Shown here: piece by piece, positions 1 through 64,000 of the stretch | Position numbering within the stretch: the stretch's first letter is position 1 | Layout of the letters: each line of letters opens with the position of its first letter | NCBI GenBank assembly: GCA_934675205.1 | Contig: CAKUPQ010000001.1 | Location: forward strand, 496,001 to 560,000 | Length of the DNA: 64,000 nt | Direction of reading: 5' to 3' | Source of the DNA: an uncultured Flavobacteriaceae bacterium | GTDB lineage: Bacteria > Bacteroidota > Bacteroidia > Flavobacteriales > Flavobacteriaceae | The notes under the pieces: model-generated | The model's database searches: none | The model's input: the letters and a program-made list of their open reading frames with translations, nothing else | What the model was told of the DNA's origin: nothing | Position numbers and translations under genes: made by a program

Positions 1-32
1 AGAAATAAAAGAGGAATTTTAGTTTTTAAATC

Positions 33-2081
33 TTATTTAAAATCAGCGTCAGAAACTCCTTCGTTGATTTTTACTTCTGAAATTTTCACTTCAAGGTCAA
101 ACCCAGGTCCAAGATTCTGTACAATAGTATAAGGCATTTGAACTCCTTTAACGGCTTTGTAATCTTTGAAATACGTCATCATAGTCATTTTTTGCCCCAT
201 CATTTCAGATGTTTTTCCTTCAGCTACTTTTAATCCGCTTTCTACATCATAATAGAACGTAGATTTTCCGCTTTCAAGAACATAAGCGTCTTTTCCGTCA
301 ATTGCCTCGATTGCTTTAACAGTAAGATTAGTATCATTAAGTAAAACAAGTTCTGCAACAGGTGCTGCATCTGCTTTTGAATCTTCTAATTCTTCTGCCG
401 TAAAATCTTGTTTTTGTCCTTGTCCGCTCATATAACCTTTGTTTCCGTTGATTACTGTTTTAGACACTGACATTCCCTGCATCGTGATATCCTGTAAAAA
501 TTTACCCTCTGCCTTTTTAATGTTTATTGATACCGGTGCAGGAGCTCCCGGAATAGAGGCAGAACCTGTCATAGAAACAGTTTTCACTCCTTTACTCGCA
601 TCAGCACCTCCGATAGCTTTGATATATTTATCCAAAACAACTTTTGGAGTAATGCTTGGGTCAACTGCTTTAGCTTGTGGCTTATCGGTAGGATTTCCGA
701 ATTTATCGAAATAGAACATCGGAATACCTAATTTTTCTAATGGTTCGATAACATCACTTCCTTTTCCTACCACCACAATACGTGAATTGTCGTAAGAGAA
801 ATATTTTTGAGCCACTCTCAAAATATCATCAGTCGTAACCGCATTGACATTTGCAATATAGTTTTGGTAGAAATTATCCGGTAATTTGTAAAGAATAGAA
901 TTCAAAGCCAATCTTGCAACGGTTTGAGGTTTTTCAATATCCATTACGAATTGTCCGATATAGCCTGCTTTGGTATCAGCCAACATTTTTTCATCTACTT
1001 TTTCGGTACGGATTTTTTTGATTTCTTTCAAAAATTCCACAACAGCACTATCCGTTACTGTATTTCTTACAGACGAAGATGCTCTGAAAGTAGAAACATA
1101 ACGGGTTGCTCCGATGCTCGAACGAGCTCCATAAGTCCAACCGTGAGCCTCACGAAGATTCATATTCAGATACGAATTGAAATCTCCTCCCAAAATCTGA
1201 TTAGCCAACAAAACAGCAAAATAATCTTTGTCTGTCATTTTCAACTTGTTGATGTTGATAAGGGCAATTTCTGACTGAACAGCATTAGGCATATCCACAA
1301 AGTTGATTTGTGTGTATTGCACATCTTTCGGGTCAGTGTATTCAATTTTAGGAGAGTTCCCTTTTTTCCAACCTTTAAAGTATTTTTCAACCAATTTTTT
1401 AGCCTCGTTAAACTTAATATCTCCCATAATAACCAAATACGCATTATTTGGAGAGAAGAAGTTTCCGTAATGTTTTTTTACATCAGCCAAAGAAATATTT
1501 TTAAGTGTTTCTTCGGTTACAAACTCTCCGTTTGGATGGTTTTTTCCATAAGCTAAAACATTTCTGACTCTTCCCGCAATTGCCGGAACATTTTTATCTG
1601 CTGCTTTTAACCCTTCGATTTGTTTGTCTTTTTCTTTGTCAAATTCTTCTTGTGTAAACAACGGGTCAATAGCTCCTTGTGCCATAAGTTCTAAAACTCT
1701 CGGGAAATACTTTTTAAGCGAACTTGCATACCCTCCACCTATGTGTAGGCTTACGTTAGCTCCGTAAAATTCGATTTCTTCGTTATAAACATCTTTCGAA
1801 ATTTTACTTGTTCCGTTACCCATAAGACTCCCCGTAAGGTCTCCCATTCCTGCTTTACTCCCTTCAGCAAAAGGAGCATTGTCAATGGTTAGAGAGGCAG
1901 TAACACGTGGTAATTTGTTATTCTCTACAACCATTACAGTAAGTCCGTTCGGAAGTGTAAACGATTGCGGTTTTCCGATATTTACTTTCGGAGAGGGTCC
2001 TGGTTTTGGCTGTGTTCTATCCACTTGTGCCTGCATACTAAATGTTAGAAATAAACCTAACGCGATTAATATTTTTTTCAT
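33..2081 (-). CDS. M16-family peptidase-like protein, probably non-catalytic subunit
   Basis: This is a secreted or periplasmic M16 (insulinase-like) protein of 682 aa with a signal peptide (about residues 1-19, ending QAQ). Two M16 domains occupy about residues 35-460. Where the zinc motif HxxEH should be (about 78-91) the sequence reads GMGDLTGSLMGNGT, so the zinc site is absent. The last 200 residues (about 470-682) form an extra beta-rich domain resembling LolA-like or lipoprotein-sorting folds. The gene lies 20 bp downstream of an M16 protein with an intact HxxEH, so the two probably form a heterodimer of one active and one inactive subunit, as in known M16B pairs. The substrate is unknown. 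Confidence 0.85.
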   Translation of the reverse strand: MKKILIALGLFLTFSMQAQVDRTQPKPGPSPKVNIGKPQSFTLPNGLTVMVVENNKLPRVTASLTIDNAPFAEGSKAGMGDLTGSLMGNGTSKISKDVYNEEIEFYGANVSLHIGGGYASSLKKYFPRVLELMAQGAIDPLFTQEEFDKEKDKQIEGLKAADKNVPAIAGRVRNVLAYGKNHPNGEFVTEETLKNISLADVKKHYGNFFSPNNAYLVIMGDIKFNEAKKLVEKYFKGWKKGNSPKIEYTDPKDVQYTQINFVDMPNAVQSEIALININKLKMTDKDYFAVLLANQILGGDFNSYLNMNLREAHGWTYGARSSIGATRYVSTFRASSSVRNTVTDSAVVEFLKEIKKIRTEKVDEKMLADTKAGYIGQFVMDIEKPQTVARLALNSILYKLPDNFYQNYIANVNAVTTDDILRVAQKYFSYDNSRIVVVGKGSDVIEPLEKLGIPMFYFDKFGNPTDKPQAKAVDPSITPKVVLDKYIKAIGGADASKGVKTVSMTGSASIPGAPAPVSINIKKAEGKFLQDITMQGMSVSKTVINGNKGYMSGQGQKQDFTAEELEDSKADAAPVAELVLLNDTNLTVKAIEAIDGKDAYVLESGKSTFYYDVESGLKVAEGKTSEMMGQKMTMMTYFKDYKAVKGVQMPYTIVQNLGPGFDLEVKISEVKINEGVSDADFK

Positions 2082-2101
2082 CTCTTTACTATCTTTTAAT
2101 A

Positions 2102-3421
2102 TTATTTATTATCGTCTTTCTTACCAACATAATCTACAACCACTCTTTGGTTCGGGTTAAGATATTTTTTAGCTGCCTCTCTGATTTCCTCACGAGTGAT
2201 AGAACGATAAATGTCTATTTCTGTATTGATAAGATTTACATCTCCGTATAACATATAATAATCTGCCAAGTTGTGAGCCACTCCTTCAATATTTGAATTG
2301 GCACTTACATACTGGTTTTCGTAAATGTTCTGAAGTTTTTGGAAATCTCTTTCTGAAATCAAATCTTTCTGAATTTTGGCAATTTCCACATCAACCTCAT
2401 CTAATAATGATTTCAAAGAATTATCTCCCATCGGAATTCCGTAAAGAATGTACGAACCGTAGTCTTCTTGTCCGTAAGCAAAAGCTCCTATTTCCATAGC
2501 TTTTTTCTGTTGGTCAACTAATTTTTTGTACAAAACAGATGATTTTCCTCCAGATAAATACGTAGAAATCATATCCAAAACTCGTGCATCACGGGTTTTC
2601 ATAGATGGAGTTCTGTATGCAGCAATCATCATCGGAAGGGTTACGTTAGGGTCTTCCCAAGTTGTATTGATTTGTGTAGTAATTGGGTCTTCTACATACG
2701 TCTGACGTTTCACTTCTGGTCCTCTCGGAATTGTTCCGAAATAATCTTTAATCCATTTGTTAGCCTGTTCAAGCTCAAAATCTCCTGCTACGACCAAAAC
2801 TGCATTGTTAGGCGAGTAGAATTTTTTGTTAAACGCTTGGAATTCTTCAAGAGTTGCAGCATCAAGATGCTCCATTTCTCCGATTGTTGTCCAACGGTAT
2901 GGGTGTTTTTTGAATAGGTTTTCTTTGATAACCTTAAAAATATTCCCGTAAGGCTGGTTGTCCACACGAAGTCTTTTTTCTTCTTTAACCACTTCATTTT
3001 GAGTGTCCACTCCGATTTGATTGATAACCGGGTGTAACAATCTTTCAGACTCCATCCATAACCCTAACTGTAAATTGTTAGACGGAAATACTTCATAATA
3101 ATACGTTCTGTCGTCTGTAGTGTTTGCGTTGTTTGTTCCTCCGTTACCGGTTACGATTTTGAACCACTCTCCTCTTTCGATGTTTTTTGTTCCTTCGAAC
3201 AACAAGTGTTCAAAAAAGTGAGCAAATCCTGTTCTGTCCGGTTGTTCGTCTTTTGCACCTACGTGATACATAACCGAAGTAATCACAACAGGAGCTGACC
3301 TGTCTTGATGCAAAATAACGTGAAGACCGTTGTCTAAAGTGTACTGTTCAAACTGCACGTTTTGAGCCGAAACACTTCCGATAAATGCAAAAGCACCTAA
3401 AGCCATTATTGTTTTTTTCAT
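2102..3421 (-). CDS. M16-family zinc metallopeptidase (catalytic subunit)
   Basis: This is a 439-aa insulinase-like peptidase with a signal peptide (about 1-20, ending SAQ). The inverted zinc motif is intact: His68-Phe-Phe-Glu71-His72, followed about 75 residues later by the acidic NEVVKEEKR segment that supplies the third ligand (Glu147 or Glu148). The second M16 domain (about 185-400) contains the usual NAVLVVAGDF strand. It is the first gene of a two-gene unit with the inactive M16-like protein downstream. The pair probably degrades peptides in the periplasm. A -7-like TATTTTTGC lies about 70 bp upstream. Confidence 0.9.
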   Translation of the reverse strand: MKKTIMALGAFAFIGSVSAQNVQFEQYTLDNGLHVILHQDRSAPVVITSVMYHVGAKDEQPDRTGFAHFFEHLLFEGTKNIERGEWFKIVTGNGGTNNANTTDDRTYYYEVFPSNNLQLGLWMESERLLHPVINQIGVDTQNEVVKEEKRLRVDNQPYGNIFKVIKENLFKKHPYRWTTIGEMEHLDAATLEEFQAFNKKFYSPNNAVLVVAGDFELEQANKWIKDYFGTIPRGPEVKRQTYVEDPITTQINTTWEDPNVTLPMMIAAYRTPSMKTRDARVLDMISTYLSGGKSSVLYKKLVDQQKKAMEIGAFAYGQEDYGSYILYGIPMGDNSLKSLLDEVDVEIAKIQKDLISERDFQKLQNIYENQYVSANSNIEGVAHNLADYYMLYGDVNLINTEIDIYRSITREEIREAAKKYLNPNQRVVVDYVGKKDDNK

Positions 3422-3488
3422 AATGAAATAAATTAATTAAAAAAATTTCTGTTTATTTATTTGTATCAAACAAATGTTTTTTGTTACA

Positions 3489-3520
3489 GCAAAAATACAT
3501 CTTTTTTTGAAATGGTTGTT
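3489..3520 (-). promoter_or_regulatory. Putative promoter of the M16 peptidase pair
   Basis: On the minus strand TATTTTTGC (3497-3489) matches the Bacteroidota -7 element TAnnTTTG. The -33 element is weak. The site is 68 bp upstream of the start codon of the catalytic M16 gene. Confidence 0.4.
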
Positions 3521-3592
3521 AGTTAGTGGTTATTAGTTATTGGTTATTGGTTTTTAGGCAATAATAACATTAGGAAACAGACGGCTCGAAAC

Positions 3593-3626
3593 AAAAAAAA
3601 GCACCTCTTTTCAGAAGTGCTTTTTG
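3593..3626 (-). terminator. Intrinsic terminator after the beta-helix lipoprotein gene
   Basis: The inverted repeat AAAAGCAC/GTGCTTTT lies 25-55 bp past the lipoprotein stop codon. On the minus strand the stem is followed by a run of T (the A-run at 3593-3600). It separates the lipoprotein/TonB unit from the M16 pair. Confidence 0.75.
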
Positions 3627-3648
3627 TAAACTAAAACTAACTCTATTT

Positions 3649-4827
3649 TTATAATCCTACTGTCCAACCATTAGCCCAAATTGGTTTTGCAGCTCCGTTT
3701 CCTGCTCCTGTAGCGTTAGCATTTTCAGTATATACTCCGCTTACATCAACTGCAGTTCCTGCTGTATTAGTACCTTTTGACAAAGTACCAATGTTTTCAA
3801 ATTTAACGTTTGTAGCTTTAAGCTCACCTGTTCCAACATACCCAACGCTTTCATCGTGCTGAATATCAAAACCTGTTCCCCAATCTTTAAGCACTACATT
3901 ATCAAATTGTGCTTTAGTACCTACTCTTAATTTCATTGCGTGGTTTTCTCCTCCTCCGTCAATTCCGTTTCCAATCAACGTTAAGTTTTTGATAGTTGGG
4001 TTAGAAATTGGAGTAGCCAAGTGATTGTTTGAGTTATTATCTGCCTCAATACCTCTGTTACTTGCATTTTTTCTGATTCCGTACCAGTTTTCTCCTGCTC
4101 CGCTCCAACCTTCTGTCCAATCGAACAAATCATCTGCTACTTCTTGATGGAAGTTTGTAACTACTAAATATTTAGCGTTTACTGTTCCTCCGAACCACTC
4201 AAATCCGTCATCAGAACCTTCGTGAATCTGAATATACTCAAGTGTTGTTCCGTTTCCTACTCCAAACATAGAAAGTCCGTTGAATTCTTTTTCAGAGTTA
4301 TACGCATAACCTGAATATTCGATTCTCAAATATTTGATAGAACCTGAAGAATCCGAAGCGTCACTACCTCCGTAAGCCAAGTCAGAAACTTCTGCCTGTG
4401 CAGGTGTTCCTTTGTTGATAGGAGCTTTTCCGCAAATAACAAGACCTCCCCAAGAACCCGGAACTTTGTTTACTGATGTCATCACAACAGGAGATGAAGC
4501 TGTTCCTTCAACTTGAATTTCTCCTCCTTGAGCTACTGCAATATAACGGATAATTCCGTCTGTTGCAGAAGAAGATGCCTCAACAGTTACTCCTGCTTTG
4601 ATTATTAATTTTGCTCCGTCTTTTACCAATAATCTTCCTGTAAGGTTATACGTTCCTGATTCAAGAGTTACCGTACCGTCATTAATGTCTCCTTTAAAGT
4701 CATCACGATTCAATACAAAAGTTGAAGATGGTGTGCTTCCGGTGTTGTCATCGCTCGAACACGATGTTGTAAATAATCCTACTGACAAGAAAGCCAGTGC
4801 CATAATTTTTGAAATTGATTTTTTCAT
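3649..4827 (-). CDS. Surface lipoprotein with beta-helix-like repeats
   Basis: This 392-aa protein has a lipoprotein signal peptide with Cys23 (lipobox TTSC, then SSDDN, a typical Bacteroidota surface-export context). The rest is Gly/Asn/Val rich, with patterns such as VKDGAKLIIKAGVTVEA and IKNLTLIGNGIDGGGENHAMKL that suggest a right-handed parallel beta-helix. Relatives are sometimes labelled multidrug transporter in databases, but no membrane segments support that. The gene follows a TonB receptor gene by 93 bp in the same direction. It may capture or process the ligand taken up by that receptor. The substrate is not evident. Confidence 0.75.
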   Translation of the reverse strand: MKKSISKIMALAFLSVGLFTTSCSSDDNTGSTPSSTFVLNRDDFKGDINDGTVTLESGTYNLTGRLLVKDGAKLIIKAGVTVEASSSATDGIIRYIAVAQGGEIQVEGTASSPVVMTSVNKVPGSWGGLVICGKAPINKGTPAQAEVSDLAYGGSDASDSSGSIKYLRIEYSGYAYNSEKEFNGLSMFGVGNGTTLEYIQIHEGSDDGFEWFGGTVNAKYLVVTNFHQEVADDLFDWTEGWSGAGENWYGIRKNASNRGIEADNNSNNHLATPISNPTIKNLTLIGNGIDGGGENHAMKLRVGTKAQFDNVVLKDWGTGFDIQHDESVGYVGTGELKATNVKFENIGTLSKGTNTAGTAVDVSGVYTENANATGAGNGAAKPIWANGWTVGL

Positions 4828-4920
4828 TGTTTTGTTGTTTAATTAAATTTGGTACAAAGTTGATGATTAGATGTTTACTGAATTTTAAGCGTATGTAATC
4901 TGTTTGTTATGAATTCGCTT

Positions 4921-7644
4921 TTAAAACTGATATGTCATTCCTAAACCAAAAAACGCTCCTTTTTTATACGTAAGAGCAGGAACATCTCCCGAAGCATTTT
5001 CTTGCATTCTTCGGAATTCCGGATTAAGGATATTTCTTGCACTAAAACTGATTCCGAAGTTTTTGTCTATTTTGGTTTTTAGAATAAAGTCTAATGTTCC
5101 CATTCCTTTATCGACAAGATTTCCTTTGGTTTCTACTCCCAAAGCATACAATCTGTCCGAATAATACGAATATGCCAGAGTTGCCATAATACTTTTATCG
5201 TTTTTCCATTCTTTCAGATACGAAATATCTCCATTCAAAAGCAAATCAGAAGCTCCCGTAAAACTTGACGTATCATCAGTAAGGTTTGTATTGTAATTTG
5301 TTTCTCTCCTTACTTTTTCAGAATCGAGTTCCTGGTATGTTTTCATATACGAAACATTCAGCCCTGCTGATAATTTGTTGGCATAATCCTGCTCAAAATC
5401 AAAAATATTCTTTCTGACTTCTACTTCCACTCCATAAACATATCCGAAATCTCCTGTGTTGATAAACGAAATATCATTGGTCGAAGAGGCTAACGTAATT
5501 TCGTTAATCGGGTCAAGAATATATTTTCCGAAAAGAGTTGCAGAAATTACTTCCTCACTTTTCGGGAACATCTCCCATTTCAAATCCAAGTTATAATTCT
5601 GTGACGGATACAAGTGCGGGTTTCCGACCTTTACTTCGGTTACATCTTCATAAATGAACAATGCTCTTTCTTTGAATTGAGGCAACGTATAAGTTTTACT
5701 TGCTCCTAAACGAAGATTTTGGTCATCTGTCAATTCGTATTTCAAAACAAGGTTAGGTAAAAATTCGTTTCTCTCAAAAGCGTTACTTCCTCCCTCGGGG
5801 TCAAGCTGTGTTATCCAGGAAACTTTTTGCTCTACTCTCTCAAAACGCAACCCTAAAATAGTGCTTAATCTATCTGAAAGCTTGTATTCCAAACTCGCAA
5901 AACCTGCATTGATATCCTGTTTTCCATTATAAACCTGTCTTCTTTCTCCTGCAAATGCCTCGATGTTAAACAATCCGTTTGTATAGTTTTGCTGATTAAA
6001 GAACGTATCCAAATTGTTCGGGTCAAAAGCTACACTCAACTGCGAACCCGTAATTCTGAAATTGAACTGAATCGCTTCAAAATCACGTTCTTTCATTCTT
6101 CCGTTATACCCAAAAGTAATTTTTCCTTTCGGATTTTCCTCACTACCCAACTTATAGCTTAAGGCTAAATTGACTGCCAACTCATCTTCTGTCAATCCTT
6201 GGAAATATCTGTGATTGTCGGTAATGGTGTTCTGTGCAAAAGTGTATCCGTTGTACTCCTCCAAAAATCGCATTGTGTTTTGCGTTCTGTCAGGCATATC
6301 ACTTGTGATTGTATTGAAAGACGCTCCCCAATCAAAATCTATTTTTTCAGAAAGTGTGTGTTTCCCCAAAAGTTGATTTACAAACAACTGATTCTGAATG
6401 TATGTTCCTCTCTGAACAAGTCCGTTGTCATTTTCTGCTATATCTCTCAAAAATCCTCTGTAAACATCTCTCGATTGGTCTGACGAATTGATAAACAAAA
6501 AGTTATACGACAATTTATGGTTAGGATTTATGACATAATTCGCATTAAACATTCCTGTCGTATTGGTTTTGTAAGAGAATTTTTCTTGATTGAATGATTT
6601 GAGTTTTGCACCCTGTGCTGATACACTTTGATTGATTCCCTCTCTGTATTCAAATCCGCTATCAAATCCTGCTGTGGCAAAAAGGTTAAGACTTCCCTCT
6701 TGCCCGACATCAAACGATTTTCCTGCTTTAAGTCCTAAATTTCCTCCAAACGGAGCTTCTTTTACGGGAGCAAGGCTGTTCTCGAAGTTAAATCCGCTTA
6801 ACGGATTTTGAGGGACTCCATAAGAAGAGTACCCGAATTGACTCGGTCCGTCCTGCAACAGAAAATCTCCTGATTTTTCTACTGCATTCGTATTAATGGC
6901 AGAGCCTAACGAAATTTCAAACATTCCGTTTCCTCTGTAATTTTTAGACGAAATATCCACATTTCCTCCTGCAAAATCTCCCGAAATACGAGAGTTGTAC
7001 ACTTTGTCAATGGAAATGTATTCCACTATATCCGTAGAAAAAAGATTAAGGTCTATATTCTTTTTTTCAGGGTCGTTAGACGGAACCGGAAGTCCGTTGA
7101 TGGAGGTTGAATTATATCTATCTCCCAAACCTCTTACATAGACGTTTCCGCTTCCTTCTTGTTTGGAAACTCCCGAAGTTTTAGCAACCGCAGTAGCCAC
7201 ATCTCCAACTCCTTTACGGTTTAATTCTTGAGCTCCGATGTTTTGTTTTATCTCAACTGCTTTCTGTTGTTCTACCAAAAGAGCTGATTCTTTTTCCCTG
7301 TTCTGAACGATTTGGATTACAACTTCATCAATAGTAAACCCATCTGATTCAAGCCCTTGATTAAGTGTTTTTTTCTCTCCTGCCTTTAGCGAAATAGGAA
7401 TTTCAACCGTATCATATCCGACATAGCTAAAAACTAAAGTATAATTCCCTACATTCAGGTCTAATGAGTATTTTCCGTAGTCGTCAGTAAGGATTCCTGT
7501 GGTCGTTCCTTTTACGGAAACACTCGCATAAGAAATCGCTTCGTTGTTAAAAGATGAATCGGTTACAACTCCCGATATTGTTGCTTTTTGAGCATAAGAA
7601 ATTCCGAAAATAAAAACGGAAATAAGCAAGAAGTAAAAACGCAT
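4921..7644 (-). CDS. TonB-dependent outer-membrane receptor with CarboxypepD_reg-like domain
   Basis: This is a 907-aa outer-membrane receptor. It has a signal peptide (1-18), a CarboxypepD_reg-like beta-sandwich (about 20-100), a plug domain (about 130-235, with NVYVRGLGDRYNSTSINGLP) and a long 22-strand-type barrel ending in Phe (GMTYQF). It lacks the SusC signature context and has no SusD partner, so a polysaccharide substrate is not implied. A lipoprotein gene follows directly. The upstream region carries direct repeats with 11-bp spacing (7684-7745) that could bind a response regulator. Phosphate, metal or a small molecule are possible substrates, but nothing in the sequence decides. Confidence 0.85.
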   Translation of the reverse strand: MRFYFLLISVFIFGISYAQKATISGVVTDSSFNNEAISYASVSVKGTTTGILTDDYGKYSLDLNVGNYTLVFSYVGYDTVEIPISLKAGEKKTLNQGLESDGFTIDEVVIQIVQNREKESALLVEQQKAVEIKQNIGAQELNRKGVGDVATAVAKTSGVSKQEGSGNVYVRGLGDRYNSTSINGLPVPSNDPEKKNIDLNLFSTDIVEYISIDKVYNSRISGDFAGGNVDISSKNYRGNGMFEISLGSAINTNAVEKSGDFLLQDGPSQFGYSSYGVPQNPLSGFNFENSLAPVKEAPFGGNLGLKAGKSFDVGQEGSLNLFATAGFDSGFEYREGINQSVSAQGAKLKSFNQEKFSYKTNTTGMFNANYVINPNHKLSYNFLFINSSDQSRDVYRGFLRDIAENDNGLVQRGTYIQNQLFVNQLLGKHTLSEKIDFDWGASFNTITSDMPDRTQNTMRFLEEYNGYTFAQNTITDNHRYFQGLTEDELAVNLALSYKLGSEENPKGKITFGYNGRMKERDFEAIQFNFRITGSQLSVAFDPNNLDTFFNQQNYTNGLFNIEAFAGERRQVYNGKQDINAGFASLEYKLSDRLSTILGLRFERVEQKVSWITQLDPEGGSNAFERNEFLPNLVLKYELTDDQNLRLGASKTYTLPQFKERALFIYEDVTEVKVGNPHLYPSQNYNLDLKWEMFPKSEEVISATLFGKYILDPINEITLASSTNDISFINTGDFGYVYGVEVEVRKNIFDFEQDYANKLSAGLNVSYMKTYQELDSEKVRRETNYNTNLTDDTSSFTGASDLLLNGDISYLKEWKNDKSIMATLAYSYYSDRLYALGVETKGNLVDKGMGTLDFILKTKIDKNFGISFSARNILNPEFRRMQENASGDVPALTYKKGAFFGLGMTYQF

Positions 7645-7683
7645 TTTTTACGATTGTTAAATTTTCTGCAAAGAAACAACCGT

Positions 7684-7745
7684 AATGTAACCTCAATGTT
7701 ACAAAGTTTTTATGTTATTGTTTTTAAAAGGTTATCGAAATGTTA
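7684..7745. promoter_or_regulatory. Possible operator: 11-bp-period direct repeats upstream of the TonB receptor
   Basis: On the plus strand AATGTAA (7684) and AATGTTA (7695) are spaced 11 bp, as are AAGGTTA (7728) and AATGTTA (7739). The two pairs are 44 bp (4 x 11) apart, and a fifth related TATGTTA sits at 7711. Tandem 7-mers on one face of the helix are the usual layout of OmpR/PhoB-family sites. The block starts 40 bp upstream of the TonB receptor start codon. Confidence 0.45.
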
Positions 7746-7761
7746 CGTGGGTTATAATCAA

Positions 7762-7787
7762 TAGAGCCACAAAATTTTGTGGCTCTA
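7762..7787 (-). terminator. Perfect palindrome / terminator after the DUF2723 gene
   Basis: TAGAGCCAC-AAAATTTT-GTGGCTCTA is a perfect 26-bp palindrome beginning 6 bp past the DUF2723 stop codon. A related palindrome with the same AGAGCCACA arms lies after atpC (44407-44430). It probably ends DUF2723 transcription. Confidence 0.6.
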
Positions 7788-7792
7788 CGTGG

Positions 7793-10700
7793 TTAATCTA
7801 ATAATTCTTCCATTTCCGAATGTTCAGGCATTGAATTTAACAGAGAATCCAACAGAAGTTCCTCATCAGGAATTTCGTCAGACGGTTCGTCTTCTGTACC
7901 TAATCGTGCTTTGAATTTCGCATTGTATTGGTTGAATGTCGGATAACTCTTTTCGTACAATTCCAAGTCGTTGTGGTCTTTCATAATCAACAAAAGATTG
8001 CGGTAATAAGCTGTTGCCCGATATACCTCTCCAAGAAAGGCATTTTGCTCTCTTAAATCCAAACTTCCGTAGAAAGTAAGCTCCTCCTGATATTTTTTGG
8101 ATATTTTATCAATAAGTTCACGAGCTTTTTCTTTTTCTCCTACTCTGTAATAAACCCCGATAAAAGGTTCTGTCATTTCGTATAATCCGTAATGCTCAAG
8201 AGGGAAATGTGTCATCGTTAAATCGGCTATGTTTTTGGCTTTTTCGGGTTTTCCTTCTGCAACCAAAGTCTCTGCTAATCTTCCGAAATACATTCTGTAA
8301 CTGAATACGTTTCTTCGGGTTTCCACATCGTGATAGATGTTATCACTTCCACTCGCTCCGAAAAACCAACCTTTTCGGTTTCCTCCTTCATACTCTTTGG
8401 TCATAATTTTGTCATACATCTTTTCTGTATCGAGATACCCCATATCAACACTTCCTCCTTTTCGGTCATACGCAGTTTTTACAGGAACAAGTTTGTAAAT
8501 TACTCCGTCAAGTTCCATATAATCTTTTAGCCATAAATAATCTTCATCGTCCCAAGCTCCGGGTGAAAAATAAATAGGACGCTCCCAATTATTATTAGCA
8601 ATAATATCAAGCATTATGATTCTGTTTATGTATAATAAACCTTTGTCTATGTCAAGACTCATCGTATCTACAATTTGGTCTGCATATTTCTCGGAAACGA
8701 TTCCGTTTTTCAGCACAGCCTCCTTATCTACAGGAATACTTATTTTTCGGGTTGGGAACGTATGTAATTTAAACCCGTTTGGCTGGAGTTTATATGTTCT
8801 TGGGTCGTCCAAATGGATAAATTCCAAAAACTGATTTATCGGAAGCCTTTGGTCTGTAACAGGACTGTAAATTACTCCGTCTAACTTTCCTCCTGAATAC
8901 TGGTCGTGGCTGAACGAAATTTTCAATCCGTCCGACAAATACGTTTTTTGTTTCATTTGGTCAATGTACCAATCCGTCTGTAAAAGAGCCGTACAAACCA
9001 CTTTAACATCGGTTCTGTATCCCTCAACTTCCTGCAGATACCAAAGCGGAAACGTATCATTATCTCCAATGGTAAAAATTATAGCATTTTCTTCTAAAGA
9101 ATCCATATAGGCTTTAGCATTTACCAAAGCGGTATCTTTTCCGGAACGGTCGTGGTCGTCCCAATTTTGAGAAGCCATCAAAACAGGAACTGCCAACAAC
9201 GAAAGAGTCGTTACTCCATAAACAACAACTTTTGATTGTAATTTTGAACTAATTAATTCATAAATAGCATACACCCCGAAAGCAATCCACATCGCAAAAA
9301 CAAAGAAAGCTCCGACTACCGCATAATCTCTTTCTCTCGGTTCAAAAGGGCTTTCGTTCAAAAACACTTTTAGAGCCAATCCCATAAACAGGAACAAAAC
9401 CAACAATACATAAAAACTTTTCCAATCTTTTTTTGCGTGATATACAAGTCCGATAAGAGCAAACAAAAACGGAATCATAAAATAGGCATTCCTTGCTTTG
9501 TTGTTCTTCATATCAGAGGTTAATTCGCTTTGATTTCCTAACCTCCATTCGTCAATAAAGTTTATTCCGCTTATCCAGTTTCCGTTTAGTTTGTCGCCTT
9601 TTCCTTGAATATCATTCTGACGACCTGCAAAATTCCACATCAAATACCTTCCGAACATATATCCGAACTGATAATCAATCATAAACTGAATATTTTGAGC
9701 TAAAGACGGCTTTTCAACAATTACCACTTCTCCTAAATTCGATAAAAACTGATGATAGTCCTCTTCATCTACTCGTCCCGAATTATAAGCTGATTTAAAC
9801 TGATTGATGTTTTCCTGAACATTCTCACGCAACATTTGGGTTACCTCAAAAAATTCTTCCTCCGAAAGTGAATCAAGGTCAATTCCTAAATCCAAATTAT
9901 ACACATCATCGGTAAAATCGTATTTAGGATTTATCCTAAAATCAGGAACTCCTGTGTATTTCATATAGTTTATGACATGCGGAGTTCTGGTACTACGCAT
10001 TCTCGGAAGAAAAGCCTTGTGAGTGTCATCTAAATTCTGAACGGAATTTTTATACTGATTTACAATGATGTATTTTCCTGTTTTATAATCTCTTTCATAG
10101 TTCGGTTTTGAATCCACATACGGACGGTCAGGGTCTAAACCTGCATATTTTTCGGTATATAATTCTCCGTAAAATGTTTTTTGTTCTCCATATTGCTCCC
10201 GGTTGTAATAAGCCAAAAGCTCGGTTGCATCAGTCGGAGCATTTTCGTTAATCGGAGGATTTGCATTGGCACGAATCGGCAACATCAACCAAGACGAAAA
10301 TCCGATAAACACAAACAAAATACACAATATAAACGTGTTTGCTTTCGCATAATTTTTCTTTTTGGTGTATTGCAATCCGAGTACGAAAAAAGCAATAACC
10401 AAAAGTGAGGCAAAAATAGTTCCCGAATTAAAAGGCAATCCGATAGTATTAACCATAAAGATTTCCGTTTTGGCAAAGAAAGTCATCGTATAAGGCAACA
10501 AAAACGCAAATACAAAGAACAAAACAGTCACAACCGCAATATTGGCAAGGATAAAGTTCTTAATTGTTACTTCTTTATAATGCTTGAAATAATACAACAA
10601 TCCGATAGACGGAATCGTAAGCAAAGCCATAAAATGCACTCCAAACGACAATCCGACAAACATCGAAATAGCTAAAAGCCATTTGTTTCCACCCGGTTTA

Positions 10701-11209
10701 TCCATATCCTGTTCCCACTTTAGCCCTAACCAAAACAGCACCGCAATAAACAAAGAAGACATTGCATAAACCTCCGCTTCAACCGCATTATACCAAAACG
10801 TATCCGAAAAAGTAAAAGCCAAACTCGCAACCAAACTTGCTCCCAAAATCATTTTTGAGTTGTTTTGGTTGAGTTCCGAGAAACTTCCGATAACTTTTCT
10901 TAAAATCATCGTAAGCGACCAAAACATAAAAAGAATCGTAAAGGCACTCGACACAGCCGAAACCATATTTACCATCAAGGCAATTTGTGAGGCATCAGTC
11001 GTAAACATCGAGAAAAATGCTCCAATCAGCTGAAATAACGGAGCACCCGGAGGGTGTCCTACTTGTAATTTTGCAGAAGTTGCAATGTATTCGGGAGTAT
11101 CCCAAAAACTGATTGTCGGTTCGACAGTCAAAGAATAGGTAACAAGTGCCACAGCAAACGAAAACCAACCCAACAGGGTATCCCATTTCTTAAAGTTGAA
11201 AGAACTCAT
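7793..11209 (-). CDS. DUF2723 (GT117-type) polytopic membrane protein
   Basis: This is an integral membrane protein of 1138 aa. The first 330 residues hold about nine hydrophobic segments and start with the family pattern LTVEPTISFWDTPEYIATSAKLQVGHPPGAP, here residues 27 onward, including an Asp/Glu pair typical of GT-C glycosyltransferases. A second hydrophobic block lies at about 570-700. The C-terminal 440 residues are mostly soluble and include TPR-like helices near the end. DUF2723 proteins are listed as glycosyltransferase family 117 and have been linked to protein or lipid glycosylation in Bacteroidota; the exact substrate here is unknown. A long hairpin (11227-11303) precedes the gene. 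Confidence 0.85.
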   Translation of the reverse strand: MSSFNFKKWDTLLGWFSFAVALVTYSLTVEPTISFWDTPEYIATSAKLQVGHPPGAPLFQLIGAFFSMFTTDASQIALMVNMVSAVSSAFTILFMFWSLTMILRKVIGSFSELNQNNSKMILGASLVASLAFTFSDTFWYNAVEAEVYAMSSLFIAVLFWLGLKWEQDMDKPGGNKWLLAISMFVGLSFGVHFMALLTIPSIGLLYYFKHYKEVTIKNFILANIAVVTVLFFVFAFLLPYTMTFFAKTEIFMVNTIGLPFNSGTIFASLLVIAFFVLGLQYTKKKNYAKANTFILCILFVFIGFSSWLMLPIRANANPPINENAPTDATELLAYYNREQYGEQKTFYGELYTEKYAGLDPDRPYVDSKPNYERDYKTGKYIIVNQYKNSVQNLDDTHKAFLPRMRSTRTPHVINYMKYTGVPDFRINPKYDFTDDVYNLDLGIDLDSLSEEEFFEVTQMLRENVQENINQFKSAYNSGRVDEEDYHQFLSNLGEVVIVEKPSLAQNIQFMIDYQFGYMFGRYLMWNFAGRQNDIQGKGDKLNGNWISGINFIDEWRLGNQSELTSDMKNNKARNAYFMIPFLFALIGLVYHAKKDWKSFYVLLVLFLFMGLALKVFLNESPFEPRERDYAVVGAFFVFAMWIAFGVYAIYELISSKLQSKVVVYGVTTLSLLAVPVLMASQNWDDHDRSGKDTALVNAKAYMDSLEENAIIFTIGDNDTFPLWYLQEVEGYRTDVKVVCTALLQTDWYIDQMKQKTYLSDGLKISFSHDQYSGGKLDGVIYSPVTDQRLPINQFLEFIHLDDPRTYKLQPNGFKLHTFPTRKISIPVDKEAVLKNGIVSEKYADQIVDTMSLDIDKGLLYINRIIMLDIIANNNWERPIYFSPGAWDDEDYLWLKDYMELDGVIYKLVPVKTAYDRKGGSVDMGYLDTEKMYDKIMTKEYEGGNRKGWFFGASGSDNIYHDVETRRNVFSYRMYFGRLAETLVAEGKPEKAKNIADLTMTHFPLEHYGLYEMTEPFIGVYYRVGEKEKARELIDKISKKYQEELTFYGSLDLREQNAFLGEVYRATAYYRNLLLIMKDHNDLELYEKSYPTFNQYNAKFKARLGTEDEPSDEIPDEELLLDSLLNSMPEHSEMEELLD

Positions 11210-11226
11210 ATATCAAGTGATTTATT

Positions 11227-11303
11227 GAAGTGGTTTAAACTTTTTTCAATTGGCTAAAAAAATGTTCATTTTTCGCTTCAATCAAAAAAGTTTAAACTAC
11301 TTC
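11227..11303 (-). repeat. Long near-perfect hairpin upstream of the DUF2723 gene
   Basis: Arms GAAGTGGTTTAAACTTTTTT (11227-11246) and AAAAAAGTTTAAACTACTTC (11284-11303) are complementary except for one G-T position. The interval also pairs partly with itself (AAAAATG/CATTTTT on the minus strand), so almost the whole 77 nt can fold. It lies 18-94 bp upstream of the start codon. It could be an untranslated-leader structure or a small dispersed inverted-repeat element. Confidence 0.6.
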
Positions 11304-11389
11304 TTTTTCGGATTACAAAGAAAACGCTTTTTTTCGTCAAAAACAGATTTTACAATAAATTTAAGGAATTGGGCATTTTTCTTTTACCT

Positions 11390-12250
11390 CTAATCAAAAA
11401 TCCAATTTAATAGCTCGTTTTGTTCAACCAAATTCCAAGAATGTGGGTGTTTATCTCCATTTGCTCTATATCCTCTGTTTTTAGTTTTAATAAATTCAAC
11501 AGAAAAATCCTTTGTTTTTAAACATTTTTCTGCTTCCAAAAGATGATAAAAATTCAATTCTTCCTTTTCTTTATTTCTGTTCGTTTTAAACCACTCAAAA
11601 TCCGATTCGGAATAAAATCGAATTTTACTGAATTTTAAATCATCTAAATTTGGTTGTGTTTTTTCTGAAACTAAAAAAGGGGAATATTTAATATAATTTT
11701 CCTTATTCTGAATTGGATTTCCAATAGAATTCTCAAAAAAATCAATTAAAAACGCAGATTCACCATTCGACTCAACATCTTTTTGTGAGCTTTTATACAA
11801 CAATTCTAAATCAAGAGGAGAATCTACAACAAATATTCCTTTCGGAATAATTTCTGTTTTATTTTGGTTTTGATAATTTCCTAAAAGCAAAGCAATATTC
11901 CCTCCACTTGAAAATCCTCCATAAAAAACATTGTGCTTATTCAGATTATTTTCTTTAAAAATGCTTTCTAATAAATCTGACAATTCCTTTTTTTCAAAAT
12001 CTTCCAAAAATAATTTTTGATTGTAGTTCAGAATTAAAGTTGTTACTTTTTTGTTTTGAATATCTTTCAGAAAATTTGCTTCCTGTTTTGTGTTTTCAAC
12101 CGAACACATAAAACAAGGAAAAATAATCAGAACTGATTTTTCGTGTTTTGATTTTTGGAGTTCATATTGTTCTGTTTTGATTTTTGAATTTGGTGAACAA
12201 GACATCAAAAGCAAAAACACAAATAACAAAGTATAAATTTTTCTTATCAT
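11390..12250 (-). CDS. Putative lipoprotein alpha/beta hydrolase
   Basis: This 286-aa protein has a lipobox (LLMSC, Cys18). The segment VFYGGFSSGGNIALLLG gives a nucleophile elbow GFSSG with Ser114. An acidic strand (FVVDSPLDLE, about 140-150) and a late His (NGDKHPHSW, near 270) could complete a catalytic triad. I do not recognise a named subfamily, so function beyond an alpha/beta-hydrolase-like envelope protein is not claimed. The gene stands alone, with about 130-180 bp of non-coding DNA on each side. Its codon use is more AT-rich than the neighbouring DUF2723 gene. Confidence 0.6.
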   Translation of the reverse strand: MIRKIYTLLFVFLLLMSCSPNSKIKTEQYELQKSKHEKSVLIIFPCFMCSVENTKQEANFLKDIQNKKVTTLILNYNQKLFLEDFEKKELSDLLESIFKENNLNKHNVFYGGFSSGGNIALLLGNYQNQNKTEIIPKGIFVVDSPLDLELLYKSSQKDVESNGESAFLIDFFENSIGNPIQNKENYIKYSPFLVSEKTQPNLDDLKFSKIRFYSESDFEWFKTNRNKEKEELNFYHLLEAEKCLKTKDFSVEFIKTKNRGYRANGDKHPHSWNLVEQNELLNWIFD

Positions 12251-12377
12251 AATAATACAGATTTATAAAAATCCTTTATGAAAACAGGCTTTTATATTTT
12301 TAATTCTAAAAAGAATCTTTTTTGTTTGATGCTCTTCTATATTTTCCTTTGCAAAAGCCTCTCAAATCGCTTTAAAA

Positions 12378-13274
12378 TCATTTTTTGGTGTTTTTCAGCA
12401 CATAAATATGCGAAGAAAACTCTTTTGAGGATATTCCTTTGAGGTTGGAGAGTAATCCGATGAAAAATGCCCTGATAAAATTCATTTTTCCGTTTTTGTA
12501 TTTTTCGGATAACAGGCTTACATAAAAACTGTCAAAATACATCGGTTTGATTTTTTGGAGTTCTATTTCCTTTTCGGAAAAAAGTTTTTTGATAGACGTT
12601 TTTGAAAAATGCCAAATGTGTCTGGGAACATCATAAGCAGCCCAAAATTCCTTATAATATTTCGCATCATACGATTTAAAATTCGGAACAGCAATGATGA
12701 TAATTCCGTTGGGTTTGGAAATTCGTTTGAGTTCTGATAATTGCTTGTCCAAATCTTCTACGTGTTCCAAAACGTGAAACATCGTAATCACATCAAAAGA
12801 ATTATCCGACAAGTTTTCCGTATTCTCCACAAACGAAACTCCCTTTTTTTGAGCTAATTCCTTTGCTTTTGAGCTTGGCTCAATTCCTGTAACTTTCCAT
12901 TTTTTGGATTGAGCATAAGCCAAAAAATCTCCTGTTCCTGCTCCGATGTCCAAAAGATTTCCTTTGCTTTTTACATAAGACGAAATCAATCGTTCCTTTT
13001 GGGATAACGTATATTGCTTTACCCAATGATAGGCTTTTTCAAATAACGAACGCTTGGAATCGGTATGCGAAATATAATCCTCGCTTTGGTAATATTTGTC
13101 TAAATTTTCGGGAATAGGAAGTGTCTGAAATAAATCGTATTCCGAATTGTATTCTAATTGAAATTCTTCTTTGGAAATAGAAAAATCTTTAATCTTACTT
13201 ATAGATTGCTTTGCTTCGTGCCTCGCAACTCCTCGCAATGACATAGAGGAGTTCTCTTGTTTATTAGAATTCAT
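12378..13274 (-). CDS. Class I SAM-dependent methyltransferase with repeat-derived N-terminus
   Basis: This is a Rossmann-fold methyltransferase (298 aa). Motif I is LLDIGAGTGDF (about 107-117), followed by FDVITMFHVLEHVED and PNGIIIIAVPN. The family-typical start YYQSEDYISHTDSKRSLFEK is at about 61-80. Residues 11-24 (MSLRGVARHEAKQS) are the translation of a REP-like repeat (13203-13242) found elsewhere in the window, so the N-terminus has been altered by repeat insertion. No downstream Met precedes the conserved core, so the start at 13274 is kept. Its ATG overlaps the stop of the upstream gene (ATGA), suggesting coupled translation. The substrate is unknown. Confidence 0.8.
   Translation of the reverse strand: MNSNKQENSSMSLRGVARHEAKQSISKIKDFSISKEEFQLEYNSEYDLFQTLPIPENLDKYYQSEDYISHTDSKRSLFEKAYHWVKQYTLSQKERLISSYVKSKGNLLDIGAGTGDFLAYAQSKKWKVTGIEPSSKAKELAQKKGVSFVENTENLSDNSFDVITMFHVLEHVEDLDKQLSELKRISKPNGIIIIAVPNFKSYDAKYYKEFWAAYDVPRHIWHFSKTSIKKLFSEKEIELQKIKPMYFDSFYVSLLSEKYKNGKMNFIRAFFIGLLSNLKGISSKEFSSHIYVLKNTKK
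13203..13242. repeat. REP-like repeat inside the methyltransferase gene
   Basis: The sequence AGATTGCTTTGCTTCG through CTCGCAATGAC is a half-copy of the repeat family seen at 13982, 14461, 16553 and 17563. It lies in frame and supplies residues 11-24 of the methyltransferase. Confidence 0.8.
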
Positions 13275-13771
13275 CGTTTACGTAAATATTCGTCTTTTAA
13301 GTTTTTGAGGTATTTGGTAGCTACATTATAGAATAACGATTTATCCGTAAGGCAGTCCTGTCCGTTTTCGTCTGTTACCGAAAGTGCCAAATACTTGCTT
13401 TGAGTAATATCCCGATTTCCTTTGGTTTCCTGAATTCTCGCTCCGTATTGCGATAAATCCAAAAACTTTTCTACCTCATCTCTCTCCAAAACCTTAATGT
13501 AAAGCCTTTCTTTCGTAGCTGTCGTAACCCAAAATTCCCTTGTCTGATATGTTGGCAACGTATATTTTTCAGCCAAAAACAACTCAATAGGTGGTGTCGT
13601 CAAATCATTCTCAAACACAAAAACATTCAGGTTTTTTGTTCCGATATTGTTGGTTGCCTCTGTCGGAACAATCAGATAATCATCAATAATGTAGCCTCCT
13701 TGTTGAATGCTTCCACAAGAAAGAAGTATTAAGATGAAAGTATTAAGTATTAAGACTTTTTTAAAGTTCAT
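13271..13771 (-). CDS. Hypothetical lipoprotein
   Basis: This 166-aa protein has a lipoprotein signal (LILLSC, Cys19). The remainder is a mixed alpha/beta domain with no motif I recognise, ending in a basic helix (VATKYLKNLKDEYLRKR). Its stop overlaps the methyltransferase start by 4 bp, so the two are probably co-transcribed. Its start overlaps by 11 bp the end of a broken small gene upstream. Confidence 0.6.
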   Translation of the reverse strand: MNFKKVLILNTFILILLSCGSIQQGGYIIDDYLIVPTEATNNIGTKNLNVFVFENDLTTPPIELFLAEKYTLPTYQTREFWVTTATKERLYIKVLERDEVEKFLDLSQYGARIQETKGNRDITQSKYLALSVTDENGQDCLTDKSLFYNVATKYLKNLKDEYLRKR

Positions 13772-13925
13772 TTCTCATTTTTTTCTGTAATTCTACTGCA
13801 TCTTCCTCAAACTTATAAATACCAAAAACAGAACGTAAAGACTTCTTTATATTCTTCTTTTTAAAACGTTACAATAAAGTGTCTGTTTCTTTTTTGGTTA
13901 TCCTTTCTTTTATCACTACTATCAT
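13761..13925 (-). pseudogene. Broken small antitoxin-like gene (one in-frame stop)
   Basis: Reading from ATG at 13925 gives MIVVIKERITKKETDTLL, a TAA stop (13871-13869), then an open frame of 35 codons ending FEEDAVELQKKMRNEL and a stop at 13761. One CAA-to-TAA change would explain the interruption. The C-terminal pattern resembles small Bacteroidota proteins, often paired with PIN-domain toxins, that end in a sequence like IQKKMRDEW. That family match is from memory and is not certain. No toxin gene is adjacent. Confidence 0.45.
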
Positions 13926-13959
13926 AAAAAATGCTTTAAAACCAATACTTCACAAAGTT

Positions 13960-13975
13960 TGTTTCACGTGAAACA
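13960..13975. promoter_or_regulatory. parS: parS-type centromere site
   Basis: TGTTTCACGTGAAACA is a perfect 16-bp palindrome identical to the widely conserved ParB-binding consensus. It is one of four such palindromes within 3.7 kb. Confidence 0.8.
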
Positions 13976-13981
13976 ACCGCT

Positions 13982-14111
13982 CTGTCATTGCGAGGAACGA
14001 AGCAATCTCAACTATTAGTTTTAGATTGCTTCACTCCACTTCGTTACGTTCGCAATGACGTTAAGTGAGATTGCCACGTCATTTCGCTACGCTACATTCC
14101 TCGCAATGACG
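13982..14111. repeat. REP-like repeat, long copy left of the GIY-YIG gene
   Basis: The unit runs GTCATTGCGAGGAACGAAG, CAATCT, spacer, AGATTGCTTC and GTTCGCAATGAC, making an imperfect hairpin. It then adds a third arm ending CATTCCTCGCAATGACG. The copy at 14461-14590 is nearly identical and in the same orientation. Confidence 0.85.
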
Positions 14112-14117
14112 AAATGC

Positions 14118-14429
14118 TTAATATCCTAATTCCATTATATCTTTAATATCATCATATAAATCATTCCATTCGGGATTTATACTGTTTATCAACGCTTCTT
14201 TTTTAGCTCTCGAACCTGCTTTTATTTGTTTTTCTCTATAAATTGCATCTCCTATTTCCTGAAAAGCCTCCCAATAAACCAATTTATACAACTTATACCG
14301 AGAAGTAAAACTCTGCTGATACCTGCCCTCTCTATGCTCCAAAATCCTTTGAGGTAAATTAGACGTTACTCCTACATACAATGTGGTGTTATTCGCATTT
14401 GTCATTATGTAAATAAAACCTGACTTCAT
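14118..14429 (-). CDS. GIY-YIG family single-domain nuclease
   Basis: This 103-aa protein is a stand-alone GIY-YIG domain. The IYIM (6-9) and LYVG (17-20) strands replace GIY and YIG, followed by Arg28, His32, a Glu near residue 55 and the typical tail AIYREKQIKAGSRAKKEALI...NPEW. It is not UvrC, which is about six times longer with HhH and UvrBC domains. The gene is bracketed by two direct REP-like repeats of about 130 bp, 6 bp and 32 bp from its ends. A role in spreading or processing those repeats is an inference. The cellular role of these short nucleases is unclear. Confidence 0.85.
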   Translation of the reverse strand: MKSGFIYIMTNANNTTLYVGVTSNLPQRILEHREGRYQQSFTSRYKLYKLVYWEAFQEIGDAIYREKQIKAGSRAKKEALINSINPEWNDLYDDIKDIMELGY

Positions 14430-14460
14430 TGTTTTTATTATTTATTCCGTATTACCCACT

Positions 14461-14590
14461 CTGTCATTGCGAGGAACGAAGCAATCTCAATGATTATTTT
14501 AGATTGCTTCACTTCGTTTCTCTACGTTCGCAATGACGTTAAGTGAGATTACCACATCATTCCGCTACGCTACATTCCTCACAATGACAG
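14461..14590. repeat. REP-like repeat, long copy right of the GIY-YIG gene
   Basis: This has the same structure and orientation as 13982-14111, with a few substitutions in the third arm (CCTCACAATGACAG). It ends 12 bp before the mnmG stop codon. Confidence 0.85.
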
Positions 14591-14601
14591 ACACACGTTT
14601 T

Positions 14602-16470
14602 CTAACGTCCCATATAAATCAAAAGCACCGAAATATCAGCTGGAGAAATCCCACTTATTCTTGAGGCTTGAGAAATAGTTACAGGACGAATCTTTTTTAG
14701 TTTCTCACGAGCTTCGTACGATAGGGATTTCACTTTATCATAATCGAAGTTTTCAGGGATTTTAGCTTCTTCTAAACGAATTAGTTTATCTGCATTGTTC
14801 TTTTCCTTTTCGATATATCCCGAATATTTAACCTGTATTTCGGCTTGTTCTAAAACCTCCTGATCAAAGTTGTTTTCGGTTACATATTCTTTTACTTTTT
14901 CAAATTTCAGCATATCCTGCAAATCCAACTGCGGACGGGAAAATACCTTAAACATCTTATCAGGCTGAACAATCGGTGCAGAGCCTTTTTCCTCCAAAAT
15001 CGGGTTTGCCTCCTCTACTTTTACGCTTGTTTCCCTGAAAAACTGAACTAAATCCTCCGATTCTTTCAGCTTTTTTTCCATTTTGCGAAGCCTGTCCTCT
15101 TTTGCCAAACCTATTTCGTAGCTCAAAGGTGTAAGCCTAAAATCTGCATTATCCTGTCTTAAAAGCGTTCTGTATTCAGCCCTCGAAGTAAACATTCGAT
15201 AGGGTTCTTCCGTTCCTTTAGTAATCAAATCATCTATCAGAACTCCGATATATGCCTCGTCCCTTTTCAAAATAAAAGGCTCTTTTTCCTGCACTTTCAG
15301 ACTTGCATTGATTCCTGCCATAAGCCCTTGAGCTCCTGCCTCCTCATAACCTGTCGTTCCGTTTATCTGTCCTGCAAAAAACAATCCCTCTACCAATTTC
15401 GTTTCGAGGGTATGCTTTAACTGCGTAGGTGGAAAATAATCGTACTCAATCGCATAACCTGCTCTGAAAAACTTCACATTCTCAAATCCCTCCACACTCC
15501 GTAAAGCCTTAAACTGCACATCTTCGGGCAATGAAGTCGAAAATCCGTTTACGTAAACCTCAACCGTATTCCAACCCTCCGGCTCAACGAAAATCTGATG
15601 TCTTTCCTTGTCTGCAAAACGATTGATTTTATCCTCAATAGACGGACAATATCTTGGTCCGATACTCTTAATTCTTCCGTTAAACATAGGGGAACGGTCA
15701 AATCCCTCACGCAACAAATTATGCACCAACTCCGAAGTATAAGTCATATAACAACTGCGTTGCTCTTTGAGTGGTCTGGTACTATCCAAATACGAAAATT
15801 TAGACGGGTTTTCATCTCCTGCCTGTTCTATCATCTTGGAATAATCAAGCGAACGTCCGTCAACTCTGGGAGGAGTTCCCGTTTTCATTCTTCCCGATTC
15901 AAAGCCTAATTTTACCAAATCTTCGGTAATTCCGTATGAAGCTCCCTCTCCTGCTCTACCTCCTCCGAATTGTTTTTCTCCAATATGAATCAATCCGTTT
16001 AAGAAAGTTCCATTAGTTAAAACTACTGTTTTTGCTTTGATTTCGATTCCTAAACTTGTAACAATTCCTGTTACTTTTCCGTTTTCGACCGTAATGCCTT
16101 TTACCATTTCCTGATAGAAATCCAAGTTAGGTGTCTGCTCCAACATCAACCTCCACTCCTCTGCAAAACGCATTCTGTCACTCTGCACCCTCGGACTCCA
16201 CATTGCAGGTCCTTTGGATTTGTTCAACATTCGGAACTGAATAGCCGTTTTATCCGAAACAATTCCCGAATAACCTCCCAAAGCATCAATTTCCCGAACA
16301 ATCTGCCCTTTTGCAATTCCTCCCATTGCAGGATTACAGCTCATTTGAGCTATGTTCTGCAAACTCATTGTTATCAGCAACGTCTTACAACCCATATTGG
16401 CAGACGAGGCAGACGCCTCCGAACCTGCGTGCCCTCCTCCTACTACTATTACATCGTATTCACTAAACAT
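14602..16470 (-). CDS. mnmG: tRNA uridine-5-carboxymethylaminomethyl modification enzyme MnmG
   Basis: MnmG (GidA) works with MnmE to install the carboxymethylaminomethyl group at U34 of certain tRNAs. The 622-aa length is normal. The FAD-binding glycine motif GGGHAGSEASASSANMG lies at about 11-27. The family signatures NPAMGGIAKGQIVREIDALGG (about 46-66) and GQINGTTGYEEAGAQG (about 368-383) are present, and the C-terminal helical domain (about 540-622) is complete. mnmG is close to the replication origin in many bacteria, which fits the parS sites around it. The region upstream carries a parS-type site and a REP-like hairpin. Confidence 0.97.
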   Translation of the reverse strand: MFSEYDVIVVGGGHAGSEASASSANMGCKTLLITMSLQNIAQMSCNPAMGGIAKGQIVREIDALGGYSGIVSDKTAIQFRMLNKSKGPAMWSPRVQSDRMRFAEEWRLMLEQTPNLDFYQEMVKGITVENGKVTGIVTSLGIEIKAKTVVLTNGTFLNGLIHIGEKQFGGGRAGEGASYGITEDLVKLGFESGRMKTGTPPRVDGRSLDYSKMIEQAGDENPSKFSYLDSTRPLKEQRSCYMTYTSELVHNLLREGFDRSPMFNGRIKSIGPRYCPSIEDKINRFADKERHQIFVEPEGWNTVEVYVNGFSTSLPEDVQFKALRSVEGFENVKFFRAGYAIEYDYFPPTQLKHTLETKLVEGLFFAGQINGTTGYEEAGAQGLMAGINASLKVQEKEPFILKRDEAYIGVLIDDLITKGTEEPYRMFTSRAEYRTLLRQDNADFRLTPLSYEIGLAKEDRLRKMEKKLKESEDLVQFFRETSVKVEEANPILEEKGSAPIVQPDKMFKVFSRPQLDLQDMLKFEKVKEYVTENNFDQEVLEQAEIQVKYSGYIEKEKNNADKLIRLEEAKIPENFDYDKVKSLSYEAREKLKKIRPVTISQASRISGISPADISVLLIYMGR

Positions 16471-16515
16471 TGTTTCGTTTGTTATTTTAAATTTTGAATG
16501 ATGAATTTTAAATTG

Positions 16516-16531
16516 TGTTCCACGTGGAACT
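16516..16531. promoter_or_regulatory. parS: parS-like palindrome upstream of mnmG
   Basis: TGTTCCACGTGGAACT differs from a perfect palindrome only at the last base. It keeps the CACGTG core and the GTT/AAC arms of the ParB consensus. It lies 46 bp upstream of the mnmG start codon. Confidence 0.7.
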
Positions 16532-16552
16532 TTTATTTTTTATTATAGATTC

Positions 16553-16622
16553 TGTCATTGCGAGGAACGAAGCAATCTTAAAATTAGATTGCTTCACTTC
16601 GTTGCTCTACGTTCGCAATGAC
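16553..16622. repeat. REP-like hairpin upstream of mnmG
   Basis: GTCATTGCGAGGAACGAAG and CAATCT are followed by a short spacer and the complementary AGATTGCTTC and GTTCGCAATGAC arms. This is the two-arm version of the long repeat. Confidence 0.85.
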
Positions 16623-16662
16623 AAAAAGTTTTAAAAATAAAAAAACCGCTTGTTAGTAGTTT

Positions 16663-16920
16663 TTACTTTTCGTTTAAATAATCCTGCCAAATTTCTGCCC
16701 ATTCATCTCTATATGCACAAGCGGAATCATAAGAAGAATATTCAACTTCTGTTATATCGTTACATTCCTGCTTTTCAAATTCGTCTGTTTCTGGGTTAGA
16801 AATATAGTCAAAACGTGTTTTATGTTCAATAGTTAAAATATTTTTTTTGACTTTAAAAAATTTTATTGTTTCTAAATTTAGCGTTACGCTTCCGTGAGTT
16901 ACGACTTTTAATGAATTCAT
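16663..16920 (-). CDS. Hypothetical protein, 85 aa
   Basis: This small acidic protein has no signal or membrane segment. The N-terminus (NSLKVVTHGSVTLNLETIKF) looks beta-rich and the C-terminus is a helix rich in Trp and aromatic residues (YRDEWAEIWQDYL). No family is recognised. It starts 4 bp after the stop of the uracil-glycosylase-like gene, so the two are probably co-transcribed. The pair sits between mnmG and ybeY, with repeats and parS-type sites on both sides, and may be an accessory insertion. Confidence 0.6.
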   Translation of the reverse strand: MNSLKVVTHGSVTLNLETIKFFKVKKNILTIEHKTRFDYISNPETDEFEKQECNDITEVEYSSYDSACAYRDEWAEIWQDYLNEK

Positions 16921-16924
16921 AATT

Positions 16925-17515
16925 TTATTTAAGTTTTTTGATTTCTGAAATTAGTTGTTCTGCTACTTTTTTGATTTCTTCCTCCTTTACCAATTTTAAA
17001 TGTTTAGTCTTACAAATAACCATATTTTTAAACATTTCAGGTTCTGAAGCTAACTTTTTTTCTATGAATTTAGTCGGTTTTCTACCGTGAATAAATAATG
17101 CTTTTGGCTTAATTGTATTAAGTAAAAAAGAAAAAATTTCAGTATTCTTATCACTTTTTTTCAATGAATTTTCATCTGGTGTAGCCACACTATAAACATT
17201 AGTTTCTAAACATTTGAAATCACCAAAAATTTCATTAACAAGCATTTCTATTTTTTTGCGTGTCGGACTGATTTCTTTTTTACCTTGTGCTTTTCTTTCA
17301 TTTTTATATTCTTCAAACCATCTTGCTTTATCAAACTTATTTCCATTCCAATAATCAAGAAAATTCGTATCAGAGGAAGTTGCAGGATTTATACCAATAA
17401 TGAATATTTCACATTCAAGCGGATAACCGTCACAAATAAAAGGTCTTAAATTAGGAAATTTTTCGATTCGCTTTTGTAATTCACTTTTAAATTCAGAATT
17501 TGACATATTTATCAT
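16925..17515 (-). CDS. Uracil-DNA-glycosylase-superfamily-like protein
   Basis: This 196-aa protein has a motif IFIIGINPATSS (about 32-43) that resembles the water-activating GxNP loop of MUG/TDG-type glycosylases. A later ALFIHGRKPT (about 145-154) could supply the second catalytic loop. The fold assignment is tentative, and a DNA-repair role is inferred only from these loops. A second ATG at 17506 (MSNSEF) is an equally plausible start; no clear ribosome-binding site decides. The neighbour downstream is a small hypothetical gene. Confidence 0.55.
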   Translation of the reverse strand: MINMSNSEFKSELQKRIEKFPNLRPFICDGYPLECEIFIIGINPATSSDTNFLDYWNGNKFDKARWFEEYKNERKAQGKKEISPTRKKIEMLVNEIFGDFKCLETNVYSVATPDENSLKKSDKNTEIFSFLLNTIKPKALFIHGRKPTKFIEKKLASEPEMFKNMVICKTKHLKLVKEEEIKKVAEQLISEIKKLK

Positions 17516-17562
17516 TAATTTTATTATCTAATAAAACAAATCTACAAAAACATTTTAACAAA

Positions 17563-17587
17563 AGATTGCTTCGTTCCTCGCAATGAC
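17563..17587. repeat. REP-like repeat, half copy
   Basis: AGATTGCTTCGTTCCTCGCAATGAC without its partner arm lies between the glycosylase-like gene and ybeY. Confidence 0.8.
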
Positions 17588-17618
17588 AGGCACACACCTC
17601 TTAATAACTATACCTAAA

Positions 17619-17634
17619 AGTTCCACGTGGAACA
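17619..17634. promoter_or_regulatory. parS: parS-like palindrome
   Basis: AGTTCCACGTGGAACA matches the ParB-site pattern except at its first base. It lies 33 bp beyond the ybeY stop codon. Confidence 0.7.
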
Positions 17635-17666
17635 TTCAAAATTTAAAATTCATCATTCAAAATAAT

Positions 17667-18086
17667 TCACTGTTCCACGTGGAACATCTTTATTTTTTCG
17701 TCTTCTTTGGAACGCATCAGTTTAGAGTCTTCTTCGGTTTTGTCTTTGTAACCACAGTAGTGTAAAACTCCGTGAGCCATAACCCTACGTAGCTCCTCCT
17801 CAAACGAAACTCCGAAATCCTGTGCATTATCTTTAACTCTTTCTATAGAAATAAATATATCTCCAGAAATAAGGTTTCCGATAGTATAATCAAACGAAAT
17901 TATATCCGTAAGAGTTTGATGTTCAAGATATTGAACGTTAATTTCATACAAATAATCATCATCACAAAAGATGTAATTTATCTCTCCTTCTTCTTTATCC
18001 TCCGACTCGATAACTTCTGTTAGCCAATCTTCGTATCTTTCTTCATTATCTAACTGAAAATCAGTTTCGTAGTTGAATAATATCAT
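17667..18086 (-). CDS. ybeY: Endoribonuclease YbeY
   Basis: YbeY is a metal-dependent RNase involved in 16S rRNA maturation and ribosome quality control. The 139-aa length is normal. The signature is HGVLHYCGYKD near residue 110, where the canonical form is HGxLHxxGYDH. Two metal-binding His are present, but the third is Asp here. Similar changes may be common in Bacteroidota, so activity is not excluded. The C-terminal residues MFHVEQ are encoded by a parS-type palindrome (17671-17686). Confidence 0.93.
   Translation of the reverse strand: MILFNYETDFQLDNEERYEDWLTEVIESEDKEEGEINYIFCDDDYLYEINVQYLEHQTLTDIISFDYTIGNLISGDIFISIERVKDNAQDFGVSFEEELRRVMAHGVLHYCGYKDKTEEDSKLMRSKEDEKIKMFHVEQ
17671..17686. 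promoter_or_regulatory. parS: parS-type palindrome inside the 3' end of ybeY
   Basis: TGTTCCACGTGGAACA is a perfect 16-bp palindrome. It overlaps the last codons of ybeY and is 52 bp from the site at 17619. Confidence 0.75.
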
Positions 18087-18097
18087 ATCTTTTTTTT

Positions 18098-18263
18098 AGC
18101 CACGGATTAAAGGATTTTACGGATTTATGTTTCTTTTTAAATCTCTCGCAAAGTCGCAAATTTTTTCTCTAAAAAATATATTAAACTATTATAATTGAAA
18201 AATCCTTTTAATCCTTTAATCCGTGGCAAAAATAATTACTTAATTTCTTTGCGACTTTGCGAG
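18098..18263. repeat. Interleaved inverted repeats between ybeY and the DUF4175 gene
   Basis: Arm A (18098-18116, AGCCACGGATTAAAGGATT) pairs with A' (18210-18227). Arm B (18145-18160, CTCGCAAAGTCGCAAA) pairs with B' (18248-18263). The order is A-B-A'-B', so both stems cannot form as simple nested hairpins. A related AGCCACGGATTA copy occurs at 23531. The element fills almost the whole gap between the two genes. Confidence 0.7.
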
Positions 18264-18266
18264 AAA

Positions 18267-21200
18267 TCATTTCTTAAAATATTGTTGCACTTTTTGATTA
18301 TAAATCGGGTGCAAAGGTAAGGCATCTCTGTTTAAAATTTCGATACTGTTCAGATATTCTTGTAATTTCGGGTCCAATGGTTTAATCGAATTATTAAACT
18401 CCTTTTTGTTGGTAGTTCCCTCACGCTTGTCATCGTCCCCTTGTTCTCGAATAGCTTTATCTAATTTTAAAAGTTCGTGCTTTAAGTTCTGCATTTTCTG
18501 TAAAACCGTATTGTCAAAACGCTTGTTTAAAAGCTGTTTTTCAATATCCTGCATCTGCTTGTTCGCATTCTGTCCTGCTCCTCCCAAACCTTCTTTTTCC
18601 AAACGTTTCTGCAAAGCATCACGTAACATCTGCTGCTCCTTGTAAATCTCGTACAACATTTCTGCCTCGCCTTCTCCGTCTGTTCCTTCTCCATTCTGAC
18701 CATTTTTTCCGTCTTTGCCTTCTCCGCTTTGTCCTCCTTGCTGTTCGCCTTTTTCTCCGTCATTTCCCTCTCCGTCTTCATTGCCTTTTTCCATTCCGTC
18801 CTTCATTTTTTCCATAAGTTCCTCCTGTTTCTGAATAATATCAGGTAACTGCATTTCTCCCTTTCCTTTGCCTTTTCCGGGACTTGGCATTCCTTCTCCC
18901 TCGCCTTGTCCTTCTCCCTGCATTTGCATCTGCATTTGTTCCTGTACGTTACTCAAAAAATCAGCCAACTTATTGGTAGAAGTAATCGTATATTGCTGGT
19001 GCGAAACTCCTTTCGGAACATTTGTCTCTGCCAATTCCTCTATGGATTTATCTAAATTATAGTGGATTTCGCCTATTTCCTTGTTGATGTCCTCCCCAAT
19101 CATCGGATTTCTGAGTGAAAGAGCAAACAAGCTGTCATCAACGTGTCTGAACTGCGTTTTCAGATTGTGCTGGATTTTCAGGTTGTTAGCAAAAGACGGA
19201 CTTTTTCTGTTCAGCCCTTTGAACTGTTGCATAACGTCCTCCTGCGAAAACGAAAAAGCCAACAAATTATCCAAAATTTGACGTAACATTTTCGCATCTT
19301 CCTGCATCTGCTGTCCCTGCATTTGAGCCATTGCAGATTTCATCTGCTGACTCATCTGTTTCATCTTTTGAGAAGCTCCTTTTTGCTTGGGTTTTGCTCC
19401 TTGTTGGTTCTCTTTTTGAAGCTCGTCTTTAGCTTCTTTCATCTCTTCCTTGACTTTTTCTTCGTCCTTTTTATCCACAGGAACGTCCATCGGATTTTTT
19501 AAATCCTTATTTTCTTTCTTTAAATCCTCAATGTCTTTTTGTAATTTATCGAACTGCTCATTTAATTTTTCTTGTTCTTCCGAAGTGTTGTTTTCTTTTT
19601 TTTCTTCGGATAATTTATCTTGGTCTTTCGATAATTTATCCAAATCAGAAGCTATTTTTTCCATTTTCTTCTGAACGTAAAAACGCTTGGTTAATTCAAC
19701 CAATTGTTCCAAACTCTTTTGTTGGGATTTCGCACTTTGTTGGAATTTTTCCATTTTGTCAAACAATTCTTCTTTCTGAAGTTTGTCTGCTAATTTTTTG
19801 AGTTCCTCCAAAAGTTTTTCGTTCTTTTCGATTTCTTCCTGTGTTTTTTCAAGACGTTCTTCGAGAAGTTCTTTTTGCTTGTCTTCCTGATCCGGATTGA
19901 ATTCCTCTAAATTTTTCTGTAATTTTTCGGAAAACGATTTCATCATTTCCTCCTGTTCCATCTGACGTTTCAAAAAATCATCAATCTTTTTCTGGTCTTT
20001 AAAATCTAAATCCGATTTTTCTTTGTTCATCTGCTTGAGTTTATCCATTTCGGAAAGCTGTTTTTCCTGCGATTTAACCGACTTTGACAAACTATTGATA
20101 TTCTCGGACTGCTGTTTTAAGTTTTCTTCTTGTTTTTCATTTTCTGTAAGTTCTCTATGCGAAAAAACCGAAGATTTCGTGCTTTTGAAATTATGCAGAG
20201 CATCATTATCAAAAACCTCAAAATAATATTCATATTCTACTCCCTGTTCGATTTCTAACCCTTCAGGAAAAGTATAGTGAAAACGGTCAAAAACGCCTTT
20301 GTTTACCGATAAATTATTGAATTTTAAATCTTGTGAATTACTTTTTTTGTAATAAACTACCCTTAATTTCGACAATCCGTAATCATCGGAAACCTCTCCT
20401 ATCAGAATGTTTTTGTCAATTCCCAAGCTGTCGGGAATATTTCCAACTGTAATACTCGGAAAAGCATCTTTGATTACATTGAGTTTATAATGTAATTTTT
20501 CGTGATGTTTTTTATTTTTATTGGAAGTAAGAATTTGATAATCTGTATTTTCAGAAATATTTTTAACAAACGAAAAACCATTATTTTCCTTTGTGAAATT
20601 GGTGGTAATTTCACCATTTGTCCATTCGATATTATCGGTAGTTTGAGCATTTACTTTCCAAATAACCCTTGTTCCCTCTGGAATTACCGCATTTCCCGTT
20701 CCCTTAATCGTTTCGGATTTTCTTCCTAAATAAGACGGAAAAACAAACTGCATTTCAAAATTGGCAATGCGTGGCACTTCCACAACTTCTAAAATCAAAT
20801 CCCAAGACGAAACCTGATTTGCCTGAAGATAAAAATAAGTATTTTTAGTAGGTTTGGTAAAACGATACTGAAATTCCCCTACTCCTACATTTTCTAAATA
20901 ATAGCTTTCGTTTCCTAAAACAATCATTACTTGTTCCGGAATTGCTTTTCCTTGTGTTTTTACATTCAGAACAAAATCTTCTCCTTGATTAACTTTTAGT
21001 TCAGAATTCTGAACTAAAAATTCAAAAGGTGCAGGTGGAGAATATCTTTCGCTATAATTTACAACCCTTGATATACTGTCCGTAATCACATCGGAATTTC
21101 CACTCACAAAAAACAACAGAAACAACAAAATCGGAAGAACAGCTAATGGCAGATACTTGTAACTCTGCTTAAAATCAACTGCACCCGAAAACGGAACAGG

Positions 21201-21608
21201 ACTTAAATTATCTGCTTTCTGCTCAATAGAAGCTAATAATAATTCCGATTTTTCTTGATTTTCAGCTAATTGTAAAAAGTTAGTCAGTTTGTCGTTTACT
21301 TCGGTAAAATGATTTCCGATGATTTTTGAGGCTTCATTATAACCGATTCCCTTTTGAATTTTGAATAATTTAAACAACGGAAAACAAATAAACCTCAAAA
21401 ATAAAAACAGCTCCACTCCCACAAACAACCAAAATAAAATGGTTCTTCCTGTCGGTTTCAGCCATAAAAAATACTCAATAAAAAGTGTAAACAAAAAGTA
21501 TAACAATCCTATTCCGATAAAAAAGATTACTCCTTTTATCAGTTGATTTGTATAATATTTTTTAATAAAACTTTCTAATTTATTATATATCAGATTTATG
21601 CTGTTCAT
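18267..21608 (-). CDS. DUF4175 family membrane-anchored coiled-coil protein
   Basis: This is a large protein of 1113 aa. Three hydrophobic segments lie in the first 175 residues (about 23-50, 56-80, 150-170). A beta-rich extracytoplasmic region (about 195-480) follows, then a long Lys/Glu/Gln-rich coiled coil (about 490-720). The C-terminal half has a Met/Gln segment and a Gly/Glu-rich low-complexity segment (about 890-970). This layout is typical of DUF4175 proteins, whose function is not known. The gene is immediately upstream of ybeY in the same direction. Confidence 0.85.
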   Translation of the reverse strand: MNSINLIYNKLESFIKKYYTNQLIKGVIFFIGIGLLYFLFTLFIEYFLWLKPTGRTILFWLFVGVELFLFLRFICFPLFKLFKIQKGIGYNEASKIIGNHFTEVNDKLTNFLQLAENQEKSELLLASIEQKADNLSPVPFSGAVDFKQSYKYLPLAVLPILLFLLFFVSGNSDVITDSISRVVNYSERYSPPAPFEFLVQNSELKVNQGEDFVLNVKTQGKAIPEQVMIVLGNESYYLENVGVGEFQYRFTKPTKNTYFYLQANQVSSWDLILEVVEVPRIANFEMQFVFPSYLGRKSETIKGTGNAVIPEGTRVIWKVNAQTTDNIEWTNGEITTNFTKENNGFSFVKNISENTDYQILTSNKNKKHHEKLHYKLNVIKDAFPSITVGNIPDSLGIDKNILIGEVSDDYGLSKLRVVYYKKSNSQDLKFNNLSVNKGVFDRFHYTFPEGLEIEQGVEYEYYFEVFDNDALHNFKSTKSSVFSHRELTENEKQEENLKQQSENINSLSKSVKSQEKQLSEMDKLKQMNKEKSDLDFKDQKKIDDFLKRQMEQEEMMKSFSEKLQKNLEEFNPDQEDKQKELLEERLEKTQEEIEKNEKLLEELKKLADKLQKEELFDKMEKFQQSAKSQQKSLEQLVELTKRFYVQKKMEKIASDLDKLSKDQDKLSEEKKENNTSEEQEKLNEQFDKLQKDIEDLKKENKDLKNPMDVPVDKKDEEKVKEEMKEAKDELQKENQQGAKPKQKGASQKMKQMSQQMKSAMAQMQGQQMQEDAKMLRQILDNLLAFSFSQEDVMQQFKGLNRKSPSFANNLKIQHNLKTQFRHVDDSLFALSLRNPMIGEDINKEIGEIHYNLDKSIEELAETNVPKGVSHQQYTITSTNKLADFLSNVQEQMQMQMQGEGQGEGEGMPSPGKGKGKGEMQLPDIIQKQEELMEKMKDGMEKGNEDGEGNDGEKGEQQGGQSGEGKDGKNGQNGEGTDGEGEAEMLYEIYKEQQMLRDALQKRLEKEGLGGAGQNANKQMQDIEKQLLNKRFDNTVLQKMQNLKHELLKLDKAIREQGDDDKREGTTNKKEFNNSIKPLDPKLQEYLNSIEILNRDALPLHPIYNQKVQQYFKK

Positions 21609-21695
21609 ATCATTTATTTATAACCGATAAAATTAGAAAAATAAACACAGATTATACGAATTTTCACAGATTTTTAAATTTCAGTTATCACATAA

Positions 21696-21735
21696 AAAAG
21701 CCTTAAAACATTATAAAATGTTTTAAGGCTTTTAT
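21696..21735 (-). terminator. Intrinsic terminator after the 68-aa membrane protein gene
   Basis: AAAAGCCTTAAAACATT and AATGTTTTAAGGCTTTT form a 17-bp stem with a 3-nt loop. On the minus strand it is followed by a T-rich run. The position is 21 bp past the stop codon. Confidence 0.8.
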
Positions 21736-21755
21736 TTTGTGTGTATTTCGTTTAC

Positions 21756-21962
21756 TTAATTTATTGTTCTTTGGATATTTTTAAATACAAATTTTGAAGT
21801 AAAGTAGAAAAACGAAACTAATAGAAATATGATTGCTAACATTACGAAGAACTCAATAAATCTCATTAACATACTTGGTTTTACTGTATCTCCGTCCATT
21901 ATTAAACTAATCGTAGTAATAACGAAAGATGCAGCTAAAATGTTTAAAAATTTTCTTTTCAT
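21756..21962 (-). CDS. Small membrane protein, 68 aa
   Basis: The protein has two hydrophobic segments (about 5-22 and 33-56) and basic ends. No family is recognised. A strong terminator follows, which supports it being a real transcription unit. The next upstream gene in the same direction also encodes a small membrane protein. Confidence 0.55.
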   Translation of the reverse strand: MKRKFLNILAASFVITTISLIMDGDTVKPSMLMRFIEFFVMLAIIFLLVSFFYFTSKFVFKNIQRTIN

Positions 21963-22017
21963 AATTATGAAATAATTTAGTTAGTAATGATTTATAAACG
22001 ATTTAATTTCAAATTTA

Positions 22018-22368
22018 TTAGGTAAGCTTTACAAGTTGTTTCATATATTTAAAAAACATAAATCCTGCTACAACAAGAATTCCTGTAAAAATAGACACTC
22101 CTACAAAAAATAATTGTTTAGCATCTGCATCAAAAGTCGGAAATTCTCTTAATTCCGAAAATAAAGCCAAATACATATAACAACAAATTAAAATCAATAT
22201 GCTTGAAATGATAATTCCTAAAATCTTATTCTTATAAATTATCTGAAAAACAAGAACAGTAACCAAAGTTATCGCTACCAAATTAAACGGATTAGAAGTA
22301 GGTAACCAATAAAGCAAAACAGCCAAAAGTAACAGATATTCAGGAATGTTCCAAAGACGTGATTTCAT
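22018..22368 (-). CDS. Hypothetical four-helix membrane protein
   Basis: The frame is open from a TTG at 22389, but ATG at 22368 (MKSRLWNIPEY) is the better start because similar flavobacterial proteins begin near this point. From there it is 116 aa with four hydrophobic helices (NIPEYLLLLAVLLYWL, VAITLVTVLVFQII, ILGIIISSILILICCYMYLA, FVGVSIFTGILVVAGFMFF). Function is unknown. Confidence 0.6.
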   Translation of the reverse strand: MKSRLWNIPEYLLLLAVLLYWLPTSNPFNLVAITLVTVLVFQIIYKNKILGIIISSILILICCYMYLALFSELREFPTFDADAKQLFFVGVSIFTGILVVAGFMFFKYMKQLVKLT

Positions 22369-22422
22369 ATTTTTTAGTGTTTTATACAAAACGACAATCC
22401 TTTCTGTTTATTACAATAAATT

Positions 22423-22731
22423 TTATCTTGTAATATCATTCCATATTTTTGGATTTTGGGAAGTATGAAGAACAGCTAGAATAACTACCTTTTTTTTCTC
22501 AAAATCAACAACATAATGTAACATATACGGAAAAACTTTTAAAACAGCTGTTCGTACATCAGAATACCTGTTTGAAGAACTATAAGGAAAAGTTATAAGT
22601 TGTTTTACTTTGGTTTTAACTTCGGAATAAAATTCTTTTCCAAGACCTTGCTTTTTGGAATTATACCATTTGACAATATTTTTTATATCTTGCTTTGCAG
22701 AATTTTGGAAAACCAAAGTCATTTTACTCAT
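22423..22731 (-). CDS. RelE/ParE-type toxin
   Basis: This 102-aa protein shows the ParE/RelE plasmid-stabilisation fold pattern: an N-terminal DIKNIVKWYNSKK helix pair, a central ITFPYSS and the C-terminal strand VVILAVLHTSQNPKIW. RelE-type members cleave mRNA on the ribosome; ParE-type members poison gyrase. The sequence does not decide between them. Its ATG overlaps the antitoxin stop by 4 bp, giving the usual antitoxin-first order. Confidence 0.85.
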   Translation of the reverse strand: MSKMTLVFQNSAKQDIKNIVKWYNSKKQGLGKEFYSEVKTKVKQLITFPYSSSNRYSDVRTAVLKVFPYMLHYVVDFEKKKVVILAVLHTSQNPKIWNDITR

Positions 22732-22970
22732 AATTCACTTTCTATTTCTTTAGAAAGTTCCTCTAAACTTGTAACATTTTCGGGATTCTGAAGATAATCC
22801 TGTAAACGCTTTTCTATAATTTCCTTATGCCATTCAGGAATTTCATCTAAAATCAAATCATTTTCCAAATCAGCATATTTTTCTGTCAGCTTTTCCCAAC
22901 GGTCTATCGGAATAATTACAGCTGTTTTTTTTCCTTTTTCATTCGACACATATTGAAGTAAATTATTCAT
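22728..22970 (-). CDS. Antitoxin partner of the RelE/ParE toxin
   Basis: The start is set at ATG 22970 (MNNLLQYVSNEKGKKTAVII). The frame is open further to 23033, but those 21 residues are hydrophobic and unlike an antitoxin. The 80-aa product begins with a short beta segment typical of Phd/YefM-like DNA-binding antitoxins and ends in an acidic helix (LEELSKEIESEL) that would wrap the toxin. It probably represses its own promoter. Confidence 0.8.
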   Translation of the reverse strand: MNNLLQYVSNEKGKKTAVIIPIDRWEKLTEKYADLENDLILDEIPEWHKEIIEKRLQDYLQNPENVTSLEELSKEIESEL

Positions 22971-23033
22971 AATTAACTGATTTTGATTATACAAATATAG
23001 AAAAAAGTATTCAGTTATTACTTCTGCAATCAA

Positions 23034-23599
23034 AAATCGTTAATCATCAATCAAAAATCAAAGAGTTTTCAACAACTATTTAAAAACAACAAAAAAGAAG
23101 ATTTTAAAATTTTAAAATTTTGGTGTGTTGTATAGTCTGTTAATAGTTGAAATAAGTTTTTTCAGAAAGTTTGTTTTTTTGATTTATCGAAATTTATACA
23201 AACTAATTAACAATGAATTTACATATACTTTCTTTGATTTTCAAAGAGTTATTTTTTAGTATTAACAATCGTTAAAAACCTATTTTCACTATAAAAATAG
23301 AATAAGTAAATATTAAATTAATGTTAACAACTACTCCTAACGCTATCGAAAACCTTTTAACTGTTTCTTAAAAATTAATTTGGAAATGATTTTCCGATTT
23401 TGGCTTATAAATTTTATGCTTCCAACTCAAAAAACTTTCCGATTTTTACCTAAAGATATTAACATTCTATGTTAATCTATAATCAACTGAATGTTAAGGA
23501 TTTCTGAAATAGAATTAACAACTTATTTTTTAGCCACGGATTATAGAATTTTATGGGTCATTTAATTAGCAGAAAATCCTTTTAATATGTGGCTAAAAC
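23034..23599. other. AT-rich gene-free stretch, candidate replication origin
   Basis: There is no gene in this 566-bp interval. The words GTTAA or TTAAC occur about nine times between 23139 and 23517, against one to two expected for this base composition. Related runs TTTTCAACAACTA (23067), TGTTAACAACTA (23322) and ATTAACAACTTA (23513) share AACAACT. TTTTCAACA and TTATACAAA are loose relatives of a DnaA box, but no TTATCCACA is present. Four parS-type sites lie 5-9 kb to the left. Confidence 0.35.
23529..23598. repeat. Copy of the AGCCACGGATTA inverted repeat
   Basis: TTTAGCCACGGATTATAGAA and the partner AATCCTTTTAATATGTGGCTAAA form an imperfect hairpin related to arm A of the element at 18098-18263. 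It ends at the stop codon of the DUF486 gene. Confidence 0.65.
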
Positions 23600-23968
23600 C
23601 TATTTCTTAAACATAAAATAGACAGCCAAAATCAGAAATATAAATGAAATCAAATGATTCAGCCGAAAGGTTTCGGTTTTGAATACCAAAAGCGTAAACA
23701 AAGCAAAAATTACTAAAGTAACAACTTCCTGAATTACTTTGAGTTGCAACAGAGAAAAAGGTCCTCCGTTTCCGTTATAACCAATTTTGTTGGCAGGAAC
23801 CATAAACATATATTCAAAAAGAGCAATTCCCCAACTTATTAAAATAATGGCAATCAAACCCAATTTTTGAAAACCTTTCCATTCCGAGAATTTCAGGTGT
23901 CCGTACCAAGCTAATGTCATAAAAATATTAGATATGACAAGTAATACAATGGTTAAAATGCCTTTCAT
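23600..23968 (-). CDS. DMT-type small membrane protein (DUF486)
   Basis: This 122-aa protein has four hydrophobic helices. The family pattern LISWGIALFEYMFMVPANKIGY (segments at about 44-65) and the following GPFSLLQLKVIQEVVTL are characteristic of DUF486 proteins, which are placed near small drug/metabolite transporters. No substrate is known. It is followed 18 bp upstream by a DoxX-like gene in the same direction and is probably co-transcribed with it. Confidence 0.85.
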   Translation of the reverse strand: MKGILTIVLLVISNIFMTLAWYGHLKFSEWKGFQKLGLIAIILISWGIALFEYMFMVPANKIGYNGNGGPFSLLQLKVIQEVVTLVIFALFTLLVFKTETFRLNHLISFIFLILAVYFMFKK

Positions 23969-23986
23969 TGATTTAAGATTGTAGAT

Positions 23987-24370
23987 TTATTGCAGTAAAT
24001 ACACTAAAAATATAGTAGGAATAAAGTAAATCACAATCGTTCTTGCTCCGTCATAATCTTTAGCAATACGTTGTCCGAGAAGTAAAAACAACAATGTAAT
24101 AGCCGAAATGACTCCGCTTATCAGTGCGATTTCGGTATTTCCGTTGATAAGGATTGAGAGTGTTCCTAAAACTGCCAAAAATCCTGCAATCATTTCCAAA
24201 ACAAGGATAAGTTTAAGCGAAAAAGGCACTCGGTTTTTAAGGATAGTTTTTGAAAAGTGGGATTTCAGCCATTCTACATTTCCTTTCCAATCCGAGATTT
24301 TGTCAATTCCCGATTGTAAAAAAGTAATAGCTAAAAATATTAAAATGATGATTTCTGTGATGTGGTTCAT
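23987..24370 (-). CDS. DoxX-like membrane protein
   Basis: This 127-aa protein has four hydrophobic helices. The first carries the DoxX-like pattern FLQSGIDKISDWKGN, and the third region is a Gly-rich helix. DoxX-family proteins are associated with redox or respiratory functions, but the role of this short form is unknown. It overlaps no gene and begins 5 bp after the holB stop codon. Confidence 0.65.
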   Translation of the reverse strand: MNHITEIIILIFLAITFLQSGIDKISDWKGNVEWLKSHFSKTILKNRVPFSLKLILVLEMIAGFLAVLGTLSILINGNTEIALISGVISAITLLFLLLGQRIAKDYDGARTIVIYFIPTIFLVYLLQ

Positions 24371-24374
24371 AGTT

Positions 24375-25499
24375 TTATTTTTTATGGATTAAACGTGTCA
24401 ATTTTATAGATAAATCGGTTAAAATAAGCTTTGCATTTCCGTTTCTTTCGATGTGGAAAATCGCATCGGAAAGTTCTTTAAAAATTTCCTGAATATTGTT
24501 TCCGTTTACGAAAGGAGCAAATTTCTCTAACTTAAAATTCTCTACATTCGGTTCTAAATAGACCAAATCTTTGGTTTGATAATTCAAAAGCAAAGCCTGT
24601 CGGAAAATATCCGTACAATAATGCAAAAATTTCTTTTGAGTTTCTTTTCCTGTTGAGGCTATTTCTTCACTCCAACTGATGAGTCCCAAAATAGAAGAAG
24701 CATTTCCTTTTGCCCGAAAAGCCGTTCTGACCCAATCCACAAACCATTTATCAAACGGAAATTCGTTGTCATCATTGAGGATTTCGAGAGCTTTGGCAAA
24801 ACTTCCTTGTGATTGATGAGCTATTTTTTTGGCTGTATTTTCCTCAACCGAATGATTAGCAACCAAAGTTTTAGAAATAATATCTTCACTCAAAGCCCCT
24901 AAATGAATCGTCTGACATCTCGATTTTATGGTTTGTAAAATATTTTCTTCATTTTCCGTAACCAATAGTATAAGTGTTTTTTGAGGTGGTTCTTCGATGA
25001 TTTTCAGGAGTTTGTTGGAAGACGAAATATTCATTTTGTCTGCCTGCCAAATGATTAGAATTTTATAACCTCCTTCATACGATTTCAAAGCAAGCGTTTT
25101 CAGAACTTCTTGAGCATCTTCTACTCTGATTTCTCCTTGTTTGTTGAGATAACCAAGTTTTTTGTACCAATCAAACAGGTTTCCGTACGGATTTTCTTTT
25201 AAAAATTCTTTCCAACTCGGTAAAAAATCAGTGCTTTTCGGTTTTGATTTTACGTCTTCGGTAGTGATGGTCGGATAAATAAAATGCAAATCAGGATGCG
25301 AAAGCGAATCCATTTTCAGGTTACAAGACTGATTTTCAGTTCCACACAAAACATAACGTGCATAAGCAATAGCAAGTGGTAAAGCTCCACTCCCTTCCTT
25401 TCCGACAAAAAGTTGTGCGTGCGGAACCCTTCCTGAATCAGCTGTAGTGATTAGGTGATTTTTCAGATAATCCTGTCCTAAAACGTCTTCAAATTTCAT
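24375..25499 (-). CDS. holB: DNA polymerase III subunit delta'
   Basis: This is a clamp-loader subunit of 374 aa, similar to usual delta' length. Visible features are the start FEDVLGQDYLKNHL, the P-loop-like FVGKEGSGALPLAIAYA (about 31-47), the helix KILIIWQADKMN and the sensor segment LLKIIEEPPQKTLILLV. It works with DnaX and HolA to load the sliding clamp at the replication fork. It is the last minus-strand gene before plus-strand genes begin at 25.8 kb. Confidence 0.92.
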   Translation of the reverse strand: MKFEDVLGQDYLKNHLITTADSGRVPHAQLFVGKEGSGALPLAIAYARYVLCGTENQSCNLKMDSLSHPDLHFIYPTITTEDVKSKPKSTDFLPSWKEFLKENPYGNLFDWYKKLGYLNKQGEIRVEDAQEVLKTLALKSYEGGYKILIIWQADKMNISSSNKLLKIIEEPPQKTLILLVTENEENILQTIKSRCQTIHLGALSEDIISKTLVANHSVEENTAKKIAHQSQGSFAKALEILNDDNEFPFDKWFVDWVRTAFRAKGNASSILGLISWSEEIASTGKETQKKFLHYCTDIFRQALLLNYQTKDLVYLEPNVENFKLEKFAPFVNGNNIQEIFKELSDAIFHIERNGNAKLILTDLSIKLTRLIHKK

Positions 25500-25735
25500 A
25501 AGGGCAAAGATAGGTTTTTTTAGTATTCAGTTTTTCAGTTGTAGTTTTTGGTTTCGTACTTCTGAAAAATTCCCTGCCTAATCGGACACAGATATTCTCT
25601 ATTCTCTTTTTTTTCTATTCTCTTTTTTCTTCTATAAACTATGTGATTTATAAGTAGTTATAATTATTAAATGTTTATAAATTTCTTAATAACTTAATTT
25701 GTTTTTACGAAAAACAGAAACGTATTAGTAATAAA

Positions 25736-25764
25736 TTTGTAAAAAGCTCTTATTTATAACTTTG
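25736..25764 (+). promoter_or_regulatory. Promoter of the secreted SPOR-like protein gene
   Basis: TTTG (25736-25739) and TAACTTTG (25757-25764) with 17 bp between fit the Bacteroidota -33/-7 pattern. The start codon is 17 bp downstream. Confidence 0.6.
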
Positions 25765-25781
25765 ATTAATTTTATGTGATT

Positions 25782-27392
25782 ATGCGAAAAATACTTTTAT
25801 TTGCCGGTTTGTTTTTATGTTCATTTTCTTCTGAAGCACAATTAGCTAAAGAGTTTACCGTAAGGCACCAATCGAATATGAAAGGTGATATGACTTTTAT
25901 TTCCAATAATATCGTAAACAGAACAGCCCTAACCAAGTCTTCAAAAAAACCGTATAACGATGTAAGTAAAAAAGCTAAAGTTAACGATCAGTTTTATATG
26001 AAATACATTGATATTGACAACGATAAGACTACATTTTCTTCGAGCAGTGCCGATTTGATATTAGGGGAATCACAAAACAGAAAAATCGCTTTTGCAGGAT
26101 TATATTGGTCTGCCATTTATAAATATGAAAAAGGAAATTTGAAGAACGCAAAATTTACCGTAGATAATCCAAAAAGAGAGCAAGTAGAAAACATAAAATT
26201 AAAACTTCCCGATTCCAAAAATTACATTGACATAAAAGGAGAAATAATTTTTGACGGATTGAACAAAAAATCGTTTTCCGATAATGCTCCTTATGCTGTT
26301 TTTGCGGATATTACTCAACATATAAAAGAACTTTCAAACCCGGAAGGAACTTATACGGTTGCTAATGTAAGAGCTACCGAAGGAATTTTAAGCGGAGGAA
26401 TTTCTGCAGGTTGGACAATCATTTTTGTATATGAAGACGAAACACAAACGGATAAATTTTTCACTATATACGATGGGTTTGTTGGAGTTACTTCAAAATC
26501 AGTAGATATTGATTTTACAGGATTTCAGGCTCTTTCCGAAGGAAATGTCAATGCAACTTTATACGGGTCTGCTTTAGAAGGAGATTTTAATATGATAGAT
26601 GACCAACTGTTTTTTAAGTCAGAAAACTCCAACGAATTCATAAGTCTTGAAAATTCGAAAAGACCGGGAAATAATTTTTTTAACAGCTCTATTACTTCCG
26701 AAGAAAATTATTTTACAAGCAGAAATCCTAACAGCATCAACACCCTTGGTTATGACACTTTTTCTATAAGTATAAAAAATCCTGAAAATTCTGTAATTCC
26801 GAACAACACCAAAAAAGCTACTTTACGTTTAAAATCTTCAGGAGATCGTTATTTTATGTTTATGACTGCTTTTAATATTAATGTGGAGGAAACGGAAATT
26901 CTGACAGAAGAACAAATCGTGTCTGAAGAAAGAAATGAAGAGCAATCATCAGATGAAAATTTGTCGGCTGTAACCAAAATGGTTGCAGAAAAAGAAAGCA
27001 TAGATAAATATGCATTAAGCAACAGAATTTATCCTATCGAATCTGATGCGGTTATTATAGAAGGGATAGATGAGGGTTATTATTTGGTTTCTAATGTATT
27101 TGCTGTTCCTAATAATGCTGTCCGTTTTACAAAAATGCTTAATGATAAGGGTATTGATGCCAAATTTTTCATCAATCCGAAAAACAATTACAGATATGTG
27201 TATATGGGAAGCCGATTGGATTTTGAAGAGGCTAAAGAGCTGTATTTTTCAGATGTAAACGGACAATATAAAGACGAAATGTGGATAATGACGGTTAAAA
27301 ATCAAGAGGAAAACACTTTAAAACACCAAAGTGTAGCCTCTAAAGCTGATACCAAAACACAACTTTCAGACCATTTGTTTGTAACAAAATAA
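25782..27392 (+). CDS. Secreted protein with SPOR-like C-terminal domain
   Basis: The frame is open from GTG at 25776, but ATG at 25782 (MRKILLFAGLFL) gives a better signal peptide (cleavage after SSEAQ). The 536-aa product has an N-terminal region (about 20-370) with the pattern GDMTFISNNIVNR and MKYIDIDNDKTTFSSSSADL that also starts several large flavobacterial surface proteins. A linker rich in Glu/Ser follows (about 375-410). The end (about 425-510, YYLVSNVFAVPNNAVRFTK and YVYMGSRLDFEEAKELY) resembles a SPOR domain, which binds peptidoglycan stripped of stem peptides. No T9SS tail is seen, and the role is unknown. Confidence 0.65.
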   Translation: MRKILLFAGLFLCSFSSEAQLAKEFTVRHQSNMKGDMTFISNNIVNRTALTKSSKKPYNDVSKKAKVNDQFYMKYIDIDNDKTTFSSSSADLILGESQNRKIAFAGLYWSAIYKYEKGNLKNAKFTVDNPKREQVENIKLKLPDSKNYIDIKGEIIFDGLNKKSFSDNAPYAVFADITQHIKELSNPEGTYTVANVRATEGILSGGISAGWTIIFVYEDETQTDKFFTIYDGFVGVTSKSVDIDFTGFQALSEGNVNATLYGSALEGDFNMIDDQLFFKSENSNEFISLENSKRPGNNFFNSSITSEENYFTSRNPNSINTLGYDTFSISIKNPENSVIPNNTKKATLRLKSSGDRYFMFMTAFNINVEETEILTEEQIVSEERNEEQSSDENLSAVTKMVAEKESIDKYALSNRIYPIESDAVIIEGIDEGYYLVSNVFAVPNNAVRFTKMLNDKGIDAKFFINPKNNYRYVYMGSRLDFEEAKELYFSDVNGQYKDEMWIMTVKNQEENTLKHQSVASKADTKTQLSDHLFVTK

Positions 27393-27435
27393 AATTCTTT
27401 TGACCCTAAAAATCTGTGTCATTTGTGTTTCATTC

Positions 27436-27460
27436 TCCCTGCCTGTCGGCAGACAGGTGT
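27436..27460. repeat. Short dispersed-type palindrome
   Basis: CCTGCCTGTCGGCAGACAGG can fold through CCTGTC/GACAGG. Similar GC-rich palindromes are common as scattered repeats in Bacteroidota. It lies in the gap before the rimP promoter and is unusually GC-rich for this DNA. Confidence 0.5.
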
Positions 27461-27489
27461 TCTCTGTTTTCTAAACTCCTGATTAGAAA

Positions 27490-27521
27490 TTTGGTAGAAT
27501 AAATAATTTGTTATACATTTG
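27490..27521 (+). promoter_or_regulatory. Promoter of rimP-nusA-infB
   Basis: TTTG (27490-27493) and TACATTTG (27514-27521), 20 bp apart, form a strong Bacteroidota-type promoter. Transcription would begin near 27527. Confidence 0.7.
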
Positions 27522-27546
27522 CACATTATTTACCGAAAGATAAATG

Positions 27547-27573
27547 AGAGGCACGTCTATCGTGCCTCTTTTA
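27547..27573 (+). terminator. Hairpin with U-run in the rimP leader (possible attenuator)
   Basis: AGAGGCACG and CGTGCCTCT form a 9-bp stem with a TCTAT loop, followed by TTTA. It lies about 20 nt after the predicted transcription start and 17 bp before the rimP start codon. A terminator here, ahead of nusA, could give feedback control. Confidence 0.55.
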
Positions 27574-27589
27574 TTAGAATAAATTTAAG

Positions 27590-28054
27590 ATGTTTAAGGA
27601 TAAAGTTTTAGAGCTACTAAATAAGGGATTAGAGGAAAAACCCTCTGTTTTCCTGATAGATTTGACCATTTCGGAAGGAAACAAAATCGTAGTAACTCTG
27701 GACGGAGATGACGGAGTTAATCTTCAGGATTGTATTGATATTTCGAGAGCTATCGAGCATAATTTGGATAGAGAAGAAGAAGATTTTTCGTTGGAAGTTG
27801 CCTCTGCGGGAGCTACTTCTCCGTTAAAATTTCCGAGACAATACAAAAAAAACATAGGGAGAAAGCTCGAAGTTAAAAAAACAGACGGAAGCATTATTGA
27901 GGCAAATATTACTGATGCGAATGATGATTTTGTTGTTTTGGAATGGGCATCGAGAGAACCTAAACAAATCGGAAAAGGCAAGGAAACCGTAAAACACAAA
28001 GTGGAAGTTCCTTATGCAGAAATAAAAGAGGCAAAAGTGATTATTGTATTTTAA
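27590..28054 (+). CDS. rimP: Ribosome maturation factor RimP
   Basis: RimP helps 30S subunit maturation. The 154-aa length and the order rimP-nusA-infB are typical. Recognisable segments are [27 protein letters not shown] (parts at about 35-60) and [26 protein letters not shown]. The C-terminal domain is Sm-like. It is the first gene behind the leader hairpin. Confidence 0.95.
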
Positions 28055-28072
28055 AAGAAACAAAACAGAAAA

Positions 28073-29314
28073 ATGGAAAATATTGCATTAATCGAATCGT
28101 TTTCGGAGTTTAAAGATGACAAACTTATCGACCGTGTAACGCTTATGGCAATTTTGGAGGAGGTTTTCAGAACAGCCTTAAAAAAGAAATACGGTTCGGA
28201 TGATAATTTTGACATTATCATCAATCCTGATAAGGGAGATATGGAGATTTGGAGAAGACGAGAAATCGTGGAAGATGATGATTTGGAAGATGAAAACGAG
28301 CAGATTACGCTTACGGAAGCTCAAAAAATTGAGCCTGATTTTGAAGTAGGAGAAGAGGTTTCCGAAGAAGTGAAATTGATTGATTTAGGAAGACGTGCAA
28401 TTTTAGCTTTACGTCAGAATCTGATTTCGAAAATCCACGAACACGACAGCACCAATTTGTACAAGCAGTTTAAGGATTTGATTGGAGAAATTTATACAGC
28501 AGAAGTGCACCACGTTCGTCATAAAGCTGTAATTTTGTTGGATGATGAGGGTAACGAAATTGTTCTTCCGAAAGAAAAGCAAATTCCGTCTGACTTTTTC
28601 CGTAAGGGAGATAACGTAAAGGGAATCATCGAATCGGTTGAACTCAAAGGAAACAAACCTCAAATTCTTATGTCAAGAACTTCAGAAAGGTTTTTGGAAA
28701 AATTATTTGAATCGGAAATTCCTGAAATCTTTGACGGATTGATTACCATTAAAAAAGTAGTTCGTATTCCGGGAGAAAAAGCAAAAGTTGCCGTAGATTC
28801 GTATGATGACAGAATTGACCCGGTTGGAGCTTGTGTAGGAATGAAAGGTTCTCGTATTCACGGAATTGTTCGTGAGTTGGGTAACGAAAATATTGATGTA
28901 ATCAACTATACGAACAATACGCAGTTGTATATTACCAGAGCTTTGAGTCCTGCAAAAGTTTCTTCGGTTAAGATTGATGAAGAAAGCAAAAGAGCAGAAG
29001 TGTTTTTGAAATTGGAAGAAGTGTCAAAAGCTATCGGTAGAGCAGGTCAGAATATCCGTTTGGCAGGAATGCTTACAGGATATGAACTTGACGTAATCAG
29101 AGAAGGATTTGCACAAGAGGAGGACGATGTTGAATTGACAGAATTTTCTGATGAAATTGACGGGTGGATTATCGACGAATTTGCAAAAATCGGATTGGAT
29201 ACGGCTCGCAGCATACTGAAGCACGATATTAACGATTTGGTTCGCAGAACAGATTTGGAGGAAGAAACCATTCGTGAGGTAATCGCAATTCTGAAAGAAG
29301 AATTTGAGGATTAA
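28073..29314 (+). CDS. nusA: Transcription termination/antitermination factor NusA
   Basis: This 413-aa protein has the NusA N-terminal domain (1-125), an S1 domain (about 135-205) and two KH domains (about 210-345, including VGACVGMKGSRIHGIVRELG and VSKAIGRAGQNIRLA). A C-terminal helical segment follows (TARSILKHDINDLVRRTDLEEETIREV). NusA binds RNA polymerase and influences pausing and termination. The gene lies 18 bp after rimP. Confidence 0.96.
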   Translation: MENIALIESFSEFKDDKLIDRVTLMAILEEVFRTALKKKYGSDDNFDIIINPDKGDMEIWRRREIVEDDDLEDENEQITLTEAQKIEPDFEVGEEVSEEVKLIDLGRRAILALRQNLISKIHEHDSTNLYKQFKDLIGEIYTAEVHHVRHKAVILLDDEGNEIVLPKEKQIPSDFFRKGDNVKGIIESVELKGNKPQILMSRTSERFLEKLFESEIPEIFDGLITIKKVVRIPGEKAKVAVDSYDDRIDPVGACVGMKGSRIHGIVRELGNENIDVINYTNNTQLYITRALSPAKVSSVKIDEESKRAEVFLKLEEVSKAIGRAGQNIRLAGMLTGYELDVIREGFAQEEDDVELTEFSDEIDGWIIDEFAKIGLDTARSILKHDINDLVRRTDLEEETIREVIAILKEEFED

Positions 29315-29317
29315 TTT

Positions 29318-29380
29318 GTCATTGCGAGGAGTTAGTCATTGCGAGGAAGTATGACGAAGCAAACTCAAGGCAATCTCAAA
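29318..29380. repeat. REP-like repeat between nusA and infB
   Basis: GTCATTGCGAGGAGTTAGTCATTGCGAGGAAG is followed by TGACGAAGCAAACTC and AAGGCAATCTC. The GTCATTGCGAGGA start is duplicated, so the copy appears rearranged. It begins 4 bp after the nusA stop codon. Confidence 0.75.
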
Positions 29381-29406
29381 ATTATTATATTTTAAAAAAA
29401 TTAAAA

Positions 29407-29440
29407 AGTCCCACAAATTTACCCTTTTGGGTTAGGGACT
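29407..29440 (+). promoter_or_regulatory. Hairpin in the infB leader
   Basis: AGTCCC and ACCC pair with GGGT and AGGGACT around a TTTT loop. The structure ends 14 bp before the infB start codon and lacks a terminator T-run, so a role in translation control is more likely than termination. Confidence 0.5.
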
Positions 29441-29453
29441 ACAAAAGGATTAT

Positions 29454-32171
29454 ATGTCTGAAAGAAAGCCAACAAGATTAACAGGAGTTTTAAAAGAATT
29501 TAATATTTCTTTAGACCGAGCTGTAGATTATCTTAAAGAAAAAGGAATAGAAGTAGAGTCGAACCCGAATGCGAAAATTGCGGGAGATGTCTATGATGTT
29601 CTTTTCAACGAGTTTGCGTCTGACAAAGACCGCAAAAAGGCGTCTATTGAGGTAGGGGAGGAGAAAAGGAAAGAGAAAGAGGCTTTAAAACTCGAAATAG
29701 AAAAAGAGGAACAGAAAAAGTTTGAAGAAGAGGCTAAAAAAGCGGAAGTTATCAAAGCTAAAGCAACAACTCTTTCAGGACCTAAACAAGTAGGTTCGAT
29801 TGAACTTAATCCGAAAAAAACAAAAACGGAAGAACCAAAACAGGAGGCTCCAAAAGAAATAAAGGCTGAAGAACAACCGAAAAAGCAGGAGGAAAAACCT
29901 AAAGTTCAGCCGAAAAAAGAAGAGCCTAAAAAACAGATTGTCCAATCGGAAAAACCGAAAAAGGAAGAAGTAAAACAGCAGGAAGAACCTATTGTTGAAG
30001 AAAAACACGAAACACAGTATCACAAGCTTTCAGGACCGAAAATTACAGAGCAGAAAGTAGATTTATCCAAATTCGAGGTAAAACCTAAAAAGAAAGAGGA
30101 TAAAAAACCGGAACAAAAACAAGGAACACCTTCTTCGGATTCTCAAAGCAGAAACAAAAGAAAAAGAATCAAACCGGGTCAAAAACCGGGAACAACAACT
30201 CAAGGAGGAGGATTCAAAAAAGATTTCGGAAAAGGAAAACGTCCGCCTATTGTTAAGGTTGAACCAACCGAAGAAGAAGTTAAAAAGCAGATACAGGAAA
30301 CCCTTGAAAAACTACAAGGAAAAGGGAATAAATCCAAATCTTCCAAATATCGTAGAGAAAAACGGGATACGCATCGTCAGAGAATGGATGATGAACAACG
30401 TTTACAAGATGAGGAAAGTAAAATCCTGAAAGTAACCGAATTTATTACGGTAGGAGAGATAGCCACAATGATGGATGTTCCGATTAACAAAATTATAGGA
30501 GCTTGTATGTCACTCGGAATTATGGTTACGATGAATCAACGTCTTGATGCTGAGACTCTTACCATTGTAGCAGAAGAATTCGGTTTTGAGGTAGAATTCA
30601 CAACAGCCGATATTGAGGAAACTATTGTTGAAGAAGTTGATAACGAAGAGGATTTACTTCCGAGAGCACCGATTGTAACGGTTATGGGACACGTTGACCA
30701 CGGAAAAACTTCCCTTTTGGATTATATCCGTAAAACGAATGTAATTGCAGGAGAATCAGGAGGAATTACCCAGCATATCGGAGCTTATTCGGTAGAATTG
30801 GAGGGTGGACAAAAAATCACTTTCTTGGATACTCCGGGTCACGAAGCGTTTACCGCAATGCGTGCCAGAGGAGCTCAAGTAACAGATATTGCGATTATTG
30901 TGGTTGCAGCTGATGACGATATAATGCCGCAAACCAAAGAAGCGATTGCTCACGCACAAGCTGCGGGAGTTCCGATTATTTTTGCCATTAACAAAATTGA
31001 TAAACCGACTGCTAATCCTGATAAAATCAAGGAACGTTTGGCAGCAATGAACCTGCTTGTAGAAGAATGGGGAGGAAAAATTCAGTCACAGGACGTTTCT
31101 GCAAAACAGGGAATCGGAATGAAAGAATTGCTTGAAAAAGTTCTTTTGGAGGCCGAAATGCTAGAATTAAAAGCAAATCCAAACCGCTTGGCAAACGGAA
31201 CCGTAGTTGAGGCATTTCTGGACAAGGGTAGGGGATATGTATCTACTGTACTCGTTCAGGGAGGAACACTGAAAGTAGGAGATTATCTACTTGCAGGAAC
31301 GCATCACGGAAAAGTTCGTGCTATGCACGATGAAAGAGGAAAAATAGTAAAAGAGGCAGGACCTTCGATTCCGATTTCGGTATTAGGATTGGACGGAGCT
31401 CCGGGAGCAGGAGATAAGTTTAACGTATTTGAAGACGAAAGAGAAGCAAAATCAATTGCGACAAAACGTACGCAATTACTACGTGAGCAATCTGTAAGAA
31501 CTCAAAAACACGTTACTCTTGCAGAAATTGGAAGACGTATTGCACTTGGACAATTCAAAGAATTGAACATTATCCTTAAAGGAGATGTGGACGGATCTGT
31601 TGAAGCACTTTCTGATTCGTTCTCTAAACTTTCTACGGACGAAATTCAGGTTAATATCATTCATAAAGGAGTTGGAGCAATCACAGAATCTGATGTGCTT
31701 CTTGCTTCTGCATCTGATGCGATTATTATTGGATTTAACGTTCGTCCGATGGCAAATGCAAAAACATTGGCTGAAAAAGAAGAAATCGATATTCGTAACT
31801 ATTCTATCATCTATGACGCGATTGACGATGTTAAAGATGCAATGGAAGGAATGCTTTCTCCCGAACTTAAAGAAGAAGTTACCGGAACAGCCGAAATACG
31901 TGAATTGTTCAAGATTTCCAAAGTCGGAACCATTGCAGGTTGTATGGTTACGGACGGGAAAATATTCAGAAATTCAAGAATCCGCTTGATACGTGAAGGA
32001 GTTGTGATCTATACAGGAGAATTGACAGCGTTGAAACGCTTTAAAGACGATGTAAAAGAAGTTTCCAAAGGATATGATTGTGGTATTCAAATCAAAAACT
32101 ACAACGATATTAAGGAATACGATTTAATTGAAGCTTTCCAAGAAGTAGAGGTTAAAAAGAAATTGAAATAA
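29454..32171 (+). CDS. infB: Translation initiation factor IF-2
   Basis: The protein is 905 aa. A short N-terminal helical domain is followed by a Lys/Glu/Pro-rich low-complexity region (about 60-300) typical of Bacteroidota IF-2. The GTPase domain starts near residue 405 with [20 protein letters not shown] and NKIDKP. C-terminal domains include the IF-2 signature near [12 protein letters not shown]. It delivers initiator tRNA to the 30S subunit. It is the last gene of the rimP operon. Confidence 0.97.
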
Positions 32172-32189
32172 GAGTTTATTGATAGTAAG

Positions 32190-32227
32190 AAATCCCGTTT
32201 CGTTTAATAATGATACGGGATTTTTTT
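32190..32227 (+). terminator. Terminator after infB
   Basis: ATCCCGT and ACGGGAT are separated by a 16-nt loop and followed by six T. It lies inside the longer upstream frame of the next gene, which supports that gene starting at 32243. Confidence 0.8.
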
Positions 32228-32242
32228 GAAAAAAGAGGTTTT

Positions 32243-33595
32243 ATGAAAAAAATCCTAATCATAGGAGCAGGACGTTCTGCTTCCTCGCTTATAAAATACC
32301 TTTTGGATAAATCCGAAAGCGAAAATTTAGAACTTACCATTGCTGATTTATCAGTTGAATTAGCTCAAAAAAAGACTAACAATCACTCCAGAGCAAAAGC
32401 CATAGCTTTAGATATTAAAAATACGGAGGACAGAGAAAATGCAATCCGAAATACGGATTTGGTTATTTCGATGTTACCCGCTTTTATGCATATTGATGTT
32501 GCTAAAGATTGTATTACATTCAAAAAACATTTGGTTACAGCATCGTACATAAGTCCTGAAATGCAGGAATTAGATGAGCAGGCAAAAGCGAATAATTTGG
32601 TTTTTATGAACGAAATCGGATTAGATCCCGGAATTGACCATATGAGTGCGATGAAAGTCATTGACGAAATCCGTGCAAAAGGAGGGAAAATGTTGTTGTT
32701 TGAGTCGTTTTGCGGAGGATTGGTAGCTCCTGAATCTGATACAAATCTATGGAATTATAAATTCACTTGGAATCCGAGAAATGTGGTTTTGGCAGGACAG
32801 GGAGGAGCGGCAAAATTCATTCAGGAAGGGAAATACAAATACATTCCGTATCACAAATTATTCCGAAGAACAGAATTTTTTGATGTGGAAGGCTACGGAA
32901 GATTTGAAGGCTATGCCAATCGGGATTCTCTTAAATACCGTTCGGTTTATAGGCTTGACGATATTCTGACTTTGTACAGAGGAACAATCCGTAGGGTTGG
33001 TTTTTCCAGAGCTTGGAATATGTTTGTTCAACTCGGAATGACAGACGACAGCTACATTATGGAGGGTTCTGAAACGATGAGTTACAGGGAATTTCTGAAT
33101 TCGTTTTTACCGTTTAGTCTTACCGATTCGGTTGAGCTGAAAACCCGTTATCAGTTAGGAATTGAGCAGGACGATATTCAGTGGGAAAAATTAGAGGAAT
33201 TGAACATTTTTAACCCGAATAAAATCGTAGGATTAAAAAATGCTACACCTGCCCAAATCCTTGAAAAAATACTTTCCGAAAGCTGGAAGTTAGCATCCGA
33301 AGACAAAGATATGATAGTGATGTATCATAAATTTGGATACGAACTAAACGGAAAAAAACTACAAATAGATTCCAAAATGGTAGCTTTAGGAGAAGACCAG
33401 ACTTATACCGCAATGGCAAAAACGGTTGGACTTCCTGTTGCTATGGCTGCTTTGCAAATCCTTAACGGAAAAATCCAAACTTATGGGGTTCAACTTCCGA
33501 TAAATAAAGAAATCTATAATCCGATTCTGAAAGAATTAGAAACTTTCGGTATTGAGTTTAAAGAATATGAAGTACCTTATATAGGGTATCATTAA
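32243..33595 (+). CDS. Saccharopine dehydrogenase family oxidoreductase
   Basis: This 450-aa product starts at ATG 32243 (MKKILIIGAGRSASSLIKYL) with AAAAGAGG as ribosome-binding site. The frame is open to 32210, but that part is a terminator. A Rossmann NAD(P)-binding motif GAGRSASS opens the protein, and the segments VISMLPAFMHIDVAKDC, MNEIGLDPGIDHMSA and VFESFCGG-like are characteristic of saccharopine reductase/dehydrogenase family members. It may act in lysine metabolism, but the family also includes carboxynorspermidine-type enzymes. Confidence 0.9.
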   Translation: MKKILIIGAGRSASSLIKYLLDKSESENLELTIADLSVELAQKKTNNHSRAKAIALDIKNTEDRENAIRNTDLVISMLPAFMHIDVAKDCITFKKHLVTASYISPEMQELDEQAKANNLVFMNEIGLDPGIDHMSAMKVIDEIRAKGGKMLLFESFCGGLVAPESDTNLWNYKFTWNPRNVVLAGQGGAAKFIQEGKYKYIPYHKLFRRTEFFDVEGYGRFEGYANRDSLKYRSVYRLDDILTLYRGTIRRVGFSRAWNMFVQLGMTDDSYIMEGSETMSYREFLNSFLPFSLTDSVELKTRYQLGIEQDDIQWEKLEELNIFNPNKIVGLKNATPAQILEKILSESWKLASEDKDMIVMYHKFGYELNGKKLQIDSKMVALGEDQTYTAMAKTVGLPVAMAALQILNGKIQTYGVQLPINKEIYNPILKELETFGIEFKEYEVPYIGYH

Positions 33596-33597
33596 AC

Positions 33598-33636
33598 AAA
33601 AAAAACCGCCTCGTCTTTGGACGAGGCGGTTTCATT
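33598..33636. terminator. Bidirectional terminator
   Basis: AACCGCCTCGTC and GACGAGGCGGTT form a perfect 12-bp stem with a TTTG loop, with A-rich and T-rich flanks. It separates the convergent saccharopine-dehydrogenase-like gene and the giant T9SS gene. Confidence 0.9.
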
Positions 33637-33652
33637 TTATAAAAAATTACTT

Positions 33653-36600
33653 TTATTTCTTCACTACTTTCAGCATTTTCGAAACACCTTCGATAGTTAC
33701 TTTGATCAGATAATTTCCTGTTGGTAACCCTGACATATCCAAACTAGTGTTGTCTGAATTTGCAGGTACATTTACCTCTTGTCCAAGCATATTGATTACT
33801 GTAACATTGCTGATTGGAGTGTTAGCACTCAAATACATCATATCAGTCACAGGATTCGGATAATATCTGAATCCGAAGTTGTTAAAGTCTGCAACACCTG
33901 ATGTTTGCTCAACCGTAACAGCCAAATAATCACTTTGACAACCTCCGTTTGTGCTTACTACATAATAAATAGTAGCATCCACAAGCTCTGTACTTGGGTC
34001 AAGAACAATAGTAAGGTCTTCATCAGCATACCATACCAAGTTATCTCCTGTTACATCAAGGTCAGCCAACGTTTGTCCTACTGTAAATTGTTGTGTTGCA
34101 AGTCCTGTTGGAGTTGCCACCTCATCACAAGAAACTCTCAAAGTAAAGTCAAGAGCCTCTCCTTGAGCTACTAGTCCACAAGCAGGAGGGTTAGCTGTAG
34201 CTCCGGTTTGAGCACGAACTCTCATTCGGTAGTCTCCACCCGGTGTATCAGCAGGAATTGTAATTGTTCCTGATTTGTTACCGGTTCCACCTGCAAGGAA
34301 GAACACTTGTTCATCATCTCCAAATATAAAGTCGTTATTCCAGTCCACCCAGATTCTCAATCCACTTGCTCCTCCAACAAAGTTAGAAGTGAAGTTGAAT
34401 GTTTCACCTGCATCTTCTGTGATAATCATAGCCATATTATCCACATAACCTGTTCCTAAAGCCGTATCAGGGTAAGAATAAGTTACATTCTCCACAGCAT
34501 TGGTTGTATTAAACAAGGTAAAGTAGAATCCTTGAGTTGCATAAGGAATACAGTGCCCTGAATTGAATCGTACAGGTCCTGCCCATTCTCCGAACTCATC
34601 TTCGTCATCAGTACTACAATCTCTACGAACATAGAAATCGTAAGGAATAGTAGAATCTAATCCTGATAATGTGTAAGAGAATGCGTCAATATCTGAAATT
34701 TCAGTTCCTTCTGTTTCAACATTAAATCCAACATTACCCCATTTCACTTGGAATGTTCCGGCTTCTGCAGATGTCCATACTAAATCTACTGAATCTGCAG
34801 TAGGATTAGCATAACCTAAATCTGTAGCAGGATTAGGACAAGCAGGAATATCTTCAAATGTTGCATTAAGTACCCAAGTTCCGTCTTCCACAAAAACAAG
34901 GTTTTCACCACAACCTGAACCTCCTGTTGTTCTCCAGGCTTTCAGTTCAAATTCAATTGTTCCGGTAGCTCCGTTAGCAAAGGTTACAGCTCTGTTATAG
35001 TAGATCACACCAGGGAAATCTTCACCACCTGTCGGAAGTGCCACTGCTGCTTCTCCCATTCCAAGGGTAGAAGAGTAAAGCACTGAACGTTGGTGGCTTG
35101 TATAAGCAGGATTAGCAGATGTCATCACGTATTGTACCTGAAGACTTGCTAAAAACTGACCGTCTGGTACGTCTATGGCAAATGAAGTTGCACAGGCAAA
35201 ATCTTCAACCTGTGGATCTGCATTAAGCAATGTCGGTATATTTCCTTCAAATACTCCCGGAGTAAAGGTTACAGGACCATTCCAAGTACTATATCCATCT
35301 TCGTCTGCATTACAATCCTGACGCACATAATAGTCATAGGTTTGACCTCCAACAAGCGGACCTAAAATATAAGGATTACCAACTCCCGGAATCATTGTTC
35401 CTGTTCCCGGAGTAAATCCTGTAGGACCGTACTCGATGTCAAACACATCTCCGTCTGCTTGCCAGGATAAAGATACTGCTGTAGCTGATATATTTGCTGC
35501 AATCGGAACAAATGGAGGTAAACAATCCGGAGGAGTGATTACCGTAAGTGTGTAGTCTTCCGTTTCTCCGTAATTGATAGTACCACAAGGACTACTAGAG
35601 CCGGCTCTGATTCTTATGCGGTAATCTCCGACAGGAGTTCCGATAGGAATTAAAAAGCTGCCCGTATAAGTTGATGCCACCAACTCGTCTTCTTCAAAAA
35701 CCATATTATTATTCCAGTCAATCCACATATTTACATTCATACCACTCCAGGTTGTCTCTATTGTAAAATCTACCTGTCCTGTCTCAAAGTGGTGTACCGA
35801 CATAGATGTAAAATCTCCGTATCCGTTAGGCGAAGCTCCCGAGCTTGTATTTGAAATATCAAAAGGAATACCCCCTGAAGTTTCAAAAGAAGTTATATAA
35901 TCCCATTGATATTGAGAAGTAGATTCACAATAATTGGTATAGAACTTATAAGGTCCTGTCCAAGGGCTTAAATCCCCACTTCCACAATCACGACGTACAA
36001 AATAGTGATAATATGTATTTGCTGTAAGCCCCGACAAAGTTGTACTGTTAGTAGTGATTCCCGTTACTGTAGTACCTGTTCCTAAAGCAAATCCTTGTGC
36101 TCCATATTCCACCTCAAACAAAGTACCGTCACTTGTCCAGTACAATTCTGCTTCGGTAAGCGTGTTGATGTTTGCTCCTAATTGTGTCGGAGGCATACAG
36201 GTAGGCGGAGTGATTACCGTAAAAGTATAATCTTCCGTTTCTCCATAATTGCTCATACCACAAGGAACAATATTACTATTCCACAGATAACCGGCTCTTA
36301 TTCTGATACGATAATCTCCTAACGGAGTACCTACTGGAACTGAAATTAAAGCCGTATGTGTTGTTTGTTCTGTTAGACCTTCGTAAACTAATTCACCTGC
36401 ATCAAATGTCATATTATTATTCCAATCAATCCAGATGTTTACATTCATGCTCCATTGTGTCGTTACAGTAAATTCCGTTTCTCCGGTTTCAAAATGCTGT
36501 ACGGCAAAACTTGTGAAATCAGCGTAACCGGTAGGAGCACTTCCGTTGTTGGAATTAGATACATTTATGATAGCTCCCGAAGTTTCAAAACCACTAATAT

Positions 36601-39600
36601 TATCACCTGTCCATTGGGTTGATACCTCGCAATAATTGGTGTAGAATGTATAAGGTCCCGTCCACGGGCTTACATCTCCACCACCGCAATCACGACGTAC
36701 AAAATAGTGATAATACGTATTTTGTGTAAGTCCTGACAAAGTTGTACTGTTAGTAGTGATTCCCGTTACTGTAGTACCTGTTCCTAAAGCAAATCCTTGC
36801 GCTCCGTATTCTACTTCAAACAAAGTACCGTCACTTGTCCAATACAATTCTGCTTCGGTAAGCGTGTTGATGTTGGCTCCTAATTGTGTCGGAGGCATAC
36901 AGGTCGGAGGCGTGATTACCGTAAAGGTATAATCTTCCGTTTCTCCATAATTGCTCATACCACAAGGAACAATATTACTATTCCACAGATAACCGGCTCT
37001 TATTCTGATACGATAATCTCCCACAGGAGTACCTGTCGGAACTGTAATTGTTACTGTATGCGTTGTTTGTTGTGCCAGACCTTCGTAAACTAATTCACCT
37101 GCATCAAATACCATGTTATTATTCCAGTCAATCCACATATTTACATTCATACTCCACTGTGTTGTTACCGTAAAATCAACTTCTCCGGTTTCGAAATGCT
37201 GTACGGCAAAACTTGTGAAATCAGCGTAACCGGTAGGAGCACTTCCGTTGTTGGAATTAGATATATTTATGATAGCTCCCGAAGTTTCAAAACCACTAAT
37301 ATTATCACCTGTCCATTGAGTAAAAGCCTCACAATAATTGGTGTAGAATGTATAAGGTCCCATCCAAGGGCTAAAATCCCCACCACCACAATCACGACGT
37401 ACAAAATAGTGATAATATGTATTTGCCGTAAGACCTGACAAAGTTGTAGAATTTGTTGTAATTCCTGTTACAGGAGTTCCTGTACCTAAAGTAAATCCTT
37501 GAGTTCCATATTCTACTTCAAACAAAGTACCGGTGCTTGTCCAGAAAAGCTCTGCTTCGGTAAGCGAATTGATGGTTGCTCCTAATTGTGCAGGAGGCAG
37601 ACAAGTAGGAGTAGGGATTACCGTAAAGGTGTAATCTTCCGTTTCTCCATAATTAATCTGACCGCAAGGAGAAGGATTTCCGCTATCATTACTTCCTCTA
37701 ACTCTCATTCTGTAATCTCCGACAGCTTGTCCTACAGGTACAGAGAATGTTCCCGTAAACGGACCTTGCATTGTAAAGTCTCCGGAAGTATATACTTTTT
37801 CGGATTCTTCAAATACCATATTGTTGTTCCAATCAACCCAGATGTTTACTCCCAACCAACTCGGAGTTGTTAATGTAAAATTCACTTCCCCTGTTTCGAA
37901 ATGAGAAACAGACATAGCAGTATAATCCCCGTATCCGTTAGGTGAAAACCCTGTATTATTGTTGGATATATTTGTTATACCTTCCGAAGTTTCAAAACCA
38001 TTTATATAATCCCATTGATATTGAGTGGTAGAAACACAATAATTGGTATAGAAAGTATAAGGACCTGCCCAAGGGCTTAAATCTCCACTTCCGCAATCAC
38101 GACGAACAAAATAGTGATAAAACGTATTTGCTGTAAGTCCCGATATAGTTGTTGAAGTTGTTGTAATGTTATCAACCGAAGTACCTGTACCTAAAGTAAA
38201 GCCTTGTGTTCCATATTCCACTTCAAACAAAGTTCCGTCGCTTGTCCAGTAAAGTTCTGCTTCGGTAAGTGAGTTGATGCTTGCTCCTAATTGTGTCGGA
38301 GGCATACAGGTAGGTGGAGTGATTACCGTAAAGGTATAGTCTTCTGTTTCTCCATAAGTACTTATGCCACAAGGAACAATACTACCATTCCACAGATACC
38401 CTGCTCTTATTCTAATGCGATAATCTCCTAACGGAGTACCTACCGGAACCGTAATTAGAGCTGTATGGGTTTGTTGCTCGTTAAGACCTTCATAAACTAA
38501 TTCACTGGCATCAAATGTCATATTATTATTCCAGTCAATCCAAATGTTTACATTCATACTCCATTGTGTTGTTACAGTAAATTCAGCTTCTCCAGTTTCG
38601 AAATGCTGTACTGCAAAACTCGTGAAATCATCATAACCGGTAGGGGCACTTCCGTTGTTCGTATTTGATATATTTACGATAGCTCCCGAAGTTTCAAAAC
38701 CATTAATATTATCACCTGTCCATTGAGTTGACACTTCACAATAATTGGTGTAGAATGTATAAGGTCCTGCCCAAATACTATACCCGTCAACACCACAATC
38801 AAGACGCACGTAATACTGATAAAATGTGTTTGCTGTAAGACCTGACAAAGTCGTTGAATTTGTTGTAATATTATCAACCAAAGTACCACTTCCTAAAGCA
38901 AAGCCTTGAGCTCCATATTCCACTTCAAACAAAGTTCCACTACTTGTCCAGTAAAGCTCTGCTTCGGTAAGTGTATTGATGTTTGCTCCTAATTGATTAG
39001 GGGTAGGACAGATAGGAGGAGGGAGTATCTCAATCGAGTAATCGTGGGTTTCTCCATACCAAGCACCTGTACAGGCATCCATAGGAGCCTCTCCATAAGT
39101 ATCAATGACCCTTAGTCGGGTGGAAGACGTTAACGGAACCGTTAAGGGTATGATAAATGTTCCGGTTGTAACACCATTAGTACTCCCCGCTGTCGAAACG
39201 AATAATAATTCGTCTGCATCGTCAAAATCACCATCTTCATTAAAGTCAATGTATATTGCTATCCACTGACCTGACCCATAATTGTGCGTTGCCGTAAACT
39301 CATACGTTTCTCCCTGTTGAAAACTTCCGAATAAATCGATAGTTGCTGTAAAGTCACCATACGAATCAGGAGAGCATCCCGAACCAATATGGCTGATTCC
39401 GGTATTAGCCACGACAAAATCGTTAATGTCATCTCCAAAGCCGGCACATCCGTCTGTGTATGTTGGAATACAATAAGTTTGGGAAAAACCTATTTGTCCA
39501 ACAAAAAATAGCATACAAAACGTTAGCCATCCGAGCCATCGTTTTGTTTTTCTCGTTCGATTCGTTTTTGTAAACGAATCATCAAGTGTAAATCTGTTCA

Positions 39601-39601
39601 T
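33653..39601 (-). CDS. Giant T9SS-secreted protein with GEVED and fibronectin-III repeats
   Basis: This 1982-aa protein starts with a long basic signal peptide (about 1-41, ending IGFSQ). Seven GEVED domains, recognised by GETEDYTFTV or variants (GETHDYSIEI, GEALDFTLRV), alternate with fibronectin-III-like domains carrying ELYWTSDGTLFEVEYG and YYHYFVRRDCG. The repeat period is about 234 residues. An Ig-like domain lies at about 1830-1900, and a type A T9SS sorting domain closes the protein (FRYYPNPVTDMMYLS, GLPTGNYLIKVTIEG, MLKVVKK). It is probably displayed on the cell surface as an adhesin or matrix protein. No enzyme domain is visible. Confidence 0.92.
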   Translation of the reverse strand: MNRFTLDDSFTKTNRTRKTKRWLGWLTFCMLFFVGQIGFSQTYCIPTYTDGCAGFGDDINDFVVANTGISHIGSGCSPDSYGDFTATIDLFGSFQQGETYEFTATHNYGSGQWIAIYIDFNEDGDFDDADELLFVSTAGSTNGVTTGTFIIPLTVPLTSSTRLRVIDTYGEAPMDACTGAWYGETHDYSIEILPPPICPTPNQLGANINTLTEAELYWTSSGTLFEVEYGAQGFALGSGTLVDNITTNSTTLSGLTANTFYQYYVRLDCGVDGYSIWAGPYTFYTNYCEVSTQWTGDNINGFETSGAIVNISNTNNGSAPTGYDDFTSFAVQHFETGEAEFTVTTQWSMNVNIWIDWNNNMTFDASELVYEGLNEQQTHTALITVPVGTPLGDYRIRIRAGYLWNGSIVPCGISTYGETEDYTFTVITPPTCMPPTQLGASINSLTEAELYWTSDGTLFEVEYGTQGFTLGTGTSVDNITTTSTTISGLTANTFYHYFVRRDCGSGDLSPWAGPYTFYTNYCVSTTQYQWDYINGFETSEGITNISNNNTGFSPNGYGDYTAMSVSHFETGEVNFTLTTPSWLGVNIWVDWNNNMVFEESEKVYTSGDFTMQGPFTGTFSVPVGQAVGDYRMRVRGSNDSGNPSPCGQINYGETEDYTFTVIPTPTCLPPAQLGATINSLTEAELFWTSTGTLFEVEYGTQGFTLGTGTPVTGITTNSTTLSGLTANTYYHYFVRRDCGGGDFSPWMGPYTFYTNYCEAFTQWTGDNISGFETSGAIINISNSNNGSAPTGYADFTSFAVQHFETGEVDFTVTTQWSMNVNMWIDWNNNMVFDAGELVYEGLAQQTTHTVTITVPTGTPVGDYRIRIRAGYLWNSNIVPCGMSNYGETEDYTFTVITPPTCMPPTQLGANINTLTEAELYWTSDGTLFEVEYGAQGFALGTGTTVTGITTNSTTLSGLTQNTYYHYFVRRDCGGGDVSPWTGPYTFYTNYCEVSTQWTGDNISGFETSGAIINVSNSNNGSAPTGYADFTSFAVQHFETGETEFTVTTQWSMNVNIWIDWNNNMTFDAGELVYEGLTEQTTHTALISVPVGTPLGDYRIRIRAGYLWNSNIVPCGMSNYGETEDYTFTVITPPTCMPPTQLGANINTLTEAELYWTSDGTLFEVEYGAQGFALGTGTTVTGITTNSTTLSGLTANTYYHYFVRRDCGSGDLSPWTGPYKFYTNYCESTSQYQWDYITSFETSGGIPFDISNTSSGASPNGYGDFTSMSVHHFETGQVDFTIETTWSGMNVNMWIDWNNNMVFEEDELVASTYTGSFLIPIGTPVGDYRIRIRAGSSSPCGTINYGETEDYTLTVITPPDCLPPFVPIAANISATAVSLSWQADGDVFDIEYGPTGFTPGTGTMIPGVGNPYILGPLVGGQTYDYYVRQDCNADEDGYSTWNGPVTFTPGVFEGNIPTLLNADPQVEDFACATSFAIDVPDGQFLASLQVQYVMTSANPAYTSHQRSVLYSSTLGMGEAAVALPTGGEDFPGVIYYNRAVTFANGATGTIEFELKAWRTTGGSGCGENLVFVEDGTWVLNATFEDIPACPNPATDLGYANPTADSVDLVWTSAEAGTFQVKWGNVGFNVETEGTEISDIDAFSYTLSGLDSTIPYDFYVRRDCSTDDEDEFGEWAGPVRFNSGHCIPYATQGFYFTLFNTTNAVENVTYSYPDTALGTGYVDNMAMIITEDAGETFNFTSNFVGGASGLRIWVDWNNDFIFGDDEQVFFLAGGTGNKSGTITIPADTPGGDYRMRVRAQTGATANPPACGLVAQGEALDFTLRVSCDEVATPTGLATQQFTVGQTLADLDVTGDNLVWYADEDLTIVLDPSTELVDATIYYVVSTNGGCQSDYLAVTVEQTSGVADFNNFGFRYYPNPVTDMMYLSANTPISNVTVINMLGQEVNVPANSDNTSLDMSGLPTGNYLIKVTIEGVSKMLKVVKK
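35500..38960 (-). repeat. Tandem 702-bp coding repeats in the giant surface protein
   Basis: Units recur with the landmark coding for ITPPTCMPP near 36195, 36895, 37597 and 38300, a spacing of about 702 bp. The blocks at about 36180-36620 and 36885-37320 are almost identical at DNA level, including synonymous positions. Confidence 0.85.
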
Positions 39602-39940
39602 AGTGAAAAAATTTGGTTGTTAAAAATTTGGTTGTTAATTAATTTGTTTTTATTTCTACGAAAAGTAAAAAAAGCTTTTTAACCCGTATGCAAGGCTATT
39701 TTGCTACGGAAATGAAGTGTTCTGAAATTTTTTTTGGGAAAAGAAATGAATAGAGGGTAGGTTGCTGAAAAACAGTAATCTACCTCTTGTTTTTGTTTAG
39801 GAATATTTAACGAAAAAAAGCTCATTTAACTATTCGTTTAAACAAATGTATATAAAAAAAACAAACCAAATACAAAAACTATATTTAGAATAAATATAAA
39901 TAGCGTAATTTTCTAATTTCTTGAGAAAAATAAGGAATTA
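39602..39940. other. Intergenic region with tandem repeat and hairpins
   Basis: There is no gene here. AAATTTGGTTGTTAA is tandemly repeated at 39609-39638. Hairpins occur at 39684-39709 (CCGTA/TACGG) and 39752-39787 (AGAGG...CCTCT, about 15 bp). The latter is about 155 bp past ctaA and may end its transcript. A clear promoter for the giant protein gene was not found. Confidence 0.5.
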
Positions 39941-40957
39941 TTAGTCTGTAGATTTATTTTCCAAAATCATATAAAATTGCACTCCGAAAAGTAGTGATGC
40001 TACGAGCAAGTGTGTCGTTTGCATTCCGAACGGAAAGTCGAAATAATACATTGCAACTCCTGACAGCACTTCCAGACCGAAAAGAAGTAGTATCCAATTC
40101 ATTTTGGAAAAGCCGAGCTGTAATTTTCGGTTTCGGAGAAACATATATGCCGCAATTCCGACAACTAAAAAAGTAAAAGTTCTGTGAAAATAAAAATTTG
40201 TCGGAGGTTCTGCTAAAATCAGGCTCATATCGTCATATCCGAAGACTTTAATCTGATTATCCACAAACTGACGCACCTGTGTTCCCAAAATAATCTGTAT
40301 CAAACTGAAAACGAGCGAAATCCAAAGTAACTTTGAAAATAATCTGTCTTTTTTGAGATGAACACGTTTTGGCTTTACCAAATGCAGTATATACAGAATA
40401 ACAGCTACAATCACAAGTGCCATAACCATATGAACGGTAATCTTAACAGGATTCAAGACCGAATAAACAACTGTTGCACCCAGCCAAGCCTGAAATCCCA
40501 TCATAAAAACCACCAGCCACGACAGCAAAACGACCTTTTTCTTTTCTCTCCAATACGAAAACGAAAAAACAGCCATTGCAAAACAACCCAATCCTGCCAA
40601 AGCTCCGCAAAGTCGGTTAATGTATTCCGTCCACGTGTGATATACATTAAAAACTGCATAATCGTGCTTGGTATAAACGTTCCAATTGTTATCTTCAAAA
40701 ACTTCCGAAGTTGTAAAATCCTGTTTTGCTACGAACAATTTTTCATCGTGAATGATTACCTGTCCTTTTTTGAACTCCCTATTTTCTGTAAAAAGCAATT
40801 CTTTTTCGTCAGTCGGAGGAATGTAATATCCAAAGCATTTTGGCCAATCGGGACAGCCCATTCCCGAACCTGTCATTCGCACCAAAGCCCCTGCTATGAT
40901 TACCATGTAAACTAAAATCAAAGCAACTTTTATGGAAACGGGAAAGATTTTTTTCAT
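39941..40957 (-). CDS. ctaA: Heme A synthase (COX15/CtaA family)
   Basis: This 338-aa polytopic membrane protein oxidises heme O to heme A for cytochrome oxidase. The start MKKIFPVSIKVALILVYMVIIAGALVRMTGSGMGCPDWPKCFG (parts at 1-43) is the family signature. Later segments WTEYINRLCGALAG, KITVHMVMALVIVA, FYFHRTFTFLVVG and MQTTHLLVASLLFG carry conserved His residues. The hydrophilic insert at about 50-105 is typical of Bacteroidota forms. Its presence implies aerobic respiration. Confidence 0.92.
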   Translation of the reverse strand: MKKIFPVSIKVALILVYMVIIAGALVRMTGSGMGCPDWPKCFGYYIPPTDEKELLFTENREFKKGQVIIHDEKLFVAKQDFTTSEVFEDNNWNVYTKHDYAVFNVYHTWTEYINRLCGALAGLGCFAMAVFSFSYWREKKKVVLLSWLVVFMMGFQAWLGATVVYSVLNPVKITVHMVMALVIVAVILYILHLVKPKRVHLKKDRLFSKLLWISLVFSLIQIILGTQVRQFVDNQIKVFGYDDMSLILAEPPTNFYFHRTFTFLVVGIAAYMFLRNRKLQLGFSKMNWILLLFGLEVLSGVAMYYFDFPFGMQTTHLLVASLLFGVQFYMILENKSTD

Positions 40958-40980
40958 TTTAATTGGGATTTTTCATAGCC

Positions 40981-41928
40981 TTATAACTTTCTCTTCAAAT
41001 TCTCCAACATCACATGAGTCATTTTGTCCAAATCGAATTCGTGTTTCCAATTCCAGTCTTCTCTTGCTCTGGAATCATCAATGCTCGAAGGCCAGCTGTC
41101 AGCAATTTTTTGTCTGAAATCAGGGTTGTACGTAATCGTAAAATCGGGAATGTGTTTTTTGATTTCTTCTGCTATTTCTTTAGGAGTAAATGAAGTAGCC
41201 GATAAGTTGTAAGACGACCGGATTTTAATATTCTCTTTTGGAGTTTGCATAATCTGAATGGTTGCACGGATTGCATCGTCCATATACATCATCGGAAGTC
41301 CTGTGTTTTCAGATAAAAAACAGTCGTAGGTTCCGTTTTCTAATGCTTTGTAATAAATATCAACCGCATAATCGGTTGTTCCTCCTCCGGGTGGAGTTGT
41401 CCAGCTGATAAGCCCCGGATAACGGATACTTCTGACATCAACACCATAAATATTGTGGTAATATTCACACCATCTTTCTCCTGCCTGTTTGCTGATTCCG
41501 TAAACGGTTGAAGGTTCCATAACCGTATATTGCGGGGTATTTTCTCTTGGAGTTGTCGGACCGAAAACAGCAATACTCGAAGGCCAGAATATCTTTTGAA
41601 TTTTTCCGTCTTTGGCTAAATTCAGTACGTGAAAAAGGGAATTCATATTCAAATCCCACGCAAAAGCAGGATTTTTTTCGGCTGTGGCAGAAAGAAGTGC
41701 AGCCATCAGATACACATCGGTAATTTTATATTTTTCGACTAATTCCTGAATCTGATTGAAATCCAAAGCGTTTACGACTTCAAAAATTCCGTCATTTACT
41801 ACAGAATTATTTAATTTTCTAACATCGGAAGCAATTACATTTTCTACTCCATAAATTTTTCGGAGATTGGCTGTTAATTCCGTTCCGATTTGTCCACAAG
41901 CTCCGATGATAAGAATTTTCATATCCAT
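40981..41928 (-). CDS. NAD-dependent epimerase-like L-threonine dehydrogenase
   Basis: This 315-aa short-chain dehydrogenase starts with MKILIIGACGQIG (Rossmann GxxGxxG). The catalytic YGISKQAGERW and the segment YPGLISWTTPPGGGTTDYAVDIYY match epimerase-like L-threonine 3-dehydrogenases, which oxidise threonine to 2-amino-3-oxobutyrate. ATG at 41922 (second Met) is an alternative start that places the NAD motif nearer the end. It lies 23 bp upstream of ctaA. Confidence 0.85.
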   Translation of the reverse strand: MDMKILIIGACGQIGTELTANLRKIYGVENVIASDVRKLNNSVVNDGIFEVVNALDFNQIQELVEKYKITDVYLMAALLSATAEKNPAFAWDLNMNSLFHVLNLAKDGKIQKIFWPSSIAVFGPTTPRENTPQYTVMEPSTVYGISKQAGERWCEYYHNIYGVDVRSIRYPGLISWTTPPGGGTTDYAVDIYYKALENGTYDCFLSENTGLPMMYMDDAIRATIQIMQTPKENIKIRSSYNLSATSFTPKEIAEEIKKHIPDFTITYNPDFRQKIADSWPSSIDDSRAREDWNWKHEFDLDKMTHVMLENLKRKL

Positions 41929-42023
41929 AAATAAATGAGTTCAATAAGAATTATACAAAATTAGCACATTTAAAGACAAGAAAAAGGAATTTTTCGATAT
42001 AAATTTTTGAAATCACTAAAGAA

Positions 42024-42054
42024 TTGGTAGTGTAATTTTTTGTACGTAAATTTG
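42024..42054 (+). promoter_or_regulatory. Promoter of mtaB
   Basis: TTG (42024-42026) and TAAATTTG (42047-42054), 20 bp apart, match the Bacteroidota consensus. The start codon is 26 bp downstream. Confidence 0.65.
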
Positions 42055-42079
42055 CACTCTTGTTTTGGCTTGAAAATCA

Positions 42080-43408
42080 ATGATAACCGCACAAAAAAAA
42101 GTTGCTTTTTATACACTTGGCTGTAAACTGAATTTTTCAGAAACCTCAACCATTGCCCGAAACTTCCAACAGGAGGGATTCGAAAGGGTTGATTTTGAAG
42201 AAAAAGCGGATATTTATGTCATTAATACCTGTTCGGTTACCGAAAATGCAGACAAGCAATTCAAACAGATTGTAAAAAAAGCCTTGAAAGTAAACGATAG
42301 GGCTTTTGTAGCAGCTGTGGGTTGTTATGCTCAACTGAAACCCGAAGAATTGGCTTCGGTTGACGGAGTGGATTTGGTTTTGGGAGCAACCGAAAAATTC
42401 AAAATTACCGATTATCTGAACGATTTATCCAAAAACGACTTTGGAGAAGTACATTCGTGCGAAATCGAAGAAGCCGATTTTTATGTCGGAAGTTATTCGA
42501 TTGGAGACAGAACCCGTGCTTTTCTGAAAGTTCAGGACGGTTGTGATTATAAATGTACCTATTGTACGATTCCGTTAGCTCGTGGGATTTCACGAAGTGA
42601 TACATTAGAAAACGTGCTGGAAAATGCAAAAGAAATTTCCCGACAAAACATCAAAGAAATCGTTCTTACAGGAGTGAATATCGGAGATTACGGAAAAGGA
42701 GAATTCGGAAACAAAAAGCACGAACATACGTTTTACGAATTGGTACAAGAATTGGATAAAGTAGAAGGTATCGAAAGATTGCGTATTTCATCTATCGAAC
42801 CGAATTTACTCAAAGACGAAACCATTGATTTTGTGGCTCAAAGTCGAACTTTTGTACCTCATTTTCACATTCCGCTGCAATCGGGAAGTAACGACATTCT
42901 CAAAAAAATGCGAAGACGATATTTGCGGGAATTGTATGTAGAACGGGTGTCGAGGATCCGAAAAGCGATGCCTGATGCTTGTATCGGAGTTGATGTAATT
43001 GTCGGATTTCCGGGAGAAACAGACGAACATTTCTTGGAAACGTACAACTTTTTAGCTGATTTGGATATCTCGTATCTGCACGTTTTTACCTATTCCGAAA
43101 GGGATAATACACTCGCTGTCGAAATGGAAGGGGTTGTTCCGATGAATGTCAGAAGCAAACGAAGTAAAATGTTACGAGGATTATCGGTTAAAAAACGTAG
43201 AGCTTTTTACGAATCTCAATTAGGAAAAACCAAAACCGTACTTTTTGAAAATGAAAACCACGAAGGTTATATTCACGGATTTACCGAAAATTACGTAAAA
43301 ATCAAAGCCCCTTGGAATCCGTATTTAGCCAACACATTACAACCCGTAAAACTCTCCAATATTGACGAAGACGGATTGGTTAGAGTTGAGATTTTGAATT
43401 TGTCTTAA
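42080..43408 (+). CDS. mtaB: tRNA t6A37 methylthiotransferase MtaB
   Basis: This radical-SAM methylthiotransferase of 442 aa adds a methylthio group to t6A37 in tRNAs. The N-terminal UPF0004 domain begins with FYTLGCKLNFSETS and NTCSVTENADKQ. The radical SAM motif is CDYKCTYCTIPLARG (near 157-171), and a TRAM domain ends the protein. The Cys spacing and the KLN signature favour MtaB over MiaB. Its stop overlaps the stop of the convergent acyl-transferase-like gene by 4 bp. Confidence 0.93.
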   Translation: MITAQKKVAFYTLGCKLNFSETSTIARNFQQEGFERVDFEEKADIYVINTCSVTENADKQFKQIVKKALKVNDRAFVAAVGCYAQLKPEELASVDGVDLVLGATEKFKITDYLNDLSKNDFGEVHSCEIEEADFYVGSYSIGDRTRAFLKVQDGCDYKCTYCTIPLARGISRSDTLENVLENAKEISRQNIKEIVLTGVNIGDYGKGEFGNKKHEHTFYELVQELDKVEGIERLRISSIEPNLLKDETIDFVAQSRTFVPHFHIPLQSGSNDILKKMRRRYLRELYVERVSRIRKAMPDACIGVDVIVGFPGETDEHFLETYNFLADLDISYLHVFTYSERDNTLAVEMEGVVPMNVRSKRSKMLRGLSVKKRRAFYESQLGKTKTVLFENENHEGYIHGFTENYVKIKAPWNPYLANTLQPVKLSNIDEDGLVRVEILNLS

Positions 43409-44382
43409 ATAACCATCAAATTACACCCTCGAATATCCGAATTATCGAATCGTCCTAACACTTCAAAACTTCCGTTGTCGTATTTTTTGCCTAAATCCTG
43501 TGTGGCAATAAAACTGCACGAATTGATATTGGCTAAATCGATTACGTTGATTCCTCCTGTTTTGCCGTTTTCGATAAATGTGAGTGCATCTTCGGTATCA
43601 CGAATTAAGATTCGCATCCAATTCGGACAATCGAAAATTCCGTTTCCAAGTGAATAGGCTTGGGACAAAAGTTCTGTCATTCCGTATTCGGAATGAATGG
43701 CATCTACTCCGAATCCCTTTTGCAAAACAGAATGTAGCTCCTCTCGAATCATCTCTTTTCGTTTGCCTTTCATTCCTCCTGTTTCCATAATAATGGTGTT
43801 TTTCAGACGGAATTGCTGTTTTTCGACCAAATCCAAAAGAGCATAAGTAACTCCAATCAAGATTACGTTTTGTCCCGAATTGTCCAATCGGATAAGTTTT
43901 TGGATAAGCTCATCATAATTGTGGAGATAAAAACCACTTTCCGGATTGTTGCTTTTCCGGATTAAATCTTCAACCATATAAATAAGGGACGAACCTTCTC
44001 TTTCGAGGTAGGAGGGAAGTAAAGCCAAAACGGCATAATTCTCAATATTTCCGTAAAATTGCGAAATCCCTTGAAGATAGCTTTGGTCATATATCGAAAC
44101 ATCGGTTACAAAATGTGAGCTTGTCTGATTTCCTGTTGTACCGCTACTTGTAAAAGTAATTTCTATCGGATTTTGATTCGACAAAACTTTTTCTGATTTA
44201 AAAAACTGAATCGGTAAAAACGGAATCTGTTCCAAAGTTTTGATTTGAGCTGGATCAACATTCAAAAAATCACAAAACTTCCGATAAACCTGATTGTTTT
44301 CGTGCTGAAAACGGAAAATTTTCAAAGCAGTTTTGACAAACTCCTTGTTGTTTTGTATCGAAAAAATATCTTGTGAAGTCAT
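43405..44382 (-). CDS. LuxE/PaaK-like acyl transferase
   Basis: This 325-aa protein resembles LuxE acyl-protein synthetases and adenylate-forming enzymes. The phosphate-binding loop is EITFTSSGTTGNQTSSHF (about 77-94), and EYGMTELLSQAY (about 230-241) matches the adenylate-binding motif. In Bacteroidota such genes are usually annotated simply as acyl transferase, and no luminescence genes are present. The substrate is unknown. The gene starts 24 bp downstream of the palindromic terminator after atpC. Confidence 0.8.
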   Translation of the reverse strand: MTSQDIFSIQNNKEFVKTALKIFRFQHENNQVYRKFCDFLNVDPAQIKTLEQIPFLPIQFFKSEKVLSNQNPIEITFTSSGTTGNQTSSHFVTDVSIYDQSYLQGISQFYGNIENYAVLALLPSYLEREGSSLIYMVEDLIRKSNNPESGFYLHNYDELIQKLIRLDNSGQNVILIGVTYALLDLVEKQQFRLKNTIIMETGGMKGKRKEMIREELHSVLQKGFGVDAIHSEYGMTELLSQAYSLGNGIFDCPNWMRILIRDTEDALTFIENGKTGGINVIDLANINSCSFIATQDLGKKYDNGSFEVLGRFDNSDIRGCNLMVI

Positions 44383-44406
44383 TTTGCAAAGTTAATTTAA
44401 AAAAAT

Positions 44407-44430
44407 AGAGCCACACAATTGTGTGGCTCT
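44407..44430 (-). terminator. Palindromic terminator after atpC
   Basis: AGAGCCACACAATTGTGTGGCTCT is a perfect 24-bp palindrome 22 bp beyond atpC. It shares its outer AGAGCCACA arms with the palindrome at 7762-7787. Confidence 0.65.
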
Positions 44431-44452
44431 GCATATAAAATTGTAAAAATTT

Positions 44453-44731
44453 TTAATCAACCAAGATAACAGCTTTGTTATCTTTCATTTCGAGTGTTCC
44501 CGAACCGATTGTAAGCACATATTTATTGCTCTCTTTTACGAATTTATCTTCGTAAGAAGTGCTTTTATCAAAAGAATTTGTTTCGATTTTTACTTTTCCT
44601 TTGGTCAATACCGCAACAATAGCTGCGTGATTGTTTAGCATTTGGAATTCTCCGTTTGCTCCCGGAACAGTAACAGAAACTACTTCTCCCGAAAATAATG
44701 ATGCTTCTGGTGATATAATATCTAATTTCAT
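44453..44731 (-). CDS. atpC: F1Fo ATP synthase subunit epsilon
   Basis: This 92-aa protein carries the N-terminal beta-sandwich of the epsilon subunit (LDIISPEASLFSGEVVSVTVPG, NNHAAIVAVL). It lacks the C-terminal helical hairpin seen in longer homologues, as is usual in Bacteroidota. It rotates with gamma and can inhibit ATP hydrolysis. It follows atpD by 62 bp, in the same operon and separate from the other ATP synthase genes. Confidence 0.93.
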   Translation of the reverse strand: MKLDIISPEASLFSGEVVSVTVPGANGEFQMLNNHAAIVAVLTKGKVKIETNSFDKSTSYEDKFVKESNKYVLTIGSGTLEMKDNKAVILVD

Positions 44732-44793
44732 TTTAGTTTACAGTTTATGGTTTACAGTTTAGTCTGCTTACTGCGACTGCGACTGCCAACTAA

Positions 44794-46371
<1,578 letters not shown>

Positions 46372-46513
46372 TTATCTTTAAAGAATAAAATCAATTTTGG
46401 AAAAATTGGAAAAAATGTCAATTTATCCTAAAAATTTATCTCTAAACAGGTGTTGTTAGCGATGTGTTGTTGTCGTTGTTTTTTGTTGGAGAACGATTTT
46501 TTTTTAATATTTT

Positions 46514-46544
46514 ATTGGAAGTTTTCAGAATTGTATTACATTTG
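46514..46544 (+). promoter_or_regulatory. Promoter of the tRNA-Gly/tRNA-Leu pair
   Basis: ATTG (46514-46517) and TACATTTG (46537-46544), 19 bp apart, match the Bacteroidota consensus. The tRNA-Gly 5' end is about 46 bp downstream of the -7 element. Confidence 0.7.
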
Positions 46545-46590
46545 CAATCCAAAAAACAATCAACTACTTTTAGTTGTTTTCAATAAAATT

Positions 46591-46663
46591 GCGAAAATAG
46601 CTCAGTTGGTAGAGCGCAACCTTGCCAAGGTTGAGGTCGCGGGTTCGAGCCCCGTTTTTCGCT
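46591..46663 (+). tRNA. tRNA-Gly (GCC)
   Basis: The acceptor stem GCGAAAA pairs with TTTTCGC. The anticodon stem CAACC/GGTTG encloses the loop TTGCCAA with anticodon GCC (46624-46626). The T arm GTTCGAGC is standard. CCA is not encoded. Confidence 0.97.
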
Positions 46664-46683
46664 CTGACTACCAAAAATATAAT

Positions 46684-46769
46684 GCTCGAGTGGTGGAATT
46701 GGTAGACACGCTGGACTTAAAATCCAGTGGACAGTAATGTCCGTACGGGTTCAAGTCCCGTCTTGAGTA
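46684..46769 (+). tRNA. tRNA-Leu (TAA)
   Basis: The acceptor stem GCTCGAG pairs with CTTGAGT with G-U pairs. The anticodon stem CTGGA/TCCAG has anticodon TAA (46718-46720), and a long variable arm (TGGACAGTAATGTCCGT) is typical of tRNA-Leu. CCA is not encoded. Confidence 0.97.
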
Positions 46770-46771
46770 CT

Positions 46772-46805
46772 AAACCCGAATTCTTTATTGAGTTCGGGTT
46801 TTTTG
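46772..46805 (+). terminator. Terminator after tRNA-Leu
   Basis: AAACCCGAA and TTCGGGTTT form a 9-bp stem followed by a T-run, 3 bp past the tRNA. Confidence 0.9.
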
Positions 46806-46935
46806 TTTTTCCGCTATTCTAAAAAAAATTATTCTGCCAAAATCCATTTTTTTAGTTCGTGAAAGTTCGTAAAAGTTCAGATTGATTTTTTGAGGCAGTA
46901 AAAATTGTTGTTTTGTATAAACATTATTAGTTTTA

Positions 46936-46963
46936 TTTATACGAAAATGACATTTTGTATAAA
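46936..46963. promoter_or_regulatory. Palindrome upstream of polA
   Basis: TTTATAC-GAAAATG and CATTTT-GTATAAA are complementary except for one extra G. Further TTTTGTATAAAC words occur at 46911 and 46953. The palindrome lies just upstream of the -7-like TACTTTTG (46984-46991) and could be an operator. Confidence 0.4.
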
Positions 46964-47010
46964 CGATATTGTTTTATAAAACGTACTTTTGTAAAAACAA
47001 GATTTATAAA

Positions 47011-49851
47011 ATGGCTTCACAAAAACGACTTTTCCTTTTAGATGCTTATGCACTTATTTTCAGAGGGTATTATGCTTTTATCAAAAACCCCAGAATCAAT
47101 TCCAAAGGAATGGATACTTCGGCTGTTATGGGTTTTATGAACTCCCTTTTAGATGTCATCAACCGTGAAAAACCCGAATATCTGGCTGTGGCTTTCGATA
47201 ACGGAGGAAGTGAATTCAGAAACGAAATTTTCCCTGAATACAAAGCCAATCGTGACGAAACTCCCGAAGCAATTCGGATTGCGGTTCCGTATATTAAGGA
47301 AATCCTCAAAGCAATGCACATTCCGGTTGTGGAAGTTAAAGGAATCGAAGCTGATGATTTGATAGGGACACTTTCCAAACAAGCTGAAAAAGAAGGATTT
47401 GAAGTCTATATGGTAACTCCCGATAAGGATTTTGCTCAATTAGTTTCCGATAATATTTTTATGTATCGTCCGGCACGAATGGGCAACGGAATCGAGATTT
47501 GGGGAGTGGACGAAGTCAAGCAAAAGTTCGAAATCGAACGTCCCGAACAAGTCATTGATTTTTTGGGAATGATGGGAGATGCGATTGATAATATTCCGGG
47601 ACTTCCGGGAGTGGGAGAAAAAACAGCCAAGAAATTTTTGGCTGAATTCGGCTCAATGGAAAACCTTTTAGCCAATACGGACAAGCTCAAAGGAGCTATA
47701 AAAGAAAAAATCGAAAACAACAAAGAACAAGGACTTTTATCCAAAAAATTAGCTACAATTTTGCTCGATTGTCCTGTAACTTTTGACGAAGATAATTTTG
47801 AGCTGAACACACCCGATTACGAAAAAGTAGGCGAAATTTTCAATGAATTGGAGTTTCGTAGAATGGCAGAACAGTTTCAGAAGATTTTTGCTAAAGCGAA
47901 TGATTCACAGGTTGCTCAAACCTCGGAAACAGAACCAAAAACACCTGCGAAAAAGAAAGTTCAGGACGAAAATCAGACTTCACTTTTTGGAGAAAACATT
48001 GAAGGAGATTTGTTTTCATCTGCCCAGTCGCTTTATAACAATTTAGAAAATACAGAACATTTTTATCAAATCATACAAGGAGATTTAGGGTTAAAATTGT
48101 TTTTACAAAACCTTTTGCAACAAAAATCGGTTTGCTTCGATACGGAAACTACGGGATTGAATGCTTTACATTCCGAGCTTGTGGGAATTGCTTTTTCTTA
48201 CGAAAAAGGAAAAGGATTTTATGTTCCGTTTCCCGAAAACAGAGAGGAAGCACAAGAATTAATCGAAAAATTACGTCCGTTTTTTGAAAGTGAAAACATC
48301 GAGAAAGTAGGGCAAAACCTCAAATACGACATCAAAATCCTGAATAATTACGGAATTTCTGTCAAAGGAAAATTATTCGATACGATGATTGCTCATTATC
48401 TGATAAATCCTGATATGCGACACAATATGGACATACTTTCGGAAACGTATCTGAAATACAGTCCACAATCTATCGAAACATTGATTGGAAAAAAGGGAAA
48501 AAACCAAAAATCAATGCGTGAGATTGACCTTGAACAAGTCAAAGAATATGCGGTTGAAGATGCAGATATTACGTATCAGTTAAAAGAAGCTTTTGAACCG
48601 ATTTTAGACCAAACCGAAACCCGAAAATTATTCGACGAAATCGAAATTCCGCTTGTTCCTGTTTTAGCATCTATGGAAACGGAGGGAATCCGTTTGGACG
48701 TTGATTTTCTGAAATCGCTTTCGGGAGATTTGAGCAAAGACATCAAAGAATTAGAAACACGAATCTACGAAACAGCAGGACATTCGTTTAATTTGGCATC
48801 TCCGAAACAATTAGGAGAAGTACTGTTCGACAAGCTGAAAATCGGAGGTACAAAACAGAAAAAAACCAAAACCGGACAGTATGCAACGGGAGAAGAAGTG
48901 TTGAGTTTTTTTGTCAAAGACCACCAAATCGTAAGAGATATTTTGGAATGGAGACAACTTATAAAATTACAAAATACTTATGTTGATGCACTTCCGAATG
49001 AAGTGGATTCAGTAACCCAAAGAGTGCATACCGATTATATGCAAACCGTTGCAGCTACGGGACGTTTGAGTTCTAATAATCCGAATTTGCAGAATATTCC
49101 GATTCGTACCGAAAGAGGAAGGCAAGTCCGAAAAGCCTTTGTGGCAAGAGACGAAAATTACGTTTTGCTTTCTGCCGATTATTCACAGATTGAGCTTCGT
49201 GTGATTGCAGCTTTGAGTGGAGAGCCGAATATGATTCAGTCTTTTGCAAACGGAGAGGATATTCACAAATCAACAGCTGCAAAAGTGTTTAATGTGGCTT
49301 TGGACGAAGTAACCAAAGAACAGCGTTCCCACGCAAAAACCGTAAATTTCGGGATTATTTACGGAGTTTCCGCTTTCGGACTTTCTAACCAAACAAATTT
49401 AACCCGTTCCGAAAGTGCCGAACTTATAGATACGTATTACAAAACCTATCCGAGATTGAAAGCCTATATTTCGGAACAGATAGAATTTGCACGAGAAAAC
49501 GGTTTTGTTCAGACGGTTTCAGGAAGAAGACGTTATCTGAAAGACATCAATTCGCAAAATGCAGTAGTTCGTGGAGGAGCAGAACGAAATGCGGTTAATG
49601 CACCAATTCAAGGAAGTGCGGCAGATATTATCAAAATCGCAATGATAAATATTCAGAAGCGACTAAAAGAGGAAAATCTGCAAAGTAAAATGTTGTTACA
49701 GGTACACGATGAACTTGTTTTTGATGCGTACAAATCCGAACTTGACAAGCTCAAAGAACTCATCAAACACGAAATGGAAAATGCGTTTAAATTAGACGTT
49801 CCACTTGTTGTAGATATAGGAATCGGAGAAAACTGGTTAGAGGCACATTGA
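47011..49851 (+). CDS. polA: DNA polymerase I
   Basis: PolA of 946 aa starts at ATG 47011 (MASQKRLFLLDAYALIF); the frame open to 46969 has no similarity. The 5'-3' exonuclease domain is residues 1-290. The 3'-5' exonuclease domain (about 345-540) keeps DTETTG (near 381), LKYDIKIL and YAVEDAD, so proofreading is probably active. The polymerase domain follows (about 550-946) with ADYSQIELRVIAALSG, RSHAKTVNFGIIYG and LLQVHDELVFD. It fills gaps in repair and removes RNA primers. Confidence 0.97.
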   Translation: MASQKRLFLLDAYALIFRGYYAFIKNPRINSKGMDTSAVMGFMNSLLDVINREKPEYLAVAFDNGGSEFRNEIFPEYKANRDETPEAIRIAVPYIKEILKAMHIPVVEVKGIEADDLIGTLSKQAEKEGFEVYMVTPDKDFAQLVSDNIFMYRPARMGNGIEIWGVDEVKQKFEIERPEQVIDFLGMMGDAIDNIPGLPGVGEKTAKKFLAEFGSMENLLANTDKLKGAIKEKIENNKEQGLLSKKLATILLDCPVTFDEDNFELNTPDYEKVGEIFNELEFRRMAEQFQKIFAKANDSQVAQTSETEPKTPAKKKVQDENQTSLFGENIEGDLFSSAQSLYNNLENTEHFYQIIQGDLGLKLFLQNLLQQKSVCFDTETTGLNALHSELVGIAFSYEKGKGFYVPFPENREEAQELIEKLRPFFESENIEKVGQNLKYDIKILNNYGISVKGKLFDTMIAHYLINPDMRHNMDILSETYLKYSPQSIETLIGKKGKNQKSMREIDLEQVKEYAVEDADITYQLKEAFEPILDQTETRKLFDEIEIPLVPVLASMETEGIRLDVDFLKSLSGDLSKDIKELETRIYETAGHSFNLASPKQLGEVLFDKLKIGGTKQKKTKTGQYATGEEVLSFFVKDHQIVRDILEWRQLIKLQNTYVDALPNEVDSVTQRVHTDYMQTVAATGRLSSNNPNLQNIPIRTERGRQVRKAFVARDENYVLLSADYSQIELRVIAALSGEPNMIQSFANGEDIHKSTAAKVFNVALDEVTKEQRSHAKTVNFGIIYGVSAFGLSNQTNLTRSESAELIDTYYKTYPRLKAYISEQIEFARENGFVQTVSGRRRYLKDINSQNAVVRGGAERNAVNAPIQGSAADIIKIAMINIQKRLKEENLQSKMLLQVHDELVFDAYKSELDKLKELIKHEMENAFKLDVPLVVDIGIGENWLEAH

Positions 49852-49857
49852 TACATC

Positions 49858-49888
49858 GTCATGGCGAGGAAGAACGACGAAGCAATCT
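49858..49888. repeat. REP-like repeat, half copy
   Basis: GTCATGGCGAGGAAGAACGACGAAGCAATCT lies between the convergent polA and pgi genes, outside the 13-17 kb cluster. Confidence 0.7.
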
Positions 49889-49906
49889 TTATGCAGATTT
49901 TAAATC

Positions 49907-51493
49907 TTACTTCTTCAGAAACGACCTAATCAAAAGCTCTGTTGAACTATCGTGATTTCCGATTTTTTTGCTTTCGATTTCTTTGAGAATGTTGGTTGCT
50001 AATTCTTTTCCTAATTCTACTCCGAATTGGTCAAAACTGAAGATATTCCAAAGGAATCCCTCGACAAAAGTTTTGTGTTCGTACATTGCCAATAATGCAC
50101 CCAAATTTTCGGGGGTTAATTTTTTAATCAAAATCGTATTGGTTGGTCTGTCTCCATAAAAATCCCTGTACGGATTTTCTTTGTTTTCTTTTCCGTTTAA
50201 AAGAGCTTCGGTTTGGGCAAAAAAGTTAGCCATCAGTTTGTTATGATGTTCGTAGTCCTCATACAAAGGTTGAGCAAATCCGATAAAATCAGCAGGAATC
50301 AGTTTTGTTCCCTGATGCAACAACTGAAAAAAGGCGTGTTGCGAATTTGTCCCGATTTCCCCAAAAATCACATTTCCTGTTTGGGTATTGACAGGAAATC
50401 CTTCTCTCGAAATGTTTTTCCCGTTACTTTCCATTATAAGTTGTTGCAAAAACGGGACGAGCTTTTTCAGGTAATCCGAATACGGCACGATACAATGCGT
50501 TTCGGATTCAAAAAAGTTGTTGTACCAAACTGACAAAAAAGCCAATACAACAGGAATGTTCTGACGAAAATCAGCCGTTCGGAAATGATTGTCCAACTCA
50601 TTTGCTCCTTTGAGAAGTCGGTTAAAATTATCGTAACCCACTCCCAAAGCAATCGAAATTCCGACTGCACTCCAAAGCGAATAACGACCTCCGACCCAAT
50701 CCCACATCGGGAAAATATGGTCTTCCGAAATTCCGAAATCCTTTACTTTTCCAATGTTGGAAGAAACGGCAATAAAATGTTTTGCTATGTCATTTTCGGT
50801 TGCACTTTTCAAAAACCATTTTCGGATAGTTTGTGCATTGGTAAGGGTTTCCTGTGTGGTAAATGTCTTGGAAACAATCACGAAAAGTGTCGTTTCGGGA
50901 TTCAGATGTTTTATGGTTTCGTGAACTCCGTCTCCGTCAATATTGGAAACATAGTGAACATTCAGATGATTTTTGTAGAATTTCAAGGCTTCCGTAACCA
51001 TTGCAGGACCTAAATCCGAGCCTCCGATTCCGATATTTACTACATCGGTAAACGGTTTTCCCGAATAACCTTTTCGATTTCCATCAATTACACTTTCCGT
51101 AAAGGATTTTATCTTTTCTTTTACTTCAAAAACTTGGGGAATTATATCTTTTCCGTCCACAAAAACCGATTGGTTTCGGTCTGCTCGCAAAGCCGTATGA
51201 AGTACAGCTCTGTTTTCGGTTGCATTTATTTTTTCTCCCGAAAAAAGGCTTTCGATTCCGTTTTTCAGTCCTGTTTCTTCTGCTAATTCAATAAATAAAT
51301 CTATGGTTTTCAGACTGATTTTATTCTTTGAATAATCTAACAGAAAATCGTTCCACTTGATATGAAATCGTTCTGCTCTGTTTTTGTCGTGAGCAAACAT
51401 TTCCTGCATCGGAGTATAGCAAATCTGCTCGAAATGTTCTCTTAATCTGTTCCAAGCAACCGTTCCTGTCGGATTTGTGTTTTCAAGTGTCAT
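49907..51493 (-). CDS. pgi: Glucose-6-phosphate isomerase
   Basis: Pgi of 528 aa interconverts glucose-6-phosphate and fructose-6-phosphate. The signature DWVGGRYSLWSAVG and the catalytic region NIGIGGSDLGP, SKTFTTQETL and GTNSQHAFFQLLHQGT are all present. It starts 1 bp after the M23 peptidase stop codon and is the last gene of a four-gene minus-strand cluster. Confidence 0.97.
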   Translation of the reverse strand: MTLENTNPTGTVAWNRLREHFEQICYTPMQEMFAHDKNRAERFHIKWNDFLLDYSKNKISLKTIDLFIELAEETGLKNGIESLFSGEKINATENRAVLHTALRADRNQSVFVDGKDIIPQVFEVKEKIKSFTESVIDGNRKGYSGKPFTDVVNIGIGGSDLGPAMVTEALKFYKNHLNVHYVSNIDGDGVHETIKHLNPETTLFVIVSKTFTTQETLTNAQTIRKWFLKSATENDIAKHFIAVSSNIGKVKDFGISEDHIFPMWDWVGGRYSLWSAVGISIALGVGYDNFNRLLKGANELDNHFRTADFRQNIPVVLAFLSVWYNNFFESETHCIVPYSDYLKKLVPFLQQLIMESNGKNISREGFPVNTQTGNVIFGEIGTNSQHAFFQLLHQGTKLIPADFIGFAQPLYEDYEHHNKLMANFFAQTEALLNGKENKENPYRDFYGDRPTNTILIKKLTPENLGALLAMYEHKTFVEGFLWNIFSFDQFGVELGKELATNILKEIESKKIGNHDSSTELLIRSFLKK

Positions 51494-52732
51494 TTACGAC
51501 TCGGATTTAATGTTTAGTTTGCTGTTTGCTATACTATCCAATTCTTTTTTAATCGGATTTATCTGATTGAAATACCGTTCTTTATATTTTTCCTCTAAAG
51601 GAGTAGAATTTTTGAAATTTTGTTGTAACGGGTCAACCTGAACTCCGTTTTTCCAAAAGCGGTAACAAACGTGAGGTCCTGTTGCCAATCCTGTACTTCC
51701 GACATATCCGATAGTTTCTCCTTGTGTTACTCTCTGTCCTTTTTTAACTGCAATTCTCGACATATGCAGGTATTGGGTCGAGTAGGTTCCGTCATGTTTT
51801 ACTTTTACGAAATTTCCGTTTCCGGAAGTATATCCTGATGCCTCAACAACTCCGTTTGCAGTGGTCATAATCGGAGTTCCGTGTGGAGCTGCATAATCTG
51901 TTCCCAAATGTGGTTTCATTTTTTTCTGAACCGGGTGGAAACGTCTTGGAGAAAATTTTGAAGAAATTCGGCTGAACTTTAACGGAGCTTTCAAAAACAT
52001 ACTTTTCAGAGCTTTTGCCTCTTCGTCAAAATATTCCTCACTTCCTCCCAAAGAATCCCTTCTGAACGGAAAAGCATAGATTTTTTCACCTTTATTATGA
52101 ATGAAAAACGAGCCTTCAATACTTTCGATTCCGACATAAATGGTGTCATTTATATATCTTTCACTAAAAATTACTCCAAACGCATCTTCGGGTTGCAATT
52201 TAAAAAAGTTGACACTCCAAGCATAAATTGGTTCAAGATTGTGTGTGAGATTTCCATTTCCGTAAGCCCCTAAAGTTTGTGAAAGAGAGCCTTCTATGTT
52301 TGAGATGATGGTTTTACGCTTGATAGTAACAGGCTTTTGCTTGTTGTAAGCAATTACATCTCCCCTAAAATCAATAACACTGTAATTTATCATATCGGAC
52401 TGATAAACCAGAACTTCAAGATTGTGAGGGGCATTCAAAGATTTTAGTAAAGTATAAGGTCTTCCGGCTCTAATGTTTTTCAGATTTAAGGAATCTTTTA
52501 TTTTTTCGACTACATTGTGAATTTCGGTTGCATTAAAACCTTGACCTTCTAACAGTTTCCCGAAAGTGTCTCCCGACTTTATTGTGTCATTAACCACAAC
52601 ATAATCTTCCATTATAAACCCGAAACGCTCTGTTTTTGGTTTTTCGACAATTATTTCTTCTTCGGGCTGTTCTTCTTTTTTACAGGAAACTAATAAAAAT
52701 AAGGCTAAAAAAATATAAGATAAGTATTTCAA
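51494..52732 (-). CDS. M23 family (LytM-type) peptidase lipoprotein
   Basis: This 412-aa cell-wall endopeptidase-like protein has a lipobox (LLVSC, Cys17). Initiation must be TTG at 52732, because a stop (TAA) lies three codons upstream and no ATG precedes the signal peptide. The LytM domain (about 265-375) has HLGTDYAA, QYLHMS and GPHVCYRF. The last motif is usually HxH; here the second His, a zinc ligand in LytM, is Cys. That may still bind zinc. It probably trims peptidoglycan. It lies between the tryptophan dioxygenase and pgi genes. Confidence 0.9.
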   Translation of the reverse strand: MKYLSYIFLALFLLVSCKKEEQPEEEIIVEKPKTERFGFIMEDYVVVNDTIKSGDTFGKLLEGQGFNATEIHNVVEKIKDSLNLKNIRAGRPYTLLKSLNAPHNLEVLVYQSDMINYSVIDFRGDVIAYNKQKPVTIKRKTIISNIEGSLSQTLGAYGNGNLTHNLEPIYAWSVNFFKLQPEDAFGVIFSERYINDTIYVGIESIEGSFFIHNKGEKIYAFPFRRDSLGGSEEYFDEEAKALKSMFLKAPLKFSRISSKFSPRRFHPVQKKMKPHLGTDYAAPHGTPIMTTANGVVEASGYTSGNGNFVKVKHDGTYSTQYLHMSRIAVKKGQRVTQGETIGYVGSTGLATGPHVCYRFWKNGVQVDPLQQNFKNSTPLEEKYKERYFNQINPIKKELDSIANSKLNIKSES

Positions 52733-52753
52733 AACTAATTATGACTTTGGCTG

Positions 52754-53689
52754 TTAGACGTTTTCTCCCCAATTTGCTAATTCTTCTTCACTCCATAATT
52801 CGGGGAAGAAAATTCTTCTCTGATACCTCGGGTGCATATACTTTTTCCAGTCGCTTCCTCCAGTTGCCTCGTGATTTCCAGGTACGGATTCGATATATTT
52901 TTTGGCTGTATTATAGTGCTCCAAAACCCAAGTTATATTAACCGTATAATCGTAATGACGCATCGCTTTGATAAGTTCTTCGTTTTTTTGGTCGGTTTCG
53001 GGAAGTTGCTTGTATTTTCTCCAGAGGTTTGAAGTATTGTATTTTTCCATATACTCCAAAAATGTTTTTTTGTATTTTTTCTCGAATTGTTCAAGCAGAT
53101 ACGATTTTTTTCCTGTGTGATAATCTTTTCCTGCAGCCTGCCAATACAAATGCTCCAAAGCGTGTTCGTACGGAGTATTTCTGTCAATATTGGTTCGGAA
53201 TCGGTTGTCAATCAGGTTGATTAAATCTGTAGAACAGAACTCAATCAAACGATATTGAGCACTCTGAAAACCACTTGCAGGAGTTAAAGTATTTCGGAAT
53301 TTCAAGTATTGTTCGTCTTCCATTCCGTCTTTCATAATCACAAACGAAGTCGTAAGCATATCAAAATAACGACTGATTCGCATCAGTTTATCCGTAAAAA
53401 TTTCGGTTTTCGGATTTTCGGGATTATCACAAATTTGTTGCATTTCCCAAAGAATCATTTTGAACAGCAATTCATTGACCTGATGATACATAATGAAGAC
53501 CATTTCGTCAGGTAAAAGCGTTCTTTGTGTTTGCAGACTCAACAAGGCATCAGTCTGAACATAATCCCAATACGTAATGGGTTTTGCCCAAAGCAGACCT
53601 TCCAAATGAGTGTTTGTATTTTGCCCCAAAGCCTTGAATTTTTGATTTAGGGCTTCGAGCTGTTGTTGTGTTTCGGTAGTAATTTCCAT
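52754..53689 (-). CDS. kynA: Tryptophan 2,3-dioxygenase
   Basis: This 311-aa heme enzyme opens the indole ring of tryptophan to N-formylkynurenine, the first step of the kynurenine pathway. The family core TYWDYVQTDALLSLQTQRT, DEMVFIMYHQVNELLFKM (about 80-98) and SGFQSAQYRLIEF are visible. The C-terminal PGNHEATGGSDWKKYM also fits. No other kynurenine-pathway gene is in the window. It begins 5 bp after the DUF3108 stop codon. Confidence 0.92.
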   Translation of the reverse strand: MEITTETQQQLEALNQKFKALGQNTNTHLEGLLWAKPITYWDYVQTDALLSLQTQRTLLPDEMVFIMYHQVNELLFKMILWEMQQICDNPENPKTEIFTDKLMRISRYFDMLTTSFVIMKDGMEDEQYLKFRNTLTPASGFQSAQYRLIEFCSTDLINLIDNRFRTNIDRNTPYEHALEHLYWQAAGKDYHTGKKSYLLEQFEKKYKKTFLEYMEKYNTSNLWRKYKQLPETDQKNEELIKAMRHYDYTVNITWVLEHYNTAKKYIESVPGNHEATGGSDWKKYMHPRYQRRIFFPELWSEEELANWGENV

Positions 53690-53693
53690 TTTA

Positions 53694-54479
53694 TTATTTT
53701 TTATTTAGAGGATATTTCAATCCTTTGTATTCGTGTAAATCTGCACTTATGCTCCCCACTGCTAAGTCGGCTTTGATTCGCAAAGGAGCTTTGTTTTTGT
53801 CATCTGAAACCCAGATAGTTAGACTTTCTTCTTCTTTAAAAACCCGTCCCGACTGGACCATAGGTTTGAAAAGCATTGTAGAAATGCTTCCAAATTTAGT
53901 TTTTATTGTTTCTTTTCCAATATATTTTAACTTAAACTTAATTATTTCGTCGTCAAAAAACATATCAATATCTATGGTCTGGCCTACTTTCAGATTATCA
54001 ACATCTTTGTGATTTCTCAAATAATAAAAAGTCGAGACCACATCTTGCACATTCTTCGGAGCATCAATTGTTTTTTCTTTATCCCGACCTAAATCTTTCC
54101 ACAAAACCTTATTGCTGTTATGGTTGAAATAAGCCCTTTGGTTGCGTTTGTAGCTTCCTTCCGAAATATTCCGAACAGCCATATATGGTTTTCCGGTTTC
54201 CTTATCAAAATAGCTTTGATAATGGTCTTCTACCTTGAAAAACATTTTAGACAAACCCGTATTAGCTCCGTATCCTTTGGCAAAATAAACAGGTTTGTTG
54301 TTATAAGTTGATTCCGTAAGTTCCAAAGTAGCATATCCTGCACTAAAAAACCTGCTGTAACTTATCTTGAATTTAAAAAATTCCCCTGTGCTATAAGGCG
54401 TTTCTTTAACAGGCTGTCTGTCCACATTAAATGCAGATAAAAGCAAAATCATTAAGGGTAATATAACTATCTTTTTCAT
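53694..54479 (-). CDS. DUF3108 family periplasmic protein
   Basis: This 261-aa protein has a signal peptide (about 1-19). The body is beta-rich with the family patterns GEFFKFKISYSRFFSAGYATLEL, DVVSTFYYLRNH and FKPMVQSGRVFKEEESLTIWVSDDKNKAPLRIKA. DUF3108 has no firmly known function. It heads the DUF3108-tryptophan dioxygenase-M23-pgi cluster, but the genes do not share an evident pathway. Confidence 0.8.
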   Translation of the reverse strand: MKKIVILPLMILLLSAFNVDRQPVKETPYSTGEFFKFKISYSRFFSAGYATLELTESTYNNKPVYFAKGYGANTGLSKMFFKVEDHYQSYFDKETGKPYMAVRNISEGSYKRNQRAYFNHNSNKVLWKDLGRDKEKTIDAPKNVQDVVSTFYYLRNHKDVDNLKVGQTIDIDMFFDDEIIKFKLKYIGKETIKTKFGSISTMLFKPMVQSGRVFKEEESLTIWVSDDKNKAPLRIKADLAVGSISADLHEYKGLKYPLNKK

Positions 54480-54681
54480 AATTAACTCGTTTTTTTGGGA
54501 GTTAATACAATTAGTGTTCCAAAAATTTACAGCTCCTGCAAAGCTACAAATTACTATTAAAAAACACTAAATTACACTACTAAAAACATTTCCCAAATAA
54601 AAGCAGAAAGTTAATCAGAATTTATCAACCAAAAGTAGGGGGTGTCGGCTGGGGAGGTTGTGGGAGTTGTGGGTTTTAAAA
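54480..54681. other. Intergenic region with a G-run tract
   Basis: There is no gene here. The plus strand at 54638-54673 has four runs of three to five G separated by 6-8 nt, striking in such AT-rich DNA, and could form a G-quadruplex. The rest is AT-rich upstream sequence of the DUF3108 gene. Confidence 0.6.
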
Positions 54682-55125
54682 TTATTTCAATTTCTTAAAA
54701 ACACTTACATTTTTAACAGCTACACTATCGCTACACCGAATAAGATTACTAACGTTATACAACTTATTAGTAAATTGTAAACGAGAAAGCCGAATATCAG
54801 ATTTTCCTTCATTAAAATGAAGTATAAGGCTATCATTTTTTACTTTCCAAGTACCTTTGTAAGTTATGCTGTCGCCTTTACCGTAATAAGAAACATATTT
54901 TTGAGTAAAATCTTTATTCAAAGTAAGTTTTTTTGTTCCGTTATCTGAAAAAACAGCCCCTTTAATGTTATGTGTTTTAAAAATAATTTTTCTCTCTAAA
55001 AAATTGGGCATAACACTAACATAATTTCCTGCTAAATCATTAGGTAAAATCTTGTTATAAAAGTACAATCCTCCTGCAAAAATGAGGAGGACTGCTGTTA
55101 GAATTATTTTTTTAGAGATTTTCAT
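54682..55125 (-). CDS. Hypothetical membrane-anchored or secreted protein
   Basis: This 147-aa protein has an N-terminal hydrophobic segment (about 6-24) that is either a membrane anchor or an uncleaved signal. The rest is beta-rich (WKVKNDSLILHFNEGKSDIRL), reminiscent of lipocalin-like META or copper-resistance folds, but no family is recognised. It lies 30 bp from the AbiEii-type toxin gene. Confidence 0.6.
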   Translation of the reverse strand: MKISKKIILTAVLLIFAGGLYFYNKILPNDLAGNYVSVMPNFLERKIIFKTHNIKGAVFSDNGTKKLTLNKDFTQKYVSYYGKGDSITYKGTWKVKNDSLILHFNEGKSDIRLSRLQFTNKLYNVSNLIRCSDSVAVKNVSVFKKLK

Positions 55126-55154
55126 TTTAATCTGTTCCTTAAAGTCAAGGAAAC

Positions 55155-55769
55155 CTACAAAATTAATTTATTAACTTCCGAAGTTATTTTTTCTTTACAT
55201 AATTCCCAATCAAAATCTACATACATTATAGACTCGGGTTGCAAATCTGCATCATCAAAATAAGTAAGACTTTTTAATACTAAAAACTCTGAGCCGTCTG
55301 AATATTTCTGATTGTAAAAAGAAATCAGTTCTTTCAAAGAAAAATCCTGTAACAAAAAATACAAATCAATGAAATCTTTTTTACTTCCCCGACCCAAAAT
55401 AGCATTGAGTTTCATTGCTCCAATGTCTTTTTTAGAAAATAATCGAATATTATCTATAATCAAAATATCTTCCAATAAAGGATATTGATAATTCACAAAA
55501 TCTATTTTGACAGAATCAACATTGAGGATTAAAATATTTTTGGAGTTTTGTATGGTTATCACATTGCCAAATCCGTTCAAAATATCGGAAAACACATCTT
55601 TATTTATTTCGGATTTTCCGAACAAATCAATATCAATTGAGTTTCTGTGTCCTATCTGTAAAGCTAACGAAGTTCCTCCTGCCAAAGCAAAATCAGCAAA
55701 AGATTCCTCTTGCATTATTGCTTTTAAGAGTTCCAATAATTTGGGACTGACTGTTTGTGTCTGTAACAT
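55155..55769 (-). CDS. AbiEii-type nucleotidyltransferase toxin
   Basis: This 204-aa protein has the nucleotidyltransferase core ALAGGTSLALQIGHRNSIDIDLF (parts at about 30-52; catalytic Asp pair in DIDLF) and the conserved GSKKDFIDLYFLL (about 125-137). These match AbiEii/AbiGii toxins of bicistronic toxin-antitoxin systems, some of which abort phage infection. The frame overlaps the upstream DUF6922 gene by 46 bp, so the two are translationally linked. Confidence 0.85.
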   Translation of the reverse strand: MLQTQTVSPKLLELLKAIMQEESFADFALAGGTSLALQIGHRNSIDIDLFGKSEINKDVFSDILNGFGNVITIQNSKNILILNVDSVKIDFVNYQYPLLEDILIIDNIRLFSKKDIGAMKLNAILGRGSKKDFIDLYFLLQDFSLKELISFYNQKYSDGSEFLVLKSLTYFDDADLQPESIMYVDFDWELCKEKITSEVNKLIL

Positions 55770-56047
55770 CTGAACTCTGTTTTGTCTATTTTGAAAAGAG
55801 TGGAAAGAAAAGATAAAGAAACCACATCAAGCGTTCGGAATTCTAACGAAAGTTTTTTAATGGTTTCTAACCCGTAAAGTTCTTTAATCAGATTCCAATC
55901 GTTTAAAGTTCCGTATTCTATAACTCTCTGAATAAGAAAAGATTTGTGTTTGTCCAAATCAAATTTAGACAAATCCGTATCCCAAAAAAGATGCGATGAA
56001 AAATCCTGCATAGAAATGTCTTTTTTTATTTTAACAGCAGTATTCAT
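55724..56047 (-). CDS. DUF6922-like antitoxin of the AbiEii pair
   Basis: The start is set at ATG 56047 (MNTAVKIKKDISM), because the upstream ATG at 56068 lies inside the -7-like TACATTTG (56073-56066). The 107-aa product has the family pattern SSHLFWDTDLSKFD, VIEYGTLNDWNLIKELYG and the ending EFRCYRHKQSVPNYWNS. Genes of this type commonly precede AbiEii-like toxins and are taken as the cognate antitoxin. That pairing is inferred from position. Confidence 0.75.
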   Translation of the reverse strand: MNTAVKIKKDISMQDFSSHLFWDTDLSKFDLDKHKSFLIQRVIEYGTLNDWNLIKELYGLETIKKLSLEFRTLDVVSLSFLSTLFKIDKTEFRCYRHKQSVPNYWNS

Positions 56048-56065
56048 ATTGTTTTGTCTGAAATA

Positions 56066-56095
56066 CAAATGTATGAATAATTTAACAAACTCTAA
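56066..56095 (-). promoter_or_regulatory. Promoter of the AbiEii-type toxin-antitoxin pair
   Basis: TACATTTG (56073-56066 on the minus strand) matches the -7 consensus, with a TTTAG about 20 bp further upstream as -33. It decides the start of the antitoxin. Confidence 0.55.
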
Positions 56096-56502
56096 ACCCT
56101 ATTCAGATAATCCTGCAACATAATCGTAGCCGAAACTTCATCAAGAAGGGCTTTATCCTGACGTTTTTTCTTTTTAAGACCACTTTCTATAAGCGTTCGT
56201 GATGCCATTTTTGAGGTAAAGCGTTCGTCAGCTCTTTCAATTTTAATATCGGGAAATTCCGTTTTGAAACGTTCGACGAATTTTTCAATAATTTCGGTGC
56301 TTTCAGAGGGAGTTCCGTCCATTTGTTTGGGCTCTCCGATAAGTGCTATTTCGACTTTTTCTTTAGAAAAATAATCTTTCAGAAACGGAAAAATATTTTC
56401 GCTTTCTACGGTTTGCAATCCCGATGCGATGATTCGCAAAGGGTCGGTAACGGCAAGACCTGTTCGTTTTTTCCCGTAATCTATGGCAATTATTCTCGAC
56501 AT
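56092..56502 (-). CDS. ruvX: Putative pre-16S rRNA nuclease / YqgF-type resolvase
   Basis: This 136-aa RNase-H-fold protein has the signature MSRIIAIDYGKKRTGLAVTD at the start, IGEPKQMDGTPSE and the end KMASRTLIESGLKKKKRQDKALLDEVSATIML. The catalytic acidic residues (Asp8, a Glu in the second strand and Asp near the end) are present. The family acts in 5' maturation of 16S rRNA and has been proposed as a Holliday-junction resolvase. It is divergent from argS. Confidence 0.93.
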   Translation of the reverse strand: MSRIIAIDYGKKRTGLAVTDPLRIIASGLQTVESENIFPFLKDYFSKEKVEIALIGEPKQMDGTPSESTEIIEKFVERFKTEFPDIKIERADERFTSKMASRTLIESGLKKKKRQDKALLDEVSATIMLQDYLNRV

Positions 56503-56552
56503 TTTGATGAATTGAATTACAAAGATATAGAATTCGGAGCTAAAATAATTCT

Positions 56553-56560
56553 TACCTTTG
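56553..56560 (+). promoter_or_regulatory. -7 element of the argS promoter
   Basis: TACCTTTG matches the consensus 20 bp before the argS start codon. The -33 part is weak. Confidence 0.5.
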
Positions 56561-56580
56561 CATCTTTAAAATATAAAACA

Positions 56581-58353
56581 ATGAGCTTACAACAAATTCT
56601 TACACCAAAAATCAAACAGGCTGTTCAATCGATTTTCGATTTATCTATCGAAAATGTAGAATTTCAGGCTACCCGTAGGGATTTTGAAGGCGATATTACG
56701 TTTGTGATTTTTCCGTTGGTTAAGCTCCTTAAAGGAAACCCGACCGAAATCGGAAACAAAATCGGAGCATTTTTGGTTGAAAACACCAAAGAAGTTGTCC
56801 GTTTTAATGTGGTTTCAGGGTTTTTGAATATCGTAATTTCAGATGAATATTATTTGGACTTTTTCAACCAAATCAAAGACAACGAGAAATTTGGTTATAC
56901 AACAGAGGGAAAAGAAGCTGTAATGGTTGAATATGCTTCTCCAAACACGAATAAACCTTTGCATTTGGGGCACGTTCGGAATGTTTTATTAGGATATTCA
57001 GTTGCACAAATTTTGAAAGCCTCTGGGAAAAAAGTATATAAAACCCAGGTTATTAACGACAGAGGAATCCATATCTGTAAATCAATGTTGGCTTGGCAAA
57101 AGTTCGGAAATGGAGAAACTCCACAATCAACAGGATTGAAAGGAGATAAATTGGTCGGGAATTATTATGTTGCTTTTGACAAAGAATATAAAAATCAGAT
57201 AAACGAGCTTATTTCTGAAGGAAAATCAGAAGATGAAGCAAAAAAACAAGCTCCAATTATTCTGGAAGCCCAACAAATGCTTTTGGATTGGGAGGCAGGA
57301 AAACCCGAAGTTATGGAACTTTGGAACACAATGAATTCTTGGGTCTATGACGGATTTGAAGTAACCTACAAAAACATCGGAGTAGATTTCGATTGTAATT
57401 ATTACGAAAGCAATACGTATCTTTTGGGAAAAGATGTGGTTGAAGACGGACTTTCCAAAGGAATTTTCTACAAAAAACCCGATAATTCGGTTTGGATTGA
57501 TTTGAGTGATGAGGGATTGGACGAAAAATTAGTGCTTCGTTCGGACGGAACTTCGGTTTATATGACTCAAGATATCGGAACGGCAATTCAACGTGTAAAA
57601 GATTTTTCGGATGTAAACGGAATGGTTTATACGGTTGGAAACGAACAGGATTATCACTTCAAAGTGTTGTTTTTGATTCTGAAAAAATTAGGTTATTCTT
57701 GGGCTGAAAATTTATTCCATTTGTCTTACGGAATGGTCGATTTACCATCGGGAAAAATGAAATCAAGAGAAGGAACGGTTGTCGATGCAGACGATTTGAT
57801 TGCTGAAATGGAAAATACAGCTCGGGAAATTTCGGAAGAACTCGGAAAATTAGACGGATATTCCGAAGAGGATAAAAACAAACTCTATAAAATAATCGGA
57901 TTGGGAGCTTTGAAGTATTATATCCTGAAAGTTGACCCGAAAAAACGGATTTTGTTCGACCCGAAAGAATCAGTTGATTTTGCAGGAAATACAGGACCTT
58001 TTATTCAATATACATACGCTCGAATCCAGTCCATCATCAGAAAATCAGGGTTTGATTTTTCTAATAAAATTGCGACTTATACGTTGGGAGAAAAAGAAAA
58101 AGAGCTTATCAAACAAATTGCTCTTTTCCCTGAAATTGTAGAAAATTCGGCAAAAACATACAGCCCTGCTCTGATTGCGAATTATACCTACGACTTGGTT
58201 AAAGAATACAATTCGTTTTACCAAAGCACTCCGATTTTAGCAACCGAAAATCAAACGGATAAAACATTCAGAGTGCAACTTTCCAAAAAAGTAGCAGATA
58301 CGATTAAGGCAGGTTTTTCGTTATTAGGAATTGACGTTCCAGAGAGAATGTAG
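56581..58353 (+). CDS. argS: Arginyl-tRNA synthetase
   Basis: This class I synthetase has 590 aa from ATG 56581 (MSLQQILTPKIKQAVQ). The frame open to 56323 runs over ruvX in the wrong direction and is rejected. The HIGH-type motif is NTNKPLHLGHVRN (about 122-134). The KMSKS-like region GKMKSREGTVV is present, and the C-terminal anticodon-binding domain ends with IDVPERM. It charges tRNA-Arg. Confidence 0.97.
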   Translation: MSLQQILTPKIKQAVQSIFDLSIENVEFQATRRDFEGDITFVIFPLVKLLKGNPTEIGNKIGAFLVENTKEVVRFNVVSGFLNIVISDEYYLDFFNQIKDNEKFGYTTEGKEAVMVEYASPNTNKPLHLGHVRNVLLGYSVAQILKASGKKVYKTQVINDRGIHICKSMLAWQKFGNGETPQSTGLKGDKLVGNYYVAFDKEYKNQINELISEGKSEDEAKKQAPIILEAQQMLLDWEAGKPEVMELWNTMNSWVYDGFEVTYKNIGVDFDCNYYESNTYLLGKDVVEDGLSKGIFYKKPDNSVWIDLSDEGLDEKLVLRSDGTSVYMTQDIGTAIQRVKDFSDVNGMVYTVGNEQDYHFKVLFLILKKLGYSWAENLFHLSYGMVDLPSGKMKSREGTVVDADDLIAEMENTAREISEELGKLDGYSEEDKNKLYKIIGLGALKYYILKVDPKKRILFDPKESVDFAGNTGPFIQYTYARIQSIIRKSGFDFSNKIATYTLGEKEKELIKQIALFPEIVENSAKTYSPALIANYTYDLVKEYNSFYQSTPILATENQTDKTFRVQLSKKVADTIKAGFSLLGIDVPERM

Positions 58354-58360
58354 GGTTTTT

Positions 58361-59095
58361 CTACTCAAAAAAACTATTATTACTGATAGCTTGTTTCAAG
58401 GCCTCGATGTTTTTGATTGTTAATTCTTTTTCAAACGAATGAATATGCTTGTTGTGATGAACATCACTTCCTGCAAATTCGATGAGGTTTTCGGCTAACA
58501 GTCTATCAGCAATTTTGGCTATATTTTCTCCGTAATAGCCAACTGTCGAAAGTAGATTTATCTGCAAAAGACAACCTGATTTTTGGAGTTTTTTGTATTC
58601 GTTAAATTTCTGATGAAAAAACAAATACCGTTCGGGATGTGCCAAAACAGGCTTGTATCCTGCCACTTGTAGCTCAAAAATAATATCATACAACTGAATC
58701 GGAGCATTGATATACGACATTTCGACCAAGACATAGTTATCTTTCAGGGTCAGTAATTTTTCCGATTGAAAGCGTTGTACAAACGAATCGTCCAACAAAT
58801 ATTCAGAGGCAACTTTTAGGTTTAGTTTTTGGGTAATTTCAGGCAAAAGCTCTTTGGTTTCTTGGTATTTTTGGGTAATTCCCTCCAAAGTATTATCCCA
58901 AATTCCGCTTAAAGTATGAGGGGTTGCAATGGTATTTTTAAATCCTAAATCCAAAAAAGAATTCATCAAAAACTCACTGTCTTCAACGGTTTTTGCTCCA
59001 TCATCAATTCCGAAAAGAATATGCGAATGAATATCCGTAAAATCAATAGTCAAGTCTTTGAGAAAGTTTTTTTTGGATTTAAAAATCGAAAGCAT
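58361..59095 (-). CDS. CpsB/CapC-family tyrosine-protein phosphatase (PHP)
   Basis: This 244-aa PHP-fold enzyme has DIHSHILFGIDDGAKTVEDS near residue 22 and later HPERYLFF and GSDVHHN, which supply metal-binding His and Asp residues. CpsB-type enzymes dephosphorylate tyrosine kinases that control capsule or exopolysaccharide synthesis. No kinase or polysaccharide gene is in the window, so its partner is unknown. It is followed upstream by a PAP2 gene. Confidence 0.88.
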   Translation of the reverse strand: MLSIFKSKKNFLKDLTIDFTDIHSHILFGIDDGAKTVEDSEFLMNSFLDLGFKNTIATPHTLSGIWDNTLEGITQKYQETKELLPEITQKLNLKVASEYLLDDSFVQRFQSEKLLTLKDNYVLVEMSYINAPIQLYDIIFELQVAGYKPVLAHPERYLFFHQKFNEYKKLQKSGCLLQINLLSTVGYYGENIAKIADRLLAENLIEFAGSDVHHNKHIHSFEKELTIKNIEALKQAISNNSFFE

Positions 59096-59097
59096 TT

Positions 59098-59733
59098 TTA
59101 TTTAATGAATGAAATTATCGTTTTGCAAATCACAAAATATGCTAAAACTACAAAAATCGTTATAAGTAAAAATTTATTTTTATTCTCGGAAACATTGTAT
59201 TTGTTGTACAAATAATAGAAAAACGTTCCTGTCAGGATTCCGAATAAATAACCTGTTAGTATATCCGTAGGGAAGTGTAATCCTAAATAAATTCTGCTGT
59301 ACGCAAAAATGAGCGGAAACAAAAACAACAAAAAGGCGTATTTGTAATATTTCCTGAAAATCAGAAAGATAAACAAGGTCGATGCCATCGAATTAGAAGC
59401 GTGTCCGGAGAAAAAACTAAAAGAACGTCTCCTTATCAGTATTCTTAAATTTTCGTTTATATCCGTATCGTTTATGGGTCTTAACCTCTCGAATCCGTAT
59501 TTAAAAAGGTTGGTTGTTTGGTCACAAACCATTATGATAAGAGCAATAAACAAGAGAACGATTCCTAAATTTTTCCACCCGATTTTTTTCCACAGCAAAT
59601 AAAAAATAAGTAAAAAAATGGGAGCAAGATAGAATTGATTGGTAATAAACAGCCAAAACGGGTCAAAAGTTTCTGACCCCAAATTGTTTAGATAAACCAA
59701 TAATTCTTTGTCTTTCAGAATCAAATCTTCCAT
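59098..59733 (-). CDS. PAP2-family membrane phosphatase
   Basis: This 211-aa protein has about six hydrophobic helices and all three acid-phosphatase motifs: KYGFERLRP (KX6RP), SFFSGHA (PSGH-like) and SRIYLGLHFPTD (SRX5HX3D). Likely substrates are undecaprenyl diphosphate or lipid phosphates, acting on the outer face of the inner membrane. It starts 3 bp after the tatA stop codon. Confidence 0.9.
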   Translation of the reverse strand: MEDLILKDKELLVYLNNLGSETFDPFWLFITNQFYLAPIFLLIFYLLWKKIGWKNLGIVLLFIALIIMVCDQTTNLFKYGFERLRPINDTDINENLRILIRRRSFSFFSGHASNSMASTLFIFLIFRKYYKYAFLLFLFPLIFAYSRIYLGLHFPTDILTGYLFGILTGTFFYYLYNKYNVSENKNKFLLITIFVVLAYFVICKTIISFIK

Positions 59734-59735
59734 TA

Positions 59736-60035
59736 TTATTGTCTTTTGATTGGACCGGTCATATCGTCGATATTTTCTTTTACCTTGTCGATTTCTTTGG
59801 TAATATCATTGACAGGTGAAGCATCAAAATTCGTAATATCCTTCTGAATGCGGTCTTTTAGGTCAGTAAATTCCTTTAAATCGGCACTTTTCTGAATTTC
59901 GCTTTTGATATCGTTGGTTGCATTTTTGATTTGAGCCATTCCTTTTCCTAAATTCCGTGCGATTTCAGGAATATTTTTTGAGCCGAAAAGCATCAAAGCC
60001 ACGACTATAATTAGTGCAATTTCAGACATTCCCAT
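59736..60035 (-). CDS. tatA: Twin-arginine translocase subunit TatA/TatE
   Basis: This 99-aa protein has one N-terminal membrane helix (SEIALIIVVALMLFGSKNIPEIARNLGKGM, parts at 4-33) followed by an amphipathic helix and a charged tail, the TatA layout. The FGSKNIPEIAR hinge is diagnostic. ATG at 60029 is an alternative start. TatC is not in the window. Confidence 0.92.
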   Translation of the reverse strand: MGMSEIALIIVVALMLFGSKNIPEIARNLGKGMAQIKNATNDIKSEIQKSADLKEFTDLKDRIQKDITNFDASPVNDITKEIDKVKENIDDMTGPIKRQ

Positions 60036-60123
60036 ATCAATACGATTTCAAAGGTTGAATGAGCAAAGGTACAAAAAATAATGGGATTGGTTTTTTATCA
60101 AAAAAACTTAACAAAAAAGAAAA

Positions 60124-60861
60124 TCAAACTTTAATTTCTTTCTGAAAAGCAAAATAAGCTCGTTTTGATGCAGTTTCTTCGGCTCGTTTTTTTGAGGTAG
60201 CACGAGCTTTTGAAACTACTTTTCCGTCTATAAAAAGTTGGGCTGAAAAGTGTTTTTGAGGTTCTGCACTTTTTTCTTCTTCGACTTTGATGGCAAATGT
60301 TTTTTTGTTTTTTTGACACCATTCTATCAAAAGACTTTTGTAGCTGATGATTTTTCCTTCTAACCGTTCGATATTGACAAAAGGTGTAATCAGCTTTTTG
60401 TTGATGAATTTCTCACAAGCCGAGTAGCCCCTGTCCAAATAAATTGCTCCCACAAGAGCTTCAAAAAGGTTTCCGTAGATGTTTTCTCCGAAATGTTTTC
60501 GGGAAACTTTACTCGTTACCAACTCAATAAGCCCGAGTTGTCTTCCGAGGTTATTTAGATTTTCACGACTTACGATTTTAGATCGCATTTTGGTCAGATA
60601 ACCCTCATTTTCATTGGGAACTTCCCGAAAAAGATAAGCCGAAATGACACTTCCGAGCATTGCGTCTCCCAAAAACTCCAATCGTTCATAGCTGATTATT
60701 GCTCCGTTTTCGTCTGTTTTATGTGAGGAACTATGTGTGAATGCCCTTTGGTAAATTTCGATATTTTTGGGTTTAAACCCTGTGATTTGACAGATTTTAT
60801 CAAAAAAAATCCCGCCTTTTTCAGCACGGGAATTTTTCAGTATTTTTTTTAGAAAATTCAT
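60124..60861 (-). CDS. rnc: Ribonuclease III
   Basis: This 245-aa protein has the catalytic signature ERLEFLGDAMLGSV (near 59-72) and the second acidic motif GNLFEALVGAIYLDRG. A dsRNA-binding domain occupies the last 70 residues. It processes rRNA precursors and other double-stranded RNA. It follows fabF by 9 bp, the usual fabF-rnc order in Bacteroidota. Confidence 0.96.
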   Translation of the reverse strand: MNFLKKILKNSRAEKGGIFFDKICQITGFKPKNIEIYQRAFTHSSSHKTDENGAIISYERLEFLGDAMLGSVISAYLFREVPNENEGYLTKMRSKIVSRENLNNLGRQLGLIELVTSKVSRKHFGENIYGNLFEALVGAIYLDRGYSACEKFINKKLITPFVNIERLEGKIISYKSLLIEWCQKNKKTFAIKVEEEKSAEPQKHFSAQLFIDGKVVSKARATSKKRAEETASKRAYFAFQKEIKV

Positions 60862-60870
60862 TCCGAAAAA

Positions 60871-62124
60871 TTATTCTTCTAATTTTTTTACAAGTACACA
60901 AGCATTGTGCCCTCCGAATCCGAAAGTGTTACTCATCATTACTTTCACATCTCTTTTTTGAGCTTTGTTGAACGTAAAGTTCAATTTTGGGTCAATGTTT
61001 TCGTCATCAGTAAAATGGTTGATTGTTGGAGGAACGATTCCGTTTTTGATAGCCAAAATACACGAAATAGCTTCAATAGCTCCCGTTGCTCCAAGCAAAT
61101 GTCCTGTCATTGATTTGGTCGAATTCAGATTGAGGTTGTAAGCGTGTTCTCCAAAAACTTCTAAAATCGCTTTTGATTCTGCAATATCTCCGAGTGGAGT
61201 AGATGTTCCGTGCATATTTACTCCATCTACATCGGTTGGTTTCAGTCCTGCATCTCTCAAGCAGTTTAGCATTACGTTTCTTGCTCCGAAACCTTCAGGG
61301 TGTGGTGCAGTGATGTGGTGTGCATCAGCTGACATTCCTCCTCCTCCGATTTCGCAATATATTTTTGCTCCTCTTGCTTTTGCGTGTTCGTATTCTTCCA
61401 AAATCAAAGCTCCTGCTCCCTCTCCGAGAACAAATCCATCTCTGTCTTTGTCCATTGGTCGTGAAGCAGTTTTTGGGTCATCGTTTCGAGTCGAAAGTGC
61501 GTGCATCGCATTGAAACCTCCGATTCCTGCAATGGTTACAGCTGCTTCGGAACCTCCTGTTAAGATAACATCTGCGTGACCTAAACGGATATAGTTAAAA
61601 GCGTCAATAATTGCATTGGTTGATGATGCACAAGCCGAAACAGTAGTAAAATTAGGACCTCTCAAGCTGTATTTCATCGAGATAAGTCCACTTGCAATAT
61701 CCGCAATCATTTTCGGAATAAAAAACGGATTGAATTTCGGAGTTCCGTCTCCTTGGTTGAAGTTGGTTACTTCGTCCTGAAAAGTTTGCAAACCTCCAAT
61801 TCCCGAACCCCAAATTACACCGGCTCTATCCGAGTCCAATTTTTCTAAATCAAAATTGGCATCTTCCATAGCTTCGGTTGCAGTTACCATAGCATATTGA
61901 GCGTATTTATCCATTTTACGGGCTTCTTTTCGGTCGATAAAATCTTCAACATTGAAGTTTTTGACCTCACAAGCAAATTGTGTTTTGAATTTTGACGCAT
62001 CAAAATAAGTAATAGGTGCAGCACCGCTTACTCCGTTTATAAGTCCGTTCCAATATTCTTCTATATTGTTTCCTATCGGAGTTAATGCTCCAAGTCCTGT
62101 TACTACAACCCGTCTTAATGCCAT
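60871..62124 (-). CDS. fabF: Beta-ketoacyl-ACP synthase II
   Basis: FabF of 417 aa elongates fatty acids. The catalytic triad is seen as Cys in TTVSACASSTNA (near 165), His in NMHGTSTPLGD and His in KSMTGHLLGATGA. The glycine-rich FGFGGHNA ends the core. It sits between acpP and rnc in the same direction. Confidence 0.97.
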   Translation of the reverse strand: MALRRVVVTGLGALTPIGNNIEEYWNGLINGVSGAAPITYFDASKFKTQFACEVKNFNVEDFIDRKEARKMDKYAQYAMVTATEAMEDANFDLEKLDSDRAGVIWGSGIGGLQTFQDEVTNFNQGDGTPKFNPFFIPKMIADIASGLISMKYSLRGPNFTTVSACASSTNAIIDAFNYIRLGHADVILTGGSEAAVTIAGIGGFNAMHALSTRNDDPKTASRPMDKDRDGFVLGEGAGALILEEYEHAKARGAKIYCEIGGGGMSADAHHITAPHPEGFGARNVMLNCLRDAGLKPTDVDGVNMHGTSTPLGDIAESKAILEVFGEHAYNLNLNSTKSMTGHLLGATGAIEAISCILAIKNGIVPPTINHFTDDENIDPKLNFTFNKAQKRDVKVMMSNTFGFGGHNACVLVKKLEE

Positions 62125-62254
62125 ATTCAGAATTTTAAAAGTTTAAAAAACCCATATTATCTCGAAAACATAAACAAGACTAATACGGGTTGTGCTATAA
62201 TTTAGATTGTCCTTGACAATCTTTGTAATTTTTACCTTAAAACTAAAAAACAAT

Positions 62255-62288
62255 ATACCTTACACCTTATTTAAAAGGTGCAAGGTAT
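62255..62288 (-). terminator. Hairpin after acpP
   Basis: ATACCTTACACCTT and AAGGTGCAAGGTAT form a 14-bp stem with one mismatch and a short T-rich loop, 10 bp past the acpP stop codon. It may partially terminate or stabilise the acpP mRNA ahead of fabF. Confidence 0.7.
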
Positions 62289-62297
62289 TTATGTTAA

Positions 62298-62534
62298 TTA
62301 CTTTTTAGCCTCTTCAATATAAGAGATTGCCTGACCAACAGTTGCGATGTTCTCTGCTTGGTCGTCCGGAATTTGAATATCAAATTCTTTTTCAAACTCC
62401 ATAATTAGCTCAACAGTATCCAAAGAATCTGCTCCTAAATCGTTTGTGAAGCTTGCTTCTGTTACTACTTCGTTCTCGTCAACGCCTAATTTGTCAACGA
62501 TAATCGCTTTAACTCTTGATGCAATGTCTGACAT
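62298..62534 (-). CDS. acpP: Acyl carrier protein
   Basis: This 78-aa protein starts at ATG 62534 ([13 protein letters not shown]). The extra 12 codons upstream lie in the leader. Ser37 in [13 protein letters not shown] carries the phosphopantetheine arm. It is adjacent to fabF. Confidence 0.97.
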
Positions 62535-62566
62535 AATTTTCTTGTTTTTAGTATTTGAATTAAGAT

Positions 62567-62575
62567 GCAAAAATA
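62567..62575 (-). promoter_or_regulatory. -7 element of the acpP promoter
   Basis: TATTTTTGC on the minus strand matches the Bacteroidota consensus about 33 bp before the acpP start codon. It lies inside the longer open frame, which supports the shorter start. Confidence 0.6.
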
Positions 62576-62693
62576 GGAAATTTTATTTAAAACACTATTT
62601 TTACAAAAATTTGTGCGACTAAAGTATAAAAATATTTTTGAAATACAAGCATAACCGCTTTATTTTCTGCTTATTTATTCGTTTTTTTGCGGT

Positions 62694-63290
62694 ATGAAAA
62701 ATATTATAATTTTTGCTTCGGGTTCGGGTTCTAATGCAGAAACCATTATAAACCACTTCAAAAACAGCAACTTTGCAAAAGTTTCGGCTGTTTTTACGAA
62801 CAAAATAAATGCAGGAGTAATTGATCGAGCAAAAAATCACGAAATTCCGTTTGAAGTTTTCTCAAAAGATGATTTTCAGGACGAAAAATTTCTTGATACC
62901 TTAAATAAGTACAATCCTGATTTGATTGTTTTGGCAGGATTTCTTCTGAAAGTTCCCGAATATTTAGTGAAATCTTTTCCGAATAAGATAATCAACATTC
63001 ATCCTGCACTTCTTCCGAACTACGGAGGAAAAGGAATGTACGGAATGAATGTTCATAAAGCTGTTTTTGAAAATAAAGAAAAGTTTTCGGGAATGACCAT
63101 ACATTATGTAAACGAACATTATGACGAGGGAAATATTATTTTTCAGGACAATATAAACATCGAAGATTGCCAAACTCCCGAAGAAGTAGCCCTGAAAGTA
63201 TTGTCTTTAGAACACAAAAATTATCCTGTTGTTGTGGAAGAGGAGATAGTAAGACTTTTAAAGTCCGAAGCGGTTAGTCCGAAGTTCTAA
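62694..63290 (+). CDS. purN: Phosphoribosylglycinamide formyltransferase
   Basis: PurN (198 aa) transfers a formyl group from 10-formyl-THF to glycinamide ribonucleotide in purine synthesis. FASGSGSNAETIINHF (about 6-21), NIHPALLPNYGGKGMYG (catalytic Asn/His) and the Asp in VNEHYDEGNII are present. It is divergent from acpP. A -7-like T-run lies only about 4 bp before the start codon, so the leader is very short. Confidence 0.95.
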   Translation: MKNIIIFASGSGSNAETIINHFKNSNFAKVSAVFTNKINAGVIDRAKNHEIPFEVFSKDDFQDEKFLDTLNKYNPDLIVLAGFLLKVPEYLVKSFPNKIINIHPALLPNYGGKGMYGMNVHKAVFENKEKFSGMTIHYVNEHYDEGNIIFQDNINIEDCQTPEEVALKVLSLEHKNYPVVVEEEIVRLLKSEAVSPKF

Positions 63291-63298
63291 GATGTGGA

Positions 63299-64000
63299 CT
63301 AAAACCTTCCCATTCTCACTCCTCCTCGTCTTCCTCTTGGTCTTTCGGAATCATCTCCTGATTTTCCTGCAAAATTTGCTATTTTATACGAAAGCGAAAA
63401 CATCACATATCGCTGTAAAATAATATCTTCTGTATCGACAATGGCAATATCCGAAATCTGCCTTGAGTTGCTTGTATTTTGGTTCAGCAAATCATATACC
63501 TTAACTCTTGCAGTAAACTTATCTTTCCAGAATTTATACGACAAGCTCACATTCCACATAAAGAAATCCTTACGAAATCCGTCTGCAATGTTCGAGTTGT
63601 AATTATACCCGAAATCATTTCCGAAAATCCAGTTTTTAGGATAATAGGTCGTGGCCTCCAATGCGATTCTATGAAAGAAATTCGAGGATTTATCAATCAT
63701 ATAATTCTTGTAATTCGTCTGATTATACGTAAAAGTATAACTCGGATAAACCGTCAGTAATTCTCCGTATTCATAAGTAAGATTGATTCTTGGAGACAAG
63801 CTGTACCGATTTGCCTCAAATAGTTCCGAATTAGTAAATCCTTTGTTAAAGTTGTAGCTGTTCCACATTCCGAGAGAAACTCCGTATTTGTGTCCGCTTT
63901 CGGTTTTATGGGATTTATTCCAGTTTAAACTCAACGAAAAACTATATGTATCCTCAACATTCGTATAGGTTGTAGTCCGTTTTCTGTCTTGGTCAAAAGT
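63299..64000 (-). CDS. Outer-membrane beta-barrel protein, C-terminal part
   Basis: The frame is open to the window edge, so the N-terminus is missing; the first internal start-like codon (TTG 63934) is not a real start. The visible 233 residues are alternating beta strands with aromatic residues (YGVSLGMWNSYNF, FHRIALEATTYYPKNW, NVSLSYKFWKDKFTARVKVYDLLNQ), as in the TonB-receptor-like outer membrane barrel family. It ends in a basic Gly/Arg tail (RPRGRRGGVRMGRF). It is convergent with purN. Confidence 0.8.
   Translation of the reverse strand, partial: TFDQDRKRTTTYTNVEDTYSFSLSLNWNKSHKTESGHKYGVSLGMWNSYNFNKGFTNSELFEANRYSLSPRINLTYEYGELLTVYPSYTFTYNQTNYKNYMIDKSSNFFHRIALEATTYYPKNWIFGNDFGYNYNSNIADGFRKDFFMWNVSLSYKFWKDKFTARVKVYDLLNQNTSNSRQISDIAIVDTEDIILQRYVMFSLSYKIANFAGKSGDDSERPRGRRGGVRMGRF

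Follow-up and report, generated by a model that had tools for sequence, protein, structure and literature searches.

A putative parS centromere cluster around mnmG in a Flavobacterium-like bacterium, with sites at the same address in other Bacteroidota

The 64-kb stretch of DNA analyzed here (the window) carries four palindromes around mnmG and ybeY that very probably form a parS cluster, that is, a set of putative ParB-binding, centromere-like sites, on the chromosome of a Flavobacterium-like bacterium. A sequence-only reading of this DNA had proposed that the palindromes are the centromere of the chromosome, and the proposal is supported by the address of the sites in relatives (171 of 193 at mnmG), by the pairing of ParA with ParB (33/33), and by GC skew (6/6).

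The pattern GTTNCACGTGNAAC has four exact matches in the window, at positions 13961-13974, 16517-16530, 17620-17633, and 17672-17685, all inside 3.7 kb, and a scan of the 64 kb at one mismatch yields no further site. The base composition of the window leads to a chance expectation of 0.0023 matches, and no exact match arose across 100 dinucleotide-preserving shuffles. At up to two mismatches, there are 6 matches versus 1.91 expected, and 1 of 100 shuffles gets to 6, so the signal resides in the exact sites. The palindromes match the 16-bp parS palindrome TGTTNCACGTGNAACA in four exact inner 14-mers, and the agreement with the consensus extends over 12 fixed bases. None of the sites has a strand. 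parS site 1 (13960..13975; TGTTTCACGTGAAACA) and parS site 4 (17671..17686; TGTTCCACGTGGAACA) are perfect 16-mer palindromes, and parS site 2 (16516..16531; TGTTCCACGTGGAACT) and parS site 3 (17619..17634; AGTTCCACGTGGAACA) are perfect over the inner 14 bases. In the available text of PMC10197239, TGTTTCACGTGAAACA is the parS consensus used. The sequence-only reading had thus been right about the shared pattern and its 16-mer starts (13960, 16516, 17619, and 17671), about the two perfect 16-mers (13960 and 17671), and about the identity of one site with the broadly conserved ParB site.

Site 1 lies on the downstream side of mnmG (gidA; 14602-16470, minus strand), and the 14-base core of site 2 begins 46 nt upstream of the mnmG start codon. 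Site 3 lies within the ybeY-mnmG gap, and site 4 lies in the 3' coding end of ybeY (17667-18086, minus strand). Both genes had been named from the sequence, and curated models agree, with 853.8 bits versus a cut-off of 524.85 for mnmG (TIGR00136; 80 relatives) and 105.9 bits versus a cut-off of 45 for ybeY (TIGR00043). The loci of the relatives are the best 80 from one MnmG scan, with up to 10 kb on each side of mnmG where the contig allowed. All are labelled Bacteroidota except L001, a metagenome-assembled genome (MAG) with the label Limnohabitans; the MnmG tree places it with Flavobacterium. In the same tree, the window falls within a 12-row, mostly Flavobacterium group with a support of 99 and is thus Flavobacterium-like.

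Counting the window together with the mnmG loci of the 80 relatives, there are 177 exact sites, and 0/177 lie inside the 1.87-kb mnmG gene or more than 2.5 kb off it. Of the 80 testable loci (the window and 79 relatives), 70 have an exact site within 400 bp upstream of mnmG; on the downstream side, 61 of 81 loci (the window, which is among the misses, and 80 relatives) have one within 400 bp. Control stretches of equal size at nine other offsets contain a site in 2 of 643 cases. The relatives share descent, and the counts of sites, parB distances, and skew positions given here are not independent trials. In the typical layout, one site stands 20 to 80 bp before mnmG and another follows it within ~130 bp. 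Cyclobacteriaceae and related lineages tend to have both sites before mnmG. Arrays at a single mnmG reach eight sites. A one-mismatch site, (T/C)CTTCCACGTGAAAC, that recurs in 10 loci, 6 to 10 kb beyond the mnmG start, was considered as a degenerate parS and rejected because in 10/10 of these loci it encodes the conserved peptide LPRETAGY of a ~520- to 560-amino-acid (aa) ORF.

Site 4, with its 14-base core at 17672, is read as the final codons of ybeY, and the translated protein ends in ...KMFHVEQ, in agreement with the MFHVEQ peptide that had been read from the sequence. A phmmer search found 74 ybeY homologs in the mnmG loci (window included), and an exact parS is embedded in 32 of them. 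The usual YbeY tail over an embedded site is MFHVEQ or near it, and in L064 and L070 the site is read in another frame (VPRET and VSRET, respectively). The YbeY tails of Kordia (L032) and L047 are MFHMEQ and LFHMEQ, which means that the site has changed to CACATG. The MFHVEQ-like tail of many YbeY proteins (32/74, two in the other frame) is in this way accounted for as a centromere site read as codons.

Most relatives have their sites immediately before and after mnmG, positions from which a regulator could act, and the palindromes could be operators of a transcription factor (CACGTG core) controlling mnmG and ybeY rather than a centromere. However, the sequence equals the parS consensus over 12 fixed bases, up to eight sites are arrayed at one mnmG, and no simple operator needs sites downstream of mnmG and in ybeY in two reading frames. 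The location near the skew minimum and the presence of ParB in every genome searched for it, with parS-type residues in 33/33 (see below), likewise speak against operators, and we consider this explanation very unlikely.

The spread-out layout of the sites in the window is unusual, as most relatives have their sites close to mnmG. The ybeY-to-mnmG gap measures 1197 bp in the window and at most 463 bp in 71 of the 73 relatives in which ybeY was found. An ORF with a GIY-YIG nuclease domain (14118..14429, minus strand; Pfam PF01541, E value of 1.4e-15) is located between mnmG and parS site 1 and is flanked by two ~130-nt composite repeats (repeats D1-D4). Two more ORFs are located between parS sites, one of 85 aa (16663..16920, minus strand) without a Pfam match and one of 196 aa (16925..17515, minus strand) without a Pfam or NCBIfam match. 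No relatives of these three ORFs were found in the mnmG loci of the 80 relatives. Each of the four exact copies of a 26-base repeat in the window adjoins the extra ORFs; elsewhere, 17 of 61 Flavobacterium-group genomes carry this repeat in dispersed form, with up to 26 copies. Lineage-specific insertions would have spread the window sites apart without destroying the palindromes, an order of events that we infer. REP-like repeats were also considered as a part of the centromere and rejected, as the 26-mer is dispersed and none of the mnmG loci of the 80 relatives contains its 11-base core. The ybeY-mnmG gap of Flavobacterium sp. MC2016-06 (L004) is partly taken up by a 117-bp tandem repeat in about five copies, four of which bear a recognizable CACATG variant of the site.

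The ORFs that are absent from relatives and the dispersed repeats in the same stretch could suggest a par locus of mobile or plasmid origin that inserted next to mnmG. However, neither a parB-like ORF nor a ParA-motif ORF was found in the 64-kb window, the relatives have the sites without the extra ORFs, and sites are found at mnmG in Flavobacteriaceae, Weeksellaceae, Cyclobacteriaceae, and other families, all of which makes a mobile origin scarcely credible.

The centromere reading is further supported by the distribution of sites over whole genomes. The genomes of 79 of the 80 loci (L060 was left out) contain 193 exact sites, 171 of which are in the mnmG locus; for part of these genomes, the in-locus share was judged by site counts and not by places. 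All sites are at the mnmG locus in 66 of the 79 genomes, some or all are elsewhere in 11, and 2 have no site. Several sites are thus clustered at one address, both in the window (four in 3.7 kb) and in the relatives, and the even scattering over the genome that the sequence-only reading had named as evidence against a centromere is not seen in these 79 genomes. A control with the reversed pattern gave 0 matches in most genomes and a maximum of 2 in any. Some of the outside sites are unlike parS, such as GTTGCACGTGCAAC, and some are at contig ends. Capnocytophaga (L052) has three sites, with 0 in its 19.7-kb mnmG locus, and L076, L078, and L079 likewise have theirs outside the fetched mnmG loci.

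In a phylum sample of 49 genomes, 47 have 1 to 9 sites and two have none. Distances were counted in 32 genomes with listed places, leaving out G009 and G015, which had already been counted, the siteless G187 and G201, and 13 genomes whose site places went unlisted. Sites are linked to mnmG in 31 of these 32 genomes, and 64 of the 65 sites listed are inside mnmG or no more than 2 kb from it; 18 of the 32 have sites on both sides of mnmG. The exceptions in the sample are G172, with one site inside mnmG, and G191, whose only site is on another contig. The exact site is absent from L073 and L080 among the 79 genomes and from G187 and G201 in the phylum sample; ParB is present in all four, and L073 and L080 have a one-mismatch site just before mnmG.

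The proteins expected to act on such sites are encoded by the relatives. Two sets of 12 and 22 genomes (33 different genomes) were searched for ParB, and every one has a ParB above the curated cut-off; ParB is also present in 11/11 further genomes. A ParA Walker motif adjoins ParB in 33/33 genomes, giving each of these relatives a cognate ParA and ParB. ParB residues Q162, G170, K171, R173, N178, G201, and R204 are kept in 33/33 relatives, and these account for seven of the eight that PMC7383237, in the text available, names as contacting parS. At contact residue 172, Caulobacter ParB has S, and the relatives instead have K, N, or D; position 184 is K or R. The same source assigns R173 and G201 to the ParB type and Q173 and R201 to the Noc type, and the parS-reading R173/G201 pair, not the Noc-type pair, is found in 33/33 relatives. 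Among solved structures, the relatives' ParB is matched best by entries named ParB family protein, Spo0J, and ParB, with Noc next.

The parAB genes are distant from the sites. Of 22 genomes chosen for long contigs, five (G078, G092, G093, G112, and G113) were dropped, their loci being on different contigs, which left 17 chromosome-scale contigs of the family. In 17/17 of these, parS is 830 to 1920 kb from dnaA (0.41 to 0.99 of the half-chromosome) and 810 to 1464 kb from parB (0.43 to 0.83 of the half-chromosome). A parAB operon near parS and the origin, which is a typical but not strictly defining feature, is therefore found in none of the 17. The sequence-only reading had suggested looking for parA and parB within about 100 kb of the sites. 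This expectation is not borne out, as neither gene was detected in the 64-kb window and parB is 0.81 to 1.46 Mb from parS in 17/17 relatives. With such distances in every relative, the lack of parA and parB within 100 kb would not refute a centromere, and their presence within that range is a poor criterion for one.

The sites are instead close to the probable origin region. Cumulative GC-skew minima were estimated from 20 samples of 20 kb per chromosome in six chromosomes, and with this sampling the positions of the minima are good to ~150 to 200 kb. The minimum is 33 to 281 kb from parS (0.02 to 0.19 of the half-chromosome) and 0.46 to 0.97 of the half-chromosome from dnaA in 6/6 chromosomes, and it is nearer to mnmG than to dnaA in all six; the distance from parS is 278 kb in G111, which has a weak skew. 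On a finer scale, the minimum within 360 kb in Polaribacter sp. BM10 falls at 2,470 kb, ~20 kb from parS (2,450 kb), on a curve that is nearly flat from 2.40 to 2.48 Mb. The skew of the relatives (6/6) thus indicates an origin-proximal position of the sites, which fits the earlier statement that mnmG is often origin-proximal.

Within the window, the cumulative skew is lowest at 26 kb, 8 to 12 kb from the sites. A divergent, very AT-rich intergenic region (25500..25775, no strand) coincides with this local minimum, with an AT content of 82.5% in the 200 bases from 25601, and is a weak replication origin candidate, a tentative one since no DnaA-box cluster was found in it. No such cluster was found near mnmG in the window, where the densest 500 bases, at 19267, contain three boxes with at most one mismatch. 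Three or more exact copies of TTATNCACA in 600 bases are found in only 3 of 81 loci (L073 with eight, L065 with four, and L074 with three), all 2.5 to 2.7 kb beyond the mnmG stop. In 405 trials with first-order Markov sequences of matching composition, the count never exceeded two per 600 bases. All three loci are outside Flavobacteriaceae, so their clusters do not place oriC in the window, and DnaA-box clusters were rejected as direct evidence of an oriC near mnmG. Over the 360 kb around mnmG in Polaribacter sp. BM10, no stretch of 600 bases was found to contain more than three one-mismatch DnaA boxes.

Canonical SMC, which an SMC-ScpAB loading platform would call for, is over the TIGR02168 cut-off in 1 of 21 genomes, with only 20 of the first-look candidates scored in 15 of the 21; of the control genomes, 10 of 14 are over the same cut-off. 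The sole positive genome is the MAG labelled Limnohabitans and is suspect for that reason. Since canonical SMC was detected in hardly any of these relatives, the centromere probably functions either without the customary loading of SMC by ParB or with another condensin. According to the available text of PMC10197239, its two Bacteroidetes have no known condensin, and the result for the relatives agrees with this.

With SMC below the cut-off in 20/21 relatives and parAB unlinked from the sites, the textbook pathway looks incomplete, and a few relatives have no exact site. The sites might accordingly bind ParB mainly for local gene control or origin marking, with segregation carried out by something else. 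However, parA adjoins parB in 33/33 genomes, and one or two sites conserved at one address, with few elsewhere, are what segregation would select. We regard a mainly local role as unlikely and prefer a centromere. By established ParABS knowledge, the product of the ParB gene, ~1 Mb from the sites in the family, would load at them, with GTTCCACGTGGAAC as its predicted target, and would slide as a CTP clamp onto the flanking DNA; the duplicated origin regions would then be drawn apart by ParA. The cluster in the window would have been stretched by the extra ORFs between the sites, with its palindromes retained. A broader scenario is that the mnmG flanks are the ancestral, fixed centromere address of Bacteroidota, that the centromere stayed there as parAB and dnaA relocated far into the arms of the chromosome, that canonical SMC was lost in at least Flavobacteriaceae, and that the bracket around mnmG is under selection. 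Taken jointly, these propositions are speculative and rather doubtful. If the bracket is under selection, ParB loaded from both sides would cover mnmG and tie a tRNA-modification gene to origin segregation.

The system resembles the chromosomal ParABS of Bacillus subtilis and Caulobacter crescentus (parS, ParB/Spo0J, and ParA/Soj) in having the same palindrome and the same ParB family, a parA gene that adjoins parB, and sites clustered near the replication origin. In B. subtilis and C. crescentus, parB and dnaA lie beside parS, whereas in the family studied here they are 0.8 to 1.9 Mb from it. The sites here also bracket mnmG, and canonical SMC is under the curated cut-off in 20/21 relatives, two further differences from these systems. 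ParABS thus occurs here with a centromere naturally far from its protein genes, in genomes seemingly without canonical SMC, so it can be asked which ParABS parts need linkage or a condensin. The likeness to Caulobacter ParABS extends to the seven of eight parS-contacting ParB residues that are kept in the relatives, on the residue list in the accessible part of PMC7383237.

The parS sequence itself is already known, and so are origins away from dnaA in such bacteria, as far as the available texts of PMC10197239, PMC11278836, and PMC12843772 go. PMC10197239 studied a 12-strain gut consortium, two members of which are Bacteroidetes, by Hi-C and coverage and describes parS clusters at the origin and origins that are not always at dnaA. 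The sites described here are likewise few and clustered at the origin, with an origin that is not always at dnaA. mnmG/gidA has 0 occurrences in the available text of that study, whereas the address described here is tied to mnmG in the phylum sample; relative to that text, the unlinking of parAB from parS in Flavobacteriaceae is a further addition. No literature linking parS to mnmG in Bacteroidota was found among open-licence full texts, in the portions available. What may be new is that the parS address is fixed across the phylum and remote from parAB and dnaA, and that canonical SMC seems to be lacking alongside it. The findings provide a simple rule for finding the centromere and the probable origin region in Bacteroidota genomes, including metagenome contigs: mnmG, not dnaA or parAB, is the gene to look for.

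Ori-Finder has placed oriC at mnmG in Mariniflexile (Mariniflexile litorale; PMC11278836) and Algorimicrobium (PMC12843772). These two descriptions, in the text available from each, are like ours in having the origin region at mnmG with GC skew agreeing, and in PMC11278836 it is away from dnaA; unlike the present work, they do not name parS there. In the available part of PMC11278836, one figure legend labels oriC and ter reversed relative to its text.

The genome of a Capnocytophaga MAG (G131) contains three exact copies of parS, the ParB-binding palindrome with a CACGTG core, within 314 bp (contig C169, positions 1273 to 1586). Because all three lie outside the fetched mnmG locus of this genome (L052) and no exact parS site occurs within the 19.7 kb fetched for that locus, the putative centromere seems to have shifted away from mnmG in this lineage. 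In two other relatives (loci L032 and L047), CACATG replaces CACGTG in the ybeY-embedded sites upstream of mnmG, giving YbeY tails that read MFHMEQ and LFHMEQ; these CACATG-type sequences, with three copies in L032 and two in L047, are candidate ParB sites. The mnmG locus L004 carries a tandem repeat (positions 9315 to 9935) with a 117-bp unit and about five copies, four of which contain TGTTCCACATGGAACA, which is parS with one base changed. A near-parS sequence, (T/C)CTTCCACGTGAAAC, recurs in 10 loci at 6 to 10 kb beyond the mnmG start and was rejected as a centromere site, as it encodes a conserved LPRETAGY peptide stretch.

The Dyadobacter locus L073 has eight exact TTATNCACA DnaA boxes in 600 bp of intergenic sequence, about 2.6 kb beyond the mnmG stop and 4.5 kb beyond its start, and this cluster probably marks an oriC in Dyadobacter. 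Smaller TTATNCACA clusters are present in L065 and L074. In the window, a divergent gene pair, comprising a DNA polymerase III delta'-like gene (minus strand) and an ORF (plus strand), surrounds the region 25500 to 25775, which contains the window's most AT-rich 200 bases and lies at the local minimum of the cumulative skew. Canonical SMC (TIGR02168) fell under the curated cut-off in 20 of the 21 genomes tested, including all 17 chromosome-scale Flavobacteriaceae, with the scoring limited to 20 of the first-look candidates in 15 of the 21.

The 26-mer TGTCATTGCGAGGAACGAAGCAATCT has four exact copies in the window, all within 13982 to 14590 and 16552 to 17589. Dispersed copies of it occur in 17 of 61 genomes of the Flavobacterium group, and one of these genomes (G002) carries 26 copies, including four inverted pairs with a spacing of about 60 bp. 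A GIY-YIG nuclease ORF in the window has a composite repeat of about 130 nt on each side, an arrangement resembling a small mobile unit. Between ybeY and the neighboring gene sits a 36-nt inverted repeat (arms 18091 to 18126 and 18200 to 18235, separated by 73 nt), which together with a 20-nt inverted pair (18141 to 18160 and 18248 to 18267) spans 18091 to 18267. An ORF at 44794 to 46341 combines ATP synthase alpha/beta domains with a V/A-type C-terminal domain, which here occurs in a Flavobacterium-like genome.
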